A stretch of 64,000 nucleotides of DNA from Desulfobaculum xiamenense. Its GTDB lineage: Bacteria; Desulfobacterota; Desulfovibrionia; Desulfovibrionales; Desulfovibrionaceae. The position numbers and the translations under genes were made by a program. Where the stretch lies: NCBI RefSeq assembly GCF_011927665.1, contig NZ_JAATJA010000002.1, forward strand, positions 434,001 through 498,000. Direction: 5' to 3'. Below the pieces are notes generated by a model. The model was not told where the DNA came from. It saw only the letters and a program-made list of their open reading frames with translations, and searched no databases. Positions 1-64,000 of the stretch are shown here, piece after piece. Each line of letters begins with the position of its first letter. Position 1 is the stretch's first letter.

Positions 1-518
1 CCATCGAGGCCGGACTGGGCGAGGCCGGACGCATGGGGGCGCTCATCACGCCCGAGTTCGGTCCCTGCGTGCGCCTGTGCAAGGTATTTACCAACATGCC
101 GTTGGTTCCGGACAAGCCCATCCGTTTCGGCGTGGAGGAGTTCTGCAACCACTGCAAGAAGTGCGCGCGCGAGTGTCCGTCCAAGTGCATCACCGAGGGT
201 GAGCAGACATGGGAGCCTCGTAACGAGTGCAACAACGGCGGCGTGAAGAAGTGGTACAACGACTACAAGAAGTGCCTCGGCTTCTGGGATGAGAACGGCA
301 TGAGCTGCACCAACTGTGTCGCCGTGTGCCCCTTCACCAAGGGTGATATGTGGGCACACCACTTCACGGAGTGGTCCATCAAGAATATCCACGCGTCCCA
401 TCCCGTGTGGCTGAACCTTGACGATGCCTTCGGCTACGGGGAGCGTCGCCACGATCTTGATGTCTTCAAGCGTGATTTCGCGCCCTATGGCATGGACCCC
501 GATAAGATGGAACGCTAG
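1..518 (+). CDS. rdhA: Reductive dehalogenase catalytic subunit RdhA, C-terminal part (5' end outside window)
   Basis: The frame is open from the first bases of the window and 171 residues are visible before the stop. The protein ends in two iron-sulfur motifs of the RdhA type: FCNHCKKCARECP around bases 144-180, then a Cys followed by SCTNCVAVCP around bases 270-345. The upstream GRMGALITPEFGP stretch also matches RdhA. RdhA enzymes use a corrinoid and two 4Fe-4S clusters to remove halide from organohalides at the outer face of the inner membrane during respiration. The corrinoid domain and the Tat signal would lie upstream, outside the window. No small RdhB-type membrane anchor follows; the next genes are a NapG/NapH-like pair. 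The halogenated substrate cannot be read from the sequence. Confidence 0.85.
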   Translation, partial: IEAGLGEAGRMGALITPEFGPCVRLCKVFTNMPLVPDKPIRFGVEEFCNHCKKCARECPSKCITEGEQTWEPRNECNNGGVKKWYNDYKKCLGFWDENGMSCTNCVAVCPFTKGDMWAHHFTEWSIKNIHASHPVWLNLDDAFGYGERRHDLDVFKRDFAPYGMDPDKMER

Positions 519-649
519 AACCGCGTTCGTGCCTCGTCGTCGAACGGTGAGGACACCAAAGCAGATATGACGTCATGCGGCCGGAGTTCCCGAGGGAGCT
601 CCGGCCGCCGCATTGCCGCGTGGCGACAAGTTTTCCAAGGAATCGAGAT

Positions 650-1264
650 ATGAAAGTGACCCGAAGAGCGTTCCTGCGTTACGGTCTGGAGGCTGGGGCC
701 ATGGTCGGCCTTGTGGGCGGTCTGTCCGTCCTGTCAGTCGACGCCGCCTATGTGCGCCCCCCGCGCGCTCTATCGCCGGAGGCGTTTACCTCGCGCTGCA
801 TGCGTTGCGGGGTGTGCGTTGAGGTCTGTCCCACGCGTTGTCTGTCCCTCGTGGACCTCACGCTGGATGTGCGTAACATGTCCACCCCCGAGATTGCGCC
901 GCGTTTTGGCGGCTGCGAGGCGTGGGCCACGGGCTGCAAGGCCTGCGCCGAGGCCTGCCCCACAGGCGCGCTGGACCCGCTGCGCCAGTTGGCCGACGAG
1001 AAGCCCGGGCATGCCGATCTCGAACCGAATCGGTGCGTCAACTGCATGGTCTGTTTCATCCGCTGTCCTGTGCCGGGAGCCGTGCTGTTCCCCAATCCCG
1101 ACGGCGAACCCTTCACCCGCGAGCAGGACATTCCCACCCGGCTCAAGCTACGCACCTCGCCCCTCAAGCCTTACATAGACGCCACGCGTTGCGTGGGCTG
1201 CGGCCTGTGCGTGCATTACTGCCCGGAGCATATCATGTCCCTCGAACCGGAGGTGCGGTTATGA
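650..1264 (+). CDS. NapG/MauM-like periplasmic ferredoxin, four 4Fe-4S clusters, Tat signal
   Basis: This 204-residue protein starts with a twin-arginine signal (TRRAFLRYG) and a hydrophobic stretch, then carries four Cys motifs: CMRCGVCVEVCP, CKACAEACP, CVNCMVCFIRCP and CVGCGLCVHYCP. NapG-type proteins have this layout and pass electrons from a NapH-type quinol oxidase to a periplasmic reductase. I chose the ATG at 650 because an AAGGA site precedes it and the Tat signal begins there; an in-frame ATG at 575 would add an unrelated stretch. The gene sits 131 bases after rdhA and overlaps the next gene by ATGA. I infer that the pair supplies electrons to RdhA in place of RdhB. Confidence 0.8.
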   Translation: MKVTRRAFLRYGLEAGAMVGLVGGLSVLSVDAAYVRPPRALSPEAFTSRCMRCGVCVEVCPTRCLSLVDLTLDVRNMSTPEIAPRFGGCEAWATGCKACAEACPTGALDPLRQLADEKPGHADLEPNRCVNCMVCFIRCPVPGAVLFPNPDGEPFTREQDIPTRLKLRTSPLKPYIDATRCVGCGLCVHYCPEHIMSLEPEVRL

Positions 1265-2109
1265 CGTCCGTTGCCCGTTGGCGCGGCATCGTTCATGCCG
1301 CCGTATTTCTCGCGATAGGCGCTGCGGCCTTCGTTGGCGTGCCCTTTGCCGGGTGTGCGTACCTCGGCATCGGCACATTGCGGCTGGTATGCCCCGTGGG
1401 CTTCGTCGAGACGGCGCTCGCCTCGCATAGCGTGCCGTGGGGGCTGGTGCCGGGATTTCTCGTCATGTGCGTGCTGCTGGTACTGCTCGGCCGGGCGTAT
1501 TGCGCGTGGGCGTGTCCAGCCTCGTTTCTGGGGATGCAGGTGCGACGGCTGGCCGTGCGACTGCTGCCGGGTGGGATTTCGCGCGGCGTGGGCCGCTGGT
1601 GGCGCGCCCTTGGCGAACGCGTCTCTGCACGCGTGGGTGCGGACCGTGGCGACGGCGTGGCGCTTCTTCTCGGGCTGGCGGCAGGAGTCGCCTTCTTTGG
1701 CTGGCCAGCCTTCAGCGTGGTCTGCCCGGTGGGTGTCGTGTCACGTGGGCTTATCGAGGCCGTGACGCACCACGTCCTGCGTGCGGACCTTGTCTTGCTT
1801 GTGGGGCCGATTCTTTTGGCGCTCCTGTTCCGAAAGGGCTGGAAGTGCGCCTGCCCAGTGGGGACGCTGCGCGGGTTGCTGGCCGCGCCCAACCGGACGC
1901 TGGTTCCCGTTGTGCGTGCCGATGCGTGCCGTGGGTGCATGCGGTGCGCGCGGGTTTGCCCGGCTGGTCTTGATCCCGAGGCCGGAGCCGTGGACCCCAT
2001 GCTGTGCTCCAAGTGCATGCGGTGCATGGATGCCTGCCCGACCGATGCTGTGCGCTTGGCCCTTGTGGCTCCGTCGGCGCTGGCGCGTTCAGAGCGGCAC
2101 GCAGGCTAG
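1261..2109 (+). CDS. NapH-like membrane iron-sulfur quinol dehydrogenase
   Basis: A 282-residue polytopic membrane protein starting at the ATG that overlaps the preceding stop. It has several hydrophobic helices, the membrane-border motifs YCAWACP and KCACPVGTLRG seen in NapH/NosR-type proteins, and two C-terminal 4Fe-4S motifs (CRGCMRCARVCP, CSKCMRCMDACP). The family is thought to oxidise menaquinol and hand electrons to the NapG-type partner. Translational coupling with the upstream gene supports a two-protein complex. After the stop a short dyad (around 2104-2120) is followed by the 228-bp repeats, and I see no strong terminator. Confidence 0.8.
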   Translation: MTSVARWRGIVHAAVFLAIGAAAFVGVPFAGCAYLGIGTLRLVCPVGFVETALASHSVPWGLVPGFLVMCVLLVLLGRAYCAWACPASFLGMQVRRLAVRLLPGGISRGVGRWWRALGERVSARVGADRGDGVALLLGLAAGVAFFGWPAFSVVCPVGVVSRGLIEAVTHHVLRADLVLLVGPILLALLFRKGWKCACPVGTLRGLLAAPNRTLVPVVRADACRGCMRCARVCPAGLDPEAGAVDPMLCSKCMRCMDACPTDAVRLALVAPSALARSERHAG

Positions 2110-2144
2110 GCTTGGCCTAGCGGGGTATTTGGGTGTAGACAGGG

Positions 2145-2797
2145 CGGGCTCTGCCCGGACCCGGTCAAGGGGGTGACCCCCTTGACAATCCTCACTAGGG
2201 CTTCGTCGCGCTAAGCCGTACGGTCCGCCAAGGGCACCCACGGTTATCGCAAATCGGGGTTCCAAGGGGCCAGCGGCCCCTTGGCCGGCGGAGCCTACGG
2301 CTTGCATGTGGCAATGAACGATATGCCCCGGCCACGCGGGAGACCGCTGCGCGGGGCGTGGCCTCCGGCGGCCGGGCTCTGTCTGGACCCGGTCAAGGGG
2401 GTGCCCCCCTTGACAATCCTCATTAGGGCTTCGTCGCGCTAAGCCGTACGGTCCGCCAAGGGCACCCACGGTTATCGCAAATCGGGGTTCCTAGGGGCCA
2501 GCGGCCCCTAGGCCGGCGGAGCCTACGGCTTGCATGTGGCAATGAACGATATGCCCCGGTCATGCGGGAGGCCGCTACGCGGGGCGTGGCCTCCGGCGGC
2601 CGGGCTCTGCCCGGACCCGGGCAAGGGGGTGACCCCCTTGACAATCCTCACTAGGGCTTCGTCGCGCTAAGCCGCAGGGTCCGCCAAAGGCAGACGGCCT
2701 ATCGCAAATCGGGGTTCCAAGGGGCCAGCGGCCCCTTGGCCGGCGGAGCCTACGTCTTGCATCTGTGAGCGAACGATACGCCCCGGCCACAGCGACT
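2145..2797 (+). repeat. Three tandem copies of a 228-bp hairpin-rich intergenic repeat
   Basis: Copies start at about 2145, 2373 and 2601 with an exact 228-base period; the third decays near 2797. Each copy has, in order, GGGCTCTGCCC, the dyad TCAAGGGGGTGACCCCCTTGA, a conserved AGGGCTTCGTCGC spacer, and the dyad AAGGGGCCAGCGGCCCCTT followed by CGGAGCCTACG. Related single copies occur at 17671, 33255, 34280 and 42671. The repeat fills most of the 750 bases between the NapH-like gene and the corrinoid gene. No protein-coding role is evident. Confidence 0.9.
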
Positions 2798-2859
2798 GGG
2801 CGATTACACCAACGGGGTCCCTGTCCGCGCGGCGTCGCGGCGGCGGGCCGGGAGCCTTC

Positions 2860-5454
2860 ATGCACACCGACACTCACGGCGGCAACATCTGGGACATGGC
2901 CCGACGGGCCGGATGCGAGCCTGCCGACATCATTGATTTTTCCGCCAACATCAATCCGTTGGGACCGCCTTCGTGGCTGCGCGAGGAGGTCTCGATGCGC
3001 CTTTCCGGGCTGGCCCACTATCCCGAGCCGCGTTGCGAATCGCTTGTGCGGGTGGCGGCGGAGCGCTTTGGCATCGCCGAGGATGAGGTGCTGGTTGGGA
3101 ACGGCTCCACGGAAATCCTGCACGCCTTTTTCGCCGCGTGGCGGCCCGAGGCCGCACTCATCCCTGTGCCCGCCTACGCCGGGTACCGTCAGGCCTGCGA
3201 GGTGGTGGACTGCCCGGTGGTGCCTCTCGTCCTGCGCGAGGCCGACGGCTTCGTGCCCGATCTTGCCGCAGTTTCACGGGCGCTGACGGAACTGCCTGCG
3301 CATAGCGCCGTGTTCATCGGTCAGCCGGGCAATCCCGCAGGGCGTACCGTGGACCCGCAGGCCCTGCGCGAATTGGCCCTGCGCCATCCGCAGGCGGCCT
3401 TCGTGGTGGACGAGGCCTTCGCCGACTTCGTGGACGGGCTGGATAGGCTTGCCGCGTCGCGTCCCGCCAATGTCCTTGTTCTGCATTCCCTGACCAAGTT
3501 TCACGCCATACCGGGGCTGCGCCTCGGTCTTGGCTACGCCGCTGCGGACATGGCCGCGCTGGTGCGCCGTCGTCTTCCGGACTGGTCCGTGAACGGGCTG
3601 GCGCAGGCCGTGGGGCTGCGGGCGTTGGCGGACGAGGACTACGCGCGGCGCACCGTGGCTGAAACGAAGCGCCTGCGCGAGGGGCTTCTTGCCGCGCTTG
3701 GCGAGGTGGGCGGCTTGACGGTGCTGCCGGGCGAGGCGAATTTTCTGCTCTGCCGGGTGGACGCGCCGGGGCTTGACGCGCTGTCCCTTGCGGGTCGGCT
3801 GTTCGAATCGCGCATTGCCATCCGCGTGTGTCACAACTTCGAGGGTCTGGATGGCCGGTGGTTCCGCGTTGCCGTAAGGCCCGAGGGCGAGAACGCCCGC
3901 CTCGTGGCGGCTCTGGCGCAGGCGCTCGACCGGCCCGTGCCGCAGCGTATGGTGCGTGCGCGACGCACTCCGGCTGTGATGGTGCAGGGCACCAGTTCGA
4001 ATGCGGGCAAGAGCGTGCTCGCCACGGCGCTGTGTCGCATCCTGTTGCAGGACGGCTATGATGTCGCGCCGTTCAAGGCACAGAACATGTCGCTCAATTC
4101 CTTCGTCACCCGCGACGGCGGCGAGATGGGCCGGGCGCAGGTCACGCAGGCGCAGGCCTGCCGCCTCGATCCGGACGTGCGCATGAATCCGGTGCTGCTC
4201 AAGCCGTCGAGCGACACGGGGTCGCAGGTCATCGTTCTTGGCCGTCCTGTGGCCCACATGGAGTTCGGTTCGTACATCGACTATAGGCCGCGTGCCGCCG
4301 AGGCCGCGCGGGGCGCGTACGACAGCCTCGCCGCCGAACATGAGGTAATGGTCCTCGAAGGGGCGGGCAGTCCGGCGGAAATCAATCTGCGGCGGCACGA
4401 CATCGTGAATATGGCCATGGCCCGTTACGCCGAGGCATCAGTGCTGCTGGCGGGTGACATCGACCGGGGCGGCGTGTTCGCCTCATTCGTCGGGACCATG
4501 GAATTGCTTGAGGAGTGGGAGCGCGCCCGCGTGGCCGGATTCGTAGTGAACATGTTCCGTGGTGATGAGAGTCTCTTGGCCGAGGCGCTGGACGCCACCA
4601 CCCGCCGCACGGGGCGGTCGTTCTACGGCGTGGTGCCCTACGTGACGCGGCTCGGCCTGCCCGAGGAGGACTCTGTGTCCTTCAAGGGGGCGGTGGATGC
4701 GCCGCGCAGCGCGGAGCAGGTGGTGGACATCGCGTGTGTGGACCTGCCGCACATTTCCAATTTTACGGACCTTGATGCATTGCGCGACGAGCCGGATGTG
4801 CATCTGCGCGTGGTGCGTCGTGTTGAAGACCTTGGGTGCCCGCATGTGCTCATCGTGCCGGGAAGCAAGAACGTGGTGGCCGACATGCGCTGGCTGCGCG
4901 AAAGTGGGCTGGCCGATGCCACTGCGGCCCTTGCTGGCCGGGGTGCGACGCAGGTGGTGGGCATCTGCGGTGGCTTCCAGATGCTCGGACGCGTCATCGG
5001 CGACCCGCACGGAGTGGAGTCGCGCGGGGAGAGCGTGGAGGCTTTGGGGCTGTTGCCCGTGGTCACGGAGCTCTCGCCCGTCAAGACGCTCGCCGTGGTC
5101 GAAGCGCGCTTTGCGCCGTCCGGTGCGGGGCTTCGCGGATACGAAATACATCATGGCCGCACCGCGTGCGTGGACGGGGGCGGAGGGGTGCCCTGCGTGC
5201 TGCGGGCCGACGGCGAGGCCATAGGCTATTCCCGCGCCGACGGTATGGTCTGGGGCAGCTATCTGCATGGACTGTTCGATGCGGACGCCTTCCGCCGCGA
5301 GTTCGTGGACGGGTTGCGCGTGCGGGCCGGGCATGCAGCGCTTGGGCGCATCGTGACGGTCCGGGATATGGAGCCAGCACTGGACAGGCTGGCCGACATC
5401 GTGCGCGAGCATCTGGATGTGCGGCGACTTTACAAAAGAATCGGGCTCATGTAA
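2860..5454 (+). CDS. cobQ: Fused threonine-phosphate decarboxylase (CobD/CobC) and cobyric acid synthase (CobQ)
   Basis: This 864-residue protein joins two corrinoid enzymes that are usually separate. Residues 1 to about 355 form a PLP aminotransferase-fold decarboxylase of the CobD/CobC type, with the PLP lysine near residue 213 in HSLTKFH; it makes the aminopropanol arm of cobalamin. From about residue 370 comes CobQ: P-loop GTSSNAGKS near 376, the [10 protein letters not shown] motif, and a glutamine amidotransferase domain with nucleophile GICGGFQ near 703 and a histidine in SYLHGLF near 802. CobQ amidates cobyrinic acid diamide in the cytoplasm. A GGGAG site precedes the ATG. The position downstream of rdhA fits the corrinoid need of RdhA, but cobalamin has other uses, so the link is inference. 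Confidence 0.9.
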
Positions 5455-5804
5455 CGGGTGCGTCCGGATTTCGATCCGGCGCGCGTAGTGGCTGAACATG
5501 CGGTGCCTCTGGGCACCTCTGGCGCGGGGAAAGAGTGTGGCGGATGGCCTGCCGATGCAAGTGGGCCGTAGGATGCCGTCCTGTCATCTCCCCGCGTTTT
5601 GTTTTGTCCGGGCGGGATGCAGAAGCGCTGTGGCAGCATCGCACAAGTGTCTGTGACAATTTTTTCACATTCTGCAAGCTGGAATGCGATGCACGAAGTA
5701 GCATGGAGCGTTCTCATGTGTTGCATGTTGCTTTAAAAAAAAGCATTGATTTCGCAGTTGCGATGTTATAGAGACTCCACCAGTTCACTTTGGAGGATAT
5801 GAAA
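5455..5804 (+). other. Intergenic region upstream of the MucR-type regulator
   Basis: I see no gene here. A short GGTGCC/GGCACC dyad lies near 5501-5517, just after the corrinoid gene, without a T-run. The last 100 bases are AT-rich, with a TTTAAAAAAAAGC stretch near 5732-5745, and probably hold the promoter of the downstream regulator. I looked for cobalamin-riboswitch boxes and found none. Confidence 0.5.
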
Positions 5805-6194
5805 ATGGACGAATATTTGAAAGAAGCTCTTGAGATAGTGAAGGCGCAGGCTAGCGTCCGGAATATGACCGAGGAAGAAATCCTCTCCATGGTTGATAAG
5901 CTGGCGAAGGGTATTGCCAACATTCACCATGCCACCGAGGACATCGAGTGCGAGCGGCCCGACATCGACCCCAAGAAGGCCATTCGCGAAAAGTCCATCG
6001 TCTGCCTCGAGTGCGGAAAGAGCTTCAAGGTGCTGACCAAGCGCCATCTTTCCACCCACGGCATGACCCCCGCCGATTACAAGGAAAAGTACGGCTACAC
6101 CAAGAAGACCTCTCTTGTGTGCAAGAGCCTCGCTCGCGAGCGCCGCAAGAAGATGGCCGACATGCGCCTCTGGGAGCGCCGCGGCCAGAAGTAG
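5805..6194 (+). CDS. Ros/MucR-family zinc-finger transcriptional regulator
   Basis: A 129-residue protein with a helical N-terminus and a Cys2His2 finger (CLECGKSF...KRHLSTH, from about residue 67), followed by the GMTPADYKEKYG motif typical of Ros/MucR proteins. The family binds AT-rich DNA and often represses its own gene. I place the start at the ATG at 5805, because the GGAGG at 5792-5796 lies 8 bases from it but only 2 bases from the ATG at 5799. The gene stands alone, with an intrinsic terminator just downstream. Its targets cannot be named from the sequence. Confidence 0.85.
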   Translation: MDEYLKEALEIVKAQASVRNMTEEEILSMVDKLAKGIANIHHATEDIECERPDIDPKKAIREKSIVCLECGKSFKVLTKRHLSTHGMTPADYKEKYGYTKKTSLVCKSLARERRKKMADMRLWERRGQK

Positions 6195-6221
6195 TCGCTG
6201 CCGACCCGTTGAGAGATTTCG

Positions 6222-6252
6222 AAAGCCCGCCAATTGGCGGGCTTTTCGTTTT
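6222..6252 (+). terminator. Intrinsic terminator of the MucR-type gene
   Basis: The hairpin AAAGCCCGCC/GGCGGGCTTT with an AATT loop is followed by TTCGTTTT, 28 bases after the stop. Confidence 0.85.
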
Positions 6253-6425
6253 GTGCGGCATCGGCGCGCGTGCGTGCCTGTGTCGACTGTATGGCCGTGA
6301 ATTGCGCGATGCGGTGTTGGCTGGCAGGGCGTGGCGGAAGATGGTTGGGCCAGATTCCATGCAGTGTGCCTCCGGTGACGCCATGGACGTTGCGCTTCGC
6401 ATGCAAAGGCGTATAGCCTTGCGTC

Positions 6426-7100
6426 ATGTCCACCACTTCTGCATTCACTTTCGAAGATGTCTCGTTTTCGCATCCCGGAAACGGCCCGTGCCTCGCGCAG
6501 GCGCGGCTGACCATCCCCGAGGGGGCGTTCGCGCTCGTGGGCGGGCCGTCCGGCGCGGGAAAATCGACGCTCCTGCGGCTCATGAACCGCCTGTTGGAGC
6601 CGGATTCAGGGCGCATTCTCTACCGGGGGCGTCCGCTTGCCGAGTACGATCCGCCTCGGCTGCGGCGCGAGGTGGCCACGGTGGGGCAGGAGCCGACACT
6701 CGTCTCCGGGACCGTGCGCGATAACCTGCTGCTGCCGTATACCTTCAGGGTCAACGCCGATCTGGTTCGCCCCGGTGACGACACTCTGGAAGCGTGGCTT
6801 GCGCGGCTGCTGCTCGACGGGGTGACGCTGTCCTCGCGGGCGAGCGCCCTGTCCGTGGGCCAGCGCCAGCGGCTGTGCCTCATCCGTACGCTGCTTCCCG
6901 CGCCGAGGGTGCTGCTCATGGACGAACCGACCAGCGCGCTGGACGCCGAGAGCCGCGAGGTGGTGGAGCGCGCCGCCGAGGACCTGTGCGCCGATGACGG
7001 CGTCACCGTGGTCATGGTCAGCCACGTGGAGATGCGCTTTTCGCGTGTGTCTCCCATGCGGCTTCATCTTGCGGCGGGACGTCTGGAGGTGTCGGCATGA
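6426..7100 (+). CDS. fetA: ABC transporter ATPase, FetA (YbbL) type
   Basis: A 224-residue ATPase with Walker A GGPSGAGKST near residue 40, a Q-loop (GQEPTLVSG), signature LSVGQRQRL and Walker B VLLMDEPTSALD. It overlaps by ATGA a permease of the FetB/UPF0014 family, which identifies the pair as a FetAB-type exporter. In E. coli FetAB is linked to iron export and peroxide resistance; whether the substrate is iron here is inferred from family. The ribosome-binding site is weak. Confidence 0.75.
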   Translation: MSTTSAFTFEDVSFSHPGNGPCLAQARLTIPEGAFALVGGPSGAGKSTLLRLMNRLLEPDSGRILYRGRPLAEYDPPRLRREVATVGQEPTLVSGTVRDNLLLPYTFRVNADLVRPGDDTLEAWLARLLLDGVTLSSRASALSVGQRQRLCLIRTLLPAPRVLLMDEPTSALDAESREVVERAAEDLCADDGVTVVMVSHVEMRFSRVSPMRLHLAAGRLEVSA

Positions 7101-7894
7101 GCGTCGCGACCCCTATCGTTATCGGACCTGGGCAACTGGCCCTGACACTCGTCTTCGTGTTGTTGGCCGGGCTGGTGTCCATGGCCTTTCGGCTGGAACT
7201 GACGCGCAGCCTCGCCGTGGGCACGGTGCGCACCTTTGCGCAGCTTTTTCTCATGGGCTACGCCCTCAAGTATATCTTCGCCCTCGAAATGGGCCTGCCC
7301 GTGGTGGCGGTGTTCGCGGCCATGGTGGCCGCCGCCGCGCACATCGTGCACGGCCGCGTGCCCGAGCGCGACGTGGCCTTTGGCCTGCCGGTGTTCGGGG
7401 CCATGATTGCCAGCTACATGCTGGTGGCTACCAGCGTGACCGGGGTGATCATCGGCGCGAAGCCATGGTGGGAGCCGCAGTATTTCCTGCCGCTTGGCGG
7501 CATGATCGCCGGAAATTCCATGAACGCGCTGGCCATCGCCCTTGAGCGCCTGTTCTCCGGCCTTCGCCGTCGCCGGGCGGAGGTGGAGATGAAGCTGACC
7601 CTTGGTGCGGACTATCGCGAGGCCAGCGACGACATCGTGCGCGAGGCCATTCGCGCGGGCATGATTCCGTCCATCAATTCCATGATGGGCGTGGGGCTGG
7701 TGTCCATTCCGGGCATGATGACCGGCCAGATCATCGCCGGGGCGGATCCGTCCTTGGCCTGTCGCTATCAGATCGTGGTCATGCTCATGCTTGTGGCGTC
7801 CACGGCCATTTCCGCGGTGGTCGTGGTGTGGCTGGCGCGCAAGCTGTGCTTCGGCAGGGCGCATCAGCTGCTGCTGCGGCCCGAGAACGACTAG
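7097..7894 (+). CDS. fetB: ABC transporter permease, FetB (YbbM, UPF0014) type
   Basis: A 265-residue inner-membrane protein with about seven hydrophobic helices. The family signature is clear in LPLGGMIAGNSMNA and in GMIPSINSMMGVG/SIPGMMTGQI. It is the membrane partner of the preceding ATPase, with start and stop codons overlapping (ATGA). A shared hairpin terminator separates it from the convergent purE. Confidence 0.85.
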   Translation: MSVATPIVIGPGQLALTLVFVLLAGLVSMAFRLELTRSLAVGTVRTFAQLFLMGYALKYIFALEMGLPVVAVFAAMVAAAAHIVHGRVPERDVAFGLPVFGAMIASYMLVATSVTGVIIGAKPWWEPQYFLPLGGMIAGNSMNALAIALERLFSGLRRRRAEVEMKLTLGADYREASDDIVREAIRAGMIPSINSMMGVGLVSIPGMMTGQIIAGADPSLACRYQIVVMLMLVASTAISAVVVVWLARKLCFGRAHQLLLRPEND

Positions 7895-7932
7895 ACTTTC
7901 GCCGGGATGGCCATCCCGGCAGGAGAATGAGA

Positions 7933-7965
7933 AAACGGCGCGCTTCGCAGGGAAGCGCGCCGTTT
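7933..7965. terminator. Bidirectional terminator between fetB and purE
   Basis: A stem of AAACGGCGCGCTTC and GAAGCGCGCCGTTT with a five-base loop lies in the 96 bases between two convergent genes, with T-containing tails on both strands. Confidence 0.8.
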
Positions 7966-7990
7966 GTCGTTTTGTGCTGTGGCGGAGGGG

Positions 7991-8479
7991 CTAGGCGTTC
8001 AGCTTCTCGGCGGCGCGTTCCACGGACGCCTTGAAGTCCTCGCGCGCGGCGCGGAGCTTTTCCGCCAGTTCCGCGTCGGACAGGGCGAGAATCTGCGCGG
8101 CCATCCATGCGGCGTTGCGCGCTCCGGCCTTGTCCAGCGCCACGGTGGCCACGGGGAACCCCGGAGGCATCTGCACCGTGGACAACAGCGCGTCCATGCC
8201 GCCGAGGGCCGAGGCGCTGATCGGAATGCCGATGACGGGGCGGGTGGTCTTGGCGGCCACGGCACCGGCGAGATGCGCGGCCATGCCCGCCGCGCAGATG
8301 AAGACCTGACAGCCCTTGGCTTCCAGCTCGTCCACGAGGCGCGCGGTGCGCTCCGGGGTGCGGTGGGCGGAGGTCACGGTGAAGGTGTAGTCGATGCCGA
8401 GATCGGACAGGACGTCCGCGCAGGGGCGCACCTTTTCCTCGTCGGAAATGCTGCCCATGAAGATTGCGACGCGGCTCAT
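7991..8479 (-). CDS. purE: N5-carboxyaminoimidazole ribonucleotide mutase PurE
   Basis: This 162-residue protein has the PurE signatures MGSISDEE near the N-terminus, the SAHRTPER motif, and GMAAHLAG and [11 protein letters not shown] further on. It interconverts the carboxylated aminoimidazole ribotides in de novo purine synthesis in the cytoplasm. Its start codon directly follows the purD stop codon, so the two genes form one unit on the minus strand. No purK is present in the window. Confidence 0.9.
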
Positions 8480-9757
8480 CTACTTCATCCTCCTCAAGCC
8501 CTTGTCGCCGATGTCGCGGCGGAAGTAGCTCTTGTCGAAGTGGATTTTCTCGATGCCCTCGTAGGCGCGCTTCTGCGCCTGCGCGAGGTCGGCCCCGAGG
8601 GCAGTCACGCCCAGCACGCGGCCACCGCTGGCCAGGATGCGGCCGTCTTCGGGACGGGTTCCCGCCTGGAACACGGTCACTCCCTCGACGGTTTCGGCCT
8701 CGGCGAAGCCGGAAATTTCCATGCCCTTGGGGTAGCTGCGGGGATAGCCGTCGGCGGCCATGACCACGCAGATGGCGGTTTCGGCCTTCCAGCGGATGTC
8801 GATCTCGTGCAGGCGGCCCTCGATGCAGGCAGTCATGATCTCGGCGAGGTCGGAATCGAGGCGGGTCAGCAGCGGCTGGCACTCGGGGTCGCCGAAGCGG
8901 ACGTTGTATTCGAGAACCTGCGGGCCGTTCTCCGTGAACATGATGCCCGCATAGAGCACACCCACGAAGGGATTGTCCTTGGCGGCCATGTGCCGGACGA
9001 TGGGACGGATGACCAGATCGGTCATCATCTCGTAGTCCTCGGGGGGAAGAATGGGGGCGGGGGAGTATGCGCCCATGCCGCCGGTGTTGGGGCCGGTGTC
9101 GCCTTCGCCCACGGCCTTGTGATCCTGCGAGGAGGGCATGCAGACGATGGTCTTGCCGTCGCAGAACGCGAGGAACGAGGCTTCCTCGCCACGCAGGGCG
9201 TCCTCGATGACCACGCGTTCGCCAGCCTTGCCGAAGACCTGCTTGACCATCATCTCGTCGATGGCTTCGAGGGCTTCCTCGCGCGAGGAACAGACCACCA
9301 CGCCCTTGCCCGCAGCGAGGCCGTCGGCCTTGACCACGCAGGGCATGGAGCGCTCGGCGATGTGCAGGCGGGCGTCCTTGGCGTCGTCAAACACGCGAAA
9401 TGGTGCCGTGGGCACGCCGGATTCGCGCATGACGGTCTTGGCGAAGGCCTTGGAGCCTTCGAGCTGCGCCGCGAAGGCGTTGGGGCCGAAGCAGGGGATG
9501 CCGGAGTGGGCGAGGGCTTCCTTGAGGCCGAGGACCAGCGGAAGCTCGGGACCGATGACGACCATGTCGATGGCGTTGTCCTTGGCGAAGGTGGTCAGCC
9601 CCGGGAGGTCGTCGTCATGGATGGGAATGTTCTCGCCAAGGGCCGCCGTGCCGCCGTTGCCGGGGGCGATGTACAGCTTGTCCACCAAGGGGCTCTGCGA
9701 GAGCTTCCAGGCCAGCGCGTGCTCGCGCCCCCCGGAACCGACGATGAGTATCCGCAA
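8480..9757 (-). CDS. purD: Phosphoribosylamine-glycine ligase PurD
   Basis: This ATP-grasp enzyme makes glycinamide ribonucleotide. The N-terminus ILIVGSGGREHALAW is diagnostic, and GADLAGKGV-like (GLAAGKGVVV) and EYNVRFGDPE motifs follow. I start it at the TTG at 9757, because AGGAGG lies five bases upstream on the minus strand and this gives 425 residues, close to the usual family length; an ATG at 9802 would add 15 unrelated residues. It is the first gene of a purD-purE pair. Confidence 0.9.
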   Translation of the reverse strand: MRILIVGSGGREHALAWKLSQSPLVDKLYIAPGNGGTAALGENIPIHDDDLPGLTTFAKDNAIDMVVIGPELPLVLGLKEALAHSGIPCFGPNAFAAQLEGSKAFAKTVMRESGVPTAPFRVFDDAKDARLHIAERSMPCVVKADGLAAGKGVVVCSSREEALEAIDEMMVKQVFGKAGERVVIEDALRGEEASFLAFCDGKTIVCMPSSQDHKAVGEGDTGPNTGGMGAYSPAPILPPEDYEMMTDLVIRPIVRHMAAKDNPFVGVLYAGIMFTENGPQVLEYNVRFGDPECQPLLTRLDSDLAEIMTACIEGRLHEIDIRWKAETAICVVMAADGYPRSYPKGMEISGFAEAETVEGVTVFQAGTRPEDGRILASGGRVLGVTALGADLAQAQKRAYEGIEKIHFDKSYFRRDIGDKGLRRMK

Positions 9758-9964
9758 AATGTCCTCCTTTCGTACGCTGGCAGCCCGTGGCCTCCAGGTC
9801 ATGCATTCGGTGCGATGGTCTCTTCGGAAGGGGCGCGCGTCCGCGTGGGCGCGGCCTGTGGCGCGGATGCGCCGCGCGCATCCACTGCCGTGCAGTGTCG
9901 CGCGTTACGTAGCCTACCTTGCTGTGGAAGGCAATGACGGACATGTCCGCCGGATAGGGTGGCG

Positions 9965-12900
9965 TCAGGCATCGTCGGGTTCCCGGAACAGTGCGTAGTA
10001 GGCCACCGGCACCACGACGAGGGTGAACGCCGTGGACGCGAACAGCCCGGTGATGAGCGCCCACGCCAACCCCGAGAAGATGGGGTCCAGCGTTATGGGC
10101 CATGCGCCGAGCGCCGTGGTGGCCGCCGTGAGCACGATGGGGCGCAGTCGCACCGCCGCGCTGGCCACGATGGCTTCGCGAAGCGGCAGGCCCTGCTTTT
10201 GCGCGTCGCGGATGAATTCGATGAGCACCAGCGAGTTGCGGATGACGATGCCACCGAGTGCGATCATGCCGATCATGGACGTGGCCGTGAAGAAGATGGG
10301 GTTTGGCAAGTCGCCCACGTCGCGCGCGAAGAGGACGTTTAGCAGCCAGAATCCCGGCATGATGCCGATGATGGTGAGCGGAATGGCGCTCATGATCAGC
10401 CCCGGCAGGGCGAAGGAGCGCGTCTGCGCGACGAGGAGCACGAAGATGCCGCCTAGCGCCGCCGCGAAGGCCAGCCCGAGATCGCGGAAGACGCTGAGGG
10501 TGATCTCCCATTCGCCCTCGCCCGCCCACTCCGCCGAAAGGCCGGGTGGCAGGGGCGAGCCGCGCAGGGTGCGCTGGAGGTCGATGACCGCGTCCACGGG
10601 CGAGCGCCCGGCCATTTCGCCATAGACGTAGGCCACGCGCCGCAGGTTCTTGTGGTGGATGGGCTGGTCCTCGGGTTCGGTAACGAAGTGTCCAAGCTCC
10701 GCCAGCTCCACCACGCCGTTCGGCGCTTCCGCCGCAGCCACGGGCAGTTGAAGCAGGCCCGCCGCCGAGGCGCGACGGTTTTGCGGCAGGCGAAGCACCA
10801 CGGGCAGGGGCTGGCGTTCGCTTGGCAGGTGCACGGTGGCCGGTGCGTCGCCGGAGACGGCCATGTGCAGCGCGCAGGCCACGTCCTGTGCGCTGACGCC
10901 GTGCAGGGCGGCCTTTTCCCTGTCGAGGCGGAAGTTGAGCTGCGTGCGCGGCGTCTCGCCCGTGGTGTCCACGTCGCTCACGCCCGGCTCATCGCGCATG
11001 AGGTTCGCCACGTGGCGCGCTCCGGCGAGGAGTTGGGCGTTGGTCTTTTCCGGGCTGCCGTAGATTTCCGCCACCAGCGTCGAGAGCACGGGCGGGCCGG
11101 GCGGCACTTCCACGATCTTGATGTCCGCGCCAAGTTCGCGGGCCACGGCCTCCAGCTCCGGGCGCAGGCGCAGGACGATGGCGTGGCTCTGCTCGGCGCG
11201 GCGTTCGCGCTCGGCGAGGTTCACGCGGATGTCGGCGAGGTTCGGCGCGCTGCGTACGAAGTAGTGACGGACCATGCCGTTGAAGTCCATGGGCGAGGCC
11301 GTGCCCGCGTAGGTGACGAAGCTCTCCACCTCGTTGACGCGGCGCAGGACGTCCGTGAACCGGGAGATGGCGCGGTCCGTGGCCTCCAGCGGCGTACCCT
11401 CCGGCATGTCGATGACGATCTGGAATTCGTTGCGGTTGTCGAAGGGGAGCATCTTGAGCGGCACGAAGCGAAACGCCGCCAGTGCGCAGGATATGACGAG
11501 CAGGGCGGCGATGGCGCACCACAGGGCCATGCGCCGCCGTGGGGAATCGAGCAGCGGCGTGACCACGGCGGCGTAGATGCGCCGCACGCGCGGCGACGCG
11601 CCTTCGTCTGGCGAGGCTGTTGCCCCGCTCGCCGAACTCGCGTCCGCACCGGCCATGCCCCGCAGCAGCAGGAAGGACAGCCACGGCACCACGGTCAGCG
11701 CGGCTACGGTGGAAAAGGTCACCGTGAGCGGGACGTTGGCCGCCATGGGGGCCATGTACGGACCCATCATGCCTGTGATGAAGAACATGGGCGTGAAGGA
11801 GACGATGATGGCCAGCGTAGACATGATGACCGGCGGCAGCACCTCGGCCACGGCGGCCAGCGTGGCCTCGCGCGGGGGCAGATGCCCGAGGCGGATGTGG
11901 CGGCGGATGTTGTCCACGTTGGTGATGGGATCGTCCACCACGAGGCCGAGGGACAGGATGAGCGCGAAGAGCGTGACCCGGTTGATGGTGTACCCGAACA
12001 CGTGGTTCACGAAGAGCGCCAGCGCGAAGCTCACCGGCACGGCCAGCGCCACCACGGCGGCCTCGCGTCGCCCGAGGGCCACGGTCAACAGCGCCACCAC
12101 GGTCAGAATGGCCAGCCCCAGCGAGGAGAGCAGGTTGTCCACCTTGTCCTGCGCGGTGCGGCCGTAGTCGCGCGTGGTTTCCACGCGCACGCCGTGGGGC
12201 AGCACGTCGCGGACCAGCTCGTCCATCTTGGCGTGGACGTCGCGGGCCACGGTGACGGCGTTGGTGCCTTTTTTCTTGGATACGGCCACGGTGACGGCGG
12301 GAAATTCACGCCCCGCCTCGGATGCGGGGATGGTTCGCTCCACCTCCGCCCGCGCCGACAGCCCGAAGCGCACGCGGGAGACGGGTTCGGCCGGGCCGTC
12401 CGCGATGGTGGCGATGTCGCGCAGGTATACGGGGCGCGAGTCGAACACGCCCACCACCACTTCGCCAGCCTCTCGGGCGGAGGTCAGGAAGGCGTTGGTC
12501 CGCAGGGTGATGGCTGTGTTGGCGCTGTCCAGCGTTCCGGCTGTGGCCGAGGTGTCGGCGGCGGTGAGGGCGGCGCGTATGGCCTTGGGCGCGATGCCGA
12601 GGCCCGCCATGCGCTGCGGGTCTAACTCCACGCGGATTTCGCGGGGGCGTCCGCCGGTGACGCTGACTCGTGAGACGTTCTCGACCTCGGCCAGCCGCGC
12701 GAAGACCTCCTCGCCGATGCGGCGCAGGGCGTGATCGTCGAGGCGGTCCGAGTGCAGGGTCAGGGTGACGATGGGGACGTCGTCGATCTCCACCGGGCGC
12801 ACCAGCCAGCCCGTCACGATGGACGGGACGAGGTCCTGATGCATGAGGATGGCGTTGTGCAGGCGGATGAGCGCCTTCTCCCGGTCCTCACCCACGAAGA

Positions 12901-13261
12901 AGCGCACCGTGGCCATGGCCGAGTCCCGCCGGGACACGGAATACACGTGCTCCACGCCGTCGATCTGCCACAGCAGACGCTCCAATGGCGTGGTGACGAG
13001 CTTTTCAACCTCGTCGGCCCCGGCACCCGGCACCTGCACGAATACATCGGCCATGGGCACGACGATCTGCGGTTCCTCCTCGCGCGGGGTGAGGAGAATG
13101 GCCGCGATGCCGAGCCCGAGGGCCGCAATGACCAGCAGCACGGACAGCCGCGTTTCGAGGAAGGTGTCCACCACCGCGCCGATGACGCCGCGCGGGGAGC
13201 GTGGCGCAGTCTCGTGCGACGACGCTGGATGGGGCGAGCCGCCCGTCGGTTCAGCGCACAT
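9965..13261 (-). CDS. RND-superfamily efflux permease
   Basis: A 1098-residue inner-membrane RND transporter with the expected plan: an N-terminal helix near residues 35-55, a large periplasmic loop, a block of helices, a second large loop and a second block of helices. The central helix has GLVVDDPITNVDN, where the two acidic residues of the proton relay are kept but the following residues are unusual. The matching site near the C-terminus has an Arg (GGIVIRNSLVLIEF) where AcrB has Lys. It works with the periplasmic adaptor encoded just upstream (11-base overlap). No outer-membrane channel gene is adjacent. Substrate unknown. Confidence 0.85.
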   Translation of the reverse strand: MCAEPTGGSPHPASSHETAPRSPRGVIGAVVDTFLETRLSVLLVIAALGLGIAAILLTPREEEPQIVVPMADVFVQVPGAGADEVEKLVTTPLERLLWQIDGVEHVYSVSRRDSAMATVRFFVGEDREKALIRLHNAILMHQDLVPSIVTGWLVRPVEIDDVPIVTLTLHSDRLDDHALRRIGEEVFARLAEVENVSRVSVTGGRPREIRVELDPQRMAGLGIAPKAIRAALTAADTSATAGTLDSANTAITLRTNAFLTSAREAGEVVVGVFDSRPVYLRDIATIADGPAEPVSRVRFGLSARAEVERTIPASEAGREFPAVTVAVSKKKGTNAVTVARDVHAKMDELVRDVLPHGVRVETTRDYGRTAQDKVDNLLSSLGLAILTVVALLTVALGRREAAVVALAVPVSFALALFVNHVFGYTINRVTLFALILSLGLVVDDPITNVDNIRRHIRLGHLPPREATLAAVAEVLPPVIMSTLAIIVSFTPMFFITGMMGPYMAPMAANVPLTVTFSTVAALTVVPWLSFLLLRGMAGADASSASGATASPDEGASPRVRRIYAAVVTPLLDSPRRRMALWCAIAALLVISCALAAFRFVPLKMLPFDNRNEFQIVIDMPEGTPLEATDRAISRFTDVLRRVNEVESFVTYAGTASPMDFNGMVRHYFVRSAPNLADIRVNLAERERRAEQSHAIVLRLRPELEAVARELGADIKIVEVPPGPPVLSTLVAEIYGSPEKTNAQLLAGARHVANLMRDEPGVSDVDTTGETPRTQLNFRLDREKAALHGVSAQDVACALHMAVSGDAPATVHLPSERQPLPVVLRLPQNRRASAAGLLQLPVAAAEAPNGVVELAELGHFVTEPEDQPIHHKNLRRVAYVYGEMAGRSPVDAVIDLQRTLRGSPLPPGLSAEWAGEGEWEITLSVFRDLGLAFAAALGGIFVLLVAQTRSFALPGLIMSAIPLTIIGIMPGFWLLNVLFARDVGDLPNPIFFTATSMIGMIALGGIVIRNSLVLIEFIRDAQKQGLPLREAIVASAAVRLRPIVLTAATTALGAWPITLDPIFSGLAWALITGLFASTAFTLVVVPVAYYALFREPDDA

Positions 13262-14402
13262 TGCCGCCTCCGGGCAGGGCCACCACGTCGCCGTCCGACA
13301 GGCCGGAGAGCGCCTCGATCATGCCGTCGTACAGCGCGCCGGTCTTCACGTACACGCTGCGCCATGCGTCGCCGTCGAGGACGCGTACTGACTCAAGCTG
13401 CCCCACGCGGACAACGGCCTCGGGCGGGATGAGCACGGCGTGGCGCGAGCCGGACGGGATGAGCAGGCGTCCGAACATGCCGGGGTACACGCCGGGCGTT
13501 GCGGGCAGGCCGACCTTGACCAGAAAGGTTCGTGTGCGCGGATCGGCCGTCGGGACCACTTCCTCCACGGTTCCGGTGAGCTCTGCGTCCACCGCCGAGA
13601 TGACCACATGCAGTTCGCGCCCCGGCCGGACGTCGGCGACGAGGCCTTCGCGCACGTGGGCCTCAAGGCGCAGCGCCCCCGGAGCGCGTCCCGCGCTTTG
13701 CAGGATGAACAGCGGCTTGCCGGGCACGGCGAGGTCTCCCGGTTCGGCGAGGCGGCGGGCCACTTCCGCATCCTCCGGAGCGCGGACGATGGTGTAGCCC
13801 TGTGAGATGCGTGCTTCCTCCAGCCGTTTGGCGGCGCTTTGCACGTTGGCCTCGGCGGCGCGCAGGCCGTCGCGGCTCTGGCCGAGGCGGGCCTCGGTCT
13901 GGAGGTATTCGGCCTCGGCGATTTCAAGCTCGCGCGAGGAAATGGCCTTCTCGTCGAAGAGCTGGCGCGAGCGGCGGTACTGCGCCTCGGCGCGGGTGAA
14001 GGCGGCGCGGGCCTCGTTTATGCCCTGCCGGGCCTGCTCGCGCGCCGCGTTGGCCGAGGCCAGCGCCTGCCGGCTCTGCTCCTCGCGGGCCGCGTATTCG
14101 CGGTCGTCCAGCACGGCGAGGACGTCCCCGCGCGAGACGCTGTCGCCCGCTGAGGCCTCGACCCGGAGGATGGTGCCGGTGACCTGCGCGTCGATGCGCG
14201 TTTCCGTGCGAGGGCGGACGGTGCCCACGGCTTCGTAGATTTCGGGAATGGTGCGCAGGTGCGCCGTGGCGTTGGCCGAGGGCGCGTCGGACGCGGTGGA
14301 GCGTGGCGAACTGCCCGGGGGGATGTCGTCCCGACAGGCGCAGATGGGCATGGCGAGGACGAGTGCCGCGACCAGCGCGGCGGAGCGAAGGGCGATGGAC
14401 AT
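13251..14402 (-). CDS. RND efflux periplasmic adaptor (membrane fusion) lipoprotein
   Basis: A 383-residue adaptor with an N-terminal lipoprotein signal ending near MPICAC, a split biotinyl-lipoyl-like domain (GTILRVEASAGDSVSRGDV), a long alpha-helical hairpin near residues 95-180, and beta-barrel domains. The ATG at 14402 is chosen because GGGAGGGG lies just upstream and the signal peptide begins there; a longer frame from 14495 adds 31 unlikely residues. It bridges the downstream RND permease to an outer-membrane channel encoded elsewhere. Confidence 0.85.
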   Translation of the reverse strand: MSIALRSAALVAALVLAMPICACRDDIPPGSSPRSTASDAPSANATAHLRTIPEIYEAVGTVRPRTETRIDAQVTGTILRVEASAGDSVSRGDVLAVLDDREYAAREEQSRQALASANAAREQARQGINEARAAFTRAEAQYRRSRQLFDEKAISSRELEIAEAEYLQTEARLGQSRDGLRAAEANVQSAAKRLEEARISQGYTIVRAPEDAEVARRLAEPGDLAVPGKPLFILQSAGRAPGALRLEAHVREGLVADVRPGRELHVVISAVDAELTGTVEEVVPTADPRTRTFLVKVGLPATPGVYPGMFGRLLIPSGSRHAVLIPPEAVVRVGQLESVRVLDGDAWRSVYVKTGALYDGMIEALSGLSDGDVVALPGGGNVR

Positions 14403-14517
14403 GACCCCTCCCTGCGGTGGATTTGTGGCGGGCTGCCGTGATGACTCTTTGCGCGAAGCATAGCATGGACGCTTCGGCGAGGAAACGCAGAACATGCCGG
14501 AATGAAAGGGCTTCGCG

Positions 14518-14721
14518 CTATTTTCGCTGCTGACGGGGCACGGGGACGAATGCCGGGATTCCGGTCGCTGCGGCGTGCAGGAGGTAGAGGGCGCTTGTGG
14601 CCGTAAGGGCGAGCCACCAGCGGCTGTGGAAGGTGGACAGGACGAGGCTGCCGAGAAGCATGCCGACGAAGATGCTCTGCGTGACGCGCAGGATGCGCCG
14701 TGCCCGGTGATGCGCCATCAT
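14518..14721 (-). CDS. Small membrane protein, DUF2892-like
   Basis: A 67-residue protein with two hydrophobic helices; the middle has FHSRWWLALTATSALYLLHA. It resembles the DUF2892/YgaP-type membrane domain, although the usual cysteine-containing TxCP motif is missing. It overlaps the next upstream gene, a fuller DUF2892 protein, by ATGA. The function is not known. Confidence 0.6.
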   Translation of the reverse strand: MMAHHRARRILRVTQSIFVGMLLGSLVLSTFHSRWWLALTATSALYLLHAAATGIPAFVPVPRQQRK

Positions 14722-14909
14722 TTGTCATCCACCCCGAGTCTGCGCAGGACGGCCATGAGCGGGCAGGTGTCGGTGAAGGCGGACTGGAGCAGGTTCGCGC
14801 CCACGAAGGCCGTGAACAGGAGCCACCAGTTCGAGTGGACGACCGAAAGTCCCAGAGACAGCAGAATCATGGTTCCCGCGACACCGCGGGTGATGCGCTC
14901 GACGTGCAT
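14718..14909 (-). CDS. DUF2892 (YgaP-type) small inner-membrane protein
   Basis: A 63-residue protein with the family pattern: RITRGVAGTMIL at the start, HSNWWLLFTAFVGANL in the middle, and SAFTDTCPLMAVLRRLG at the end. It starts at 14909 behind a GGAGGG site. DUF2892 proteins are two-helix membrane proteins often found with rhodaneses or sulfur-transfer proteins; none is next to this one. It is the first of a coupled pair of related small proteins, which suggests an old duplication. Confidence 0.75.
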   Translation of the reverse strand: MHVERITRGVAGTMILLSLGLSVVHSNWWLLFTAFVGANLLQSAFTDTCPLMAVLRRLGVDDK

Positions 14910-14994
14910 GGGGTGCCCTCCGTTTGGGTGTGCGCGGCTACTGTATACCAACTGGAGGGCGAGAGGAAGGTCTTCGGCGTCGGAAGTGCGGAGA

Positions 14995-15516
14995 TCAGGC
15001 GTCGGAGGTGCTGCCCATGCCTTCGCGACGCAGGGGAACGCGCAGGAATGCGGCGAGCCTGTCGGCCACGGGCGGCGTCGGAATGGTGAGGGCGGAGCGG
15101 AAGTCCATGAGCGGGCGTGTGTCGCCGTCCACGTCCACGAGGATTTCGTGGCGGGTGACGTTGTCCTTGTGGATGACGCGGCGAATGGCGGAGAGGCGGC
15201 AACTGGCCTGACGTCCGATGTCCGTGGGCAGGATGCGGCGGGTGATGGTGAGGCGGCCGTTGGCCCTGTCACAGGTGACGGTGGTTTCGGTGAGCCCGCG
15301 CAACAGGCAGAACACGCAGGCCGCGCCGGTGACGGCAAGCCCTGTGTGCAGGCGCGAGTCCGCAAGCATGTCGAGGCGCAACAGGCCGAAGATGAAGGTG
15401 ATGCCGAAGAATGCCGAGAGTGCGATGAGACCGATCGGACGCTCGACGAGCGTGAGACGTTCTCCGTTGCGGGAGACGGAGACGGATGGAACGGGCGGCA
15501 TGGGCGGTCTGAACAC
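14995..15516 (-). CDS. Predicted two-helix membrane protein of unknown function
   Basis: A 173-residue protein with two hydrophobic segments near residues 30-75 (IGLIALSAFFGITFIFGLL and a second near HTGLAVTGAACVFCLL), followed by a soluble, beta-rich domain. I start it at the GTG at 15516, preceded by AGGAGG at a good distance; the annotation could also begin at 15609. The layout resembles small photosynthesis-independent PH-like membrane proteins, but I do not recognise the family. It lies 85 bases upstream of the DUF2892 pair on the same strand. Confidence 0.6.
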   Translation of the reverse strand: MFRPPMPPVPSVSVSRNGERLTLVERPIGLIALSAFFGITFIFGLLRLDMLADSRLHTGLAVTGAACVFCLLRGLTETTVTCDRANGRLTITRRILPTDIGRQASCRLSAIRRVIHKDNVTRHEILVDVDGDTRPLMDFRSALTIPTPPVADRLAAFLRVPLRREGMGSTSDA

Positions 15517-15637
15517 GACGACCTCCTGAAGGACCGCGCGCCACGGCTGGAATGGCCGATGGTTCGCCAGTCCTGCGGGAAGTATACGACGTGGGGTGTC
15601 GCTTCGCAAGGGTGGGGCGGCGCGTTCCCTTGGCGGG

Positions 15638-16480
15638 TCAGCGGCGCAGGCGAGGGTCGAGAATGTCGCGCAGGGATTCGCCGAGCAGATTGTAGCCGAG
15701 CACCGTGAACAGGATGGCCAGACCGGGGAAGAACGACATCCACGGCGCGATGGTCAGCACGTCCTTGCCTTCCATGAGGATGTTGCCCCAGCTCGGCATG
15801 GGCGGCTGCACGCCGAGGCCGAGGAAGGACAGCGAGGACTCCACGAGGATGGCTCCGGCCACGCCGAGGGTGGCCGAGACCAGCACCGGGGCGATGGCGT
15901 TGGGCAGGATGTGCAGGGTGATGATGCGCACAGGACCAGCTCCAGCCACGCGCGCAGCGAGCACGAAGTCCCGTTCGCGCAGGGCCAGCGTTTCGGCGCG
16001 CACCAGCCGCGCCACGCCCATCCACGAGGTTAGGCCGATGACGACCATGATGTTGACGAGACTCGGTTCCAGAAAGGCGATGACCGCGAGGATGAGGAAG
16101 AAGGACGGGAAGCACAGCATCACGTCCACGGCGCGCATGATGATCTCGTCCACGATGCCGCCGAAGTAGCCCGCCGCCAGCCCGAGCGCCAGCCCGATGA
16201 TGACGGACAGACCCACGGCCACGAAGCCCACCCACAGCGAGACGCGCGCGCCGTGCAGCATGCGCGAGAGCACGTCGCGCCCGAGGGCGTCCGTGCCCAG
16301 CGGATGCGCGGCGCTTGGCGCTTCGAGGATGTGCGACATGTCGAGCATCGTGGGATCGTGCGGGGCGAGCCACGGCGCGAGGATGGCGGCGATGGACATG
16401 CCGCCGACGATGACGAGCCCGGCCACGAGCAGGCCGTAGCGGTTCCAGAAGCGGGCGGTGGCAAGGGCTGCGATGTTCAT
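15638..16480 (-). CDS. ABC transporter permease, DppC/OppC type
   Basis: A 280-residue membrane protein with six helices, the N-terminal HPLGTDALGRDVLSR motif of DppC/OppC proteins, and the EAA loop (ETLALRERDFVLAARVAGAG). It pairs with the DppB-type permease gene that overlaps its start by four bases. Such pairs import di- or oligopeptides, nickel chelates or similar solutes. No binding protein or ATPase gene is adjacent, so those must be elsewhere and the substrate cannot be assigned. Confidence 0.85.
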   Translation of the reverse strand: MNIAALATARFWNRYGLLVAGLVIVGGMSIAAILAPWLAPHDPTMLDMSHILEAPSAAHPLGTDALGRDVLSRMLHGARVSLWVGFVAVGLSVIIGLALGLAAGYFGGIVDEIIMRAVDVMLCFPSFFLILAVIAFLEPSLVNIMVVIGLTSWMGVARLVRAETLALRERDFVLAARVAGAGPVRIITLHILPNAIAPVLVSATLGVAGAILVESSLSFLGLGVQPPMPSWGNILMEGKDVLTIAPWMSFFPGLAILFTVLGYNLLGESLRDILDPRLRR

Positions 16481-17472
16481 CGGCCGTTCCTCCCGGCGCG
16501 GATGCGTGGGTCGGCCAGCCCGTAGGCCACGTCGGCCAGCAGGTTTCCGGCGAGGGTCAGGAGCGCGCCCAGAACGAGGTTGCCCATGATCAGCGGATAG
16601 TCCCGCGCCATGACGCCCTGATAGAAGAGCTGGCCGAGGCCGGGCAGGGCGAAGATGGATTCGATGATGACACTGCCGCCGATGAGTGCGGGCACGGACA
16701 GGCCGAGGATGGTGATGACCGGCAACAGCGCGTTTCGCAGTGCGTGTTTGAAGATCACCGTGCGGATGGGTAGGCCCTTGGCCTGCGCGGTGAGGATGTA
16801 GTCCTGCCGGAGCACTTCGAGCATGCTTGAACGCATGAAGCGCGACATGCCCGCGAGGCTACCGAAGGTGTAGATGAATATGGGCAGGGTCAGGTGGCGG
16901 GCGATGTCCCACATTTGGCCCCAGAATGTCAGGCTCGCGTGATTCATGGACGTAAGGCCGGATATGGGCAGAATGGGCCAGTAGATGCCGAGCAGGTACA
17001 TGAGCAAAAGCGCCAGCCAGAAGCCCGGCATGGCGAAGCCGATGAACACGAGCACCGTGCTTGCCCTGTCGAACCACCCGCCCTGCCGCCACGCCGAGGC
17101 CACCCCGATGGGGATGGCGATGCACAGCGTGAGGATGAGCGATGCCACGTTCATGCCGAAGGTCAGAGGCAGGCGTTCGCGGATTTTGTCCCACACCGGG
17201 CGGTGGTCGCCGCTCATGGACTGGCCGAAGTCGAAGCGCGCCAGCCGCGACAGCCACGAGACGTACTGCTCGTGCAGGGGGCGGTCCAGCCCGTAGAGCG
17301 CTTCGAGCCGCGCCCGCGCGTCGGCCGAGGCCTCGGGATTGAGCGTGGTCTGGAGGTCGGTGGGCGAGCCGGGGGCGAGATGAATCACCACAAAGCTGAC
17401 CGCCGTGATGCCCAGAAACACGATGCCCACCCATAGGAGCTTGGTGGCAAGTCGTTTGAGAATCGTCCGCAT
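16477..17472 (-). CDS. ABC transporter permease, DppB/OppB type
   Basis: A 331-residue permease with an N-terminal helix followed by VIHLAPGSPTDL, a DFGQSMSGDHRPVWDKI segment and the EAA-type loop DYILTAQAKGLP, all typical of DppB/OppB proteins. It is the first gene of the two-gene permease unit. Its upstream region contains an inverted copy of the dispersed repeat. Confidence 0.85.
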   Translation of the reverse strand: MRTILKRLATKLLWVGIVFLGITAVSFVVIHLAPGSPTDLQTTLNPEASADARARLEALYGLDRPLHEQYVSWLSRLARFDFGQSMSGDHRPVWDKIRERLPLTFGMNVASLILTLCIAIPIGVASAWRQGGWFDRASTVLVFIGFAMPGFWLALLLMYLLGIYWPILPISGLTSMNHASLTFWGQMWDIARHLTLPIFIYTFGSLAGMSRFMRSSMLEVLRQDYILTAQAKGLPIRTVIFKHALRNALLPVITILGLSVPALIGGSVIIESIFALPGLGQLFYQGVMARDYPLIMGNLVLGALLTLAGNLLADVAYGLADPRIRAGRNGR

Positions 17473-17670
17473 GCCTCCCTATGTAGGGCAAGACGTGCGT
17501 GGAATCAACGTCTTGCGCATCGGGAAGGGGCGGGGCGTTGGGGGATGGCGTGGCGGAAGTTGGAAAGAGGGCTGCGGGGTGGCTCGGGAGTGTAGAGAGG
17601 CGGCGGGATGAGGGGTGATGGTGGGGCGCGGCGTGCAGGTAGCGCGGGGTGATGGTGAGGGGCGCGCGGG

Positions 17671-17750
17671 CCGGGGCGTATCGTACGTGGCGGCATGCAA
17701 GCCGTGGCCTCCGGCGGCCAAGGGAGCGCGGCTCCCTTGGAACCCCGAAT
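17671..17750 (-). repeat. Partial, inverted copy of the dispersed intergenic repeat
   Basis: It contains the reverse complement of the CTTGCAT-CGGAGGCC-hairpin-GGGGTTCC module; the dyad here is AAGGGAGCGCGGCTCCCTT. It lies in the 551-base gap 17473-18023 between the DppB-type gene and tRNA-Ala. The rest of that gap holds G-rich low-complexity sequence (17510-17660) and, near the tRNA, a TTGACA at 17983-17988 that could be its -35 element. Confidence 0.75.
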
Positions 17751-18023
17751 AGGGGAGGATGGGGCGTGGCAAAGAGCGCGAGAGCGTGTGTGGGGGCGGG
17801 GCGTCCCCGTGCTGAGCCGGGCACGGCGTGGCAGGGGGCGCATGTGATTTTCCGATGCGAAAGCCCGCCGGATGCGATGCGGTTTCGCGCGCCAGCCACT
17901 CCCCCGCGCACCCCCGCAGGCCGGGCCATTCCGGAAAATGCGGCCTCGGCCGAAAAAAAGTGCGTCAAAGTGAATTTTCCCTTTGACAAGTCGGCCTGGA
18001 TAAGGCAAATCACAACTCGCCGT

Positions 18024-18099
<76 letters not shown>

Positions 18100-18110
18100 C
18101 AAAAGATCAT

Positions 18111-18145
18111 AAAGGCTTAGAAGGTTTTCCTTCTAAGCCTTTTTT
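18111..18145 (+). terminator. Terminator after tRNA-Ala
   Basis: The stem AAAGGCTTAGAAGG/CCTTCTAAGCCTTT with a TTTT loop and a T-run begins 12 bases after the tRNA. The 227 bases that follow, up to purT, are AT-rich and hold no gene that I can see. Confidence 0.9.
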
Positions 18146-18372
18146 CGTTGCATATGGAAAAATATGCGTATGAAATCAGGTGGATGGCGGATGTGCACGG
18201 CGAGGTTTTGCGATACACTGTCCATCTTGAACATGACGCTTCGTGGCTCGATAGCGCGGTCCTGCTTTTTTCAGCCTGAAATCGAAAGAGAAACCCTTTC
18301 AATTTTGGGAGAAGTTTGGCATGGGGATTCCCCGTGTAGGGCATGATCTCAATTCATCCAAGGGGACTTGAT

Positions 18373-19557
18373 ATGACAATATTAGGAACAGCCAAAACGG
18401 CATCTGCAAAGAAAATGATGCTTCTTGGCGGTGGCGAGCTTGGCAAGGAAGTTGTGATTGAGGCGCAGCGTCTTGGCATTGAGGTCGTCGTTGTTGATCG
18501 CTACGACGACACCCCCGCCATGCAGGTGGCGCATCGCTCGTATACCATGTCCATGTTGGATGGCGATGCGCTTCGCCGGGTTATCACACAAGAGAAGCCA
18601 GACTATATTGTGCCCGAGATCGAGGCTATCGCGACGTCCACGTTGGTCGAGCTTGAAAAGGAGGGATTCAATGTCGTCCCTACTGCCAATGCGACGAAGC
18701 TGACAATGGATCGTGAAGGCATTCGGCGTCTTGCTGCGGAGACGGTTGGCCTGCCCACCTCGCCGTACCGCTTCGCAGATACAGCAGAAGAATGCCGGGC
18801 TGCCGTGGCTGAAATCGGTATCCCCTGCGTGATCAAGCCCGTCATGAGCTCTTCTGGAAAAGGGCAATCCGTTGTGAAGAGTGAGGCCGACATCCAAAAG
18901 GCGTGGGAGTATTCTCAGTCTGGCGGTCGCACTGGTGAAGGGCGTATCATCATCGAAAAGTTTGTGCCTTTCGACTATGAAATTACCCTGTTAACCGTGC
19001 GCCACATTGATGGAACAACGTTCTGCCAGCCGATTGGGCATCGGCAGGAAAATGGGGATTACCGCGAATCCTGGCAGCCGCAACCCATGAGCGCGGCGGC
19101 CCTTGCGAAAGCACAGGAATATGCGCGCAAGATCACTGATGCCTTGGGTGGGCGCGGCATTTTTGGGGTTGAACTTTTCGTCAAAGGTGATGATGTCCTC
19201 TTCAGTGAAGTTTCCCCTCGCCCTCACGACACAGGCTTGGTGACGGTCATCTCTCAGGATTTAAGCGAATTCGCCCTGCATGTACGCGCCATTTTGGGCC
19301 TGCCGATTCCGGGCATTCGTCAATACGGAGCCGCTGCGTCGAGTGTGATCCTGTCTCATGGCACATCGGAAAAGCCCGCTTTTGAAGGCGTTGATGTCGC
19401 GCTTCGTGAGGCAGATACGAAGATTCTGATTTTTGGAAAAGGCGAATGCGCTGGAGTCCGTCGCCTTGGCGTCGCCTTGGCCCTTGCAGACGACGTTGAG
19501 AGCGCTGTGGAGAAGGCGAAGAGAGTGTCTTCGGCTGTGACTGTTTTGTATGAGTAG
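18373..19557 (+). CDS. purT: Formate-dependent phosphoribosylglycinamide formyltransferase PurT
   Basis: This ATP-grasp enzyme uses formate, ATP and GAR to make FGAR in purine synthesis. Recognisable parts are the N-terminal [21 protein letters not shown], the [12 protein letters not shown] segment, [18 protein letters not shown], and [15 protein letters not shown]. At 394 residues from the ATG at 18373 it matches the usual length; an in-frame ATG at 18343 is less likely because AGGGGA precedes 18373. The gene is clearly less GC-rich than purD and purE and lies between tRNA-Ala and a decayed tRNA-Ala fragment, which suggests acquisition by transfer. Confidence 0.93.
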
Positions 19558-19612
19558 GGCTTTGAGCCTGTTGTATATTTCCCTTGATAATTCTAAAGCA
19601 AACGAATCACGT

Positions 19613-19665
19613 GCCTTGAATGGCATGTAAGACGTTGGGCGTTCGATTCTTCCCCGCTCAACCCC
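19613..19665 (+). pseudogene. Decayed 3' half of tRNA-Ala(GGC), possible att remnant
   Basis: This stretch matches the anticodon arm to the 3' end of the tRNA-Ala at 18024: the blocks CTTGAATGGCAT and GTTCGATTCT are identical, and the anticodon-stem 3' side, T stem and acceptor end carry changes. It cannot fold into a tRNA. A partial tRNA 3' end downstream of the intact tRNA is the usual footprint of site-specific integration, but no integrase gene is present. Confidence 0.65.
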
Positions 19666-19678
19666 GCAACGACAGTAC

Positions 19679-19711
19679 AAGGGCTTCAAGCAGATGCTTG
19701 AAGCCCTTTTT
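19679..19711 (+). terminator. Terminator after purT
   Basis: The stem AAGGGCTTCAAGCA/TGCTTGAAGCCCTT with a two-base loop and a T-run lies 121 bases after purT. The remaining 150 bases up to the convergent lipoprotein gene show no feature. Confidence 0.85.
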
Positions 19712-19862
19712 GCGTTTTGGGGCGTTGCTTCGTGTCTTGACATGTTCAGTCTTGAGATCGTGGCATGAACGCATGAAGTTTCAATGATCGCACCCACCAT
19801 TCCCCATGTTCTGTTGCGTGTCATTGCGGGGGAGAGGAAAGATTTGTTGTTCTGGTCGGTCG

Positions 19863-20414
19863 TTAATTGCCCGCGGTCAATGCCCCGTATGGTTCTCCTA
19901 CTGGTTCGTAGTCGCCTGCAGGCGTGCGGCACCAAAGTTGGCGTTGGCTCCCGATCTTTTCTGTGCCCTCTTCAATAGTGATTTCCACCTCTCGACACAT
20001 GCAGTCCGCCTTGGCCGCGAGTTCATTCTGATCAATGGCGGATTCTGGTGTCTTGTGATCCCTGAGGGGGCTTTCCTGGGTGTATGAGAGATTGGCCTTT
20101 CTGTCCGGGGTCTTTTCGCTCTGCCAATCGGTATCCCCTTTTGCGTCGGCGTCGGCTGACTGCATATCCTGATTCAACTTGCGGCCCATGTCTTCCTTTT
20201 CTTCGTCCGAAAGGAGTTCGCCGAGCCACGATCCGACCAGATACCCTGCGCCGGCGCCGATCACGGTTCCAATGGCCTTTCCCGCGTTGTCACCGCCCAG
20301 TAGGTATCCTGCCGTACCACCAACCAATGCGCCAACGCTTTGCCCCATTTGCGTTCTGTTGCAGCCGGAAGCGATAAGCAATGACAAGGCAATTGTTAAT
20401 ATAATTTTTTTCAT
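19863..20414 (-). CDS. Glycine-zipper lipoprotein of unknown function
   Basis: A 183-residue lipoprotein: a signal peptide ending in LLIASGC, then a glycine-zipper membrane domain (GALVGGTAGYLLGG and GTVIGAGAGYLVGS) at about residues 27-66, then a polar tail with two close Cys (ADCMCREVE). Such domains are found in outer-membrane-associated lipoproteins of the SlyB/Rcs type. It is the last gene of a four-gene minus-strand operon, 15 bases after the preceding gene. The specific function is not known. Confidence 0.7.
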   Translation of the reverse strand: MKKIILTIALSLLIASGCNRTQMGQSVGALVGGTAGYLLGGDNAGKAIGTVIGAGAGYLVGSWLGELLSDEEKEDMGRKLNQDMQSADADAKGDTDWQSEKTPDRKANLSYTQESPLRDHKTPESAIDQNELAAKADCMCREVEITIEEGTEKIGSQRQLWCRTPAGDYEPVGEPYGALTAGN

Positions 20415-20429
20415 TGAACGGGTATGCCT

Positions 20430-21527
20430 TTATTTTGCAACTGCAGTAAGTTTGAATACGGCAAATTGGTTTGTGTTCTGTATCTTGTATCCAGGGTGGC
20501 CGATGCGTCCTGTGAGGTTTCCATGAATCGGACCGGCAAGTTCGAACAACTCATCGGCTTCCTTTGTCGCTAGGCCGCTTGCGGTTTTAGCGTGAATCTT
20601 GATGGTGCTGCCATTGATTTTACAAATTCCTTTCAGCACGGACATCCTGGGCTCCTCCACGCTGCGCAGGGTTGCATAGCTGTCCTGAAGTTTTCCATCA
20701 GGTGTAGCCATGAGTACCATTTCTCCCATGAATTCGTTTTTGGTCGTTGCGAATTCGAGATCGTAGCGCTTAACGAATACAGGGGCACCAGAGGCGATTT
20801 CAAGATCGCTGCCAAAAGCAACGAGGAGGCCATTGTCGTGCAGGAACAGTTCTTCCCATGTTGCCTTGTTTCTGACTTGATCCTTGACGCCAAAAACATA
20901 AAAGACGGCATTCCCAAGATCGAGGGAAAGGGCAGAACTGGCTTCCGGGTCGCCCATTCCTGAGTAGAGGATGACTCGTGTGGCCATGCCCGGCTCATAC
21001 ATGCGGTCTTCGTCCGCTGCGAGGGAGCTCATGACGCTCTTGTGCTTGTCCCGCAGTGCCTCGGTCTTGCCTTGCTCGTAGATTTTGCCTAGCGCGGCGC
21101 CGACCTGGTTGCGGAAGAACTGTTGTTGTTCTGGCAACTGCTCAAGCGGGTCTTCGGAGAAGAGTGTGTTCATCAGACCGCGCCCTTCCTTCAGCCGTGT
21201 AATTTCGTCAGGGGGATAATCGGGCCAGTATCCTGTCCAGACTTCCTCGACCATGCACTTCGAGGGATCTAGGCCGAGAATGACGAGCTTTTCTCCGGGC
21301 ATGAGTGAGCCAGCAAGTTTGGAGTCGATGCGCTTTGCCCACGTGACGTCTCCGTCTATCATCATAGTTGTATCTATGTAGACCAACGTTTGGCGCACGC
21401 TGTTTTGCCCTTTGAACGCTCCAAGGTCTGGAATCCCAGAGCCGAGCAAGGCATGCGCGTTGATTGGTGCGCCCATGAGCAAGAACATGATCAGCGACAG
21501 ATGCGTGATGAGTTTCCACATAGTCAT
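20430..21527 (-). CDS. Exported protein of unknown function
   Basis: A 365-residue protein with a signal peptide (hydrophobic core near residues 10-25, likely cut after INAHA). After it, VYIDTTMMIDGD followed by KLVILGLDPSKC looks like the first strand and turn of a von Willebrand A or similar Rossmann-like fold, which is a tentative reading. I do not recognise a family. It lies between the four-helix membrane protein gene (5-base gap) and the glycine-zipper gene, and is AT-richer than the chromosome around it. Confidence 0.65.
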   Translation of the reverse strand: MTMWKLITHLSLIMFLLMGAPINAHALLGSGIPDLGAFKGQNSVRQTLVYIDTTMMIDGDVTWAKRIDSKLAGSLMPGEKLVILGLDPSKCMVEEVWTGYWPDYPPDEITRLKEGRGLMNTLFSEDPLEQLPEQQQFFRNQVGAALGKIYEQGKTEALRDKHKSVMSSLAADEDRMYEPGMATRVILYSGMGDPEASSALSLDLGNAVFYVFGVKDQVRNKATWEELFLHDNGLLVAFGSDLEIASGAPVFVKRYDLEFATTKNEFMGEMVLMATPDGKLQDSYATLRSVEEPRMSVLKGICKINGSTIKIHAKTASGLATKEADELFELAGPIHGNLTGRIGHPGYKIQNTNQFAVFKLTAVAK

Positions 21528-21532
21528 GTCTC

Positions 21533-22864
21533 CTACCAGCGGATCAGTTGTGTCACCTGGTCCCCGTTGAGGCGGGGGGTCAGTCTTTCGAATTCGACTC
21601 TGGTCATAGGGTGGTTGCTGTCGTCGTAGAATGTGGCCTGGTTCTTATTTGCGAAATCAGCAAGGTGGCGTTTGTATACGATAAGGAGGCGATTCGTCTC
21701 GTTGGCGATGTCGTTTGTGACCTTGCCTTTTCTTTCCTGAATGCGAAGATAGAGATCCAAATGGGTTCCCAGGTCTTCTTTGATTGCCTTCATCTCGTTT
21801 CGGACACGCTCTCTTTCAACGCTTCGGCTTGCCTCGTGCGCCTTTACATTGGAGTCTCTTGTTTTTGTAATTCTGTTTAGCGCGTGATCTGCTTTGATCT
21901 TGTATCGGGCGGCGTCTTCATACTCTGGGTTTTTGTCATGGAAGAGTGTGGCGACCCAAACGCTGATTCCCCATACTGCGGCATTGAAGCCAAGGCTTGT
22001 CAACGCTGAAGCATATGGAGCCATGCCTAAACCTGTAGCCTGACCTCCAAGGATATTGGTGCCCGTTGCCGCGAGTCGTACGGCCATCATGTTTGCAACG
22101 GCGATATAGCGAACGAAGTAGATGGAGACGAAAGCTATGACGAGAAATACGGACGCAACAATGAATTGCCATCCAAGAGTTCGCTTCTGCTCTCCAGTGC
22201 GGTGGCTGCCGAAGTAGTAGTTGTATTGCTTGAGCGTCTTGCCATGTTCGTGAGATGCCCATGCTACAACCCCACCCACGGCGGCGCTGGCCGCGAAGGC
22301 GAAAGCGGGAATATTCATGAAATCGACGAGGAAGCGGTAGTTGATCATGATTTCGCCGGAGGCAACCACGAGCAGGAGTATTCCATACATCCAAAGCGAT
22401 CGTACGGTTGGCTGGCGGTTGCCTTCGGCCTGGCGCAGGCTTTTGTAGCGCTTTTCGGCGTCCTGGGCTTCCTGTTTCGCTCCACTATACCCGGCAGTGT
22501 TGTTTAGTACGCTATCCTCATCTCTTTTTTTTTGATCAACGAGCTCATCCACATCGCGATATTTGTTTTCGAGATTGCAGTATTCTTCGATTTTGCTCAT
22601 ATGTGGAGTAATTGATGATATGAAATCACTATATGCTCGCTGGAACGAGCGTAGAGCATCAAGTGCGAAGCCAGTGCATACAGCTTCCATGCTTCTCGTC
22701 ATTCCTTGGTTGTCGCACAGTATTTCGCTACGAAGAGCTTCCCTCTGGGCTGCCTGTTTGACCTCTGCTTCGGCTTCGCTAGTATCTGGAATGTTCCATG
22801 CGATGCACTGATCGAAGTGTGTGCGGATTTCATTCATTTCGGAATCGCTTTCGATTTCGCTCAT
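21533..22864 (-). CDS. Membrane protein with four helices between two coiled coils, unknown function
   Basis: A 443-residue protein. Residues 1-150 are polar and helical, with a charged coiled-coil-like stretch; four hydrophobic helices follow at about 155-175, 183-203, 230-258 and 272-302; the C-terminal 140 residues are again charged and helical (RSVERERVRNEMKAIKEDL). There is no recognisable enzyme motif. With the OmpA-like lipoprotein encoded immediately upstream, it recalls membrane-stator plus peptidoglycan-anchor pairs, but no homology to MotA or ZorA can be seen by eye. Confidence 0.65.
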   Translation of the reverse strand: MSEIESDSEMNEIRTHFDQCIAWNIPDTSEAEAEVKQAAQREALRSEILCDNQGMTRSMEAVCTGFALDALRSFQRAYSDFISSITPHMSKIEEYCNLENKYRDVDELVDQKKRDEDSVLNNTAGYSGAKQEAQDAEKRYKSLRQAEGNRQPTVRSLWMYGILLLVVASGEIMINYRFLVDFMNIPAFAFAASAAVGGVVAWASHEHGKTLKQYNYYFGSHRTGEQKRTLGWQFIVASVFLVIAFVSIYFVRYIAVANMMAVRLAATGTNILGGQATGLGMAPYASALTSLGFNAAVWGISVWVATLFHDKNPEYEDAARYKIKADHALNRITKTRDSNVKAHEASRSVERERVRNEMKAIKEDLGTHLDLYLRIQERKGKVTNDIANETNRLLIVYKRHLADFANKNQATFYDDSNHPMTRVEFERLTPRLNGDQVTQLIRW

Positions 22865-22878
22865 GCGTATTCTCCTGA

Positions 22879-23787
22879 TTAATATACTTCGATGCTTTTA
22901 TGGTTGGTAAGATATGTTTGGACGCTTTTGTGTTTAGCTGTTTCCAGTGTTCCCTCTAGGGGTGCGATCCTGTGCTCATCCGTGAGCTGCATTACTTGGA
23001 GGTCGTTTATCCCTTTTCGAGATTCGTCCTCCGCGATGGACGTAGATTTCTCGCGTATGGTGACTGAGCCATGATCTTGCTCTTCGATGCAGGTGGCACA
23101 GAAGTCCACCTCGCTGACGACGTTAAGGTTGGCCTGCAAGCTTGAGGAGAGGAGAAATTCGACTCGCCGATTCCTAGCGCGTCCCTCGGTGGTCTTGTTT
23201 GACGCGACGGGTTGCATTTCGCCAATTGCTACCGTGGACATTTGACGGGTGCGGACCCCTCGCGTGAGGAGGGCCTTCATGACGTTCGTTGCCCTGCGCA
23301 GTGAAAGCGCCATGTTGTATCCTTGTGTCCCCCTGCTGTCGGTATGCCCAAGGAGCAGGAGTTGAGTGTCTGGCATGTCACGCTTCATCATCTCCGACAT
23401 GAGCTCCAGTATTCCTTCGCAATCCTTGCGTGGTTTGTCAGAGTCGAATGCGAAAAAGACAGCGCTGTCGAATCGAATCCGGATTACGGGTGTCGCATGA
23501 TTGATGCCGTCGATTACGCCAGGCTCAACCTGAAAGCTGCTGACTTCCGGTTTGTTCCCGATTTTTAGCATGGCAACGAGTCGCTCCAGACGGTTGACAC
23601 GGTCTTGCCATTCTCGTTGCGCTGTCAGCGGGAGCGTGTCGACTTGAAGTTTTCGAATCGGTGTTGTGGGGGCAGTCGCGACGCGTGGCGTGTTGGCAAT
23701 GTGCGGCTGTACGTCGGGGCCTTTCGGTTGGCAGCCGTAAGAGAACCCGACAAGGAGAATGGCGAGTGCGAGATGATGAATGCGCAT
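22879..23787 (-). CDS. OmpA-family peptidoglycan-binding lipoprotein
   Basis: A 302-residue protein with a signal peptide ending near FSYGC (probable lipoprotein), a Pro-rich linker, an OmpA C-terminal domain at about residues 100-205 (LLLLGHTDSRGTQGYN, then GRARNRRVEFLL), and an unusual 90-residue tail with two nearby Cys (DFCATCIEE). The OmpA fold binds peptidoglycan in the periplasm. It is the first gene of the four-gene envelope operon and probably anchors that system to the cell wall. Confidence 0.8.
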   Translation of the reverse strand: MRIHHLALAILLVGFSYGCQPKGPDVQPHIANTPRVATAPTTPIRKLQVDTLPLTAQREWQDRVNRLERLVAMLKIGNKPEVSSFQVEPGVIDGINHATPVIRIRFDSAVFFAFDSDKPRKDCEGILELMSEMMKRDMPDTQLLLLGHTDSRGTQGYNMALSLRRATNVMKALLTRGVRTRQMSTVAIGEMQPVASNKTTEGRARNRRVEFLLSSSLQANLNVVSEVDFCATCIEEQDHGSVTIREKSTSIAEDESRKGINDLQVMQLTDEHRIAPLEGTLETAKHKSVQTYLTNHKSIEVY

Positions 23788-24146
23788 TATCGGCCTCGTG
23801 GGGGGATTAGTGGGCGTTAAGCGCTTCTGCTTACTAAAATACTGTCCAATAAATCAAGTATGCCGGTCTGTTTGGGATACATGTTTTCCGATGTTTATTT
23901 TGGGGACATTGGGGGCAGGCTCCTTGTTTTGGGCGTTATGGTTGTTGTGATCTGCAGGTTCCATGAATTGATTTGTCACCAAAGATGATTCAGATTGATT
24001 TTTTTGATCGATAATGAGCAGTGATCCGCCTGAGTTGATGTGACGCAGAATTTGTATACTCTGCTTGTTTTGTAACGCTGAAATGGGAACGGGCTGTTGA
24101 ATTCGAGCGTCGTTGTGTCTAGCGTACAAGAGGAGATTGTTCGACA
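23788..24146. other. AT-rich divergent promoter region
   Basis: The 359 bases between the envelope operon and the rightward RND operon are AT-rich and must hold both promoters. A minus-strand frame of 97 codons exists but has a TTG start, no ribosome-binding site and low-complexity content, so I do not call it a gene. The base composition returns to GC-rich just inside the RND adaptor gene, which marks the right edge of the accessory segment. Confidence 0.5.
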
Positions 24147-25358
24147 ATGATGATGTCAGTGTTGAAAAAGACGAAGTATTCCATGATGGTGCGCATGTTT
24201 GCGGCCGTTTTTGTCAGCCTGCTTCTCGCTGGCTGTTCCGAGCCGCCAGCGCCTGCCGTGTCGCGCATTCCTGCCGTGAAGACGCAGGTCGTTGCTGGGC
24301 AGGGGTGGAATGTGTCGCGCACGTTTTCCGCCGTGGTCGAAGCCGGTGAATCCACCCGTCTCGCCTTTCCCATGAAGGGGACCGTGGCCGAGGTGAATGC
24401 CGAGATCGGCGATTCTGTCGAGGCCGGGAAGGTGCTTGCCGCCCTTGATCCCGTGCCCTTCGACAATGCCGTGCGTTCAGCCAGCGCGCAGGTGCGCTCG
24501 GCCCAGTCGTCACTGTTGCAGGCCACGGAGCAGTATCGCAGGCTCCAGACCCTCTACGGGCAGGGCATCGTGCCCAAGGCGGAACTCGACAAGGTGCGCG
24601 ACGCGCGCATCGGGGCCGAGAGTTCGCTGGATCTCGCCCGCACGCAGCTTGAAAATGCCCGCGAGGATCGGCGGCGCACGAGCATCGTCGCGCCGTTTTC
24701 CGGCCGCATCTCCGCGCGTAGTGTCGAGCGCTACGCCGAGGTCAATCCCGGCGATGTCGTTTTCGAACTGGTGGGCCTGTCCGGTCTGAAGGGCAGGGCG
24801 CTGGTGCCCGAGGGTGTTGTGCGTGAACTGCACGTGGGCGGCGAGGCCACCGTGTCCTTCCCGACGCTGCCGGGCGTGGGGCTGAAGGGAACCATTTCCG
24901 AGATCGGTGCGGTGACCGAGGCCGGGAACGCCTTCCCCGTCTATGTGACCCTCGACGAGGGCGAGACGCGTTCGGCGGGCATTCTCGTCGGCATGGCGGC
25001 TTCGGTGAGCTTCCGCATGCAGGGTGCGGGCGGGCAGCCCGTGTTTCTCGTCCCCGTGTCCGCGCTGGCCATGACCGATCTGCCGCGTCTGTCCTCCGAG
25101 GGCGGAACCGGCGGGCGCGCGCCCATCTATATCTTCGACGCCGAGGCCGGAAAGGTGAGCCTGCGGCTGGTGGAGGTGCAGGGTATGCAGGGCAATCTGC
25201 TCGCCGTGTCGTCCGGTCTGACGCAGGGCGAGGAGGTTGTGGTGGCCGGGGCGAGCTTCCTCAAGGACGGCATGGAGGCCCGGCGCTGGGTGCCGGAAAC
25301 CCCGCGCGAGGAGATCGACTTCGTCACGCGCGGCACGCAGCCGGAGAAGGAGAACTAG
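24147..25358 (+). CDS. RND efflux periplasmic adaptor lipoprotein
   Basis: A 403-residue adaptor with a lipoprotein signal ending in LLLAGC, a lipoyl-like motif (GTVAEVNAEIGDSVEAGKVLA), a helical hairpin near residues 115-175 and C-terminal beta domains. AGGAG lies 11 bases before the first of three in-frame ATGs (24147, 24150, 24153). It is followed after three bases by its RND permease. The adaptor delivers substrate to, or couples the pump with, an outer-membrane channel that is not encoded here. Confidence 0.85.
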   Translation: MMMSVLKKTKYSMMVRMFAAVFVSLLLAGCSEPPAPAVSRIPAVKTQVVAGQGWNVSRTFSAVVEAGESTRLAFPMKGTVAEVNAEIGDSVEAGKVLAALDPVPFDNAVRSASAQVRSAQSSLLQATEQYRRLQTLYGQGIVPKAELDKVRDARIGAESSLDLARTQLENAREDRRRTSIVAPFSGRISARSVERYAEVNPGDVVFELVGLSGLKGRALVPEGVVRELHVGGEATVSFPTLPGVGLKGTISEIGAVTEAGNAFPVYVTLDEGETRSAGILVGMAASVSFRMQGAGGQPVFLVPVSALAMTDLPRLSSEGGTGGRAPIYIFDAEAGKVSLRLVEVQGMQGNLLAVSSGLTQGEEVVVAGASFLKDGMEARRWVPETPREEIDFVTRGTQPEKEN

Positions 25359-25361
25359 GCC

Positions 25362-28300
25362 ATGGGTTCCGTGGTTCGCCTTACCATCGAACGGTCGCGG
25401 ATGACCATCTTTCTGCTCGTCGTGCTCGTGCTGGCGGGAGTTGGCGTGTATTTCGATCAGGCCCGGCAGGAGGATCCGGAGATCACCATCCGCAAGGCGC
25501 AGGTCGTGGTGCGTTTTCCGGGGCTGCCGCCCGAGCGCGTGGAGAAGCTCCTCGTGCAGCCCATCGAGGAAGCCATCAAGACCATCCCCGAGGTGGAAAA
25601 CATCGAGTCCATGTCCATGACTGGTATGGGCATCATCATGCCCGAGGTGGGCGACGCGTATTTCGACCTCGCCCCCATTTGGGCCGATTTGCGCAACAAG
25701 ATGGACGACCTCGCCCCGAGTCTGCCGCAGGGCACGCAGGGGCCGATGGTCAACGACGATTTCGGTCGGGTGGCCGTCATCACCCTCGCCCTGACCGGCG
25801 ACGGATTCAGCCCCCGCGAATTTCGTTGGATGGCCCGCGAAATGCGCGACCAACTGGTCAACGTGCCGCTGGTGGCCAAGGTTGACCTCTACGGCATTCA
25901 GGACGAGCGCATCTGGCTGGAATTCGACCCCGTGCGGCTGAACCGCATCGGCATGCAGCCTGCGGTCCTCATCTCCGAATTGCAACGGCGAAACGTCATC
26001 CTGCCCGGCGGCAGCGTGGCCGCGTCGGGCATGAAGATCATCATCCAGCCCACGGGCAGTTTCGACACGCTGGACGACATCCGGGGCGTGCCCATTCCCG
26101 TGTCCGGCGGCGGTACCGTGTACCTTGGCGACCTGTGCGAGGTGCGGCGCGGATACGTCGATCCGCCCAAGGCTCCCGTGCTTTACAACGGACGTCCGGC
26201 CGTGGTGCTGGCGCTGTCCATGGTGGCGAATTCCAACATCGCGGAGCTGGCCCGCAACGTCGAGGCGGTCATGCCCGGCATCCGGGCCGATCTGCCGCTC
26301 GGCATGGAGCTGTCCGTCATCAACTACCAGCCGGACCTCGTGGCCGAGGCCGTGGCCGGAGCCACCGAAAACCTGTTCCAGACCATCGGCGTGGTGCTGG
26401 TGGTGGTCATGGTCTTTTTGGGCTGGCGCACCGGCCTCATCGTCGGCACGGGCATTCCGCTCACGGTCATGGTGGTGCTGGTGGGCATGTCCATGTGGGA
26501 CGTCGCCATCCATCGCATTTCCATTGCGGCCATCATCGTGGCGCTTGGCCTGTTGGTGGATAACGGCATCGTCATGGCCGAGGACATCCAACGCAGGCTG
26601 AGCCTCGATCCGGACCGCATGAAGGCCGCTACGGAGGCGGCGCGCTCGCTGGCCGTGCCGCTGCTGATCAGTTCGCTGACCACGGTCCTCGCCTTCCTGC
26701 CGCTCATGCTGGCCGAGAACACATCCGGTGAATTTCTCGCCTCGCTGACGCAGGTGGTCATCCTCGCGCTTTTGGGCTCGTGGTTTCTGTGCATCAGCGT
26801 GATTCCCGCCTTCTGCTACTGGTTTCTGCCCGCGCCAGCAGAGGGCCACGGCGGGGAGGAGCGCCCGACGGGCCGGGCCTATGTCTTCTACGAGCGGATT
26901 CTCAAGGCCGCCCTGCGGCAGCGGGTGCTGGTGGTCGTGGCGATATTCGCCGCGGTGGCCGGATCGCTGGTGCTCATGGGCGGCGTGAAGCAGCGCAATA
27001 TGCCGCCGTCGGAGCGCAACCAGTTCACCATCTCCCTGTCGCTTCCGGCCGGGAGCGAGGTCGCGGAGACCATGCGCGTGGCCGGGCGGCTGGCGGATTT
27101 CCTGTCGGATTCCGAGCGCAATCCGGAGATCACTGGAAACGTGGCCTACATCGCCTCGGGCGGGCCGCGCTTCTTCCTTGCCCTTCAGCCGCCGGACCCG
27201 CTGGAGAACAGCGCCTTCCTCGTCGTCAACGTGCGTGATTACGCGGAGATGACGGGCGTCATGGAGCGCGTGGAGGACTACATGGCCGAGCAGCTTCCCG
27301 AGGCGCGCGGGCGCACGGAGACGCTGTTCCTCGGCGCGTCGCCCATCGGTACCGTGGAGGTGCAGATCACCGGCCCGGACGTGGCGGCGTTGCAGGTGCT
27401 GTCCGAAAAGGTGCTCGACGTCTACCGCGCCGTGCCCGGCGTGATCGGTCTGCGTAGCGACTGGGAGAACCCCGTGCTGTCCGTGCGGGTGGAGGTGGAT
27501 CAGGAGTTGGCGACGCGGGCCGGGTTGTCCAGCGAGAGCATCGCCCGGACGCTTTCTGCCACGCTGGACGGTTACGGCGTGTCCGAGTTCCGGGAGGGCG
27601 AGAACGTCATCCCGCTTCTGGTTCGTTCCCACGGCGGTTCGCGGACAACGCTCGACGAACTGCGCTCCGTGGAGTTCTATTCCGATGCGCTGGGGACCTC
27701 GGTGTCCCTGCCGCAGGTGGCGAAGCTGCGTGGCGTGGTGGAGCCGAGCATCATCCGGCGTCTGGACCAGAAGCGCACCGTGACCATTGCGGCCCGGCAT
27801 CCGGATATGAGTTCCATGGATCTCTATCGGGCCTTGCAGCCGGGGCTGGACGCCATCGACCTGCCGGAGGGCTACGCCCTTGCCCCGGCGGGCGAGGTGG
27901 TGGACTCCGCCGAATCGCAGGGCGAGCTGTTCAAGTACGCTCCGCACTGCCTGCTGGGCATCCTTGCGCTACTCATCCTGCAATTCAATACGTTCAGGGA
28001 CCCGCTTCTGGTGATGTCCACCATTCCGCTCATTCTCGTCGGCTCGGTGCTGGGGCTTTTGGCCTTCAACGCGCATTTCGAGTTTCCGGCGCTTCTGGGC
28101 ATCTTTTCGCTGGCGGGCATCCTCATCAATAACAGCATCGTGATGATCGACCGCATCAATCAGGAGCGCGCGGAGGGAGTCTCCGTGCGCGAGGCCGTGG
28201 TGTCTGCGGCGCTCATCCGCGTGCGGCCCATCATCATCACCACCACGACGACGGTGGTCGGCCTCATCCCGCTGGCGCTTCTCGGCGGCGAGTTCTGGTA

Positions 28301-28406
28301 CGCCATGTCCATCGTCATCATGTGCGGGCTGGCCGTGGGCACGCTCATGACGCTCTTCTTCGTGCCGGTGACCTATTCGCTGCTGCATCCGGAGCGTGCG
28401 GCATGA
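25362..28406 (+). CDS. RND-superfamily efflux permease (HAE1-like)
   Basis: A 1014-residue RND transporter with the usual duplicated plan of helices and periplasmic loops (DPEITIRKAQVVVRFPG at the start of the first loop, AGILINNSIVMIDRI in a late helix). In the TM4 relay site it has LLVDNGIVMAED, so one of the two Asp residues of AcrB-type pumps is Asn; the position matching the AcrB TM10 Lys also appears to be Asn. The gene shows little similarity to the first RND pump and forms an operon with the adaptor. The substrate is unknown. Confidence 0.85.
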   Translation: MGSVVRLTIERSRMTIFLLVVLVLAGVGVYFDQARQEDPEITIRKAQVVVRFPGLPPERVEKLLVQPIEEAIKTIPEVENIESMSMTGMGIIMPEVGDAYFDLAPIWADLRNKMDDLAPSLPQGTQGPMVNDDFGRVAVITLALTGDGFSPREFRWMAREMRDQLVNVPLVAKVDLYGIQDERIWLEFDPVRLNRIGMQPAVLISELQRRNVILPGGSVAASGMKIIIQPTGSFDTLDDIRGVPIPVSGGGTVYLGDLCEVRRGYVDPPKAPVLYNGRPAVVLALSMVANSNIAELARNVEAVMPGIRADLPLGMELSVINYQPDLVAEAVAGATENLFQTIGVVLVVVMVFLGWRTGLIVGTGIPLTVMVVLVGMSMWDVAIHRISIAAIIVALGLLVDNGIVMAEDIQRRLSLDPDRMKAATEAARSLAVPLLISSLTTVLAFLPLMLAENTSGEFLASLTQVVILALLGSWFLCISVIPAFCYWFLPAPAEGHGGEERPTGRAYVFYERILKAALRQRVLVVVAIFAAVAGSLVLMGGVKQRNMPPSERNQFTISLSLPAGSEVAETMRVAGRLADFLSDSERNPEITGNVAYIASGGPRFFLALQPPDPLENSAFLVVNVRDYAEMTGVMERVEDYMAEQLPEARGRTETLFLGASPIGTVEVQITGPDVAALQVLSEKVLDVYRAVPGVIGLRSDWENPVLSVRVEVDQELATRAGLSSESIARTLSATLDGYGVSEFREGENVIPLLVRSHGGSRTTLDELRSVEFYSDALGTSVSLPQVAKLRGVVEPSIIRRLDQKRTVTIAARHPDMSSMDLYRALQPGLDAIDLPEGYALAPAGEVVDSAESQGELFKYAPHCLLGILALLILQFNTFRDPLLVMSTIPLILVGSVLGLLAFNAHFEFPALLGIFSLAGILINNSIVMIDRINQERAEGVSVREAVVSAALIRVRPIIITTTTTVVGLIPLALLGGEFWYAMSIVIMCGLAVGTLMTLFFVPVTYSLLHPERAA

Positions 28407-28507
28407 GCGCGATGCCAATCGGGACGTGGAATCGGTTTGGTGGCAGATCGGATGGGGGCGGGAGAAAGACGCTTGCGCTTCTGCGGAAAGTGATTAGATA
28501 GGTGCGC

Positions 28508-29347
28508 ATGCAAGAATTTGAATCCCCCATCATCATAGATGCCGAAAAGTGTGTCGCCTGCGGGCTGTGCGCCAAGGATTGCCCGCTGGGCGTGATTGTC
28601 GTGGACAAGGAGGCCGGTTCGGCCGCTCCGCATCCCAAGCGGGCGGAGCGCTGTTTCGCGTGCGGCCACTGCATGGCCGTGTGCCCCACCGGAGCCATCC
28701 GCCTTTCGCGGTTCGGCGGCCGCGAGGCCATCCCCGTGCGGAGCGAACTGGCTGTGACTCTCGATCAGGTCGAGCAGTTCATGCGTTCGCGGCGGTCCGT
28801 GCGCGCCTTCAAGGCGCAGGCTCTGGAACGCGCTGTGCTGGAGCGCCTCATGGGCGTGACGGCTTATGCTCCGTCCGGTCACAACGAGCGCAAGGTGGAG
28901 TGGGCCGTGGTGGCCACGCCCGAGGCCGTGCAGACCGTCTCCCGCATGGTGGCGGACTGGATGCAGCTGAAGGTTGATGAGAAGCACCCGCTGGTGCAGT
29001 CCCTGCACTTGCGTGGCGTGGTGCGGGCCTGTAGGGCCGGGGCGGATCTCATCTGCCGCAATGCGCCCGCGCTGGCGCTGGCTCATGCCCCGCGCGAGGG
29101 AGCGACTCCGGCGGAGGACGCCGTCATCGCCGCGAGCCACGTGGAACTGGCCGCCCATGCCGCCGGTCTTGGCGCATGCTGGGCCGGGTACGTGACCCAC
29201 GCCGTGAACGGCCACCAGCCGCTGGCGGAGTACCTCGGCATTCCCGAGGGGCACGTGGTTTACGCCACGCTGATGCTCGGGCATCCCGCCGTGCGCTACG
29301 CGGCCATCCCCCCGCGCGAGATGGGCGGCGTGAACTGGGTGGAATAG
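28508..29347 (+). CDS. Nitroreductase-family flavoprotein with N-terminal two-cluster ferredoxin domain
   Basis: A 279-residue protein. The first 65 residues hold two 4Fe-4S motifs (CVACGLCAKDCPLG and CFACGHCMAVCPTG); the rest is an FMN nitroreductase fold with SRRSVRAF, TAYAPSGHNERKVEW and GLGACWAGY. Such fusions occur in anaerobes and reduce unidentified substrates with ferredoxin-type electrons. I use the ATG at 28508; a GTG six bases upstream is possible. The gene stands alone between an RND pump and a terminator. Confidence 0.85.
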   Translation: MQEFESPIIIDAEKCVACGLCAKDCPLGVIVVDKEAGSAAPHPKRAERCFACGHCMAVCPTGAIRLSRFGGREAIPVRSELAVTLDQVEQFMRSRRSVRAFKAQALERAVLERLMGVTAYAPSGHNERKVEWAVVATPEAVQTVSRMVADWMQLKVDEKHPLVQSLHLRGVVRACRAGADLICRNAPALALAHAPREGATPAEDAVIAASHVELAAHAAGLGACWAGYVTHAVNGHQPLAEYLGIPEGHVVYATLMLGHPAVRYAAIPPREMGGVNWVE

Positions 29348-29370
29348 CGCGACAGACGACTGAATATGAC

Positions 29371-29400
29371 AGGGGCGGCCTTTGGGCCGCCCCTTTTTTG
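29371..29400 (+). terminator. Terminator after the ferredoxin-nitroreductase gene
   Basis: The hairpin AGGGGCGGCC/GGCCGCCCCT with a TTTG loop is followed by TTTTTTG. It lies 23 bases after the stop. Confidence 0.9.
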
Positions 29401-29483
29401 TTTGATGCTTCGGCGTGTTCCGAATCGCGGTGGGAAGGTGTATCCTGCCGGGAGTGGCGGATGAATCCGGCGGCGAGAGCGCG

Positions 29484-30389
29484 CTAGACTTTCGCGATTG
29501 GCGTCCTACGCAGGCGGACGATGCTGTCCAGCATGTACAGGGCCACACCCGCCCAGATGAAGGCGAAGGTGCCCAGATGCGCGGCGGTGAATTCCTCGCC
29601 GTAGACGAAGACGCCGAGGGCGAACATGCCGGTGGGGCTCAGGTATTGGAGGACGCCCACCGTGGTCAGGCGAAGGCGTCGTGCGCCGAAGGCGAAGGCC
29701 GCCAGCGGCAGCGAGGTCACCGCGCCAGCGCCCACGAGCAGCGCGTCCATGGCGAGAGTTCCGTGGCCGAGGGCGGCCAGCCCCTGCGATTCGCGAAACA
29801 GCAGAAATGCCGCGGCCGGGACGCCCATGATAGCCGTCTCCACGAACAGGCCGGGCAGGGCCTCGGTATTCACGATCTTGCGCACCAGCCCGTACAGGCC
29901 GAAGGTGACGGCCAGCACGAGGGCTATCCACGGGATGCGTCCGAACTGCCACAGCTCCAGCAGCACGCCGCACACGGCGAAGCCGATGGCGAGGCCCTGC
30001 ACGCGGTTCAGCCTGTCGCGGAAGAAGATGAAGCCGAGCAGCATGCTGACCAGCGGGTTGATGTAGTAGCCGAGGCTCGACTCCACGATGTGGGCGTTGT
30101 TCACGGCCCAGATGTAGACGAACCAGTTGGAGCCGACGAGCAGCGCCGAAACCGTGAGCAGCCCCGTGGTGCGCCGGTCCGCGAGGATGGTGCGGATTTC
30201 GCCGAGTCTGTGCGTCGCGGCGAGAAGCAGCGCGACGAAGGGCACTGACCACACGATGCGGTGGCAGAGAATTTCTGCGGCGGGCACGGTGCCGAGCGCC
30301 TTCCAGTAGATGGGTAGCAGGCCCCATGCTGCAAAGGCAGCGGCGGCGGCTAGTCCGCCGATGCGTGCGGCGGATGCGGAGTGGGTCAT
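29484..30389 (-). CDS. rarD: RarD-type EamA transporter
   Basis: A 301-residue protein with about ten helices. The pattern matches RarD: GLLPIYWKAL near the start, EILCHRIVWS, GSNWFVYIWAVN, SLGYYINPLVS and YLSPTGMFALGVF. RarD belongs to the drug/metabolite transporter superfamily; the substrate is not known for most members. It is a single gene, convergent with the nitroreductase gene and divergent from tag. Confidence 0.85.
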   Translation of the reverse strand: MTHSASAARIGGLAAAAAFAAWGLLPIYWKALGTVPAAEILCHRIVWSVPFVALLLAATHRLGEIRTILADRRTTGLLTVSALLVGSNWFVYIWAVNNAHIVESSLGYYINPLVSMLLGFIFFRDRLNRVQGLAIGFAVCGVLLELWQFGRIPWIALVLAVTFGLYGLVRKIVNTEALPGLFVETAIMGVPAAAFLLFRESQGLAALGHGTLAMDALLVGAGAVTSLPLAAFAFGARRLRLTTVGVLQYLSPTGMFALGVFVYGEEFTAAHLGTFAFIWAGVALYMLDSIVRLRRTPIAKV

Positions 30390-30489
30390 GACGGGGAATC
30401 CTTGAAGAAGAAGTGTTGCAAATGCACAATACTATGCCCTGCGATGGCGTGTTTTGTGAAGAGGGAAGTCGCCGCGAGGCGGGGAGAGC

Positions 30490-31104
30490 ATGATGGAGAA
30501 TGACGCGAGAACGCGTTGCCCGTGGGCCGCGAAGCCGGAGATCATGACGCGTTATCACGATGAGGAGTGGGGCGTGCCGGTGCACGACGACCGCAGGCAT
30601 TTCGAATTCCTCGTGCTTGAGGGCGCACAGGCTGGGTTGAGCTGGTTGACCATCCTCAAGCGGCGCGAGGGCTACCGCGAGGTTTTCGCGGGGTTCGACC
30701 CGCAGGCCGTGGCGCAGTTCGACGAGGCGCACATGGAGGCGCTCGCCGCCGATTCGCGCATCATTCGCAATCGTGCGAAGATTCGTGCAGCAGTGGGCAA
30801 TGCGCGGGCCTTTCTCGCCGTGCAGGCGGAGTACGGCTCGTTCGACGCATACCTCTGGGGATTCGTGGACGGGCGGCCCATCGTCAACGCGTGGCGCACG
30901 CAGGCGGAACTCCCCGCGCAGACGCCGCTTTCCGAAACCATTTCGAAGGACCTCAAGCGGCGCGGATTTCGCTTCGTGGGGCCTACGGTGATGTATGCGC
31001 ACATGCAGGCCGTGGGATTGGTCAACGATCATCTCGTGTCGTGCTTCCGGTACGCCGAGTTGGCCGCTACCCGTACAGCCATGCCGCAATGCGGGAAGGG
31101 TTGA
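30490..31104 (+). CDS. tag: DNA-3-methyladenine glycosylase I
   Basis: A 204-residue base-excision repair enzyme that removes 3-methyladenine. The family zinc ligands can be seen: Cys in RCPWAAKP, His in TRYHDEEWGVPVHDD, and His and Cys in NDHLVSCFRY. The LEGAQAGLSWLTILKRR motif is also typical. Two adjacent ATGs (30490 and 30493) follow a GGGGAG site, and the second has the better spacing. The next gene begins 69 bases downstream. Confidence 0.93.
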   Translation: MMENDARTRCPWAAKPEIMTRYHDEEWGVPVHDDRRHFEFLVLEGAQAGLSWLTILKRREGYREVFAGFDPQAVAQFDEAHMEALAADSRIIRNRAKIRAAVGNARAFLAVQAEYGSFDAYLWGFVDGRPIVNAWRTQAELPAQTPLSETISKDLKRRGFRFVGPTVMYAHMQAVGLVNDHLVSCFRYAELAATRTAMPQCGKG

Positions 31105-31173
31105 CAAATTTCCGCAAGCACATCAAGCCATTGCCAAACATGCCGCACGGGCGGCTCAATGCGGGAGATTTCA

Positions 31174-31731
31174 ATGCGCAAGATCGTCGTTTCGTTTTTG
31201 GGGCGCGATTGCCCCGGCGTGCTGCACAGCGTTGCGGACCTGCTGTGCGGCCTTGATTGCAACATCGAGGAAATCACCCAGACCATCCTGCAAACGGAAT
31301 TCGCGATGATCCTCATCGCCACGCTTCCCGATGGGCTGGAAATGGCCGAATTGGATAAGCGGCTCGCCGCCGGACTTGAAAAGTACGACATGAGCTACAC
31401 CCTGCGCGAGTTCGGCGAGGACGCCTGCGCCGTGCCCCGCACCACGCAGCCCTTCGTGGTCACCCTCAACGGGCAGGACCGTCGCGGCATCATTGCGGGC
31501 ATCAGCGGCGTTCTGGCCCGCTTTGGCGTGAACATCGAGAACCTCAAGGCCGTGCCCCGCGAGGACGCCGCCGGGATGGTGGTCATCGGGTTCGAGATCG
31601 CGCTGCCCGATGCCGTGGACCTGCCAGTCTTTCGCCGCACGCTCAAGGAGGAGGCCGCCCGTCTGGGCATGGACGCCACCCTCCAGCACCGTGATATCTT
31701 CGAGGCCATGCACCGCGTGCAGCCCCTGTAG
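31174..31731 (+). CDS. Two-ACT-domain protein (glycine-cleavage repressor-like)
   Basis: A 185-residue protein with two ACT domains, one beginning VVSFLGRDCPGVLHSVADLL and the other VVTLNGQDRRGIIAGISGVLA. Proteins of this kind bind amino acids; GcvR of E. coli is a relative. The ATG at 31174 sits behind GGGAG; an upstream ATG at 31159 has no such site. It precedes a UPF0210 gene by 35 bases. Single ACT proteins are known to accompany UPF0210 genes, so the two probably work together, but what they sense or do is not known. Confidence 0.8.
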   Translation: MRKIVVSFLGRDCPGVLHSVADLLCGLDCNIEEITQTILQTEFAMILIATLPDGLEMAELDKRLAAGLEKYDMSYTLREFGEDACAVPRTTQPFVVTLNGQDRRGIIAGISGVLARFGVNIENLKAVPREDAAGMVVIGFEIALPDAVDLPVFRRTLKEEAARLGMDATLQHRDIFEAMHRVQPL

Positions 31732-31766
31732 GGCCGTCTTTTCCCCATATCTACAAGGATACGAAT

Positions 31767-33140
31767 ATGCTGACAGATCGCGAAGTGCTGAGCACCCTCG
31801 AAATGCTCAAGAACGAGCACCTCGACGTGCGTACCGTGACCATGGGCATTAGCCTCTTCGACTGCGCCAGCCCCGACTTCGACGTCTTCGCCGCGCGGGT
31901 GCGGGCCAAGATTCGCCGTCACGCCAAGAACCTCGTGGCGTTCTGCGACGAGGTGGGCGACAAGTACGGCATCCCCGTGGTCAACAAGCGTATCAGCGTG
32001 TCGCCCATGGGTGTGGTCTGCGCGTCCTTCGGGCCGCAGGACATGGTCCGCGCCGCCAAGGTGCTGGATGACGCCGCCCGCGAGGCCGGGGTCAACTTCC
32101 TCGGCGGCTTCGGCGCGCTGGTGGACAAGGGTATGACCGCAGGCGACCGCGCCCTCATCGACGCCCTGCCCGACGCGCTGGCCGAGACCGAGCGCGTGTG
32201 CTCCTCCGTCAACGTCGCCACGTCCAAGACCGGCATCAACATGGACGCCGTGGCCCGCATGGGCGAAGTCATCAAGCTCGCCGCCGAACGCACTGCCGAC
32301 CGCGATGGCATTGGCTGCGCGAAGCTGGTGGTTTTCGCCAATATTCCGCAGGACGTGCCCTTCATGGCCGGTGCCTACCTCGGCGTGGGCGAGCCGGAGG
32401 CCGTGATCAACGTCGGCGTCTCCGGCCCCGGCGTGGTGCGCAAGGCCATCGACCGCGCCCGCAAGTCCAATCCGAAGTTCAACCTCGGCGAACTCTCCGA
32501 GGTCATCAAGCGCACGGCCTACAAGGTCACCCGCGTGGGCGAGATCATCGGCCGCGAGGTGGCGGACCGCCTCGGCGTGCCCTTCGGCGTCGTCGACCTC
32601 TCCCTCGCCCCGGCTCCGCAGGTGGGTGACAGCGTGGGCGAAATCTTCCAGAGCCTCGGCCTGTCGTCCATCGGCGCGCCCGGCTCCACCGCCGTGCTCG
32701 CCATGCTCAACGACGCGGTCAAGAAGGGTGGAGCCTTCGCCAGCTCCCACGTGGGTGGTCTGTCCGGCGCGTTCATCCCCGTGTCCGAGGATCTGAACAT
32801 CGCCGAGGCCGCAGCCAGCGGCGCGCTGTCTATCGAAAAGCTCGAAGCAATGACCTGCGTGTGCTCTGTGGGCCTCGACATGGTGCCCATCCCCGGTGAC
32901 ACGCCCGCATCGACCATCTCGGCCATCATCGCCGACGAAATGGCCATCGGCATGATCAATTCCAAGACCACCGCCGCCCGCATCATCCCCGTCCCAGGCA
33001 AGAAGGCCGGAGACACCGTCTCGTGGGGCGGCCTGCTCGGCGAGGCCACCATCATGCGCCTGCCGCACATGTCCGGCAGCGAGGACTTTATCTCCCTCGG
33101 CGGACGCATCCCCGCACCCATCCATCAGATGAAGAACTGA
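31767..33140 (+). CDS. UPF0210 (PFL-family, DUF711) protein
   Basis: A 457-residue cytoplasmic protein that is conserved in many anaerobes and archaea. It starts MLTDREVLSTLEMLKNEHLD and includes FLGGFGALVDKGMT, CSSVNVATSKTGINMDAV and VCSVGLDMVPIPGDT, all typical of the family. The fold is related to glycyl-radical-type pyruvate formate-lyase barrels by annotation only; no glycyl-radical motif can be seen. It forms an operon with the ACT protein and ends at a terminator. Confidence 0.85.
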   Translation: MLTDREVLSTLEMLKNEHLDVRTVTMGISLFDCASPDFDVFAARVRAKIRRHAKNLVAFCDEVGDKYGIPVVNKRISVSPMGVVCASFGPQDMVRAAKVLDDAAREAGVNFLGGFGALVDKGMTAGDRALIDALPDALAETERVCSSVNVATSKTGINMDAVARMGEVIKLAAERTADRDGIGCAKLVVFANIPQDVPFMAGAYLGVGEPEAVINVGVSGPGVVRKAIDRARKSNPKFNLGELSEVIKRTAYKVTRVGEIIGREVADRLGVPFGVVDLSLAPAPQVGDSVGEIFQSLGLSSIGAPGSTAVLAMLNDAVKKGGAFASSHVGGLSGAFIPVSEDLNIAEAAASGALSIEKLEAMTCVCSVGLDMVPIPGDTPASTISAIIADEMAIGMINSKTTAARIIPVPGKKAGDTVSWGGLLGEATIMRLPHMSGSEDFISLGGRIPAPIHQMKN

Positions 33141-33147
33141 TTCCCCG

Positions 33148-33179
33148 AACGGGACCGTCGGAAACGGCGGTCCCGTTTT
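33148..33179 (+). terminator. Terminator after the UPF0210 gene
   Basis: The stem AACGGGACCG/CGGTCCCGTT (with a one-base bulge) ends in TTTTC, starting seven bases after the stop. Confidence 0.85.
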
Positions 33180-33254
33180 CGTGTGCGACGGGACGAAGGC
33201 GAGGGGAGGCGAGAAGGTGAAATGCCTCCGGCGGCCGGGTGAGGTGAGAAGGAA

Positions 33255-33466
33255 AAATGCCTCCGGCGGCCGGGGCTCTGCCCCGGACCCCGCTCAAGGG
33301 AATAATTCCCTTGAGAATCATTATATATTGGAATTGTTGAATAAAAGCCGAAACGTGAGCCATCAGTGACCACGTCCATCGCCTCATCGGGGTTCCAAGG
33401 GGCCAGCGGCCCCTTGGCCGGCGGAGCCTACGGCTTGCACCCGTCATCGAACGATACGGTTGGCCA
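33255..33466 (+). repeat. Dispersed intergenic repeat, diverged copy
   Basis: It has both modules: CTCTGCCCCGGACCCCGCTCAAGGG with an altered dyad (TCAAGGGAATAATTCCCTTGA), then after about 60 AT-rich bases GGGGTTCCAAGGGGCCAGCG and the CGGAGCCTACGGCTTGCA tail. It occupies the gap 33180-33603 upstream of the second tRNA-Ala; a TTGACA at 33560-33565 may be the -35 element of the tRNA promoter. Confidence 0.8.
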
Positions 33467-33603
33467 CAGCGCGGGGGCGCTACGCGGGGCGCAGCGGCCC
33501 GCGCAAGCGGCCCCGCCTGCACTTTCGCGGGGGCACATCGAAAAAATTCAAGTTTTCGGTTGACAAAAACGGGCTGTTCGGTCAGTTTCTGTTTCCGCCG
33601 AGT

Positions 33604-33679
<76 letters not shown>

Positions 33680-33694
33680 CTCATAAGGCTTTTT

Positions 33695-33725
33695 GCGCCA
33701 AGCATACGCTTGGCGCTTATTTTTT
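33695..33725 (+). terminator. Terminator after the second tRNA-Ala
   Basis: The stem GCGCCAAGC/GCTTGGCGC with an ATAC loop is followed by TTATTTTTT. Confidence 0.9.
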
Positions 33726-33914
33726 CCCCTGATTTCCCCCTGTCGTCTTCGTGACGTTTTTCTCAAAGGGTTGGAGATCAAAAATCCGTGTCATCCCGCG
33801 CAGGTGGAGCGAGGTGTAATCCCCGGGTCGGCCGGGGAGGGCCGTGTCACGCCCACTTTTGGTGACCGGCTTGTGCTTTTGGGAACATTCAACGGATAGG
33901 AAGGTTGGTAGACC

Positions 33915-34142
33915 GTGCAGGACGCAGTCCTTTTTCTCGGCACTCTGGTTATGATCTACATGATTCTGTTTCCCCCGTTCGTGCTGCGGCGCAAGGGCGA
34001 AGCATCCTCGTACTGCTACTCCTTCATCGCTACTCCGCCCAAGCGTTTCGGTCGCCGTTGCGTCATCAACATGCCCGCTCTCCTGAACCAGATGGTTGCC
34101 TGCTGCGTCGTTTTCGGCCTGCTGGACATCTTCTGCGAATAG
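33915..34142 (+). CDS. Small membrane protein of unknown function
   Basis: A 75-residue protein from a GTG start behind AGGAAGG (33899-33905). It has a hydrophobic N-terminal helix (LFLGTLVMIYMILFPPFVL), a basic middle part (RRKGEASSYCYSF, KRFGRRC) and a second helix near the end. A strong terminator follows after 28 bases, which supports a real transcription unit. I do not recognise the family. Confidence 0.6.
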   Translation: MQDAVLFLGTLVMIYMILFPPFVLRRKGEASSYCYSFIATPPKRFGRRCVINMPALLNQMVACCVVFGLLDIFCE

Positions 34143-34170
34143 ACGGCTTATTCGACCGCGCTCCGTAAAC

Positions 34171-34210
34171 GCAAAAGGGGCCTGCGCATTCATGCGCAGG
34201 CCCCTTTTGC
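34171..34210 (+). terminator. Terminator after the small membrane protein gene
   Basis: The stem GCAAAAGGGGCCTGCGCAT/ATGCGCAGGCCCCTTTTGC works on both strands because of its A- and T-rich ends. Confidence 0.9.
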
Positions 34211-34279
34211 GTTTGGAGGGCTGTGCCTGTCGTATCGTTCGTTGACGGGGGGTGCCCCTTTCGCGAGCGCAGTGCTCGG

Positions 34280-34473
34280 CCGTATCGTTCATTGCCACAT
34301 GCAAGACGTAGGCTCCGCCGGCCAAGGGGCCGCTGGCCCCTTGGAACCCCGACATGCGATGGGCCGTCTGCCCTTGGCGCGCCGTTCGGCTTTACACGAC
34401 GAAGCCCTAGTGAGGATTGTCAAGGGGGTCACCCCCTTGACCGGGTCCGGGCAGAGCCCGGCCGCCGGAGGCC
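34280..34473 (-). repeat. Dispersed intergenic repeat, complete inverted copy
   Basis: This reverse-complement copy has both dyads (AAGGGGCCGCTGGCCCCTT and TCAAGGGGGTCACCCCCTTGA), the GCGACGAAGCCCT-type spacer in altered form, and the GGGCAGAGCCCG end. It fills the convergent gap between the small membrane protein gene and the nucleotidyltransferase-like gene. Confidence 0.85.
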
Positions 34474-34509
34474 TCTCTCCTCCCCAACCCTGTCACCGGA
34501 GGCCACCCG

Positions 34510-35097
34510 TCAGGGCATCCACTCGATGATGCCGTCGGTCGGGTGGGTCTTGGCCCAGTGGCGGAAGGCCTCGCAGTCGGCGACGCCGTCGCGGATGACG
34601 GCCTGATAGATGGCGATGCTGCACGGCCTTTTGGCGGGATCGAGGCCGGCCTTGATGGCGAGGATGGCCTCGCGCGTCGCGGGGGTGAGGGCTTCGCGGA
34701 TGCGGTCGGCCACGCGCTCGAAGTATCCGGCGAAGGGCGAGTCATTGAGGATGTGGATCATGTCGATCTGCCACTCCCGCTGGTCGTCGTCCATGTACCA
34801 TGCGTGCCATTCGAGGCATTTTTCGTCGGTATCGAGTAGGTTGGCGTACTGGATGCGCCGGATGCGGCTGTTTTCGGCCAGCCGGGCCATGGCGGCGAAG
34901 CTGTCGGCCAGCACGAAGGGTTCGGAATAAATGTGGAAGTCGATGTCGAGGTGATCGTAGAGCAGGCCGGTCCTGAGCGAGCCAACGAGGTTGGCCGTGA
35001 TGCCGAGGGATTCCCAGATGCGCAGGATGTTCGTGTCCTCGATGATGTGCCGGGCGCGAGTCTGGTTGCGCTCGGCGATGGCGGCGAAGTCGGTCAT
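34510..35097 (-). CDS. Nucleotidyltransferase-fold protein of unknown role
   Basis: A 195-residue protein. The NLVGSLRTGLLYDHLDIDFH stretch near residues 36-55 is the GS-x-DxD pattern of the nucleotidyltransferase fold, which needs two acidic residues for metal binding. Database entries for similar proteins often carry the misleading label phosphoglycerate mutase family. No second domain or partner gene gives a substrate. It follows the sigma-54 activator gene by 38 bases on the same strand, so the two may be co-transcribed. Confidence 0.6.
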   Translation of the reverse strand: MTDFAAIAERNQTRARHIIEDTNILRIWESLGITANLVGSLRTGLLYDHLDIDFHIYSEPFVLADSFAAMARLAENSRIRRIQYANLLDTDEKCLEWHAWYMDDDQREWQIDMIHILNDSPFAGYFERVADRIREALTPATREAILAIKAGLDPAKRPCSIAIYQAVIRDGVADCEAFRHWAKTHPTDGIIEWMP

Positions 35098-35135
35098 GAT
35101 GTGCTCCGTGCGGGCTGGTTGCAGGGTGAGGGCGG

Positions 35136-36659
<1,524 letters not shown>

Positions 36660-36680
36660 TGTCCGCCTCCTCGCGTGATG

Positions 36681-36736
36681 TGCGAAATGTCGCGGTTAGT
36701 GCGAAATATCGCGATGGTCAAGCGCGAAATATCGCG
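36681..36736 (+). promoter_or_regulatory. Three operator-like repeats, probable activator binding sites
   Basis: The sequence GCGAAAT(A/G)TCGCG occurs three times, starting at 36682, 36701 and 36724. Each has CGCGA-type inverted arms around AATA. They lie about 50-105 bases upstream of the -24 element, the usual place for upstream activating sequences of sigma-54 activators, and just upstream of the divergent activator gene, so they could also mediate autoregulation. Confidence 0.7.
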
Positions 36737-36786
36737 ATTCGGCGCACATGCGACAGTAACATATCGGAATCATTGATTGTGAATGC

Positions 36787-36802
36787 TGGCACGTTTCCTG
36801 CC
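36787..36802 (+). promoter_or_regulatory. Sigma-54 (-24/-12) promoter of the respiratory operon
   Basis: TGGCACGTTTCCTGCC fits the sigma-54 consensus TGGCAC-N5-TTGC, with GG and GC ten bases apart and one mismatch in the -12 box. Transcription would begin near 36813, about 75 bases before the flavoprotein start. Confidence 0.8.
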
Positions 36803-36888
36803 AAGGACGGGGTGTCCGCCATGGGGTGGGCAAGGGCGTCGTCGAGGGACGATGCGAGCATTTCGCAAGCAAGGAGCTTTCTGCCGAT

Positions 36889-38475
36889 ATGAAGGAAACC
36901 GAAACGAACCGCACCGCAGGCCGGGGCGAGAAGCGCTCCCGCCGGGACGTGCTGCGCGCCGGGGCGATTCTGGCCGGCGGCCTTGCCGCGGGCATGCTGC
37001 AGGGCTGCGCGACGGGAAACGAGGACAAGGACCAGCCCGTGGAGAAATCCCGCACGCCGCTCGGCGCATGGGACAAGGAGTATGACGTCATCGTCGTCGG
37101 CAGCGGATTCGCCGGAATGGCCGCGGCCATTGAGGCCCGCAAGGCCGGGGCGGAGGTGCTGGTCGTCGAGAAGATGCCCGTGTACGGCGGCAACTCCGCC
37201 ATCAACGGCGGCGCGTTCGCCGTGGCCGGGTCCCCCCTTCAGGAGAAGGAGGGCGTGAAGGATTCCGTGGAACTCATGGTGCAGGACATGCTCAAGGCCG
37301 GTCGCGGCCTGAACCATATGGGCCTGTTGAAGATCGTGGCCGCCGGAACGCGCCCCGCCTATGAGTTCACCCTTGAGCATGGTGTCGAATACAAGCCGTT
37401 TTTGCAGCATTTTGGCGGTCACAGCGTGCCGCGCACGTTGCAGGCCACCATCAGCTCCGGCGCGGGCATCGTGCGTCCGCTGCGTGCCAGTGCCGCGCGC
37501 ATGGGCGTGGCCTTCCGCAACCGCTGCAAGCTCGAAGACTTCGTGCTCGACGAGGACGGTGGCGTGATGGGCATCGTGGTGCGTGACCGTTACGATTTCC
37601 CCAAGGAGAACTCCGGCGAACTGCGCCGTTTCCGCGCCCGCCGTGGCGTGGTCATGTGTTCCGGCGGGTTCTCGCAGGATCGCCGTTTTCGCATGATGCA
37701 GGACCCCAAGCTTGACGAGAAGGTGGATAGCACCAACCAGCCGGGCGCAACCGCCGAGGGCTTGCAGGCCATGTTCGCCGTGGGCGCTGCCCCGGTGCAG
37801 ATCAACCTGATCCAGCTCGGTCCGTGGTCGTCCCCGGATGAGGCCGGTTTCGGCATGGTCTCGCAGTTCAACACCATCGCGGGCTTTCCCAACGGCATCA
37901 TGGTCGACGTGCGCACCGGCAAGCGCTTCGTCAACGAGCTTGGCGACCGCAAGGAACGCGCCGAGGCCATCCTCGCCCGCAAGGACGAGCAGGGCAATCC
38001 GGTGTATCCTGTGGTCTTCTGCACCGCCGAGGGCGCAAGCCGCGCCCAGACGCTGGAGAAGTGTCTCGAATTCGGCGTGGCGTGGCAGTTCGACACCCTT
38101 GAGGCGCTGGCCGCGCATTTCGGCATGCCCGCCGCAGGCCTCGCCGAGGAAGTGGCCCTGTATGACGAGGGCGTGCGCACCGGAACGGACACCCGCTTCG
38201 GCAAGCCCATGGGCCGCGCCATTCCCCTTGGCAAGGGCCCCTATTACGCGGTGCGCTGCTGGCCCAAGGTCCACTACACCATGGGTGGCGTGGAGATCAG
38301 CACCGAGGCCGAGGTCATGCACATGCGCACGGGGCTGCCCATCGCCGGGCTGTACGCCGCAGGCGAGGTGACCGGCGGCCCGCACGGGGCGAGCCGTCTG
38401 GGCAGTTGCGCCGTGGCCGAGACGCTGGTCATCGGACGCATCGCCGGCCGCAACGCGGCCTTGCACAAGGCGTAG
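36889..38475 (+). CDS. Tat-exported flavoprotein of the fumarate/urocanate reductase type
   Basis: A 528-residue periplasmic flavoprotein. The N-terminus has a twin-arginine signal (KRSRRDVLRAG), a hydrophobic stretch and a possible lipobox (MLQGC). The FAD-binding motif VGSGFAGMAAA is near residue 70, followed by GGNSAINGGAFAVAG. VHYTMGG (near 461) and HGASRL (near 503) match the fumarate reductase residues that bind the substrate carboxylate. The region with the catalytic Arg in flavocytochrome c3 (HRPTGG) reads LQATISSG here, and the usual HPT is replaced by PWSSP, so fumarate is unlikely. I infer reduction of another enoate. There is no haem or FMN-binding domain; haem comes from the downstream genes. 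ATG 36889 is chosen for the Tat signal and the AAGGAG 12 bases upstream. Confidence 0.88.
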   Translation: MKETETNRTAGRGEKRSRRDVLRAGAILAGGLAAGMLQGCATGNEDKDQPVEKSRTPLGAWDKEYDVIVVGSGFAGMAAAIEARKAGAEVLVVEKMPVYGGNSAINGGAFAVAGSPLQEKEGVKDSVELMVQDMLKAGRGLNHMGLLKIVAAGTRPAYEFTLEHGVEYKPFLQHFGGHSVPRTLQATISSGAGIVRPLRASAARMGVAFRNRCKLEDFVLDEDGGVMGIVVRDRYDFPKENSGELRRFRARRGVVMCSGGFSQDRRFRMMQDPKLDEKVDSTNQPGATAEGLQAMFAVGAAPVQINLIQLGPWSSPDEAGFGMVSQFNTIAGFPNGIMVDVRTGKRFVNELGDRKERAEAILARKDEQGNPVYPVVFCTAEGASRAQTLEKCLEFGVAWQFDTLEALAAHFGMPAAGLAEEVALYDEGVRTGTDTRFGKPMGRAIPLGKGPYYAVRCWPKVHYTMGGVEISTEAEVMHMRTGLPIAGLYAAGEVTGGPHGASRLGSCAVAETLVIGRIAGRNAALHKA

Positions 38476-38588
38476 ACGATTTTTCGCGTTCGGGCGGGCG
38501 GCGAGGGATGTGCCGCAGGCATGTCGGCCGACGGCTCGAACGCAACATCAGGCAAACAATCAGAAGAGAAGCATCGGAGGAATCAGCC

Positions 38589-40277
38589 ATGAAATTCGCA
38601 ATTGCACGCCGACTCGCGGCAGGCCTTGTCTGCCTCGTCGCCATGCAGTGCCTGGCCTGTGTCGCATGGGCCGGTCAGAAGGTCGTGACCCTGAACGGTC
38701 AGGACCTCACCATCGAACAGGTTGTCGAGATCGCCGAGGGCCGCGCCGACGTCGCCATCGACCCCGCCGCCCTTGACCTGTGCGCCAAAAGCCACGAGCT
38801 GCTCATGGCCTTCGCGGCCGAGGGACGTCCCGTCTACGGCCTGACCGTGGGCGTGGGCCTCAACAAGGACAAGGCCATCTTCCACACCGCCGCCGACGGC
38901 CGCAAGACCCTGACCCCCGAGGTCATGGACCTGTCCCGCCAGTTCAACGTCAACGCCCTGCGCGCCCATAGCGCCGGTGTTGGCCCGGACATGGAGCCGG
39001 AGATGGTCCGCGCCACCATGGTCATCCGTCTGAACACTCTCTTGAGCGGCCGCACCGGCGCACAGGTCCACGTGGCCGAGCTGTACCGCGACTTCCTGAA
39101 CAAGGGCGTGACCCCCGTTGTTCCCTCCCGCGGCACAGTGGGCGAGTGCGACATTACGCTGGCCCCCCACATTGGACTGGTGATGATGGGCGAGTGGCAG
39201 GCCGACTACAAGGGCAAGCGCATCTCCGGCGCGGACGCCCTGAAGAAGGCCGGTCTCAAGCGCCTTGACGCCTTCGGCAAGGACGCTCTGTCCATCCTGA
39301 GCACCAACGCCCCGGCCATGGCCAAGACCGTCTTCGCCGTGTCCGACGCCGAGCGCTTCCTCTCCGTGGCCACCACGGTTTTCGGCCTGTCCCTCGAAGG
39401 TCTCAACGGCAACGTGGCCCCCTTCATCCAGCCGGTGAACGACGTGCGCCCCTTCACCTGCTTCGCCGCCGCCTCCAAGGCCGTGCGTGCCGAGCTTGAG
39501 GGCAGCTACCTGTGGACCCCCATGGACGGCCGTGCCCTGCAGGACCCGCTGTCCTACCGCACCACCACCTACACCCTCGGCGCGGCCATGGAGGCCCTTG
39601 CCGACGTGAAGACCAAGCTGGCCGTGCAGCTCAACTCCTCCGACGACAACCCCGCCGTCGTGGTGGACGTCGTGCCCGCCAAGGACACCCCGGCCCAGCT
39701 GGCCAAGTACTACCTCGACGCCGGATACGTGAAGGGCGCCATCTTCCCGACCTCCAACTTCGAGCCGCTGCCCGTGGTGCTCAAGGCCCAGAACCTGTCC
39801 GTGGCGTTGGCCCACGTGTCGCGCAACGCCGTCATGCGCACCCTGCGCCTGAGCGATCCGCACTTCACGCACCTCTCGCGCTTCCTTGCCGCTGACGACG
39901 TGGCCATCAACTTTGGCGCCATTGCCAAGCCCTACGTCTCCCTCGACGCCGACGTGCGCGAACTGGCCAACCCCGTGTCCATCGACACCGTTCCCGTGGC
40001 CGGAGACATCGAGGACACCGCCACCAACTCCATGCGCGTGGCCGACCGTCTGAGCCGCATCGTGGACAATCTCTACTACATCTACGGCCTCGAACTCTTC
40101 CACGCCGCACAGGCCGTGGACCTGCGCCAGCGCGACGCCGCCATCGAACTGGGCCACGGCACCGGCGAGATGTACAAGGCCTACCGCAAGGTCGTGTCCT
40201 TCGTTGACAAGGACCGTCCCTTCACCCCCGACATCGCGAAGTCCCACGACTTCCTGAAGGGCTACGCCATTCGGTAG
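38589..40277 (+). CDS. Exported aromatic amino acid ammonia-lyase family protein (HAL/PAL-like) with altered MIO motif
   Basis: A 562-residue protein with a Sec signal peptide ending in CVAWA-GQ, so it is probably periplasmic; classical HutH is cytoplasmic. The family fold shows in PVYGLTVGVG (Tyr83), the helix after GTVG, QDPLSYR (near 320), NSSDDNP (near 350) and TSNFEPLPV in place of GGNFHG. The Ala-Ser-Gly triad that cyclises to the MIO cofactor is replaced by Glu186-Cys187-Asp188 in GTVGECDITLAPH. GGAGG lies eight bases before the ATG. Between a reductase and cytochrome genes, it probably makes the enoate that the flavoprotein reduces (histidine to urocanate, or an aromatic amino acid to a cinnamate). 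With the altered triad, it could also be a different enzyme. Confidence 0.85.
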   Translation: MKFAIARRLAAGLVCLVAMQCLACVAWAGQKVVTLNGQDLTIEQVVEIAEGRADVAIDPAALDLCAKSHELLMAFAAEGRPVYGLTVGVGLNKDKAIFHTAADGRKTLTPEVMDLSRQFNVNALRAHSAGVGPDMEPEMVRATMVIRLNTLLSGRTGAQVHVAELYRDFLNKGVTPVVPSRGTVGECDITLAPHIGLVMMGEWQADYKGKRISGADALKKAGLKRLDAFGKDALSILSTNAPAMAKTVFAVSDAERFLSVATTVFGLSLEGLNGNVAPFIQPVNDVRPFTCFAAASKAVRAELEGSYLWTPMDGRALQDPLSYRTTTYTLGAAMEALADVKTKLAVQLNSSDDNPAVVVDVVPAKDTPAQLAKYYLDAGYVKGAIFPTSNFEPLPVVLKAQNLSVALAHVSRNAVMRTLRLSDPHFTHLSRFLAADDVAINFGAIAKPYVSLDADVRELANPVSIDTVPVAGDIEDTATNSMRVADRLSRIVDNLYYIYGLELFHAAQAVDLRQRDAAIELGHGTGEMYKAYRKVVSFVDKDRPFTPDIAKSHDFLKGYAIR

Positions 40278-40385
40278 TTGAAGCCGACCATTTGCACCTC
40301 CAAGGTTGCGGCAGCCGGCTCCCCGTGTGGGGAGCCGGTCCGCCGCAGCCGCCCATCCTCAATAATCCAGTCACAGGAAACGACC

Positions 40386-40841
40386 ATGAAGAAGCACACA
40401 GCCGTGATGTGCGCCCTTGTGCTTGGCGCGTCGCTGTGCGGGTGGTTCGCCCCGTCCTTCGCGGCGGGAGAGCGCGCCGACGCGCCTCAGGCCGTGCACC
40501 AGCCGGGCCTTGGCGAACGCGCGCAGATTTGGATCGATACCCGCCTCGGTCGCAAGACCGTGAAGGACTACCACCGCAAGGTCCACCAGAACGGAACCAA
40601 CTGCGAACTGTGCCACGCGGCCAACAATCCCACCACCGCCCCCGATGACCGCAACTGCCTGAAGTGCCACGGAACGCGTGAGCAGGTGGCGCAACTGACG
40701 GCCAAGCTGGAACACAATCCGCACAATTCTCCGCACTACGGGACGGACGCCCCCTGCACCACCTGCCACAGGGAGCACGAGGAGTCGCGCGTGTACTGCA
40801 ACTCCTGCCATCCCTTCAAGTTCGAGAATTTCAAGAAATAG
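40386..40841 (+). CDS. Periplasmic tetrahaem cytochrome c
   Basis: A 151-residue protein with a signal peptide (cut after SFA) and four CXXCH motifs: CELCH, CLKCH, CTTCH and CNSCH. Size and spacing resemble the haem domain of Shewanella flavocytochrome c3 and small CctA-type tetrahaem proteins. Here the haem protein is separate from the flavoprotein. It probably carries electrons from the membrane cytochrome to the flavoprotein. The ATG follows an AGGAAA site; the next gene starts 48 bases after the stop. Confidence 0.92.
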   Translation: MKKHTAVMCALVLGASLCGWFAPSFAAGERADAPQAVHQPGLGERAQIWIDTRLGRKTVKDYHRKVHQNGTNCELCHAANNPTTAPDDRNCLKCHGTREQVAQLTAKLEHNPHNSPHYGTDAPCTTCHREHEESRVYCNSCHPFKFENFKK

Positions 40842-40889
40842 GGCAGCGGCAGAGTCCTGTCGCCCTGCAAACCACAGAGGATACACACA

Positions 40890-42548
40890 ATGCGCAGAAT
40901 AGCCGCGGGAGTGCTTTCGCTCCTTCTCTTCTGCCTCCTCGCCGCCGCCCCGCTGTCGGCAGCCACGCCGGTCCCGGCCGCGGAGGCCAACGCCGCGTGT
41001 CTGAAATGTCACGGCGATCCCGACCTCTCCGCGCGTACCGAGCGGGGGGCTGCGCTGGATCTCTACGTGCCCGCCGAGCGGCTGGCCAGAAGCACGCACC
41101 GCGGGCTGGCCTGCACGGACTGCCATGAAGGCGCCGGAACAACCGAGGACTTCGCGCACGCGCCGCACAAGCTTTCGGCCAGTGGCACGAAAGATTGCGC
41201 CGATTGTCATGCCCGTTACTTCGGCGACATCAGCGCCTCTTTCGCGGCGAGCCGCCATGTCGAGAAGCTTGGCGACAAGTTCTCTTGCTCGTCGTGCCAC
41301 GATGCGCACACCACCGAGGCGCGCAGCGCGACCCGTACGGACGCGGAGCAGGTCCGTTTCGACAACTACACCTGCCTGCGCTGTCACACGGATCTCTCCG
41401 GGTACAAGGCGCTTTCCGGACGCGAGGTCTGGGAGCAGAATCTGTCCCATGATTTCCTGCCCAACAAGGACAGGCATTTCGCCGCCGTGCGCTGCGTGGA
41501 GTGTCACACTCCCGTCGAAGGCACGGACGTGCATCGCATCCTGCCCAAGGACAAGTCCCTGCGCGACTGCACGGCCTGTCACCGTGCCGGTTCCGCCCTC
41601 GTGGCGCGTACCCGGACCGACATGGCCGATGACGACGTGGCAGGCATGTTCCTCGGCAAGGGCCTGTTCGATGACGAAACGCTTGTCGCGAAGCTGTTGG
41701 CCACCGAGTCCGGCCCGGCGGCGAAGCGCGCCGAGGTGGACGCCAACGGGTTCATCAACAGCGGCCTGTTCGCTGATTCCTACGTCATCGGCGCAACGCG
41801 AAATGTCATCATCGACGGATGGTCGCTGAAGCTCGGCCTCGCCGTGCTTGCGGGCGTGCTGCTGCATGGTTGCCTGCGTTTCGCCATGCGCCGCCGCCGC
41901 GCGGCCGGGCCCGAGCACAGCGAATACGTCTATGATCTGCACGTGCGCGTGTGGCATTGGATCAACGCCGCGCTGTTCGTCGTGCTCGTCGCCACCGGCT
42001 TCAGCATGCACTTCGCCGGACTGCCCGGAACCATCGGCTTCGCCGTGAGCGTGCATGCCCACGACATCGCGGGCTGGCTCCTTGTGGCCAACTACGGCGT
42101 TTTCGTGCTCATGGCGCTGGCCACGGGCAACATCCGCCAGTACATCCCGAATCCGCGCGGCATGATCGTGCGCTGGGCCGTGCAGGCGCGGTTCTACCTG
42201 TGGGGCATCTTCCGGGGCGAGGCGCATCCCTACCGCGTTACCCGTTCGCAGCGCTTCAACCCGTTGCAGCAGGCCGCATACCTGCCGATCATGTACCTCA
42301 TGATGCCGCTTCTGATCCTCTCCGGCGTGTGGATGTTCTTCCCAGAACTCACGCCCGAGACCGTGTTCGGCTACCCCGGCATGTGGCTGACCGCGTCGGT
42401 GCACAATATCCTTGCCGTGGGCTTCGCCATCTTCCTCGTGGCCCATGTCTACCTCAGCACCACCGGCGACAAGGTTCTCTCCCTCGTGAAGGGCATGTTT
42501 ACCGGCTACCACGTGACGCGCGAGCACCACGACACGGACGAGCGCTAG
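40890..42548 (+). CDS. Membrane quinol dehydrogenase: seven-haem cytochrome c domain fused to cytochrome b
   Basis: A 552-residue protein. A signal peptide is followed by a periplasmic domain with seven CXXCH motifs (CLKCH, CTDCH, CADCH, CSSCH, CLRCH, CVECH, CTACH) at about residues 35-235. After a linker come membrane helices of the cytochrome b561/Ni-hydrogenase cytochrome b kind with histidines in VRVWHWINAALF, VSVHAHDIAGW and HNILAVGFAIFLVAHVYL. This design can oxidise menaquinol in the membrane and pass electrons outward. It is the last gene of the operon, and a terminator follows. Confidence 0.9.
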   Translation: MRRIAAGVLSLLLFCLLAAAPLSAATPVPAAEANAACLKCHGDPDLSARTERGAALDLYVPAERLARSTHRGLACTDCHEGAGTTEDFAHAPHKLSASGTKDCADCHARYFGDISASFAASRHVEKLGDKFSCSSCHDAHTTEARSATRTDAEQVRFDNYTCLRCHTDLSGYKALSGREVWEQNLSHDFLPNKDRHFAAVRCVECHTPVEGTDVHRILPKDKSLRDCTACHRAGSALVARTRTDMADDDVAGMFLGKGLFDDETLVAKLLATESGPAAKRAEVDANGFINSGLFADSYVIGATRNVIIDGWSLKLGLAVLAGVLLHGCLRFAMRRRRAAGPEHSEYVYDLHVRVWHWINAALFVVLVATGFSMHFAGLPGTIGFAVSVHAHDIAGWLLVANYGVFVLMALATGNIRQYIPNPRGMIVRWAVQARFYLWGIFRGEAHPYRVTRSQRFNPLQQAAYLPIMYLMMPLLILSGVWMFFPELTPETVFGYPGMWLTASVHNILAVGFAIFLVAHVYLSTTGDKVLSLVKGMFTGYHVTREHHDTDER

Positions 42549-42605
42549 TTCGTCCACCTGCGGCGAAGGCCCCGCGCCCGCGCCGCGTTTTCTCCGAAAG
42601 GTCGA

Positions 42606-42639
42606 CAGGCCCGTCAGCAATGGCGGGCCTGTTCTTTTT
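42606..42639 (+). terminator. Terminator of the respiratory operon
   Basis: The stem CAGGCCCG/CGGGCCTG with a short loop is followed by TTCTTTTT, 57 bases after the last stop. Confidence 0.85.
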
Positions 42640-42670
42640 GGGGGTGAGGCGAGGTGAGGCGGGAAAAGGT

Positions 42671-42871
42671 CTCCGACGGCCGGGGCTCTGCCCCGGACCC
42701 CGGTCAAGGGGGTGACCCCCTTGACAATCCTCACTAGGGCTTCGTCGCTCAAAGCCGCACGATGTGCCAAGGACAGACGGCCTATCGCATGTCGGGGGTC
42801 CAGGGGGCCAGCGGCCCCTTGGCCGGCGGAGCCTACGTCTTGCACCCGTCAACGACCGATACGGTTGGGCC
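42671..42871 (+). repeat. Dispersed intergenic repeat, complete copy
   Basis: It carries GGGGCTCTGCCCC, the dyad TCAAGGGGGTGACCCCCTTGA, the AGGGCTTCGTCGC spacer, the dyad AGGGGGCCAGCGGCCCCTT and CGGAGCCTACGTCTTGCA. It lies in the convergent gap between the respiratory operon and glyA; apart from the two terminators I see nothing else there. Confidence 0.85.
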
Positions 42872-42908
42872 AAGGTGCACGATACGCCTCGGCCCAAGGT
42901 GCGGGATG

Positions 42909-42948
42909 AAAAAAGCCGCCCGCAGAGACGCTCATCCTGCGGGCGGCG
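42909..42948 (-). terminator. Terminator of glyA
   Basis: On the minus strand the stem GCCGCCCGCAG/CTGCGGGCGGC (read as its complement) is followed by six T, 46 bases after the glyA stop. Confidence 0.88.
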
Positions 42949-42994
42949 GTGGTGCCGGTTCGGGTGTGGGGGAGGGGAGGAGGGCTACTGCTAC

Positions 42995-44257
42995 TTAATC
43001 GAGTCCCGGCACCGGGAACTGCCTGCACAGGGCTTCCACGTCGCTCTTGATGGAAGCGTGCAGAACCGAGTCGGAGGGGTTGCGGAGAGTTTTGACCATC
43101 CATCCGGCGAGGGTGCGCATGTGTTCCTCCTTCATGCCACGCGTGGTGGCGGCGGGGGTACCGATGCGGATACCGCTGGGGCGCAGCGGGGGATTGGTGT
43201 CGTCGGGGATGATCTGCTTGTTGACGGTGATGCCGATGGCGTCGAGGAGTTCCTCGGCCACGCGGCCGTCGAGGCCGAAGCTGTCCTGCGTGTTGGCCAC
43301 GATCATGTGGTTGTCTGTGCCGCCGGTGACCAGCGAGACGCCCTCGGTGAGGAAGGTCTCGGCCATGGCGCGGGCGTTGAGGAGCACCTGCTTGGCGTAG
43401 TCGCCAAATTCAGGGGTGAGGCATTTGCCCATGGTTATGGCGATGCCCGCGATAACGTTCATGTGTGGGCCGCCCTGCAGGCCGGGGAAGACGGACTTGT
43501 CGATGCGGGCCGCGAATTCCTTGCGGCAGAGGATCATGCCGCCGCGCGGTCCGCGCAGGGACTTGTGCGAGGTGGTGGTCATGACGTCGAAGCCGTGGTC
43601 GAAGGGATTTTCCAGCACGCCACCGGCCACGAGGCCCGCGAAGTGGGAGGCGTCGACCATGGTCATGGCGCCGACCTCGTCGGCGATGCGCTTGAAGGCG
43701 TCGTAGTCGATATCGCGCGGGTAGGAGGTGTAGCCGCACAGCACGAGCTTGGGCTGGGTTTTGCGGGCGATTTCGAGCACTTCATCGTAGTCGATGGAGC
43801 CGTCGACGGGGTTGGTCTTGTAGCGCACGAAGTTGAAGATGCGGCCCATGTGGGACACAGGTGCGCCGTGGGTCAGGTGACCGCCATGGGAGAGGTCCAT
43901 GGCGAGGATGGTGTCGCCGGGTTCGAGCAGGCCGAGGTACACGGCCTGATTCATGGGCGAGCCGGACAGCGGCTGCACGTTGGCGTGCTCGCAACGGAAG
44001 ACCTGACAGGCGCGCTCGCGGGCGATGGTCTCAATGACGTCGGTGAACTGCTGGCCGCCATAGTAGCGACGGCCGGGGTAGCCTTCGGCGTACTTGTTGG
44101 TGAACACGCTGCCGAGCGTGCCCAGCACTTCGGGATAGGTGTAGTTCTCGGACGGAATGAGCTCGATGCCCAGACGCTGGCGATTTTCCTCGCCGGTGAG
44201 GGCTGCGTGGATCTGGGGATCGGTGGATTCGAGAAGATCGAGATAGGGGTGCTGCAT
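42995..44257 (-). CDS. glyA: Serine hydroxymethyltransferase GlyA
   Basis: This 420-residue PLP enzyme interconverts serine and glycine with tetrahydrofolate. The PLP lysine lies in [41 protein letters not shown] and [12 protein letters not shown] are family motifs. The start at 44257 is supported by GGAGAAAAG upstream and by the family length; the frame stays open for another 97 codons without family similarity. Single gene with its own terminator. Confidence 0.97.
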
Positions 44258-44633
44258 GGGCTTTTCTCCACTGGCCTCCGATGAGGAGGGCAGGTGTTGG
44301 CATCGTGTCGATGCAGCCCAGGCGAGCGGCTTGATGGCTTTCCGCGCTTCCCTGTGGTTGGTTCCACAATTCTCGCCAGTCGCGCGGTACCGAAATTTTG
44401 AAACGAAACGTTGGGTGTGTAGTCCCGAGCGTGGGCGGCTGTCAAGAGGGGGGGCGAGAGTGGGACGCGCTTCGGAAAGGGGACGTTGCACGGGGGGCGC
44501 GCAACGGCTGGCTGGCGCAATTGTGGTAGGGCCAGATTGCCCCGCCATGCAGGAAAATCCGCGAAGAGTGTATTGGGGCGAACGTGTACTTCACAATCAT
44601 GATGCGCAAGGCATCAATCGCGGAGGTTGCGGT
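44258..44633. other. Divergent promoter region between glyA and the chemoreceptor
   Basis: These 376 bases separate two divergent genes. I see no RNA element or small gene in them; a glycine riboswitch motif was looked for and not found. The promoters cannot be placed with confidence by eye. Confidence 0.4.
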
Positions 44634-47048
44634 ATGGTAGGCTTTTTCGGGCGCAGCATTGCGCTGCGGTACATTGTCTGCGTTCTTGTGCTGCTCGTGG
44701 GCATGGGGGGCGCTGCCGGGTGGGTGATGTTCGAGCGTCAGACGCAGGAGGAAATCCGTAAGGCTGACGAGGCGTCGCGGATAATTGTCGATGACGCGGC
44801 GCGCGCCCTCGAGGCGTGGATGGACTCGCAGGTGCGGCTGGCGCAGGCCCTTTCGCGCAACGATGCCGTTATCGAGGCCTGCGCCGATCCTCGGGACAGG
44901 GAGAAGGCCGCGCAGGCGCAGGTGGTGCTCCAGCGCTTCCACGATGCCTACGGCTTCTACGAGAACATCCCGTTGGCGGCGGTTATGGACTCCGGCGATT
45001 CCTTTGCCGTTGAGACTTCGGACGGAACGCGCATGGTGAAGGATGGCAGCTTCTTCATCGACACCGTGGGCGGGAAGACCATCGGCAAGGGCGGGGCACA
45101 GTTGAGCTTCGTCAAGGCGACGCGCGAGGGACGTCCCTTCTTCGTCAGTCAGGTCTATCCGAGCCTTCTGCGGGGCAACCCCATTTTCGTGGTGGCCGCG
45201 CCGGTGCGCAAGGGTGGGCGGGTCGTCGGCACGCTGATCCTCGCGCCCACCATGAGCTATTTTTCTGATGCCTTTGTCAAGGACGTCAGGATTGGCGAAA
45301 CGGGCTTCCTGTTCTTTTCGGACGACAGGAACATGCTCATCGCCCACCCCGATGCCTCGGCCATCCTGAACAGCGAGGCGTCCGCAGGGCATGCGGACTC
45401 GCTACGGCGCATTTCGGGCGGCGAACAGAATTTCGAACTGGGCGAAGGCAAGGATGCCCGCGTCTACCACGCGCGAAAGATCGACATCCCTAGCGGCAAT
45501 ATTCTGCACGACTGGTTCATCTGCTCGCGGCAGGACAAAAGCGAGATTCTCGCCGGTGCCAAGGATATTCGCAATTTCATCGTGCTTTCGAACGGCGTGA
45601 TGCTGCTGGCGCTGGCCGGGGCGCTGTTCGTCCTGACGCAGTGTATGGTGGTGCGTCCGCTGCGCAGGGTGGGTGCCTACGCGCAGGCCGTGGCCAGCGG
45701 CGATTTCTCGGCGTCCATGGGCCGCATGGGGAACGACGAGATAGGCCGCCTTGGCAATGCGCTGCACGCGATGACCGTGGACATCATCGGTCGGCTCCAG
45801 ACGGAGAAGGGTTTCATGACCGCCGTGCTGGATGGCATAGCCAATCCCTTTGCGGTGACGGACGTGAACCTCTCGATCACGGCCTGTAGCCGGAGCATGC
45901 TGCGGCATACGGGACGCGGCGGCGAGCCGAAGGATTACATCGGCATGCATCTGAGCACGTTCCTGTTCAACGACTCCTCGCGCCCTGTCGTCCTTTCCAA
46001 GGCGCTGGCGGACCGGAAGCCTCGTAGTGGCGTGGAATTCCGCTATACGAGTCTCGATGGGCGCACGGGCGAGTATCTCATTGACGTGCGGCCCCTCTAC
46101 GGGGCGGACGGTTCGCTCATCGGCGGCATCACCTTCTGGAACGATGTGACGGAACTGCGCCGCGAGCAGGCCGCCGTGGCTGAGCAGCATCGGCGCATCG
46201 AGGCCGCCGCCGTGGAGGCCGACGAGGCGAGCGTGGAGGTGCGCGAGGCCGTGGATTGTCTTGGCGAAGCAGCCAAGACGTCCATGAAGCGCTCGGAGAT
46301 GCAGAAGGACCGCGTCTCGGAGACCGTGACCGCCATCGAGGAGATGAACGCCACGGTGCTCGAAGTGGCGCGCAATGCGGCGGACGCCGCCCGCAGCGCC
46401 GAGGACGCGCAGGAATACGCCAGAAGCGGCGGCGCGGTGGTCGCGAATTCCGTGGATGCCATCGTTGCCGTGCGCGACAGCATCCGCAGCCTGCGGGGGG
46501 ACATGGACAGCCTGGGCCAGCGCGTGGACGGCATCGGCAGCGTGATGAACGTCATCAACGACATAGCGGACCAGACGAACCTGCTGGCGCTCAACGCCGC
46601 CATCGAGGCCGCCCGCGCCGGAGACGCCGGACGCGGCTTCGCCGTGGTGGCGGACGAGGTGCGCAAGCTGGCGGAGAAGACGATGGCCGCCACCAAGGAG
46701 GTCGGCGAGGCGGTGAAGGCCATCCAGTCCGAGACGCGCGGCAGCATCGAGGCCATGGCGCGGGCTGATGGCGAGGTGGAAGAGAGCGCGAAGCTCGCCC
46801 GCAACGCGCGCGAGGCGCTGGAGCGGATCATGGCGCTGACGGGCGAGTCCAGCGGCAAGGTGCAGAGCATCGCCACCGCTGCGGAGGAGCAGTCCGCCGC
46901 GAGCGAGCAGATATCGCGCTCGGCCACGGAGATCGACCGCATCGCCGCGGAAACCGCGCAGGCCATGGATAAATCCGTGCAGGGCGTCGTAGCGCTCGAA
47001 CGCGAGGTGGAGCGCATTCGCGACATCATCGGCGGCATGCGCGGCTGA
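44634..47048 (+). CDS. Methyl-accepting chemotaxis protein with periplasmic Cache-type sensor, HAMP and PAS domains
   Basis: An 804-residue receptor. A helix at about residues 12-32 leads into a large periplasmic sensor of the double-Cache type ([19 protein letters not shown] resembles the distal Cache module). A second helix near 320-340 is followed by a HAMP domain, a PAS domain ([21 protein letters not shown]) and the signalling domain with the conserved hairpin tip [18 protein letters not shown]. No CheR-docking pentapeptide is seen at the C-terminus. GGAGG precedes the ATG at 44634; the frame is open further upstream but lacks a helix there. The ligand is unknown. Confidence 0.93.
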
Positions 47049-47108
47049 TGCCCCTCAGGGCGTGTCCCGTCCGGGCCGCCCTTTCCCCCATCCTTCCCGA
47101 AATGTGAA

Positions 47109-47139
47109 AGGGCCGGTGGTGCGATCCACCGGCCCTATT
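47109..47139. terminator. Possible terminator between the chemoreceptor and ilvN
   Basis: The stem AGGGCCGGTGG/CCACCGGCCCT lies between convergent genes. The T-run is poor on both sides, so the call is moderate. Confidence 0.55.
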
Positions 47140-47222
47140 CCCTATGAGCGAAGCCGTGCCCCGCGGGGCGGCCCACGGGCGCGGTAATACCCCTATTCCC
47201 GCGCCCGGCGTGTTTGGGCTGG

Positions 47223-47537
47223 TTAGCGGAAGGCCGCTTCCAGTCCGGAGAACACGTGATGGCCGTCGTCGTGGCGGGTGACGTCGATGACGTCTTCCAG
47301 CTTGCGGGCCTGCTTGATCATCTGGTCAAGGCGTCCGTCGCGGTCCACGAGCAGCCAGATGCGGCTGGTGGTTCCATCGCTGACGGGCATGCAGAGAATT
47401 CCTTCCACGTTGAAGGCGCGCCGGGCGAAGAGTCCGCACACGTGGGACATGACGCCGGGGTGGTTCTTCACGAGGAGTTCGAGCACGGTGGTGCGTGCCG
47501 CATCAAGAAGTGTGGCGTGGATATCAGGCTGTCGCAT
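47223..47537 (-). CDS. ilvN: Acetolactate synthase small (regulatory) subunit
   Basis: A 104-residue ACT-domain protein (TVLELLVKNHPGVMSHVCGLFARRAFNVEGI, of which the HPGVMSHVCGLFARRAFN core is diagnostic) that binds branched-chain amino acids and controls the catalytic subunit. The length matches the short IlvN type. The ATG at 47537 is chosen because GGAGG lies eight bases upstream, inside the end of ilvB; a GTG nine bases earlier is less likely. The genes overlap by 14 bases, so translation is probably coupled. Confidence 0.9.
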   Translation of the reverse strand: MRQPDIHATLLDAARTTVLELLVKNHPGVMSHVCGLFARRAFNVEGILCMPVSDGTTSRIWLLVDRDGRLDQMIKQARKLEDVIDVTRHDDGHHVFSGLEAAFR

Positions 47538-49203
47538 GGGCTTCACCTCCGATCATCTCCTTGTTGGCGGCACCGGGAGGCACCATGGGATAGACGTTTT
47601 CGATGTTCGGCACCGGCGCGTGCACGAGGCAAGGGCCGGGCACGGAAAAGGCGCTGGCGAGGATGTCCGCCGGGTCGCCATCGGCGAGGTCGTAGGCGCG
47701 CACGCCGAATCCCTCGGCGATCTTCACGAAGTCCACGCGCGCCCGGTAGTCCGAGGCGAAGATGTTGCCGTCGTAGAACATGTCCTGCTGCTGGTGCACG
47801 AGGCCCAGCGCGTTGTTGTTCATGAGGATGATTTTGATGTTGGCGTTCTCTTCCACGGCGGTGGCCAGCTCCTGAATGTTCATGAGGATGCTGCCGTCGC
47901 CGCTCACGCAGACCACCGTGCGGCCCGGACTGGCCAGCGCCGCGCCAATGGCCGCAGGCACGCCAAAGCCCATGGTGCCAAGCCCGCCAGAGGTCAGCCA
48001 CTGGCGGGGGCGGCGGAAGGGATAGGCCTGCGCGGTGCGCATCTGGTGCTGGCCGACGTCCGTGGTGATGATGGCGTCGTCGCCGAGCATGCGCGCCGCC
48101 AGCCGGATGAGACCGTAGGGCGAGCGCGGATCGTCGGAGCCGGGCAGGGTGGGCGGATTGATGGTCCGCAGCTCCTTGATGCGGTTGAGCCATGCGGCGC
48201 GGGGCGCTGTCTGCGTCATGGGGATGAGCGCGTCGAGCACTTCGCGGATATCGCCGGTGATGCCCACGCAGGACGACTTGATCTTGTCGAGTTCGCTGGC
48301 GTCGATGTCGATGTGGATGATGGCGGCCTGCGGGCAGAACTGGTTGGCAAGGCCGGTGGCGCGGTCGTCGAAGCGCACGCCAGCGGCGATGAGCAGGTCG
48401 CATTCCTCAAGCGCCATGTTGGTGTAGCGGGCGGCGTGCATGCCCAGCATGCCCATGGACAGCGGATGATCGGCGGGCACCGCGCCAAGGCCCATGAGGG
48501 TCATGGTCACGGGCATGCCGGTCTTTTCGGCGAGGCGAGTGGCCAGCCCGCCCGCACCTGCGGCGATGACGCCGCCGCCGAGGTAGAGCACGGGGCGCTT
48601 GGCGGCGTTGATGAGGTCCGCCGCGCGGCGGATGGTGGCCTGCGAGAATTCGGGCGCACGGTCGGGGCGGCCGGGTTCGGGCCATGCGTCGATGTCGATG
48701 GTCTGGGTCTGGACGTCCTTGGGGATGTCGATGAGCACGGGGCCGGGGCGTCCGGATGCGGCGATGCGAAATGCCTCGGGGATGATGGACAGGAGTTCGG
48801 ATGCGGAGCGGGCGAGGAAGTTGTGCTTGGTGATGGGCACGGACAGGCCGTAGGTGTCCACCTCCTGAAATGCGTCTGTCCCCATCTGGCTGCGCGGCAC
48901 CTGCCCGGTGATGCAGATGAGGGGGATGGAGTCGAGCTTGGCGTCGGCGATGGCGGTGAGAGTGTTCGTCGCGCCGGGACCGGACGTGGCGAAGAACACT
49001 GCCGGGCGGCCGCTGACGCGGGCCATGCCCTGGGCCATGAAGCCCGCGCCCTGTTCGTGCCGCGCCAGAACGTGGCGGATGCACGGACTCTTGGAGAGGG
49101 CGTCGTACAGGGGGAGGTTCGCGCCGCCGGGAATGCCCGCGATGGTGCGGATTCCCTGACGCTCAAGCAGACGGATGACGATTTCCGCGCCGGTGCATTT
49201 CAT
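47524..49203 (-). CDS. ilvB: Acetolactate synthase large (catalytic) subunit
   Basis: This 559-residue thiamine-diphosphate enzyme starts branched-chain amino acid synthesis. GIPGGANLPLYDAL and ARHEQGAGFMAQG near the N-terminus include the catalytic Glu, and the ThDP/Mg motif is GDGSILMNIQELATAVEENA followed by NNNALGLV. AAGGAAGGAG lies just before the ATG. Expression is probably controlled by the leader peptide and attenuator located 70-230 bases upstream. Confidence 0.95.
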   Translation of the reverse strand: MKCTGAEIVIRLLERQGIRTIAGIPGGANLPLYDALSKSPCIRHVLARHEQGAGFMAQGMARVSGRPAVFFATSGPGATNTLTAIADAKLDSIPLICITGQVPRSQMGTDAFQEVDTYGLSVPITKHNFLARSASELLSIIPEAFRIAASGRPGPVLIDIPKDVQTQTIDIDAWPEPGRPDRAPEFSQATIRRAADLINAAKRPVLYLGGGVIAAGAGGLATRLAEKTGMPVTMTLMGLGAVPADHPLSMGMLGMHAARYTNMALEECDLLIAAGVRFDDRATGLANQFCPQAAIIHIDIDASELDKIKSSCVGITGDIREVLDALIPMTQTAPRAAWLNRIKELRTINPPTLPGSDDPRSPYGLIRLAARMLGDDAIITTDVGQHQMRTAQAYPFRRPRQWLTSGGLGTMGFGVPAAIGAALASPGRTVVCVSGDGSILMNIQELATAVEENANIKIILMNNNALGLVHQQQDMFYDGNIFASDYRARVDFVKIAEGFGVRAYDLADGDPADILASAFSVPGPCLVHAPVPNIENVYPMVPPGAANKEMIGGEAHATA

Positions 49204-49272
49204 ATCCCGTTCTCCTTCCTTGGGGTGTCCCCGGGTGGAGCAGGGCCGGCGCGCACTTCTGGTGCAAGAAAA

Positions 49273-49303
49273 ATCCCCCGCCGGCTCTGCGCCGGCGGGG
49301 GAT
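49273..49303 (-). terminator. Attenuator terminator upstream of ilvB
   Basis: On the minus strand ATCCCCCGCCGGC/GCCGGCGGGGGAT forms a strong stem with a short loop, followed by TTTTTC. It lies between the leader peptide stop and ilvB, where the terminator of a transcription-attenuation system belongs. Confidence 0.88.
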
Positions 49304-49334
49304 CTGTACAGCTGTGTTGTGTGGACCTGACCCG

Positions 49335-49430
49335 TTACGACGCAATAGTGCGTACTACGCGTACTACTACGCCTACGAATACCAGGCCGTTGCCGGCGAA
49401 GGTGATGGTAGAGGTAGTGTTGCGTAGCAT
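49335..49430 (-). CDS. ilvL: ilvBN attenuation leader peptide
   Basis: A 31-residue peptide ending in GLVFVGVVVRVVRTIAS. Seven of its residues are valine, arranged much like the valine-rich leader of E. coli ilvBN. All seven use GTA, a codon that is rare in the GC-rich genes around it, which would make ribosome pausing sensitive to charged tRNA-Val. AGGAAA lies upstream of the ATG. The attenuator hairpin begins 32 bases after the stop. Confidence 0.85.
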   Translation of the reverse strand: MLRNTTSTITFAGNGLVFVGVVVRVVRTIAS

Positions 49431-49849
49431 GGGGGTCGGTTTCCTTTGTTGCGAATCGTTACAGCGTGAAGGCCTAAGGCTACGAGCCTTGCCTTCGCAA
49501 GTCAATACGCTCGAAGACAATTTTTTGCGGATGGAGGATGATCGTTGCCGCAGGCTCCGGCGGGGCGTGGATTTTCGCCACTTCGCATCCCCGTGTTGGC
49601 AAGGTGCGTCCTTGAGTTAGCATGTTCGCGGTCGTAAGAGCGGGCGCATTGCGTGCGTCAGTCCATGCATATCAAATAAAAACAGTATGATGAAAGAGAT
49701 TGTTCCTTTTGGAACGAGTGTTGCTATGCGGGCCTCCAGTCCCTGCGAGACGAACGACGCGCTGCGCCGTGGCCACCGATCCCTGCCCGGTTAGCACGCC
49801 TGCCGCAGTCGCGTCGCACCATTCACTTTCCAAGGAGGATTCGAGGCTC
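49431..49849 (+). other. Divergent promoter region between ilvL and the YeiH-type transporter
   Basis: No gene is seen. An AT-rich stretch at 49670-49700 (ATCAAATAAAAACAGTATGAT) may hold the transporter promoter, and a small palindrome GTTCCttttGGAAC at 49702-49715 just after it could be an operator. The region nearer the ilv side should contain the leader promoter. Confidence 0.45.
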
Positions 49850-51586
49850 ATGTCCGAGAACAGCAACATTGTGGTCGATAGCTCGTCGAGTTCGTGGTCC
49901 GACCTGTGGAGGAAGGAAGATTATCTGGCCATTTGGCTCGGCTTCTTCCTGCTTCTGGTGGGCGGGCTGATCTATTTCAACAACGTGCCCAAGGATATGG
50001 ACGAGACCTTCGCGCGGGCCAATTCCATCATGGCCGCCGAGGCCGAGCGCGCACCTTTCAAGACCGTGGCCTACTACGAGGCGCAGGACAAGAAGGAAGG
50101 CGTGCAGGCCAGCAAGTCCGCCATTGGCAAGTCCATCAAGAGCTGGACCGCAGCGCCCGGCAACTGGAAGGACAATCCGCTGGATAGCTTCTACATGTCC
50201 AGCGAGCGCGCCGCAGAGTTGAACGCGGCAGCCATGCCCAAGTACGAGGCCGCCAAGGCCGTCGCAGCCGAGGCGCGTACCGTCGCCGTCGTCGCTGAGG
50301 AGGCAGCCGCTGCCGCCGGGTTCATGAACGCCGAACTCAACACCGCCGCCGAGGATGGCATCCAGAACTGGCTCAAGGCCAAGTCCAAGGCGAAGTCGGT
50401 GAAGAAGAAGATCGGCCATCACGCCTTCAACCGCTTCCCGACTCTCGCCGGACTCATGGTCGTCATCGGCCTGCTGTTCTCCGTGGGCATGAAGGCCATG
50501 GGCCATAGCGCCACGGCGTTCCTCAAGGGATTCTGGTTTGTGTTCCTCATCGGCGTGCTGTCCTACTTCATGGCCTATCAGGCCACGATGAAGCATTACG
50601 GCATCGGCTACGCCGCGTGGGCCATCTTCCTCGGCATGCTCATCTCCAATACCGTGGGTACCCCCAAGTGGGTCAAGCCCGCGTTGCAGGTGGAATTCTA
50701 CATCAAGACCGGTCTCGTCCTGCTGGGCGCCGAGGTGCTCTTCAACAAGATCATCGCCATCGGCGTTCCGGGCATCTTCGTGGCGTGGGTGGTCACCCCC
50801 ATCGTGCTCATCTCCACCTTCATCTTCGGCCAGAAGGTGCTGAAGATTCCGTCCAAAACGCTGAACATGGTCATCTCCGCCGACATGTCCGTGTGCGGCA
50901 CCTCGGCGGCTATCGCCACCGCAGCCGCCTGCCGCGCCAAGAAGGAGGAGCTGACCCTGTCCATCGGCCTGTCGCTGGTGTTCACCTCGATCATGATGAT
51001 CGTCATGCCTGCCGTCATCAAGGCCACGGGCATGCCCTTCATCCTCGGCGGCGCGTGGATGGGCGGCACCATCGACGCCACGGGCGCCGTGGCTGCTGCC
51101 GGCGCGTTCCTGTCTGAGAAGGCCCTCTACGTGGCCGCCACCATCAAGATGATCCAGAACGTCCTCATCGGCGTGACGGCATTCGGCGTGGCCGTGTACT
51201 GGTGCGCCAAGGTGGAGTGCGAGGCAGGCAAGACCGTGGGCTGGATCGAAATCTGGAACCGCTTCCCCAAGTTCGTGCTGGGCTTCATCTCCGCATCCAT
51301 CATCTTCTCGGTGATGTACGGCGCGCTCGGCTCCGACGTGGGCTTCTCCGTGGTTGACCACGGCGTGATCCGCGGCTTCAGCAAGATCTTCCGTGGCTGG
51401 TTCTTCTGCATGAGCTTCGCGGCCATCGGCCTTGCCACCAACTTCCGCGAGCTGAAGTCGTACTTCAAGGGCGGCAAGCCGCTCATCCTGTACGTGTGCG
51501 GTCAGTCCCTCAACCTCGTGCTGACCCTGATCATGGCCTACATCATGTTCTATCTGGTCTTCCCCGACATCACCGCCAAGATCTGA
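49850..51586 (+). CDS. YeiH/UPF0324-family (putative sulfate exporter type) membrane transporter with N-terminal extension
   Basis: A 578-residue protein. The C-terminal 390 residues have about ten helices and match the YeiH/UPF0324 family ([59 protein letters not shown]). The family is named for putative sulfate or sulfonate export, without firm proof. Unlike the usual 350-residue members, this one has an extra helix (residues 24-44) and a 130-residue Ala-rich soluble segment before the core. The ATG at 49850 follows AAGGAGG. Confidence 0.85.
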
Positions 51587-51608
51587 CGGCGTCGGTTCCG
51601 ATCGCGAC

Positions 51609-51637
51609 GGCGGGAGCCATCGGCTCCCGCCATTTTC
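51609..51637 (+). terminator. Hairpin after the YeiH-type gene
   Basis: The stem GGCGGGAGCC/GGCTCCCGCC with an ATC loop is followed by ATTTTC. It lies between the transporter and a small gene downstream, so it may only reduce read-through. Confidence 0.7.
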
Positions 51638-51660
51638 GGTTTGCAGCAAGGAGATTCGAG

Positions 51661-51927
51661 ATGCAGGAGAAAAGTTTCGCCGGGCGTTGGCTGTCCTTCG
51701 CGGCTGCCGTGCTGGTGACGATGGTGGTGGTGTTCGTGGCCTGTCCGGCGCTGGTCAATGCCGTTCCGGAGATGCGCCGCATGGCTGATTTCGTGGACGA
51801 GTCCAACATCGAGACGGGCGAGTTCTACTACACGGATGTCGAGTGCGTGGGGCACGCCAACATCGGCGCGCGCAGCACCTTCGACTATACGCCGAGTGGA
51901 CCGCATCCCGCCGCGCAGGTGGACTAG
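51661..51927 (+). CDS. Small single-helix membrane protein
   Basis: An 88-residue protein with one N-terminal helix (WLSFAAAVLVTMVVVFVA) and a short exported tail (ADFVDESNIETGEFYYTDVE). AAGGAG lies eight bases before the ATG. It follows the transporter by 74 bases on the same strand and may be its partner. No family is recognised. Confidence 0.65.
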   Translation: MQEKSFAGRWLSFAAAVLVTMVVVFVACPALVNAVPEMRRMADFVDESNIETGEFYYTDVECVGHANIGARSTFDYTPSGPHPAAQVD

Positions 51928-52283
51928 CGTCCGTCGCGCCCCGGGGTGAGCATCTCGTCGATGCGGCGCGAGACGCCGCGCAGGAAGACGAGCATGCGCA
52001 CCGAGGCGGCAATGAGGTAGAGCAGGCATTCGAGGGTGGTCGTGCCGAGGCCGTGGACTCGGCTGTAGAAGTGGAAGAGCACGGCGAGCAGTCCGGCGTT
52101 GAGCAGCATGACGGCAAGCGCCGTGTGCAGGCGGGAGCGCAGTTCCCGCCCGGCGAGTTCGTCGCGATGCGCCAGCACGGCCGAGGCGACGAGGGACATG
52201 AGCCCCATCCATGCCCGCGAGAAGAGATCCACGGAGACGAAGCCCATGACGATGGCGAGAACCGCGACGTGAGCCGGATGCAT
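51924..52283 (-). CDS. Predicted membrane protein of unknown function
   Basis: A 119-residue protein with about three hydrophobic helices (AHVAVLAIVMGFVSVDLF, a second near residues 25-40, and LHTALAVMLLNAGLLAVLFHF). It converges with and overlaps the preceding gene by four bases. No known motif is seen. The reading frame is well supported by hydrophobicity but has no recognisable relatives. Confidence 0.55.
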   Translation of the reverse strand: MHPAHVAVLAIVMGFVSVDLFSRAWMGLMSLVASAVLAHRDELAGRELRSRLHTALAVMLLNAGLLAVLFHFYSRVHGLGTTTLECLLYLIAASVRMLVFLRGVSRRIDEMLTPGRDGR

Positions 52284-52675
52284 GATGCGCCTGCCTGTGT
52301 CGGGATGATGCGGGGAAGCCTCTACCGCTATTGTTCAACGTAGTTCGATAGAAAGTCTTTCGTCAACAGGCGTAACACGTTGCCGGAGTTTCCGGCGGGA
52401 TTGTGCGTATGCTCGGGCCGCATCTGCGGCCATCAGGAAGACCGGCGGATACCCGTCGGTCTTCCTGTCGTTTGGGGGCTGTTGCGATTGTGTGACGGTT
52501 GCGTGACGGACGTGTGACGAGCGAACGGGATGTTCTTGCGGTTTACTCTTTTGCGTTGGGCGTGGTAGGGTGGACGGTACCGTGTCGCCATCGGTCTGGC
52601 GAAACGCAACGGTCCGGTTTCGACCGGGGAGGGTGGACGAGTCCGGCATTCGCACAATGCACGCGAGGGGTTTGA
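52284..52675 (+). other. Intergenic region with two adjacent hairpins
   Basis: Upstream of the diguanylate cyclase gene lie GGCCGCATCTGCGGCC (52416-52431) and the stem CAGGAAGACCG/CGGTCTTCCTG (52434-52467). Neither has a T-run. They may be part of a leader RNA or protein-binding sites. Nothing else is seen in these 392 bases. Confidence 0.5.
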
Positions 52676-53596
52676 ATGGAAGGCGGAACGGAAAAACAGC
52701 GGGTTCTGATCGTGGACGACTCGTCGTTCAACATCAGCATCCTCGGTTCGGCCCTCTCGGAGGAGTACGAGGTCAGCGTGGCGACCAACGGGCGCGATGC
52801 CATCGCCGTGGCCGAGGCCGAGCCGCATCCCGATCTTATCCTGCTCGACATCATCATGCCGGGCATGGACGGGCATCAGGTCTGTCGGGAGCTCAAGTCC
52901 CGGTCGACGACGCAGGGCATCCCCATCATCTTCATCACGGCCATGAATCAGGAAGGCGACGAGATGCGCGGGCTGGAGCTCGGGGCCGTGGATTACATCA
53001 CCAAGCCCTTCAGCATTCCCATCGTCCGCGCGCGGGTGCGCACCCATCTCGATCTCAAGCGCAAGACGGACATTCTGGAGCATCTGTCGTCCCTCGACGG
53101 ACTGACGGGCATCCCGAACCGTCGGCGTTTCGACGAGGTGCTGGACCTCGAATGGCGGCGTTTGCAGCGCACGGGCAGCCCCTTGTCCGTGGTCATGCTC
53201 GATATCGATTTCTTCAAGAAATTCAACGACCATTACGGCCATGCCGCTGGCGACGGCTGTCTGCGGCACGTGGCCGGGGCCTTGCGGGCCACGCTCAAGC
53301 GTCCGCACGATTTCGTGGCCCGTTACGGCGGGGAGGAGTTCGTTGCGGTGCTGCCGGATACGGACTTCGACGGCGCGGTGCGCATCGCCCAGACCATGCG
53401 CGAGGCCATCGAATCCCTTGGCCTGATGCACGAGCATTCCGATGTGACCAACCACGTCACCGTGAGCGTCGGCGTGTGCACAACGATTCCGGGCAAGGAG
53501 AAGCATTCGGAGGATCTGCTCACGACGGCGGACAGGATGCTTTACCGGGCCAAGGACGGCGGGCGAAACCGCGTGGAGGGCATGAGTCTGCCCTGA
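52676..53596 (+). CDS. Response regulator diguanylate cyclase (REC-GGDEF)
   Basis: A 306-residue PleD/WspR-like protein. The receiver domain (residues 8-125) has the acidic pair in VLIVDDSS, the phospho-acceptor Asp in ILLDIIMPGMDG and the Lys in DYITKPFS. The GGDEF domain (from about 140) has DGLTGIPNRRRFDE and the active-site GGEEF in ARYGGEEFV. It makes cyclic di-GMP when phosphorylated. No RxxD inhibitory site is obvious. The partner histidine kinase is not in the window. GAGGGG precedes the ATG. Confidence 0.93.
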   Translation: MEGGTEKQRVLIVDDSSFNISILGSALSEEYEVSVATNGRDAIAVAEAEPHPDLILLDIIMPGMDGHQVCRELKSRSTTQGIPIIFITAMNQEGDEMRGLELGAVDYITKPFSIPIVRARVRTHLDLKRKTDILEHLSSLDGLTGIPNRRRFDEVLDLEWRRLQRTGSPLSVVMLDIDFFKKFNDHYGHAAGDGCLRHVAGALRATLKRPHDFVARYGGEEFVAVLPDTDFDGAVRIAQTMREAIESLGLMHEHSDVTNHVTVSVGVCTTIPGKEKHSEDLLTTADRMLYRAKDGGRNRVEGMSLP

Positions 53597-53633
53597 ACCG
53601 CAGGCGTCGGGATAACCGCGTGCGATAAGAAAA

Positions 53634-53667
53634 AAAGGCCGGACGGTTCGTGAACCGTACGGCCTTT
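53634..53667. terminator. Bidirectional terminator between the cyclase gene and glnS
   Basis: The stem AAAGGCCG-ACGGTTC/GAACCGT-CGGCCTTT has A-rich and T-containing flanks and lies between two convergent genes. Confidence 0.85.
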
Positions 53668-53687
53668 CGTGTGTTTCGAAAGGGGCG

Positions 53688-55391
53688 CTACTTGTCGGAC
53701 TTCTGCTGGATCTTGGCCCAGCTGTCGCGCAGGGAGGCCGTGCGGTTGAAGACCGGATGGCCGGGGCGGGAGTCCTTCACGTCGGCGCAGAAGTAGCCCT
53801 TGCGCTCGAACTGGCAGACCGTGCCGGGCTTCATGTCCGCGAGGGACGGCTCTACGCGGCAGTCGGTCAGCACCGTGAGCGAGTCGGGATTCAGGTTGTC
53901 GAGGAAGGTGCCGTCGTCCTCGACGTCCATGGGATCGGTCTTGGAGAAGAGGTGGTCGTACAGGCGCACCTCCACGGGCAGGGCGTGGCGCGCGCTGACC
54001 CAGTGTAGGGTGCCCTTGACCTTGCGGCCGTCCTTGGACCAGCCGCCGCGGGTTTCGGGATCGTAGGTGCAGTGGATTTCGGTGATGGTGCCGTTTTCGT
54101 CCTTCACCACGTCCTGACAGGTGACGTAGTAGGAGAAGCGAAGCCGCACCTCGCGCCCCGGAGCGAGGCGGAAGTATTTCGCGGGCGGCTCTTCCATGAA
54201 GTCCTCGCGCTCGATGTACAGCTCGCGGCAGAAGGGTACCTTGCGGCTGCCCATGGATTCGTCCTCGGGGTGGTAGGGCATTTCGAACTCTTCCACCAGA
54301 TCCTCGGGGTAGTTGGTGATGACCACCTTCACCGGATCGAGGACGCCGAGCACGCGCGGGGCGGCGGCGTTGAGATTCTCGCGCACGCAGTGCTCCAGCA
54401 GGGCGATGTCCACGGTGCTGTCGGCCTTGGCCACGCCGATGCGCTCGCAGAACTCGCGCAGGGCGGCGGCGGGGTAGCCGCGACGGCGGATGCCGCTCAG
54501 GGTGGGCATGCGCGGGTCGTCCCAGCCGGAGACGTGGCCTTCCTGCACGAGCTGGATGAGCTTGCGCTTGGAGAGCACGGTGTAGGTCAGGTTCAGGCGG
54601 GCGAACTCGTACTGGTGCGGGCGCGGGGCGATGCCCAGCGTGTCGAGCACCCAGTCGTAGAGGGCACGGTTGTTCTCGAATTCCAGCGTGCAGACGGAGT
54701 GCGTGATGCCTTCGATGGCGTCGGAGAGGCAGTGGGCGAAGTCGTACATGGGGTAGATGCACCACGCGTCGCCGGTGCGGTGGTGGTGCGCCCTGCGGAT
54801 GCGATAGATGGTGGGGTCGCGCAGGACCACGTTGGGGTGCGTCATGTCGATCTTCGCGCGCAGCACGCGGGAGCCGTCCTCGAATTCGCCAGCGCGCATG
54901 CGTCGGAACAGGTCGAGGTTCTCGTCCACGCCGCGGCTGCGGTACGGGCTCTCGGTGCCGGGCTCGGTGAGGGTGCCGCGATACTTGCGGATTTCCTCGG
55001 CCGAAAGGTCGTCCACGTAGGCCTTGCCCATGCTGATGAGCTTTTCGGCATAGCCGTAGAGGCGCTCGAAGTAGTCAGAGGCGAAGAACTGGCGGTCCTG
55101 CCAGTCGAAGCCCAGCCAGCGCACGTCTTCCTTGATGGATTCGACGTATTCGACATCTTCCTTCACGGGGTTGGTGTCGTCGAGGCGCAGGTTGCACTGG
55201 CCCGAATATTCCTCGGCAAGGCCGAAGTTCAGGCAGATGGACTTGGCGTGTCCAAGGTGCAGGTAGCCGTTCGGCTCCGGGGGGAAGCGGGTGTGGACCT
55301 TCTCCACCTTGCCCGAGGCCAGATCCTCGTCGATGATGGTCCGGATGAAGTGTTTCACGCGGCCGGTTTCGTTGCTTTCAGGCTCTGCCAT
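53688..55391 (-). CDS. glnS: Glutaminyl-tRNA synthetase
   Basis: A 567-residue class I synthetase that charges tRNA-Gln. The HIGH motif is in [16 protein letters not shown], the KMSKS-type loop in [11 protein letters not shown], and [13 protein letters not shown] is also typical. The start at 55391 has an AGAGGAAAG site upstream. The frame is open for 62 more codons but those carry no similarity. Direct Gln charging means the gatCAB route is not needed for Gln in this organism, which is common but not universal in its group. Confidence 0.97.
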
Positions 55392-55649
55392 GTGTCTTTC
55401 CTCTGTATGGGCGTCGTTGTCGGGATATGACCCGAGTATCGCATGAATGTTTCGTATGCGCCACGGTTTGCGCATGCGGTGCGGGGTATGTGGCGCGGGT
55501 AGCTCGTGCATACGGAAAAAGGCCGGAGCGGTCAAACGGCGGCGATGCGGCGCGTGTCGGTTAGACCCGCGCCGCACAAGGATTCCCGCCCCATGCGTCC
55601 CAGTGCGCGTAGCGCGGCGAAATGGGGAACGTGCCGCGTGCGTGCCCGG

Positions 55650-57095
55650 CTAGCGCGCCATTCCCGTGGCTATGTCGCCAAGGACGGACAGGCCGTTTTC
55701 GATCTCTGGCGTCCATGCGCCGCCGCAGCTCAGGCGGATGAAGTTGTTGAACTTGTTCTGAGTGGAGAAGATGCTCCCCGGCGCGATGCCGACCCCTTCG
55801 GCCTTGGCCGCGTAGAAGTACTTTACGGAATCGACGCTCTCGGGCAGCTCCACCCACAGCACCATGCCGCCCTGCGGCCGCGTGACGCGCGTTCCCGGCG
55901 GGAAGTGGCGGCCCATGTGCAGGTGCATGGTGTCCGCCTGCTTGGCGAAGGCTGCGCGTAGGCGCTTGATGTGACGTTCGTAGAGGCCTTGGCGCAGAAA
56001 TTCCGCCACGGCCATCTGGGTGGGGCTTGCGCCGCAGACGTTGGTGGTGGCCTTGATTTCAAGGGCCTTGTCGCGGAAGCGGCCCGGAACCATCCAGCCG
56101 ATGCGGTAGCCGGGGGCGATGGTCTTGGAGAAGGACGAGCACAGCACCACGAGGCCGCGCTCGTCGAAATGCTTGAAGGTGGCCGGGCGCACCGGGCCGA
56201 AGTGCAGATCGCCCGCCACGTCGTCCTCCACGAGTGGGATGTCGCGCTCGGCGAGCATGGACACGATTTCCTTCTTGGCGTCGTCCGGGGTGAGGCTGCC
56301 GTCCGGGTTGTTGAAATTCGGCGAGAAGATGCAGGCCCGGATGTCGTACTTGTCGAGCACCTCGCGCAGTTCGGCGGGGTCTATGCCGTAGTTGGGGCAC
56401 GAGGAGATTTCCACCACGCGCAGCCCGAGGGTTTCGAGCAGTTGCAGGAAGCAGTAGTAGCTTGGCGACTGGATGCACACGATGTCGCCGGGGCGGGTGA
56501 GGCTTCGTAGGGTGATGTAGACGGCCTCTATGGCGCCGTTGGTGATGATCATGTCGTCCGGGCCGAAGCGGTCGCCGCGCTCAAGCGCCTGAAAGGCGAG
56601 CTGTCGGCGCAGCTCCGGATTGCCGGAGACGGTCTCGTAGGCCAGCGAGGTGTCGGCGTTCTCGCGCACCACCTGATTCATGATGCGGGCCATGGACTTG
56701 CCGGGCAGGAGCTCCGTGCCGGGGCAGATGACGCCGAGCGGCACGATTTCCTTGTTGCCCACGGTTTCGAGCACGGTGAGGATGAGCTTGTTGCGGCTCA
56801 CGCGCTTGGGCTCGGCGGGGGTCGGGTCGCAGCGCGTGGGCGCGGGCAGCCGGTGCGAGGACGCCCGCACGAAGAAGCCCGAACGCGGGCGCGATTCCAC
56901 CACGCCCTTCTTTTCCAGCTCCACGTAGGCCTGGCTGATGGTGGATATGGACAGGCTCATGGTGCGCGACAGGGTGCGTAGCGAGGGGAGCTTGTCCCCC
57001 CGGCCGAGCGTGCCGGACTCGATGAGGCCCATGATGTGCTGCTCTACCGACTGGTAGCGGAATTGGTCCTTCCAGTTTTCCGTCTGTTCGATCAT
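55650..57095 (-). CDS. MocR/PdxR-type regulator: GntR DNA-binding domain fused to aminotransferase fold
   Basis: A 481-residue protein. Residues 15-80 form a GntR winged helix (GDKLPSLRTLSRTMSLSIST); from residue 110 it has a PLP aminotransferase fold with NPDGSLTPDD, the PLP lysine in SSFSKTIAPGYRIGW, and GGMVLWVELP. Such proteins sense an amino acid or vitamin B6 and control a nearby gene. The ATG at 57095 is chosen because AAGGGA precedes it. The neighbouring 800-base gap contains a candidate structured RNA; no obvious target enzyme is adjacent. Confidence 0.92.
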   Translation of the reverse strand: MIEQTENWKDQFRYQSVEQHIMGLIESGTLGRGDKLPSLRTLSRTMSLSISTISQAYVELEKKGVVESRPRSGFFVRASSHRLPAPTRCDPTPAEPKRVSRNKLILTVLETVGNKEIVPLGVICPGTELLPGKSMARIMNQVVRENADTSLAYETVSGNPELRRQLAFQALERGDRFGPDDMIITNGAIEAVYITLRSLTRPGDIVCIQSPSYYCFLQLLETLGLRVVEISSCPNYGIDPAELREVLDKYDIRACIFSPNFNNPDGSLTPDDAKKEIVSMLAERDIPLVEDDVAGDLHFGPVRPATFKHFDERGLVVLCSSFSKTIAPGYRIGWMVPGRFRDKALEIKATTNVCGASPTQMAVAEFLRQGLYERHIKRLRAAFAKQADTMHLHMGRHFPPGTRVTRPQGGMVLWVELPESVDSVKYFYAAKAEGVGIAPGSIFSTQNKFNNFIRLSCGGAWTPEIENGLSVLGDIATGMAR

Positions 57096-57922
57096 TGGCG
57101 TTCCCTTGGAAACCAACTGTTATGGTCACGATCGGGTGCGTGCCCGATCTGTACTGATTGCAGATGCGCTGGTGGGTTGTTTGAAACGGGGCAAAGGCCT
57201 GCACCCCGCAGTGGAACAGAGTTTTTCTCGGCTTGCCCGCTGTCTGGCGGGGCAGGGGGAAAAAACTGTATCGCCTATTTTTTTTTCAATCTGTATCTGT
57301 CCCGGTGACAGATTCCGTGTTTTACTGCTTCCCGTCAAGACGAAATCAGCGGGCGTAGGGCACCCCTCCCGATCCCCGCTGAACGGTATCCCTTCCCTAT
57401 GCGAAGCCGTCAGATCGGGAGTGTTGCGAATCGAATCCGAACCGACGGTGACAGGGCCGAAGCGAAAGCTTCGGCCCTGTTTTTTTGTCTTTTTTTCCGC
57501 TGCCGCCTGTGCGCGCCCTACCTCGCCCCATCTGAATCGGTGCAGTTTGCGCCCCTCTGATTTGCCTCGCCACCCCTTCGCGAGGGTTTCACCCCGTCCC
57601 CTGTATTCCTGTCGGTCGTTCCTCATGGCGATTTCGCCAGTCCCTCCGCGTCGTTTTCCGTACGGATTGCGCGCGCATCCGTTCATGGGCTATCATGTCC
57701 TGTCCGGGCAAGTGCATGGGGCATTGGTCCGTTGTGTTGGACGGGCGCCCGGATGGCGCTCTTTGCCTTGTACACTTTTCCTGTGGTCATCAAGACACGG
57801 GCAGGCCATGTTGAATCGGTTTTGGACCGAGTGACCCGCCATGGGCGGAAAACGGGAACCTGGGGGATGATGACGCCGAACGGTACTGATCGGACGCCCT
57901 GTGCCGCCGAGAGGTGTGCCGC
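57096..57922 (+). other. Long intergenic gap upstream of the glycosyltransferase cluster
   Basis: Besides the RNA candidate listed next, the gap has an AT-rich stretch (57275-57300, TATTTTTTTTTCAATCTGTA) that could be a promoter, and a 435-base part (57488-57922) in which I see nothing specific except the ribosome-binding site of the first glycosyltransferase gene. Confidence 0.5.
57340..57487 (+). ncRNA. Candidate structured RNA ending in a strong terminator
   Basis: CTCCCGATC (57366-57374) can pair perfectly with GATCGGGAG (57413-57421), and CAGCGGG (57347-57353) with CCCGCTG (57375-57381). The second pairing encloses one arm of the first, so they form either a pseudoknot or mutually exclusive states. 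The element ends in AGGGCCGAAGC/GCTTCGGCCCT with seven T (57451-57487). No open frame fits. It could be a small RNA or a regulatory leader. Confidence 0.4.
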
Positions 57923-58825
57923 GTGATCGTGGTGCGCCTCATGGGCGGAGTGGGCAATCAGATGTTCCAGTATGCGGCGGGGCGCGCCTTGGCCTTGCGC
58001 CTTGAGGCCCCGTTGCGCCTCGATCTGTCGTCCTTTCCGGACGAGCGCGGGCGGGAGTTCGCGCTTGGCTCGCTGCCTCTGTGTGCCGAGGTCGTCACCT
58101 CCGCCGAGCTGGAGTGTTTTCCGCCGGTAGCCGCCGCGCCCAGCGGGGGCAGGGCCGCGCGCATGCTGCGGCGGATTGCCTGCCGCGTGCGCGGCGCGCG
58201 GCGAAGTGGCGGCCCCCTTCGCTTTCGCGAACCGCATTTCCATTACGCCTCGGCCTTCGAGCGCCTGACCGGGGACGTCTATCTCGACGGCTATTGGCAG
58301 AGCGAACGCTATTTCGCCGCCGCATCGTCCACCGTGGCCAAGGAACTGACCCTTGCCGAGCCGCAGGACGCCCGCAATGCGGAACTGGCCGCGCGCATTC
58401 TTTCTTCGGACTCGGTGAGCGTGCACGTGCGCCGGGGCGACTACGTCCACGACCCCACGCTGGCGGGGCTTTACGCCGAGCTCTCGCCGGACTGGTACCG
58501 CCGCGCCGCGCTTATGGCCGCGAGCGGGCTTGCCGCCCCGGAATTCTTCGTCTTTTCGGATGACCCGGATTGGGTGCGCGGGCATCTGGACTTCGGCCAC
58601 CCGTTGACCGTGGTCGATCACAACGCGGGTGCGCCGCTTGCGGACATGCGGCTTATGAGCCTGTGCGGGCGGCACGTCATCGCCAATTCGAGTTTCAGTT
58701 GGTGGGGAGCGTGGCTGGACCGCCGGCCCGGAGCGGTGGTGCTGGCCCCGGCGAAGTGGTTCGGCCCGCGCCGGGCGCGGCGCAGGATCGACGACCTCTA
58801 TCCCGCAACGTGGAGGCGGACATGA
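57923..58825 (+). CDS. Glycosyltransferase family 11 (alpha-1,2-fucosyltransferase type)
   Basis: A 300-residue enzyme. It begins IVVRLMGGVGNQMFQYAAGR, the hallmark of GT11, with HVRRGDYV in the middle and NSSFSWWGAWL near the end, the donor-binding motifs of the family. The GTG at 57923 is chosen because GAGAGG lies eight bases upstream and family members start there; another GTG lies nine bases earlier. It probably adds fucose or a related sugar to a surface glycan. It is the first gene of a coupled series of five glycosyltransferase genes. Confidence 0.88.
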   Translation: MIVVRLMGGVGNQMFQYAAGRALALRLEAPLRLDLSSFPDERGREFALGSLPLCAEVVTSAELECFPPVAAAPSGGRAARMLRRIACRVRGARRSGGPLRFREPHFHYASAFERLTGDVYLDGYWQSERYFAAASSTVAKELTLAEPQDARNAELAARILSSDSVSVHVRRGDYVHDPTLAGLYAELSPDWYRRAALMAASGLAAPEFFVFSDDPDWVRGHLDFGHPLTVVDHNAGAPLADMRLMSLCGRHVIANSSFSWWGAWLDRRPGAVVLAPAKWFGPRRARRRIDDLYPATWRRT

Positions 58826-59886
58826 CCCCGGCGGTGTCGGTGCTCATGGCCGTGCGCGACGGCGAGCGGTGGCTCGGGCACGCCGTTGAGAGCGTTCTCG
58901 CCCAAAGCTGTGCCGATTTCGAATGCATCGTGGTGGACGATGCCTCGACCGACACAAGCCGCGACATTCTCGCTGCGTGCGGCGATGCGCGGGTGCGGTG
59001 TATCGTCAACGAGCGGCGGCTCGGCCTTGCGGCGTCGCTGAACCGCGCCCTCGCGGCGGCGCGCGGCGCGGTGGTGGCACGGCAGGACGCCGACGACGAG
59101 TCGCGGCCCGAGCGTCTGGAGCGGCAGATGGCCTTTTTGGCGGCGCATCCCGAGGTGGGCGTGGTCGGTACCGGGGTGGACATGGTGGACGACGAGGGGC
59201 GTCCGGCGGGTGAGTATCTGCTGTATCCCGACCACGCGCGGATTTCGTGGGCGCTGTGCTTCGGGCATCCCTTCGCGCATCCCTCGGTCTGCCTGCGAAC
59301 GGAGCTTTTGCGCCGTGTGGGCGGCTACGACGAATCCTTCGGCGCGGCGCAGGATCACGACCTGTGGACCCGGCTGGCCGGGCGTACGCGCTTCGCCAAC
59401 CTTGACGAGCGCTTCGTTGTCTACCGCCGTCATGACGCGTCGGTGAGTAGCGCCCGTGCCGGACGCCAGCGCGAGGCCGACGCGCGGGCGCGGGCCGCGC
59501 ATCTGTCGTGGCTGACGGGGCGGCACGTGGACGAGGCGGAACTGTTCTGGAACGCGCTACCTGCGGCGGTGCCCGGTGCCGTCGAACTCGCGCCGGAGCG
59601 GGCCGTGGCGGGGCTTGTGGCCTATGCGCGGCTGGTGGTCGAGGCGCGGCGGGCCTTTGCCCGGCGTATGCGCTGTGACGCAGCCGAGGCGCGGGCCGTG
59701 GACCGCCTTGCGGGGCGGCGGCTGTGGAACGTAGGTGCCGCCCTTGCGCGGGTGTCGGTGCCGTGGGCGGCGTGGGCGGTCGCGCGGGCCATGGCGCTGG
59801 ACCCGGCGCTTGCGGGGAGGGAAGCCCGGAGCGGGCTACGGCGCACAGTGGCGCGGCTGCTGCGGCGCGCGGAGGACGCGGGATGA
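58822..59886 (+). CDS. Glycosyltransferase family 2 protein
   Basis: A 354-residue protein with the GT2 fold: SVLMAVRDGERWLGHAVESV, IVVDDASTDTSRDIL, the metal-binding ARQDADDES and GGYDESFGAAQDHDLWTRL. The C-terminal 120 residues are helical and Ala/Arg-rich. Its start overlaps the previous stop by ATGA. It likely transfers a sugar from a nucleotide donor in the cytoplasm during glycan assembly. Confidence 0.88.
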   Translation: MTPAVSVLMAVRDGERWLGHAVESVLAQSCADFECIVVDDASTDTSRDILAACGDARVRCIVNERRLGLAASLNRALAAARGAVVARQDADDESRPERLERQMAFLAAHPEVGVVGTGVDMVDDEGRPAGEYLLYPDHARISWALCFGHPFAHPSVCLRTELLRRVGGYDESFGAAQDHDLWTRLAGRTRFANLDERFVVYRRHDASVSSARAGRQREADARARAAHLSWLTGRHVDEAELFWNALPAAVPGAVELAPERAVAGLVAYARLVVEARRAFARRMRCDAAEARAVDRLAGRRLWNVGAALARVSVPWAAWAVARAMALDPALAGREARSGLRRTVARLLRRAEDAG

Positions 59887-61115
59887 GGATTCTCCACGTC
59901 AATCTCAACCTCGTCGAGGGCGGGCTCGAACGCGTTATGGCCTTGCAGTGCGCGGGCCTTGCCGCGCGCGGGCACGACAATCTCGTTCTGCACGGACGTC
60001 CCGAGCGGCCGGACTGCGCCGTGGACGGGGCGCGGTGTGCGTGCGTGCCGTGGGTCACCCATGTCCGCTGCCCGGACCTTGGCGACAGGCTGGCCGATGT
60101 GCGCGAGCTGCTGCGGCGCGAGCGGCCGGACGTGGCGCTCCTCAACCATGTGTTTTGTCCCGAACTGGTGGACCTGCTGACGCGGGAGCTACCCTGCGTG
60201 CGCTTCGTGCACGACGTGGAACTGGTTTGCTGCGGCAGGAAGATGCTCAACCGTCGGACGCCGAGCGGCGCGCCGGAGCCGTGCCTGTTTCCCCTCGGCC
60301 CATTGTGTCAGGCGCGGGCCTACATCCACCGATGCATGCCGCGCGACCCGCGCATCGGGTTGCCGCTCATCACCGCGCGGTGGCGCATTGTGCGCATGCA
60401 CCGTTCCCGCACGCGCATGGCCGCTCCGAGCGGATACATCCGTGGGGTGCTCCTGCACAACGGCTTCGCCCCGGCGCGGGTGCAGGTCATCGAACATTTT
60501 GTGCCGACGCCGCATGGCGAGCCGTCTGGCCCGCAGTTTCCGGCGGATGCGCCGCCGCTGGTCCTCTTCGCGGCGCGGGTGAACAAGGGCAAGGGGCTGG
60601 ACGTGCTCCTCGCGGCCCTTGCACACCTGCCGCGCCCGGTTCGGTTGGTGGTGGCCGGAGACGGGCCGGACCTCCCGGCCATGCGGGAACTGGCCGAACG
60701 CCTCGGCGTGGCGGCGAGCGTGGAATTCGCGGGCTGGATGGACCGCATGGAGCTTGAGGCGCTGCGTGCGCGGGCGGCGTTGGCCGTGGTTCCCTCGGTG
60801 TGTCCGGAGTCCTTCGCGCTGGTGGGGCTGGAGGCCATGGCCCACGCCCTGCCCGTGGTGGGCAGCGACAGCGGCGGCATTACGCAGTGGCTGGAGCACG
60901 GCGTCACGGGGCTACTGGTCCCCCCGCGCGACGCGGCGGCTCTCGCCGGGGCCATGGACGCCATCCTTGCAGATCAGAAATTGGCGCGATCCATGGGGCG
61001 CGCTGGGTATGCGGCCGTGCGTGGGCGCTTCACCCCCGAGCGCCATCTCGACGCGCTGGAGGCGCTTCTTGCGCTGGCAGCGTCCGAGGGCGCGTACGCC
61101 GGGAGGGCTTCCTGA
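59883..61115 (+). CDS. Glycosyltransferase family 4 protein
   Basis: A 410-residue GT-B enzyme. NLVEGGLERVM opens the N-terminal acceptor domain; the donor half has LFAARVNKGKGLDVLL, VVAGDGPDLPAM, and PSVCPESFALVGLEAMAHA, with the conserved E-x7-E. The middle part carries a Cys-rich stretch (ELVCCGRKM) often seen in this GT4 subset. Coupled by a start-stop overlap to its neighbours. Confidence 0.88.
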   Translation: MRILHVNLNLVEGGLERVMALQCAGLAARGHDNLVLHGRPERPDCAVDGARCACVPWVTHVRCPDLGDRLADVRELLRRERPDVALLNHVFCPELVDLLTRELPCVRFVHDVELVCCGRKMLNRRTPSGAPEPCLFPLGPLCQARAYIHRCMPRDPRIGLPLITARWRIVRMHRSRTRMAAPSGYIRGVLLHNGFAPARVQVIEHFVPTPHGEPSGPQFPADAPPLVLFAARVNKGKGLDVLLAALAHLPRPVRLVVAGDGPDLPAMRELAERLGVAASVEFAGWMDRMELEALRARAALAVVPSVCPESFALVGLEAMAHALPVVGSDSGGITQWLEHGVTGLLVPPRDAAALAGAMDAILADQKLARSMGRAGYAAVRGRFTPERHLDALEALLALAASEGAYAGRAS

Positions 61116-62302
61116 TGCGCATCCTCGCCCTGTCCCCGACCTTCCTGCCCGCCGTGGGCGGTGCCGAACTCCTCGTGTTGCATGTCCTGCGGCGTCTCGC
61201 CCTGCGGCACGAGGTGCGGCTGGTCACTCCGGTGCTGTCGGAGGCGATTCTTTCGAGCATTGGCGACCCGGGCTACGATCATCTGGTGAATTTCGAGGTG
61301 GAGCGCTACCGCGACGCGGTGAGCCTCATGCGTATCCGGGGGCATCGCGTCACGGGGGGGCTCATTCCGCCGTTCTCCCTGTCGGCCGTGGCCGCCGTGC
61401 ACCGCGCCGTGCGCCGTTTTCGTCCGCATGTGCTCAATGTTCACTACTGCATGCCCACGGGCCTTGCAGTGCCGTACGCGCGCAGCGTCCTTGGCGTGCC
61501 TGCTGTGTTGTCCCTGACCGGGCGCGACGTGCCCGGCCCCGGCGTGCCGCGTTTGTGGCGGATGTGGCATCGGCTGGTGGGGGGAGCCTCGACGGAGACG
61601 ACCTTCATCACCGACTGGTGCCGCCGGGCGGTGTGGGGTGCGCAGTCCCGGCGCGGGCACATCATTCCGGGCGGCGTGGATATGGCCGACCGGGAAGACC
61701 CGGCCCGAAGCTGCGAACTGCGGGAACGCTTCGGTGTGCCGAACGGGGGCCGTCTGCTCTTCGCGCTGCAACGCTTCGATCCGGTCAAGCGCGTGGGCGT
61801 GCTGGTGCGGGCCATGCCGGGCATCCTGCGCCGCGAGCCGGGGGCCGTGCTGGTCATTGGCGGCAAGGGGGCGCAGCTTGAGCGTGTGCGCTCGCTGGCC
61901 GAGGTACTTGGCGTGGCGCGCCACGTGCATTTTCCGGGTTTCGTGCCCGACGCCGAGGTGTATCCGCTGCTCATGGCCTCGGACTTGTTCGTGTTCCATT
62001 CGACCTACGAGACCTTCGGCATCGTGGCGGCGCAGGCCATGGCCTGCGGGCGGGCCGTGGTGGCCTCGGCGGACCCGGCACTGTCGGAGGTGGTGGAGCA
62101 CGGGCGGACCGGGCTGCTGGTTCCCGTGGGCGATCATGAGGCGTTTGCCGATGCCGTGTGCGATCTGCTGGCCGACGACGCACGGCGTCGGACCATGGGC
62201 GAGGCCGGATACCGCCGCGCCTGCGCTGAATATTCGTGGGATGCGGTGGCCGATGGCTACGAGCGCGTGCTGTGCGCCGCCTCGGGGGAGGACTGCCCAT
62301 GA
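61115..62302 (+). CDS. Glycosyltransferase family 4 protein
   Basis: A 395-residue GT-B enzyme beginning ILALSPTFLPAVGGAELLV, with VHYCMPTGLAVPYARS in the acceptor half and FALQRFDPVKRVGVLVRAM, FHSTYETFGIVAAQAMACG in the donor half. Stop and start codons overlap with the genes on both sides. The sugar specificity cannot be read from the sequence. Confidence 0.88.
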   Translation: MRILALSPTFLPAVGGAELLVLHVLRRLALRHEVRLVTPVLSEAILSSIGDPGYDHLVNFEVERYRDAVSLMRIRGHRVTGGLIPPFSLSAVAAVHRAVRRFRPHVLNVHYCMPTGLAVPYARSVLGVPAVLSLTGRDVPGPGVPRLWRMWHRLVGGASTETTFITDWCRRAVWGAQSRRGHIIPGGVDMADREDPARSCELRERFGVPNGGRLLFALQRFDPVKRVGVLVRAMPGILRREPGAVLVIGGKGAQLERVRSLAEVLGVARHVHFPGFVPDAEVYPLLMASDLFVFHSTYETFGIVAAQAMACGRAVVASADPALSEVVEHGRTGLLVPVGDHEAFADAVCDLLADDARRRTMGEAGYRRACAEYSWDAVADGYERVLCAASGEDCP

Positions 62303-64000
62303 TGGCGCGAAGCCCCATGTGTGTGACTGCGCGGCCTTGCCCCGCCTATATCTTCGGCCATGCGCAGTTCATTGGCGGTGGCGAGGAGAGCGGGGTGGCC
62401 CTGGTGCGCGGGCTGGACCGCGCGCGCTTCGATCCCTTGGCCGTGGTGCCCGGTCCCGGTGCCGTGGCCGGGCGTCTGCGCGATGCCGGGGTGCGTACCG
62501 TGGAGGCGGCCATGCCCTCGCCGTTGCGCCACCCGCTGCGCTTCATGCGGTCCGTTGTCCGGCTGGCGCGAACCCTGCGCGACGCCGGAGCGGACATCCT
62601 GCATGCCTCGACCTCGCGCAGTGCGCTGTATGCCGCGCTGGCCGGGCGCATGCTCAACTGTCCCGTCGTGTGGCACGTGCGGGAATCCAAGACCGATTTC
62701 GCCCCCTACGATTTGCTGCTCGCCCTCGGTGCGAACCGCGTGGTCTGCGTGTCCGCCGCCGTGCGCGACATGCGCTTCTCGCGCTTCGGTCCGTTGGTCC
62801 GCGACAGGCTGACCGTCATCCGCAATGGCGTTGATGCCGCATTTTTCGACAACACGCCAAAACTGCGCCGCGCTGGGCGCGAGCGCCTTGGTGCGGGGCC
62901 GGATGAGGTGCTGTTCGGCATGCTTGGCAGCTACGTGCCGCGCAAGGGGCACGCCTTTCTGCTACGTTCGCTGGCGCGGGCCGTGGGTGGGGCCTTGCCG
63001 CCCGTGCGGCTGGTGCTGGCCGGGAACATGATCGACGCGGCCGTGCTGCGCGAGGTGAGACGGCTCGCCGCCGTGCCGGAGCTTCACGGGCGGGTGGACG
63101 TGTTCGGGCCGCACGACGATCCACGCGCGCTGTTGGCCGCCCTCGACGTCTTCGTCCTTCCCTCGACAGGCGAGGGGTTGAGCCGTGCGCTCATGGAGGC
63201 GATGAGCATGGGCCTGCCCGTGGCCGCCACGGATATTCCCGAGACGCGCGAGGGCGCGCCGCCGCCCGTGCATGCCCTTGTGGCTCCCCTAGGCGACGAG
63301 GAGGCCATGGCCCGCATTCTGCGGCGGCTGGCCGAGGACGGGCCGCTTCGCGAGCGCATGGGCCGCGCCAACCGCGAACGTGCGGTGACCCGCTTTGCCA
63401 TTGGCGACCATGTGCGGCGCGTGCAGGGGCTGTACGAGGGATTGTCCGTGATGTGCGGGATGGCGTGCGACGGCATGGGACCGCGCAGGACGCCGCGCGT
63501 GCGGCGGCTAGCGCGTGGGGGCGGCCGTGGGCTTCGTTGGGCGGTGGGCGCGGCGCTTGGCCTGCTGCCGCGCCTTGCGCTTCGGTCCCCATGCGCCGGA
63601 CGTGGGGAGGTGCTGGCGGTGGCCCCTGCGGACGCGGCGGACATGGCACAGGCGCTGCCCGGATTGGCCATGCTCGCCCGCAGCGTTTCGGGCGGCGTGG
63701 ATGTGCTTGCCCATGGCGCGTCGGCGGAACTTGCGCGGCTTGTGCCGGGGTGTCGTGTGGTGCATGGGTTCGTGCGCGGCGTGTCCGGCGTGTTCTGTGC
63801 GGCGCGGGCCGTGCGGGCCGCGGGCTATGGCGTGGTGTGCGATTTTTCGACGGACGGGGCGCTTGGGCCGCCCGTAGCCGCGCGGCTTGGGGGAGCGCCC
63901 TGCGTCGGCCTTGCGGGGGGCGGGCGCGAGCGCGAGCCGTTTTTGTCCGTGGCCGTGTCCGCCCTGCCGGGGCCAAATCCCGGAGCCTGCGCCTTCACGG
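62299..64000 (+). CDS. Fused glycosyltransferase: GT4 domain followed by GT9 (heptosyltransferase-like) domain (3' end outside window)
   Basis: The frame runs without a stop from the ATG at 62299 (overlapping the previous stop) to the end of the window, 567 residues. Residues 1-385 are a GT4 enzyme (FIGGGEESGVALVRGLD, MLGSYVPRKGHAFLL, LPSTGEGLSRALMEAMSMG). After a basic linker, residues 430-567 look like the start of a GT9 ADP-heptose transferase: a short strand and helix (EVLAVAPADAADMAQALP), then GVVCDFSTDGALGPPVAARL and GAPCVGLAGGG. GT4-GT9 fusions are unusual, and the combination suggests lipopolysaccharide core or related glycan synthesis. Confidence 0.75.
   Translation, partial: MMARSPMCVTARPCPAYIFGHAQFIGGGEESGVALVRGLDRARFDPLAVVPGPGAVAGRLRDAGVRTVEAAMPSPLRHPLRFMRSVVRLARTLRDAGADILHASTSRSALYAALAGRMLNCPVVWHVRESKTDFAPYDLLLALGANRVVCVSAAVRDMRFSRFGPLVRDRLTVIRNGVDAAFFDNTPKLRRAGRERLGAGPDEVLFGMLGSYVPRKGHAFLLRSLARAVGGALPPVRLVLAGNMIDAAVLREVRRLAAVPELHGRVDVFGPHDDPRALLAALDVFVLPSTGEGLSRALMEAMSMGLPVAATDIPETREGAPPPVHALVAPLGDEEAMARILRRLAEDGPLRERMGRANRERAVTRFAIGDHVRRVQGLYEGLSVMCGMACDGMGPRRTPRVRRLARGGGRGLRWAVGAALGLLPRLALRSPCAGRGEVLAVAPADAADMAQALPGLAMLARSVSGGVDVLAHGASAELARLVPGCRVVHGFVRGVSGVFCAARAVRAAGYGVVCDFSTDGALGPPVAARLGGAPCVGLAGGGREREPFLSVAVSALPGPNPGACAFT

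Follow-up and report, generated by a model that had tools for sequence, protein, structure and literature searches.

An exported, MIO-free lyase of the ergothionase type in a putative respiratory operon of Desulfobaculum xiamenense

A plus-strand gene of Desulfobaculum xiamenense (38589..40277 of the window, by which we mean the whole 64,000-nucleotide stretch of DNA that was analysed) encodes a 562-residue lyase of the ergothionase type that lacks the Ala-Ser-Gly triad of histidine ammonia-lyases (HALs) and opens with a Sec-type signal peptide, MKFAIARRLAAGLVCLVAMQCLACVAWA (38589..38672, plus strand; judged by eye from the sequence). The protein is best explained as an exported ergothionase placed among respiratory genes and, judging from sequence, probably serves a periplasmic ergothioneine-respiration module under the control of a sigma-54 activator.

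At the position of the HAL triad, which gives rise to the MIO electrophile, the lyase reads GTVGECDITLAPH (residues 182-194; 39132..39170, plus strand), as located by translation and family alignment. A first-pass annotation of this DNA had placed Glu-Cys-Asp here instead of the triad, and the translation agrees with it exactly: the lyase has GTVGECDIT where histidine ammonia-lyases have GSVGASGDL and ergothionase has SSIGEGDIT. Relative to HAL one residue is deleted, G-A-S-G-D becoming G-E-C-D, so the aspartate of the apparent triad corresponds to the one that follows the MIO glycine in HAL. Sequencing error was considered and rejected, since a second genome of the genus (L002), with a lyase that is 74% identical and the same gene order, reads GSVGECDIT and so also has GECD. 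Local mutation was likewise discarded, as ergothionase and the whole sub-family are without Ala-Ser-Gly.

Profile and PDB sequence searches place the protein closer to ergothionase than to any HAL. Pfam Lyase_aromatic (PF00221) matches at 403 bits, and the NCBIfam hutH model scores 281 bits, far under its cut-off of 539. In a phmmer search of the PDB the top match is Treponema denticola ergothionase (6s7j/6s7q, 8.4e-96), followed as second-best protein by a probable HAL (8.3e-48), and identity is 40% to 6s7j as against 27% to two HALs. According to a 2026 paper (PMC13405746), ergothionase resembles HAL, PAL and TAL in structure but has no MIO, and it converts ergothioneine to trimethylamine and thiourocanate. 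Our own choice of candidate catalytic residues, Tyr83, Lys93 (in the NKDK motif; codon 38865..38867, plus strand), Lys447 (codon 39927..39929, plus strand) and Glu475, is identical in 6s7j, the two lysines being placed by the family alignment. Maurer et al. 2019 reportedly named four essential catalytic residues of ergothionase. The first pass had also described the other family sites as kept, which holds for Tyr83, His127, Gln318, Arg324, Phe391 and Glu475, all shared with two HAL controls, but not for the HAL Asn, here Ser238, or for the Tyr of HAL QDPY, here Leu321. Both controls have the triad, and the catalytic Asn of MIO ammonia-lyases (Asn194/195) is the residue replaced by Ser238; N194 is essential in Geobacillus HAL and the N194D variant of GkHAL is inactive (PMC11432326).

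These features extend across the family. A contig scan with a three-row alignment gave 113 relatives, the best 80 of which were aligned with the window lyase and that of L002 (82 rows); the scan patterns, GVG[LW]NKDK and Y[RK]DFLN[KY][GN], bias this set toward rows that bear NKDK. Ala-Ser-Gly occurs in none of the 82 rows, and the HAL controls L003 and L004 read GASGD. Residues 186-188 are EAD in 47 rows, EGD in 15, AAD in nine, and ECD, QGD and ESD in two each, with five singletons. Leu321 is found in 82/82 rows, Lys447 in 81/82 and Ser238 in 77/82, as is Lys93 in 82/82, a figure partly built in because NKDK was one of the two scan patterns; the two HAL controls differ at each of these positions. 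By a hydropathy rule, a signal-like N-terminus is present in 32 of the 82 rows, namely the window lyase, L040 (with a doubtful start) and 30 more.

On the tree, the rows of the ergothionase type, 88 in number, group in a single clade (SH-aLRT 100), and the window lyase falls in a sub-clade of 35 rows (support 98) in which, among the rows checked, only L070 is without a signal-like N-terminus; both trees were built by a quick method and contain some long branches. Members of the type turned up in Salidesulfovibrio, Enterobacterales, Sutterellaceae, Campylobacter, alphaproteobacteria and many Firmicutes, including some plasmid records, and database records from E. coli, S. meliloti and Polaromonas call them histidine or aromatic ammonia-lyases. 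Near some cytosolic ergothionase-type genes lie second lyase paralogues with GSVGYLSPEA or GSVGYLSLEA at the MIO site. These four triad-less paralogues (L058 7514-9052, L063 10568-12121, L069 593-2203 and L086 9170-10672) fall outside the 88-row clade, which implies that the triad was lost more than once, or earlier. S. meliloti pSymA carries a gene annotated hutH (L087 6965-8605) for a MIO-free exported lyase with GSVGQADMT and Ala447; it lies near an ABC transporter and a gene annotated as DMSP lyase, and has neither the thio-ring nor the urocanate-side context described below. A record titled Bacillus subtilis SK6B4 (L023) contains the Pseudochrobactrum lyase cluster in nearly the same form, and is probably contaminated or mislabelled.

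In the window the lyase is the second of four plus-strand genes. It is preceded by a Tat-exported, probably lipid-anchored flavoprotein reductase (36826..38475, likely start ATG 36889) and followed by an exported, c3-like tetrahaem cytochrome c (40386..40841; PF14537 4.6e-15, four CXXCH) and by a protein in which seven CXXCH haem sites are fused to a membrane cytochrome b561 (40890..42548; PF01292 5e-24, PF14522 1.8e-12), a proposed quinol dehydrogenase. L002 has flavoprotein, cytochrome c and cytochrome b with its lyase, as do nine of ten Enterobacterales loci (L008-L015, L062), the exception being Morganella L081, where no reductase accompanies the lyase in the stretch covered. In Sutterellaceae L016-L018, L020 and L032 a flavoprotein and a cytochrome c precede the lyase, although the cytochrome c of L018 and L020 drops out under a stricter score. 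The closest relative outside the genus, Salidesulfovibrio L007/L119, has no such reductase, with 1.7 kb downstream covered, and the genome taken as its own (G294) gave no flavoprotein match at 1e-20; in Acetomicrobium L019, too, the stretch covered holds a lyase and no reductase. The operon of Escherichia sp. L008 had no megablast match in a collection of 5,426 E. coli genomes. Homologues in this operon context with a normal Ala-Ser-Gly, which the first pass had thought would mark a local mutation or sequencing error, were looked for, and none beside such a flavoprotein has the triad.

The flavoprotein is a member of the fumarate/urocanate-reductase superfamily, with 254.6 bits to Pfam FAD_binding_2, 483.7 bits to TIGR01813 (cut-off 285) and PDB matches to FccA (1d4c, 4.8e-72) and UrdA (6t85, 7.3e-70). 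By eye, RSRRDVL...LQGC comprises a twin-arginine motif and then a lipobox. UrdA Arg411, His520 and Arg560 are kept, the roles of UrdA residues being taken from PMC7921117. Urocanate reductase is marked by Tyr373 with Asp388 (or Asn/Gln), and fumarate reductase by a substrate-binding His at UrdA position 373; the window flavoprotein has Gly at 373, Ala in place of Glu177, and at 388 either Gln or Thr depending on the alignment, owing to an insertion there. Its ring-side motif is IQLGPWSSPDExGFG, in a region that carries an insertion of four residues, and we propose that flavoproteins of this LGPW type are thiourocanate reductases. At 1e-20 the window flavoprotein finds 56 matches in a Parasutterella genome (G303) and 43 in one of Turicimonas (G306), a very large set of flavin reductases.

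In the proposed pathway the lyase would bind ergothioneine (2-thiohistidine trimethylbetaine) and split it by acid-base 1,2-elimination into trimethylamine and thiourocanate. MIO would be needless, since the quaternary trimethylammonium leaves readily as it is and the beta-carbon would be made more acidic with the help of the thioimidazole ring. The exported flavoprotein would then reduce thiourocanate to 2-thioimidazolyl-propionate with electrons that would pass from the quinone pool by way of the b561/seven-haem protein and the tetrahaem cytochrome c. The remainder of the host genome is consistent with reduction as the end of the path. At E 0.001 the D. xiamenense genome has a single match to the lyase family, the lyase itself, and so no normal HAL; neither a urocanase-family gene nor MttB, the trimethylamine methyltransferase, was found in it, each being found in some of 14 control genomes. 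Hydration of the enoate is therefore unlikely and trimethylamine is probably a waste product, which leaves reduction as the fate of the enoate. Gut anaerobes can use thiourocanate to grow and to synthesise ATP, as PMC13405746 states.

We infer the substrate from relatives and gene context. Many relatives of the lyase adjoin urocanase-like and DUF917/S-Me-THD genes, often together with a hydantoinase-like amidohydrolase and an M20 amidase (Pfam). A route through a hydantoin and a carbamoyl compound points to a ring substituted with S or O at C2, like that of ergothioneine; histidine breakdown instead uses imidazolonepropionase and formiminoglutamase. This context also fits the ergothioneine (Ert) pathway reported for Burkholderia sp. 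HME13. Such thio-ring loci occur both inside the window sub-clade (Pseudochrobactrum, Paracoccus L088, Burkholderia L090 and the signal-less L070) and outside it (Paenibacillus and Cohnella). By bracketing, then, the window lyase is predicted to act on ergothioneine.

The residue at position 447 follows these contexts. Contexts were called from phmmer matches to proteins of the window, L088 and L091 that lay no farther off than fixed distances. The 116 lyase rows comprise 65 that received a label, 50 without a called context (in some cases because the flank is short) and a normal HAL, the paralogue in L047 with GASGD. Removal of rows at least 97% identical reduced the 65 to 48, some loci being one gene taken twice (for example L118 and L031). 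Among the 48, Lys447 was found beside an LGPW flavoprotein in 22, thio-ring genes in 13 and a UrdA-like flavoprotein in one, and the remainder were Asp with the UrdA type (seven), Ile with hut genes (two) and Gln with a third flavoprotein class (three). Because the function of the LGPW reductase is itself a proposal, only the 13 thio-ring and nine urocanate-side rows bear on Lys447, which is present in 13/13 non-redundant lyases by thio-ring genes and 0/9 by urocanate-reductase or hut genes. Statistical proof that Lys447 tracks substrate was sought and given up, 44 rows yielding one independent pair on the starred branches and two on all branches. Lys447 and context each change twice on the tree, so the link to substrate is a pattern with too few changes for a test. 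In chemical terms, Lys447 would meet the sulphur, making it the proposed sulphur-recognising residue, and Asp447 would meet a plain imidazole. Two loci do not fall neatly into this scheme: in L041 the flavoprotein next to a Lys447 lyase has Tyr373 and Asn388, and in L078 a Lys447 lyase has a hutI-like gene 2.6 kb and a hutU-like gene 4.2 kb away.

The same comparison bears on an alternative that we regard as unlikely, namely that the lyase removes trimethylamine from hercynine (histidine betaine) and the flavoprotein reduces urocanate. UrdA, a urocanate reductase, belongs to the flavoprotein superfamily, and MIO-free relatives do lie by hut genes in E. coli and by UrdA-type flavoproteins in Sutterellaceae. 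In seven Sutterellaceae loci (L031, L113, L114, L115, L153, L155 and L158) an Asp447 lyase (GATED) lies less than 400 bases from a flavoprotein with the UrdA residues Glu177, Phe243, Tyr373 and Asp388; these pairs are predicted to convert hercynine to urocanate and then to imidazole propionate. In two E. coli loci (L091 6839-8509 and L092 6779-8449) an exported MIO-free lyase with GSIGAADIM and Ile447 replaces hutH in a hutU-hutI-hutG operon. These E. coli lyases lie close on the tree to the respiratory Sutterellaceae lyases, which indicates that substrate shifts do occur in the clade. The two E. coli and eight Sutterellaceae rows are nevertheless all without Lys447, which the window lyase keeps, and the window flavoprotein lacks UrdA Tyr373, Glu177 and Asp388. 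The set Glu177, Phe243 and Tyr373 is found in the adjoining flavoprotein of 8/8 Asp447 rows and 0/100 Lys447 rows, 47 of those 100 having no called context. As to E. coli more broadly, 142 of 5,426 complete genomes carry a distant lyase match, and the 20 rows listed are annotated as HAL/PAL/TAL family. PMC13405746 cites Wolff 1962, an old and doubted report that E. coli has ergothionase; the lyase of L091 and L092 may bear on it, or may be a hercynine or histidine lyase.

It is also doubtful that the window encodes a betaine lyase for some other aromatic or sulphur substrate with a matching enoate reductase, candidates being ergothioneine sulphonate, an ovothiol-type compound and tryptophan betaine. 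In favour of such a reading, Sutterellaceae (Parasutterella and Turicimonas) have a third lyase class with Gln447 and GSEGANDLS or GSQGVNDLN (L116 6063-7715; L117 6881-10500, two in tandem) beside a third class of LGPW flavoprotein, which makes it probable that the family acts on more than two substrates. Against this, the active-site residues of the window lyase are those found in ergothionase and in lyases that adjoin thio-ring genes.

Far less probable are the possibilities raised in the first pass, an ammonia-lyase in which Glu-Cys-Asp gives rise to MIO by a new route or in which the cysteine acts as catalyst. In their favour, the HAL-site Tyr, His, Gln, Arg and Glu are kept, but a residue is deleted at the site, Asn is replaced by Ser and Tyr by Leu in the rows counted above, and the solved relative ergothionase is described as MIO-free (PMC13405746). 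The Cys187 column contains Ala in 60 rows, Gly in 18, Ser in two and Cys in two, the cysteines being confined to the window genus, and a residue found in 2/82 rows is not catalytic. What stands of the first-pass reading is that the usual route to MIO is closed and that the enzyme works by some other mechanism; a trimethylamine lyase was not among the mechanisms it weighed, and since a MIO-free member of the HAL fold with a known reaction exists, the novel chemistry is not needed. Triad loss taken alone would suggest a non-catalytic relic of an ammonia-lyase, a very remote prospect given active-site residues conserved across phyla, an operon also present in a second species and an intact frame.

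For the favoured ergothioneine module, a likely regulator is encoded divergently upstream on the minus strand (35136..36659), a sigma-54 activator with PF00158 at 5.7e-71 and a weak GAF match (PF13185, 4.8e-4), relatives of which adjoin the flavoprotein gene in L113, L121 and L122; it would switch the operon on. Between the activator and flavoprotein genes are three copies of GCGAAATRTCGCG (36682..36736, plus strand), likely binding sites for the activator. Three copies were found against 0.01 expected, and none of 100 shuffles reached three. A pair of copies separated by 4-14 bases is unique to this place in the D. xiamenense genome. The same-genus genome G001 lacks the paired pattern, so either the site or its spacing must be different in that genome. 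A sigma-54-type -24/-12 promoter-like site, TGGCACGTTTCCTGC (36787..36801, plus strand), is the one match in the window; since 20 of 100 shuffles have at least one match, the site counts only for its place, and it is not among the matches to the stricter pattern TGGC-N7-TGCW.

Ergothioneine is a dietary, mushroom-derived antioxidant, and if the proposed module is right, more bacteria than has been supposed use this compound to drive respiration and release trimethylamine from it. By BLAST, the 2026 paper places ergothionase in few genera, with a caveat on divergent homologues (PMC13405746), and an open-access literature search, which did not extend to the closest papers, found no exported ergothionase-reductase operon. 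We tentatively suggest, as a possibility somewhat short of even, a family of cassettes for anaerobic respiration, each with an exported MIO-free betaine lyase and an enoate reductase, in which lyase position 447 would set specificity: Lys447 with the LGPW reductase for ergothioneine, Asp447 with the UrdA type for hercynine in gut Sutterellaceae, and Gln447 with the third reductase. Such matched cassettes, as proposed, would be a larger prize than the MIO question, and the hercynine branch, if true, would be a new route from a dietary betaine to imidazole propionate, which is raised in type 2 diabetes (PMC7921117).

Among known systems, T. denticola ergothionase (6s7j/6s7q) is the nearest, having the HAL fold without the triad (GEGDIT for GECDIT), 40% identity, NKDK, the later Lys and a Ser replacing the HAL Asn, but it groups with signal-less rows, whereas the window lyase has a signal peptide and a respiratory operon. 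HutH shares Pfam Lyase_aromatic and the Tyr, His, Gln, Arg and Glu, and differs in having Ala-Ser-Gly, one residue more, Asn and Tyr. The ergothioneine catabolic (Ert) cluster reported for Burkholderia sp. HME13 is resembled by the urocanase-like, DUF917, hydantoinase-like and M20 genes that adjoin relatives of the window lyase, but the window operon has none of these genes, and its product is predicted to be reduced rather than hydrated. UrdA and flavocytochrome c fumarate reductase have in common with the window flavoprotein the FAD domain, the catalytic Arg, the His and the carboxylate Arg, whereas the window flavoprotein has ring-side residues of its own and its haems are carried on separate proteins.
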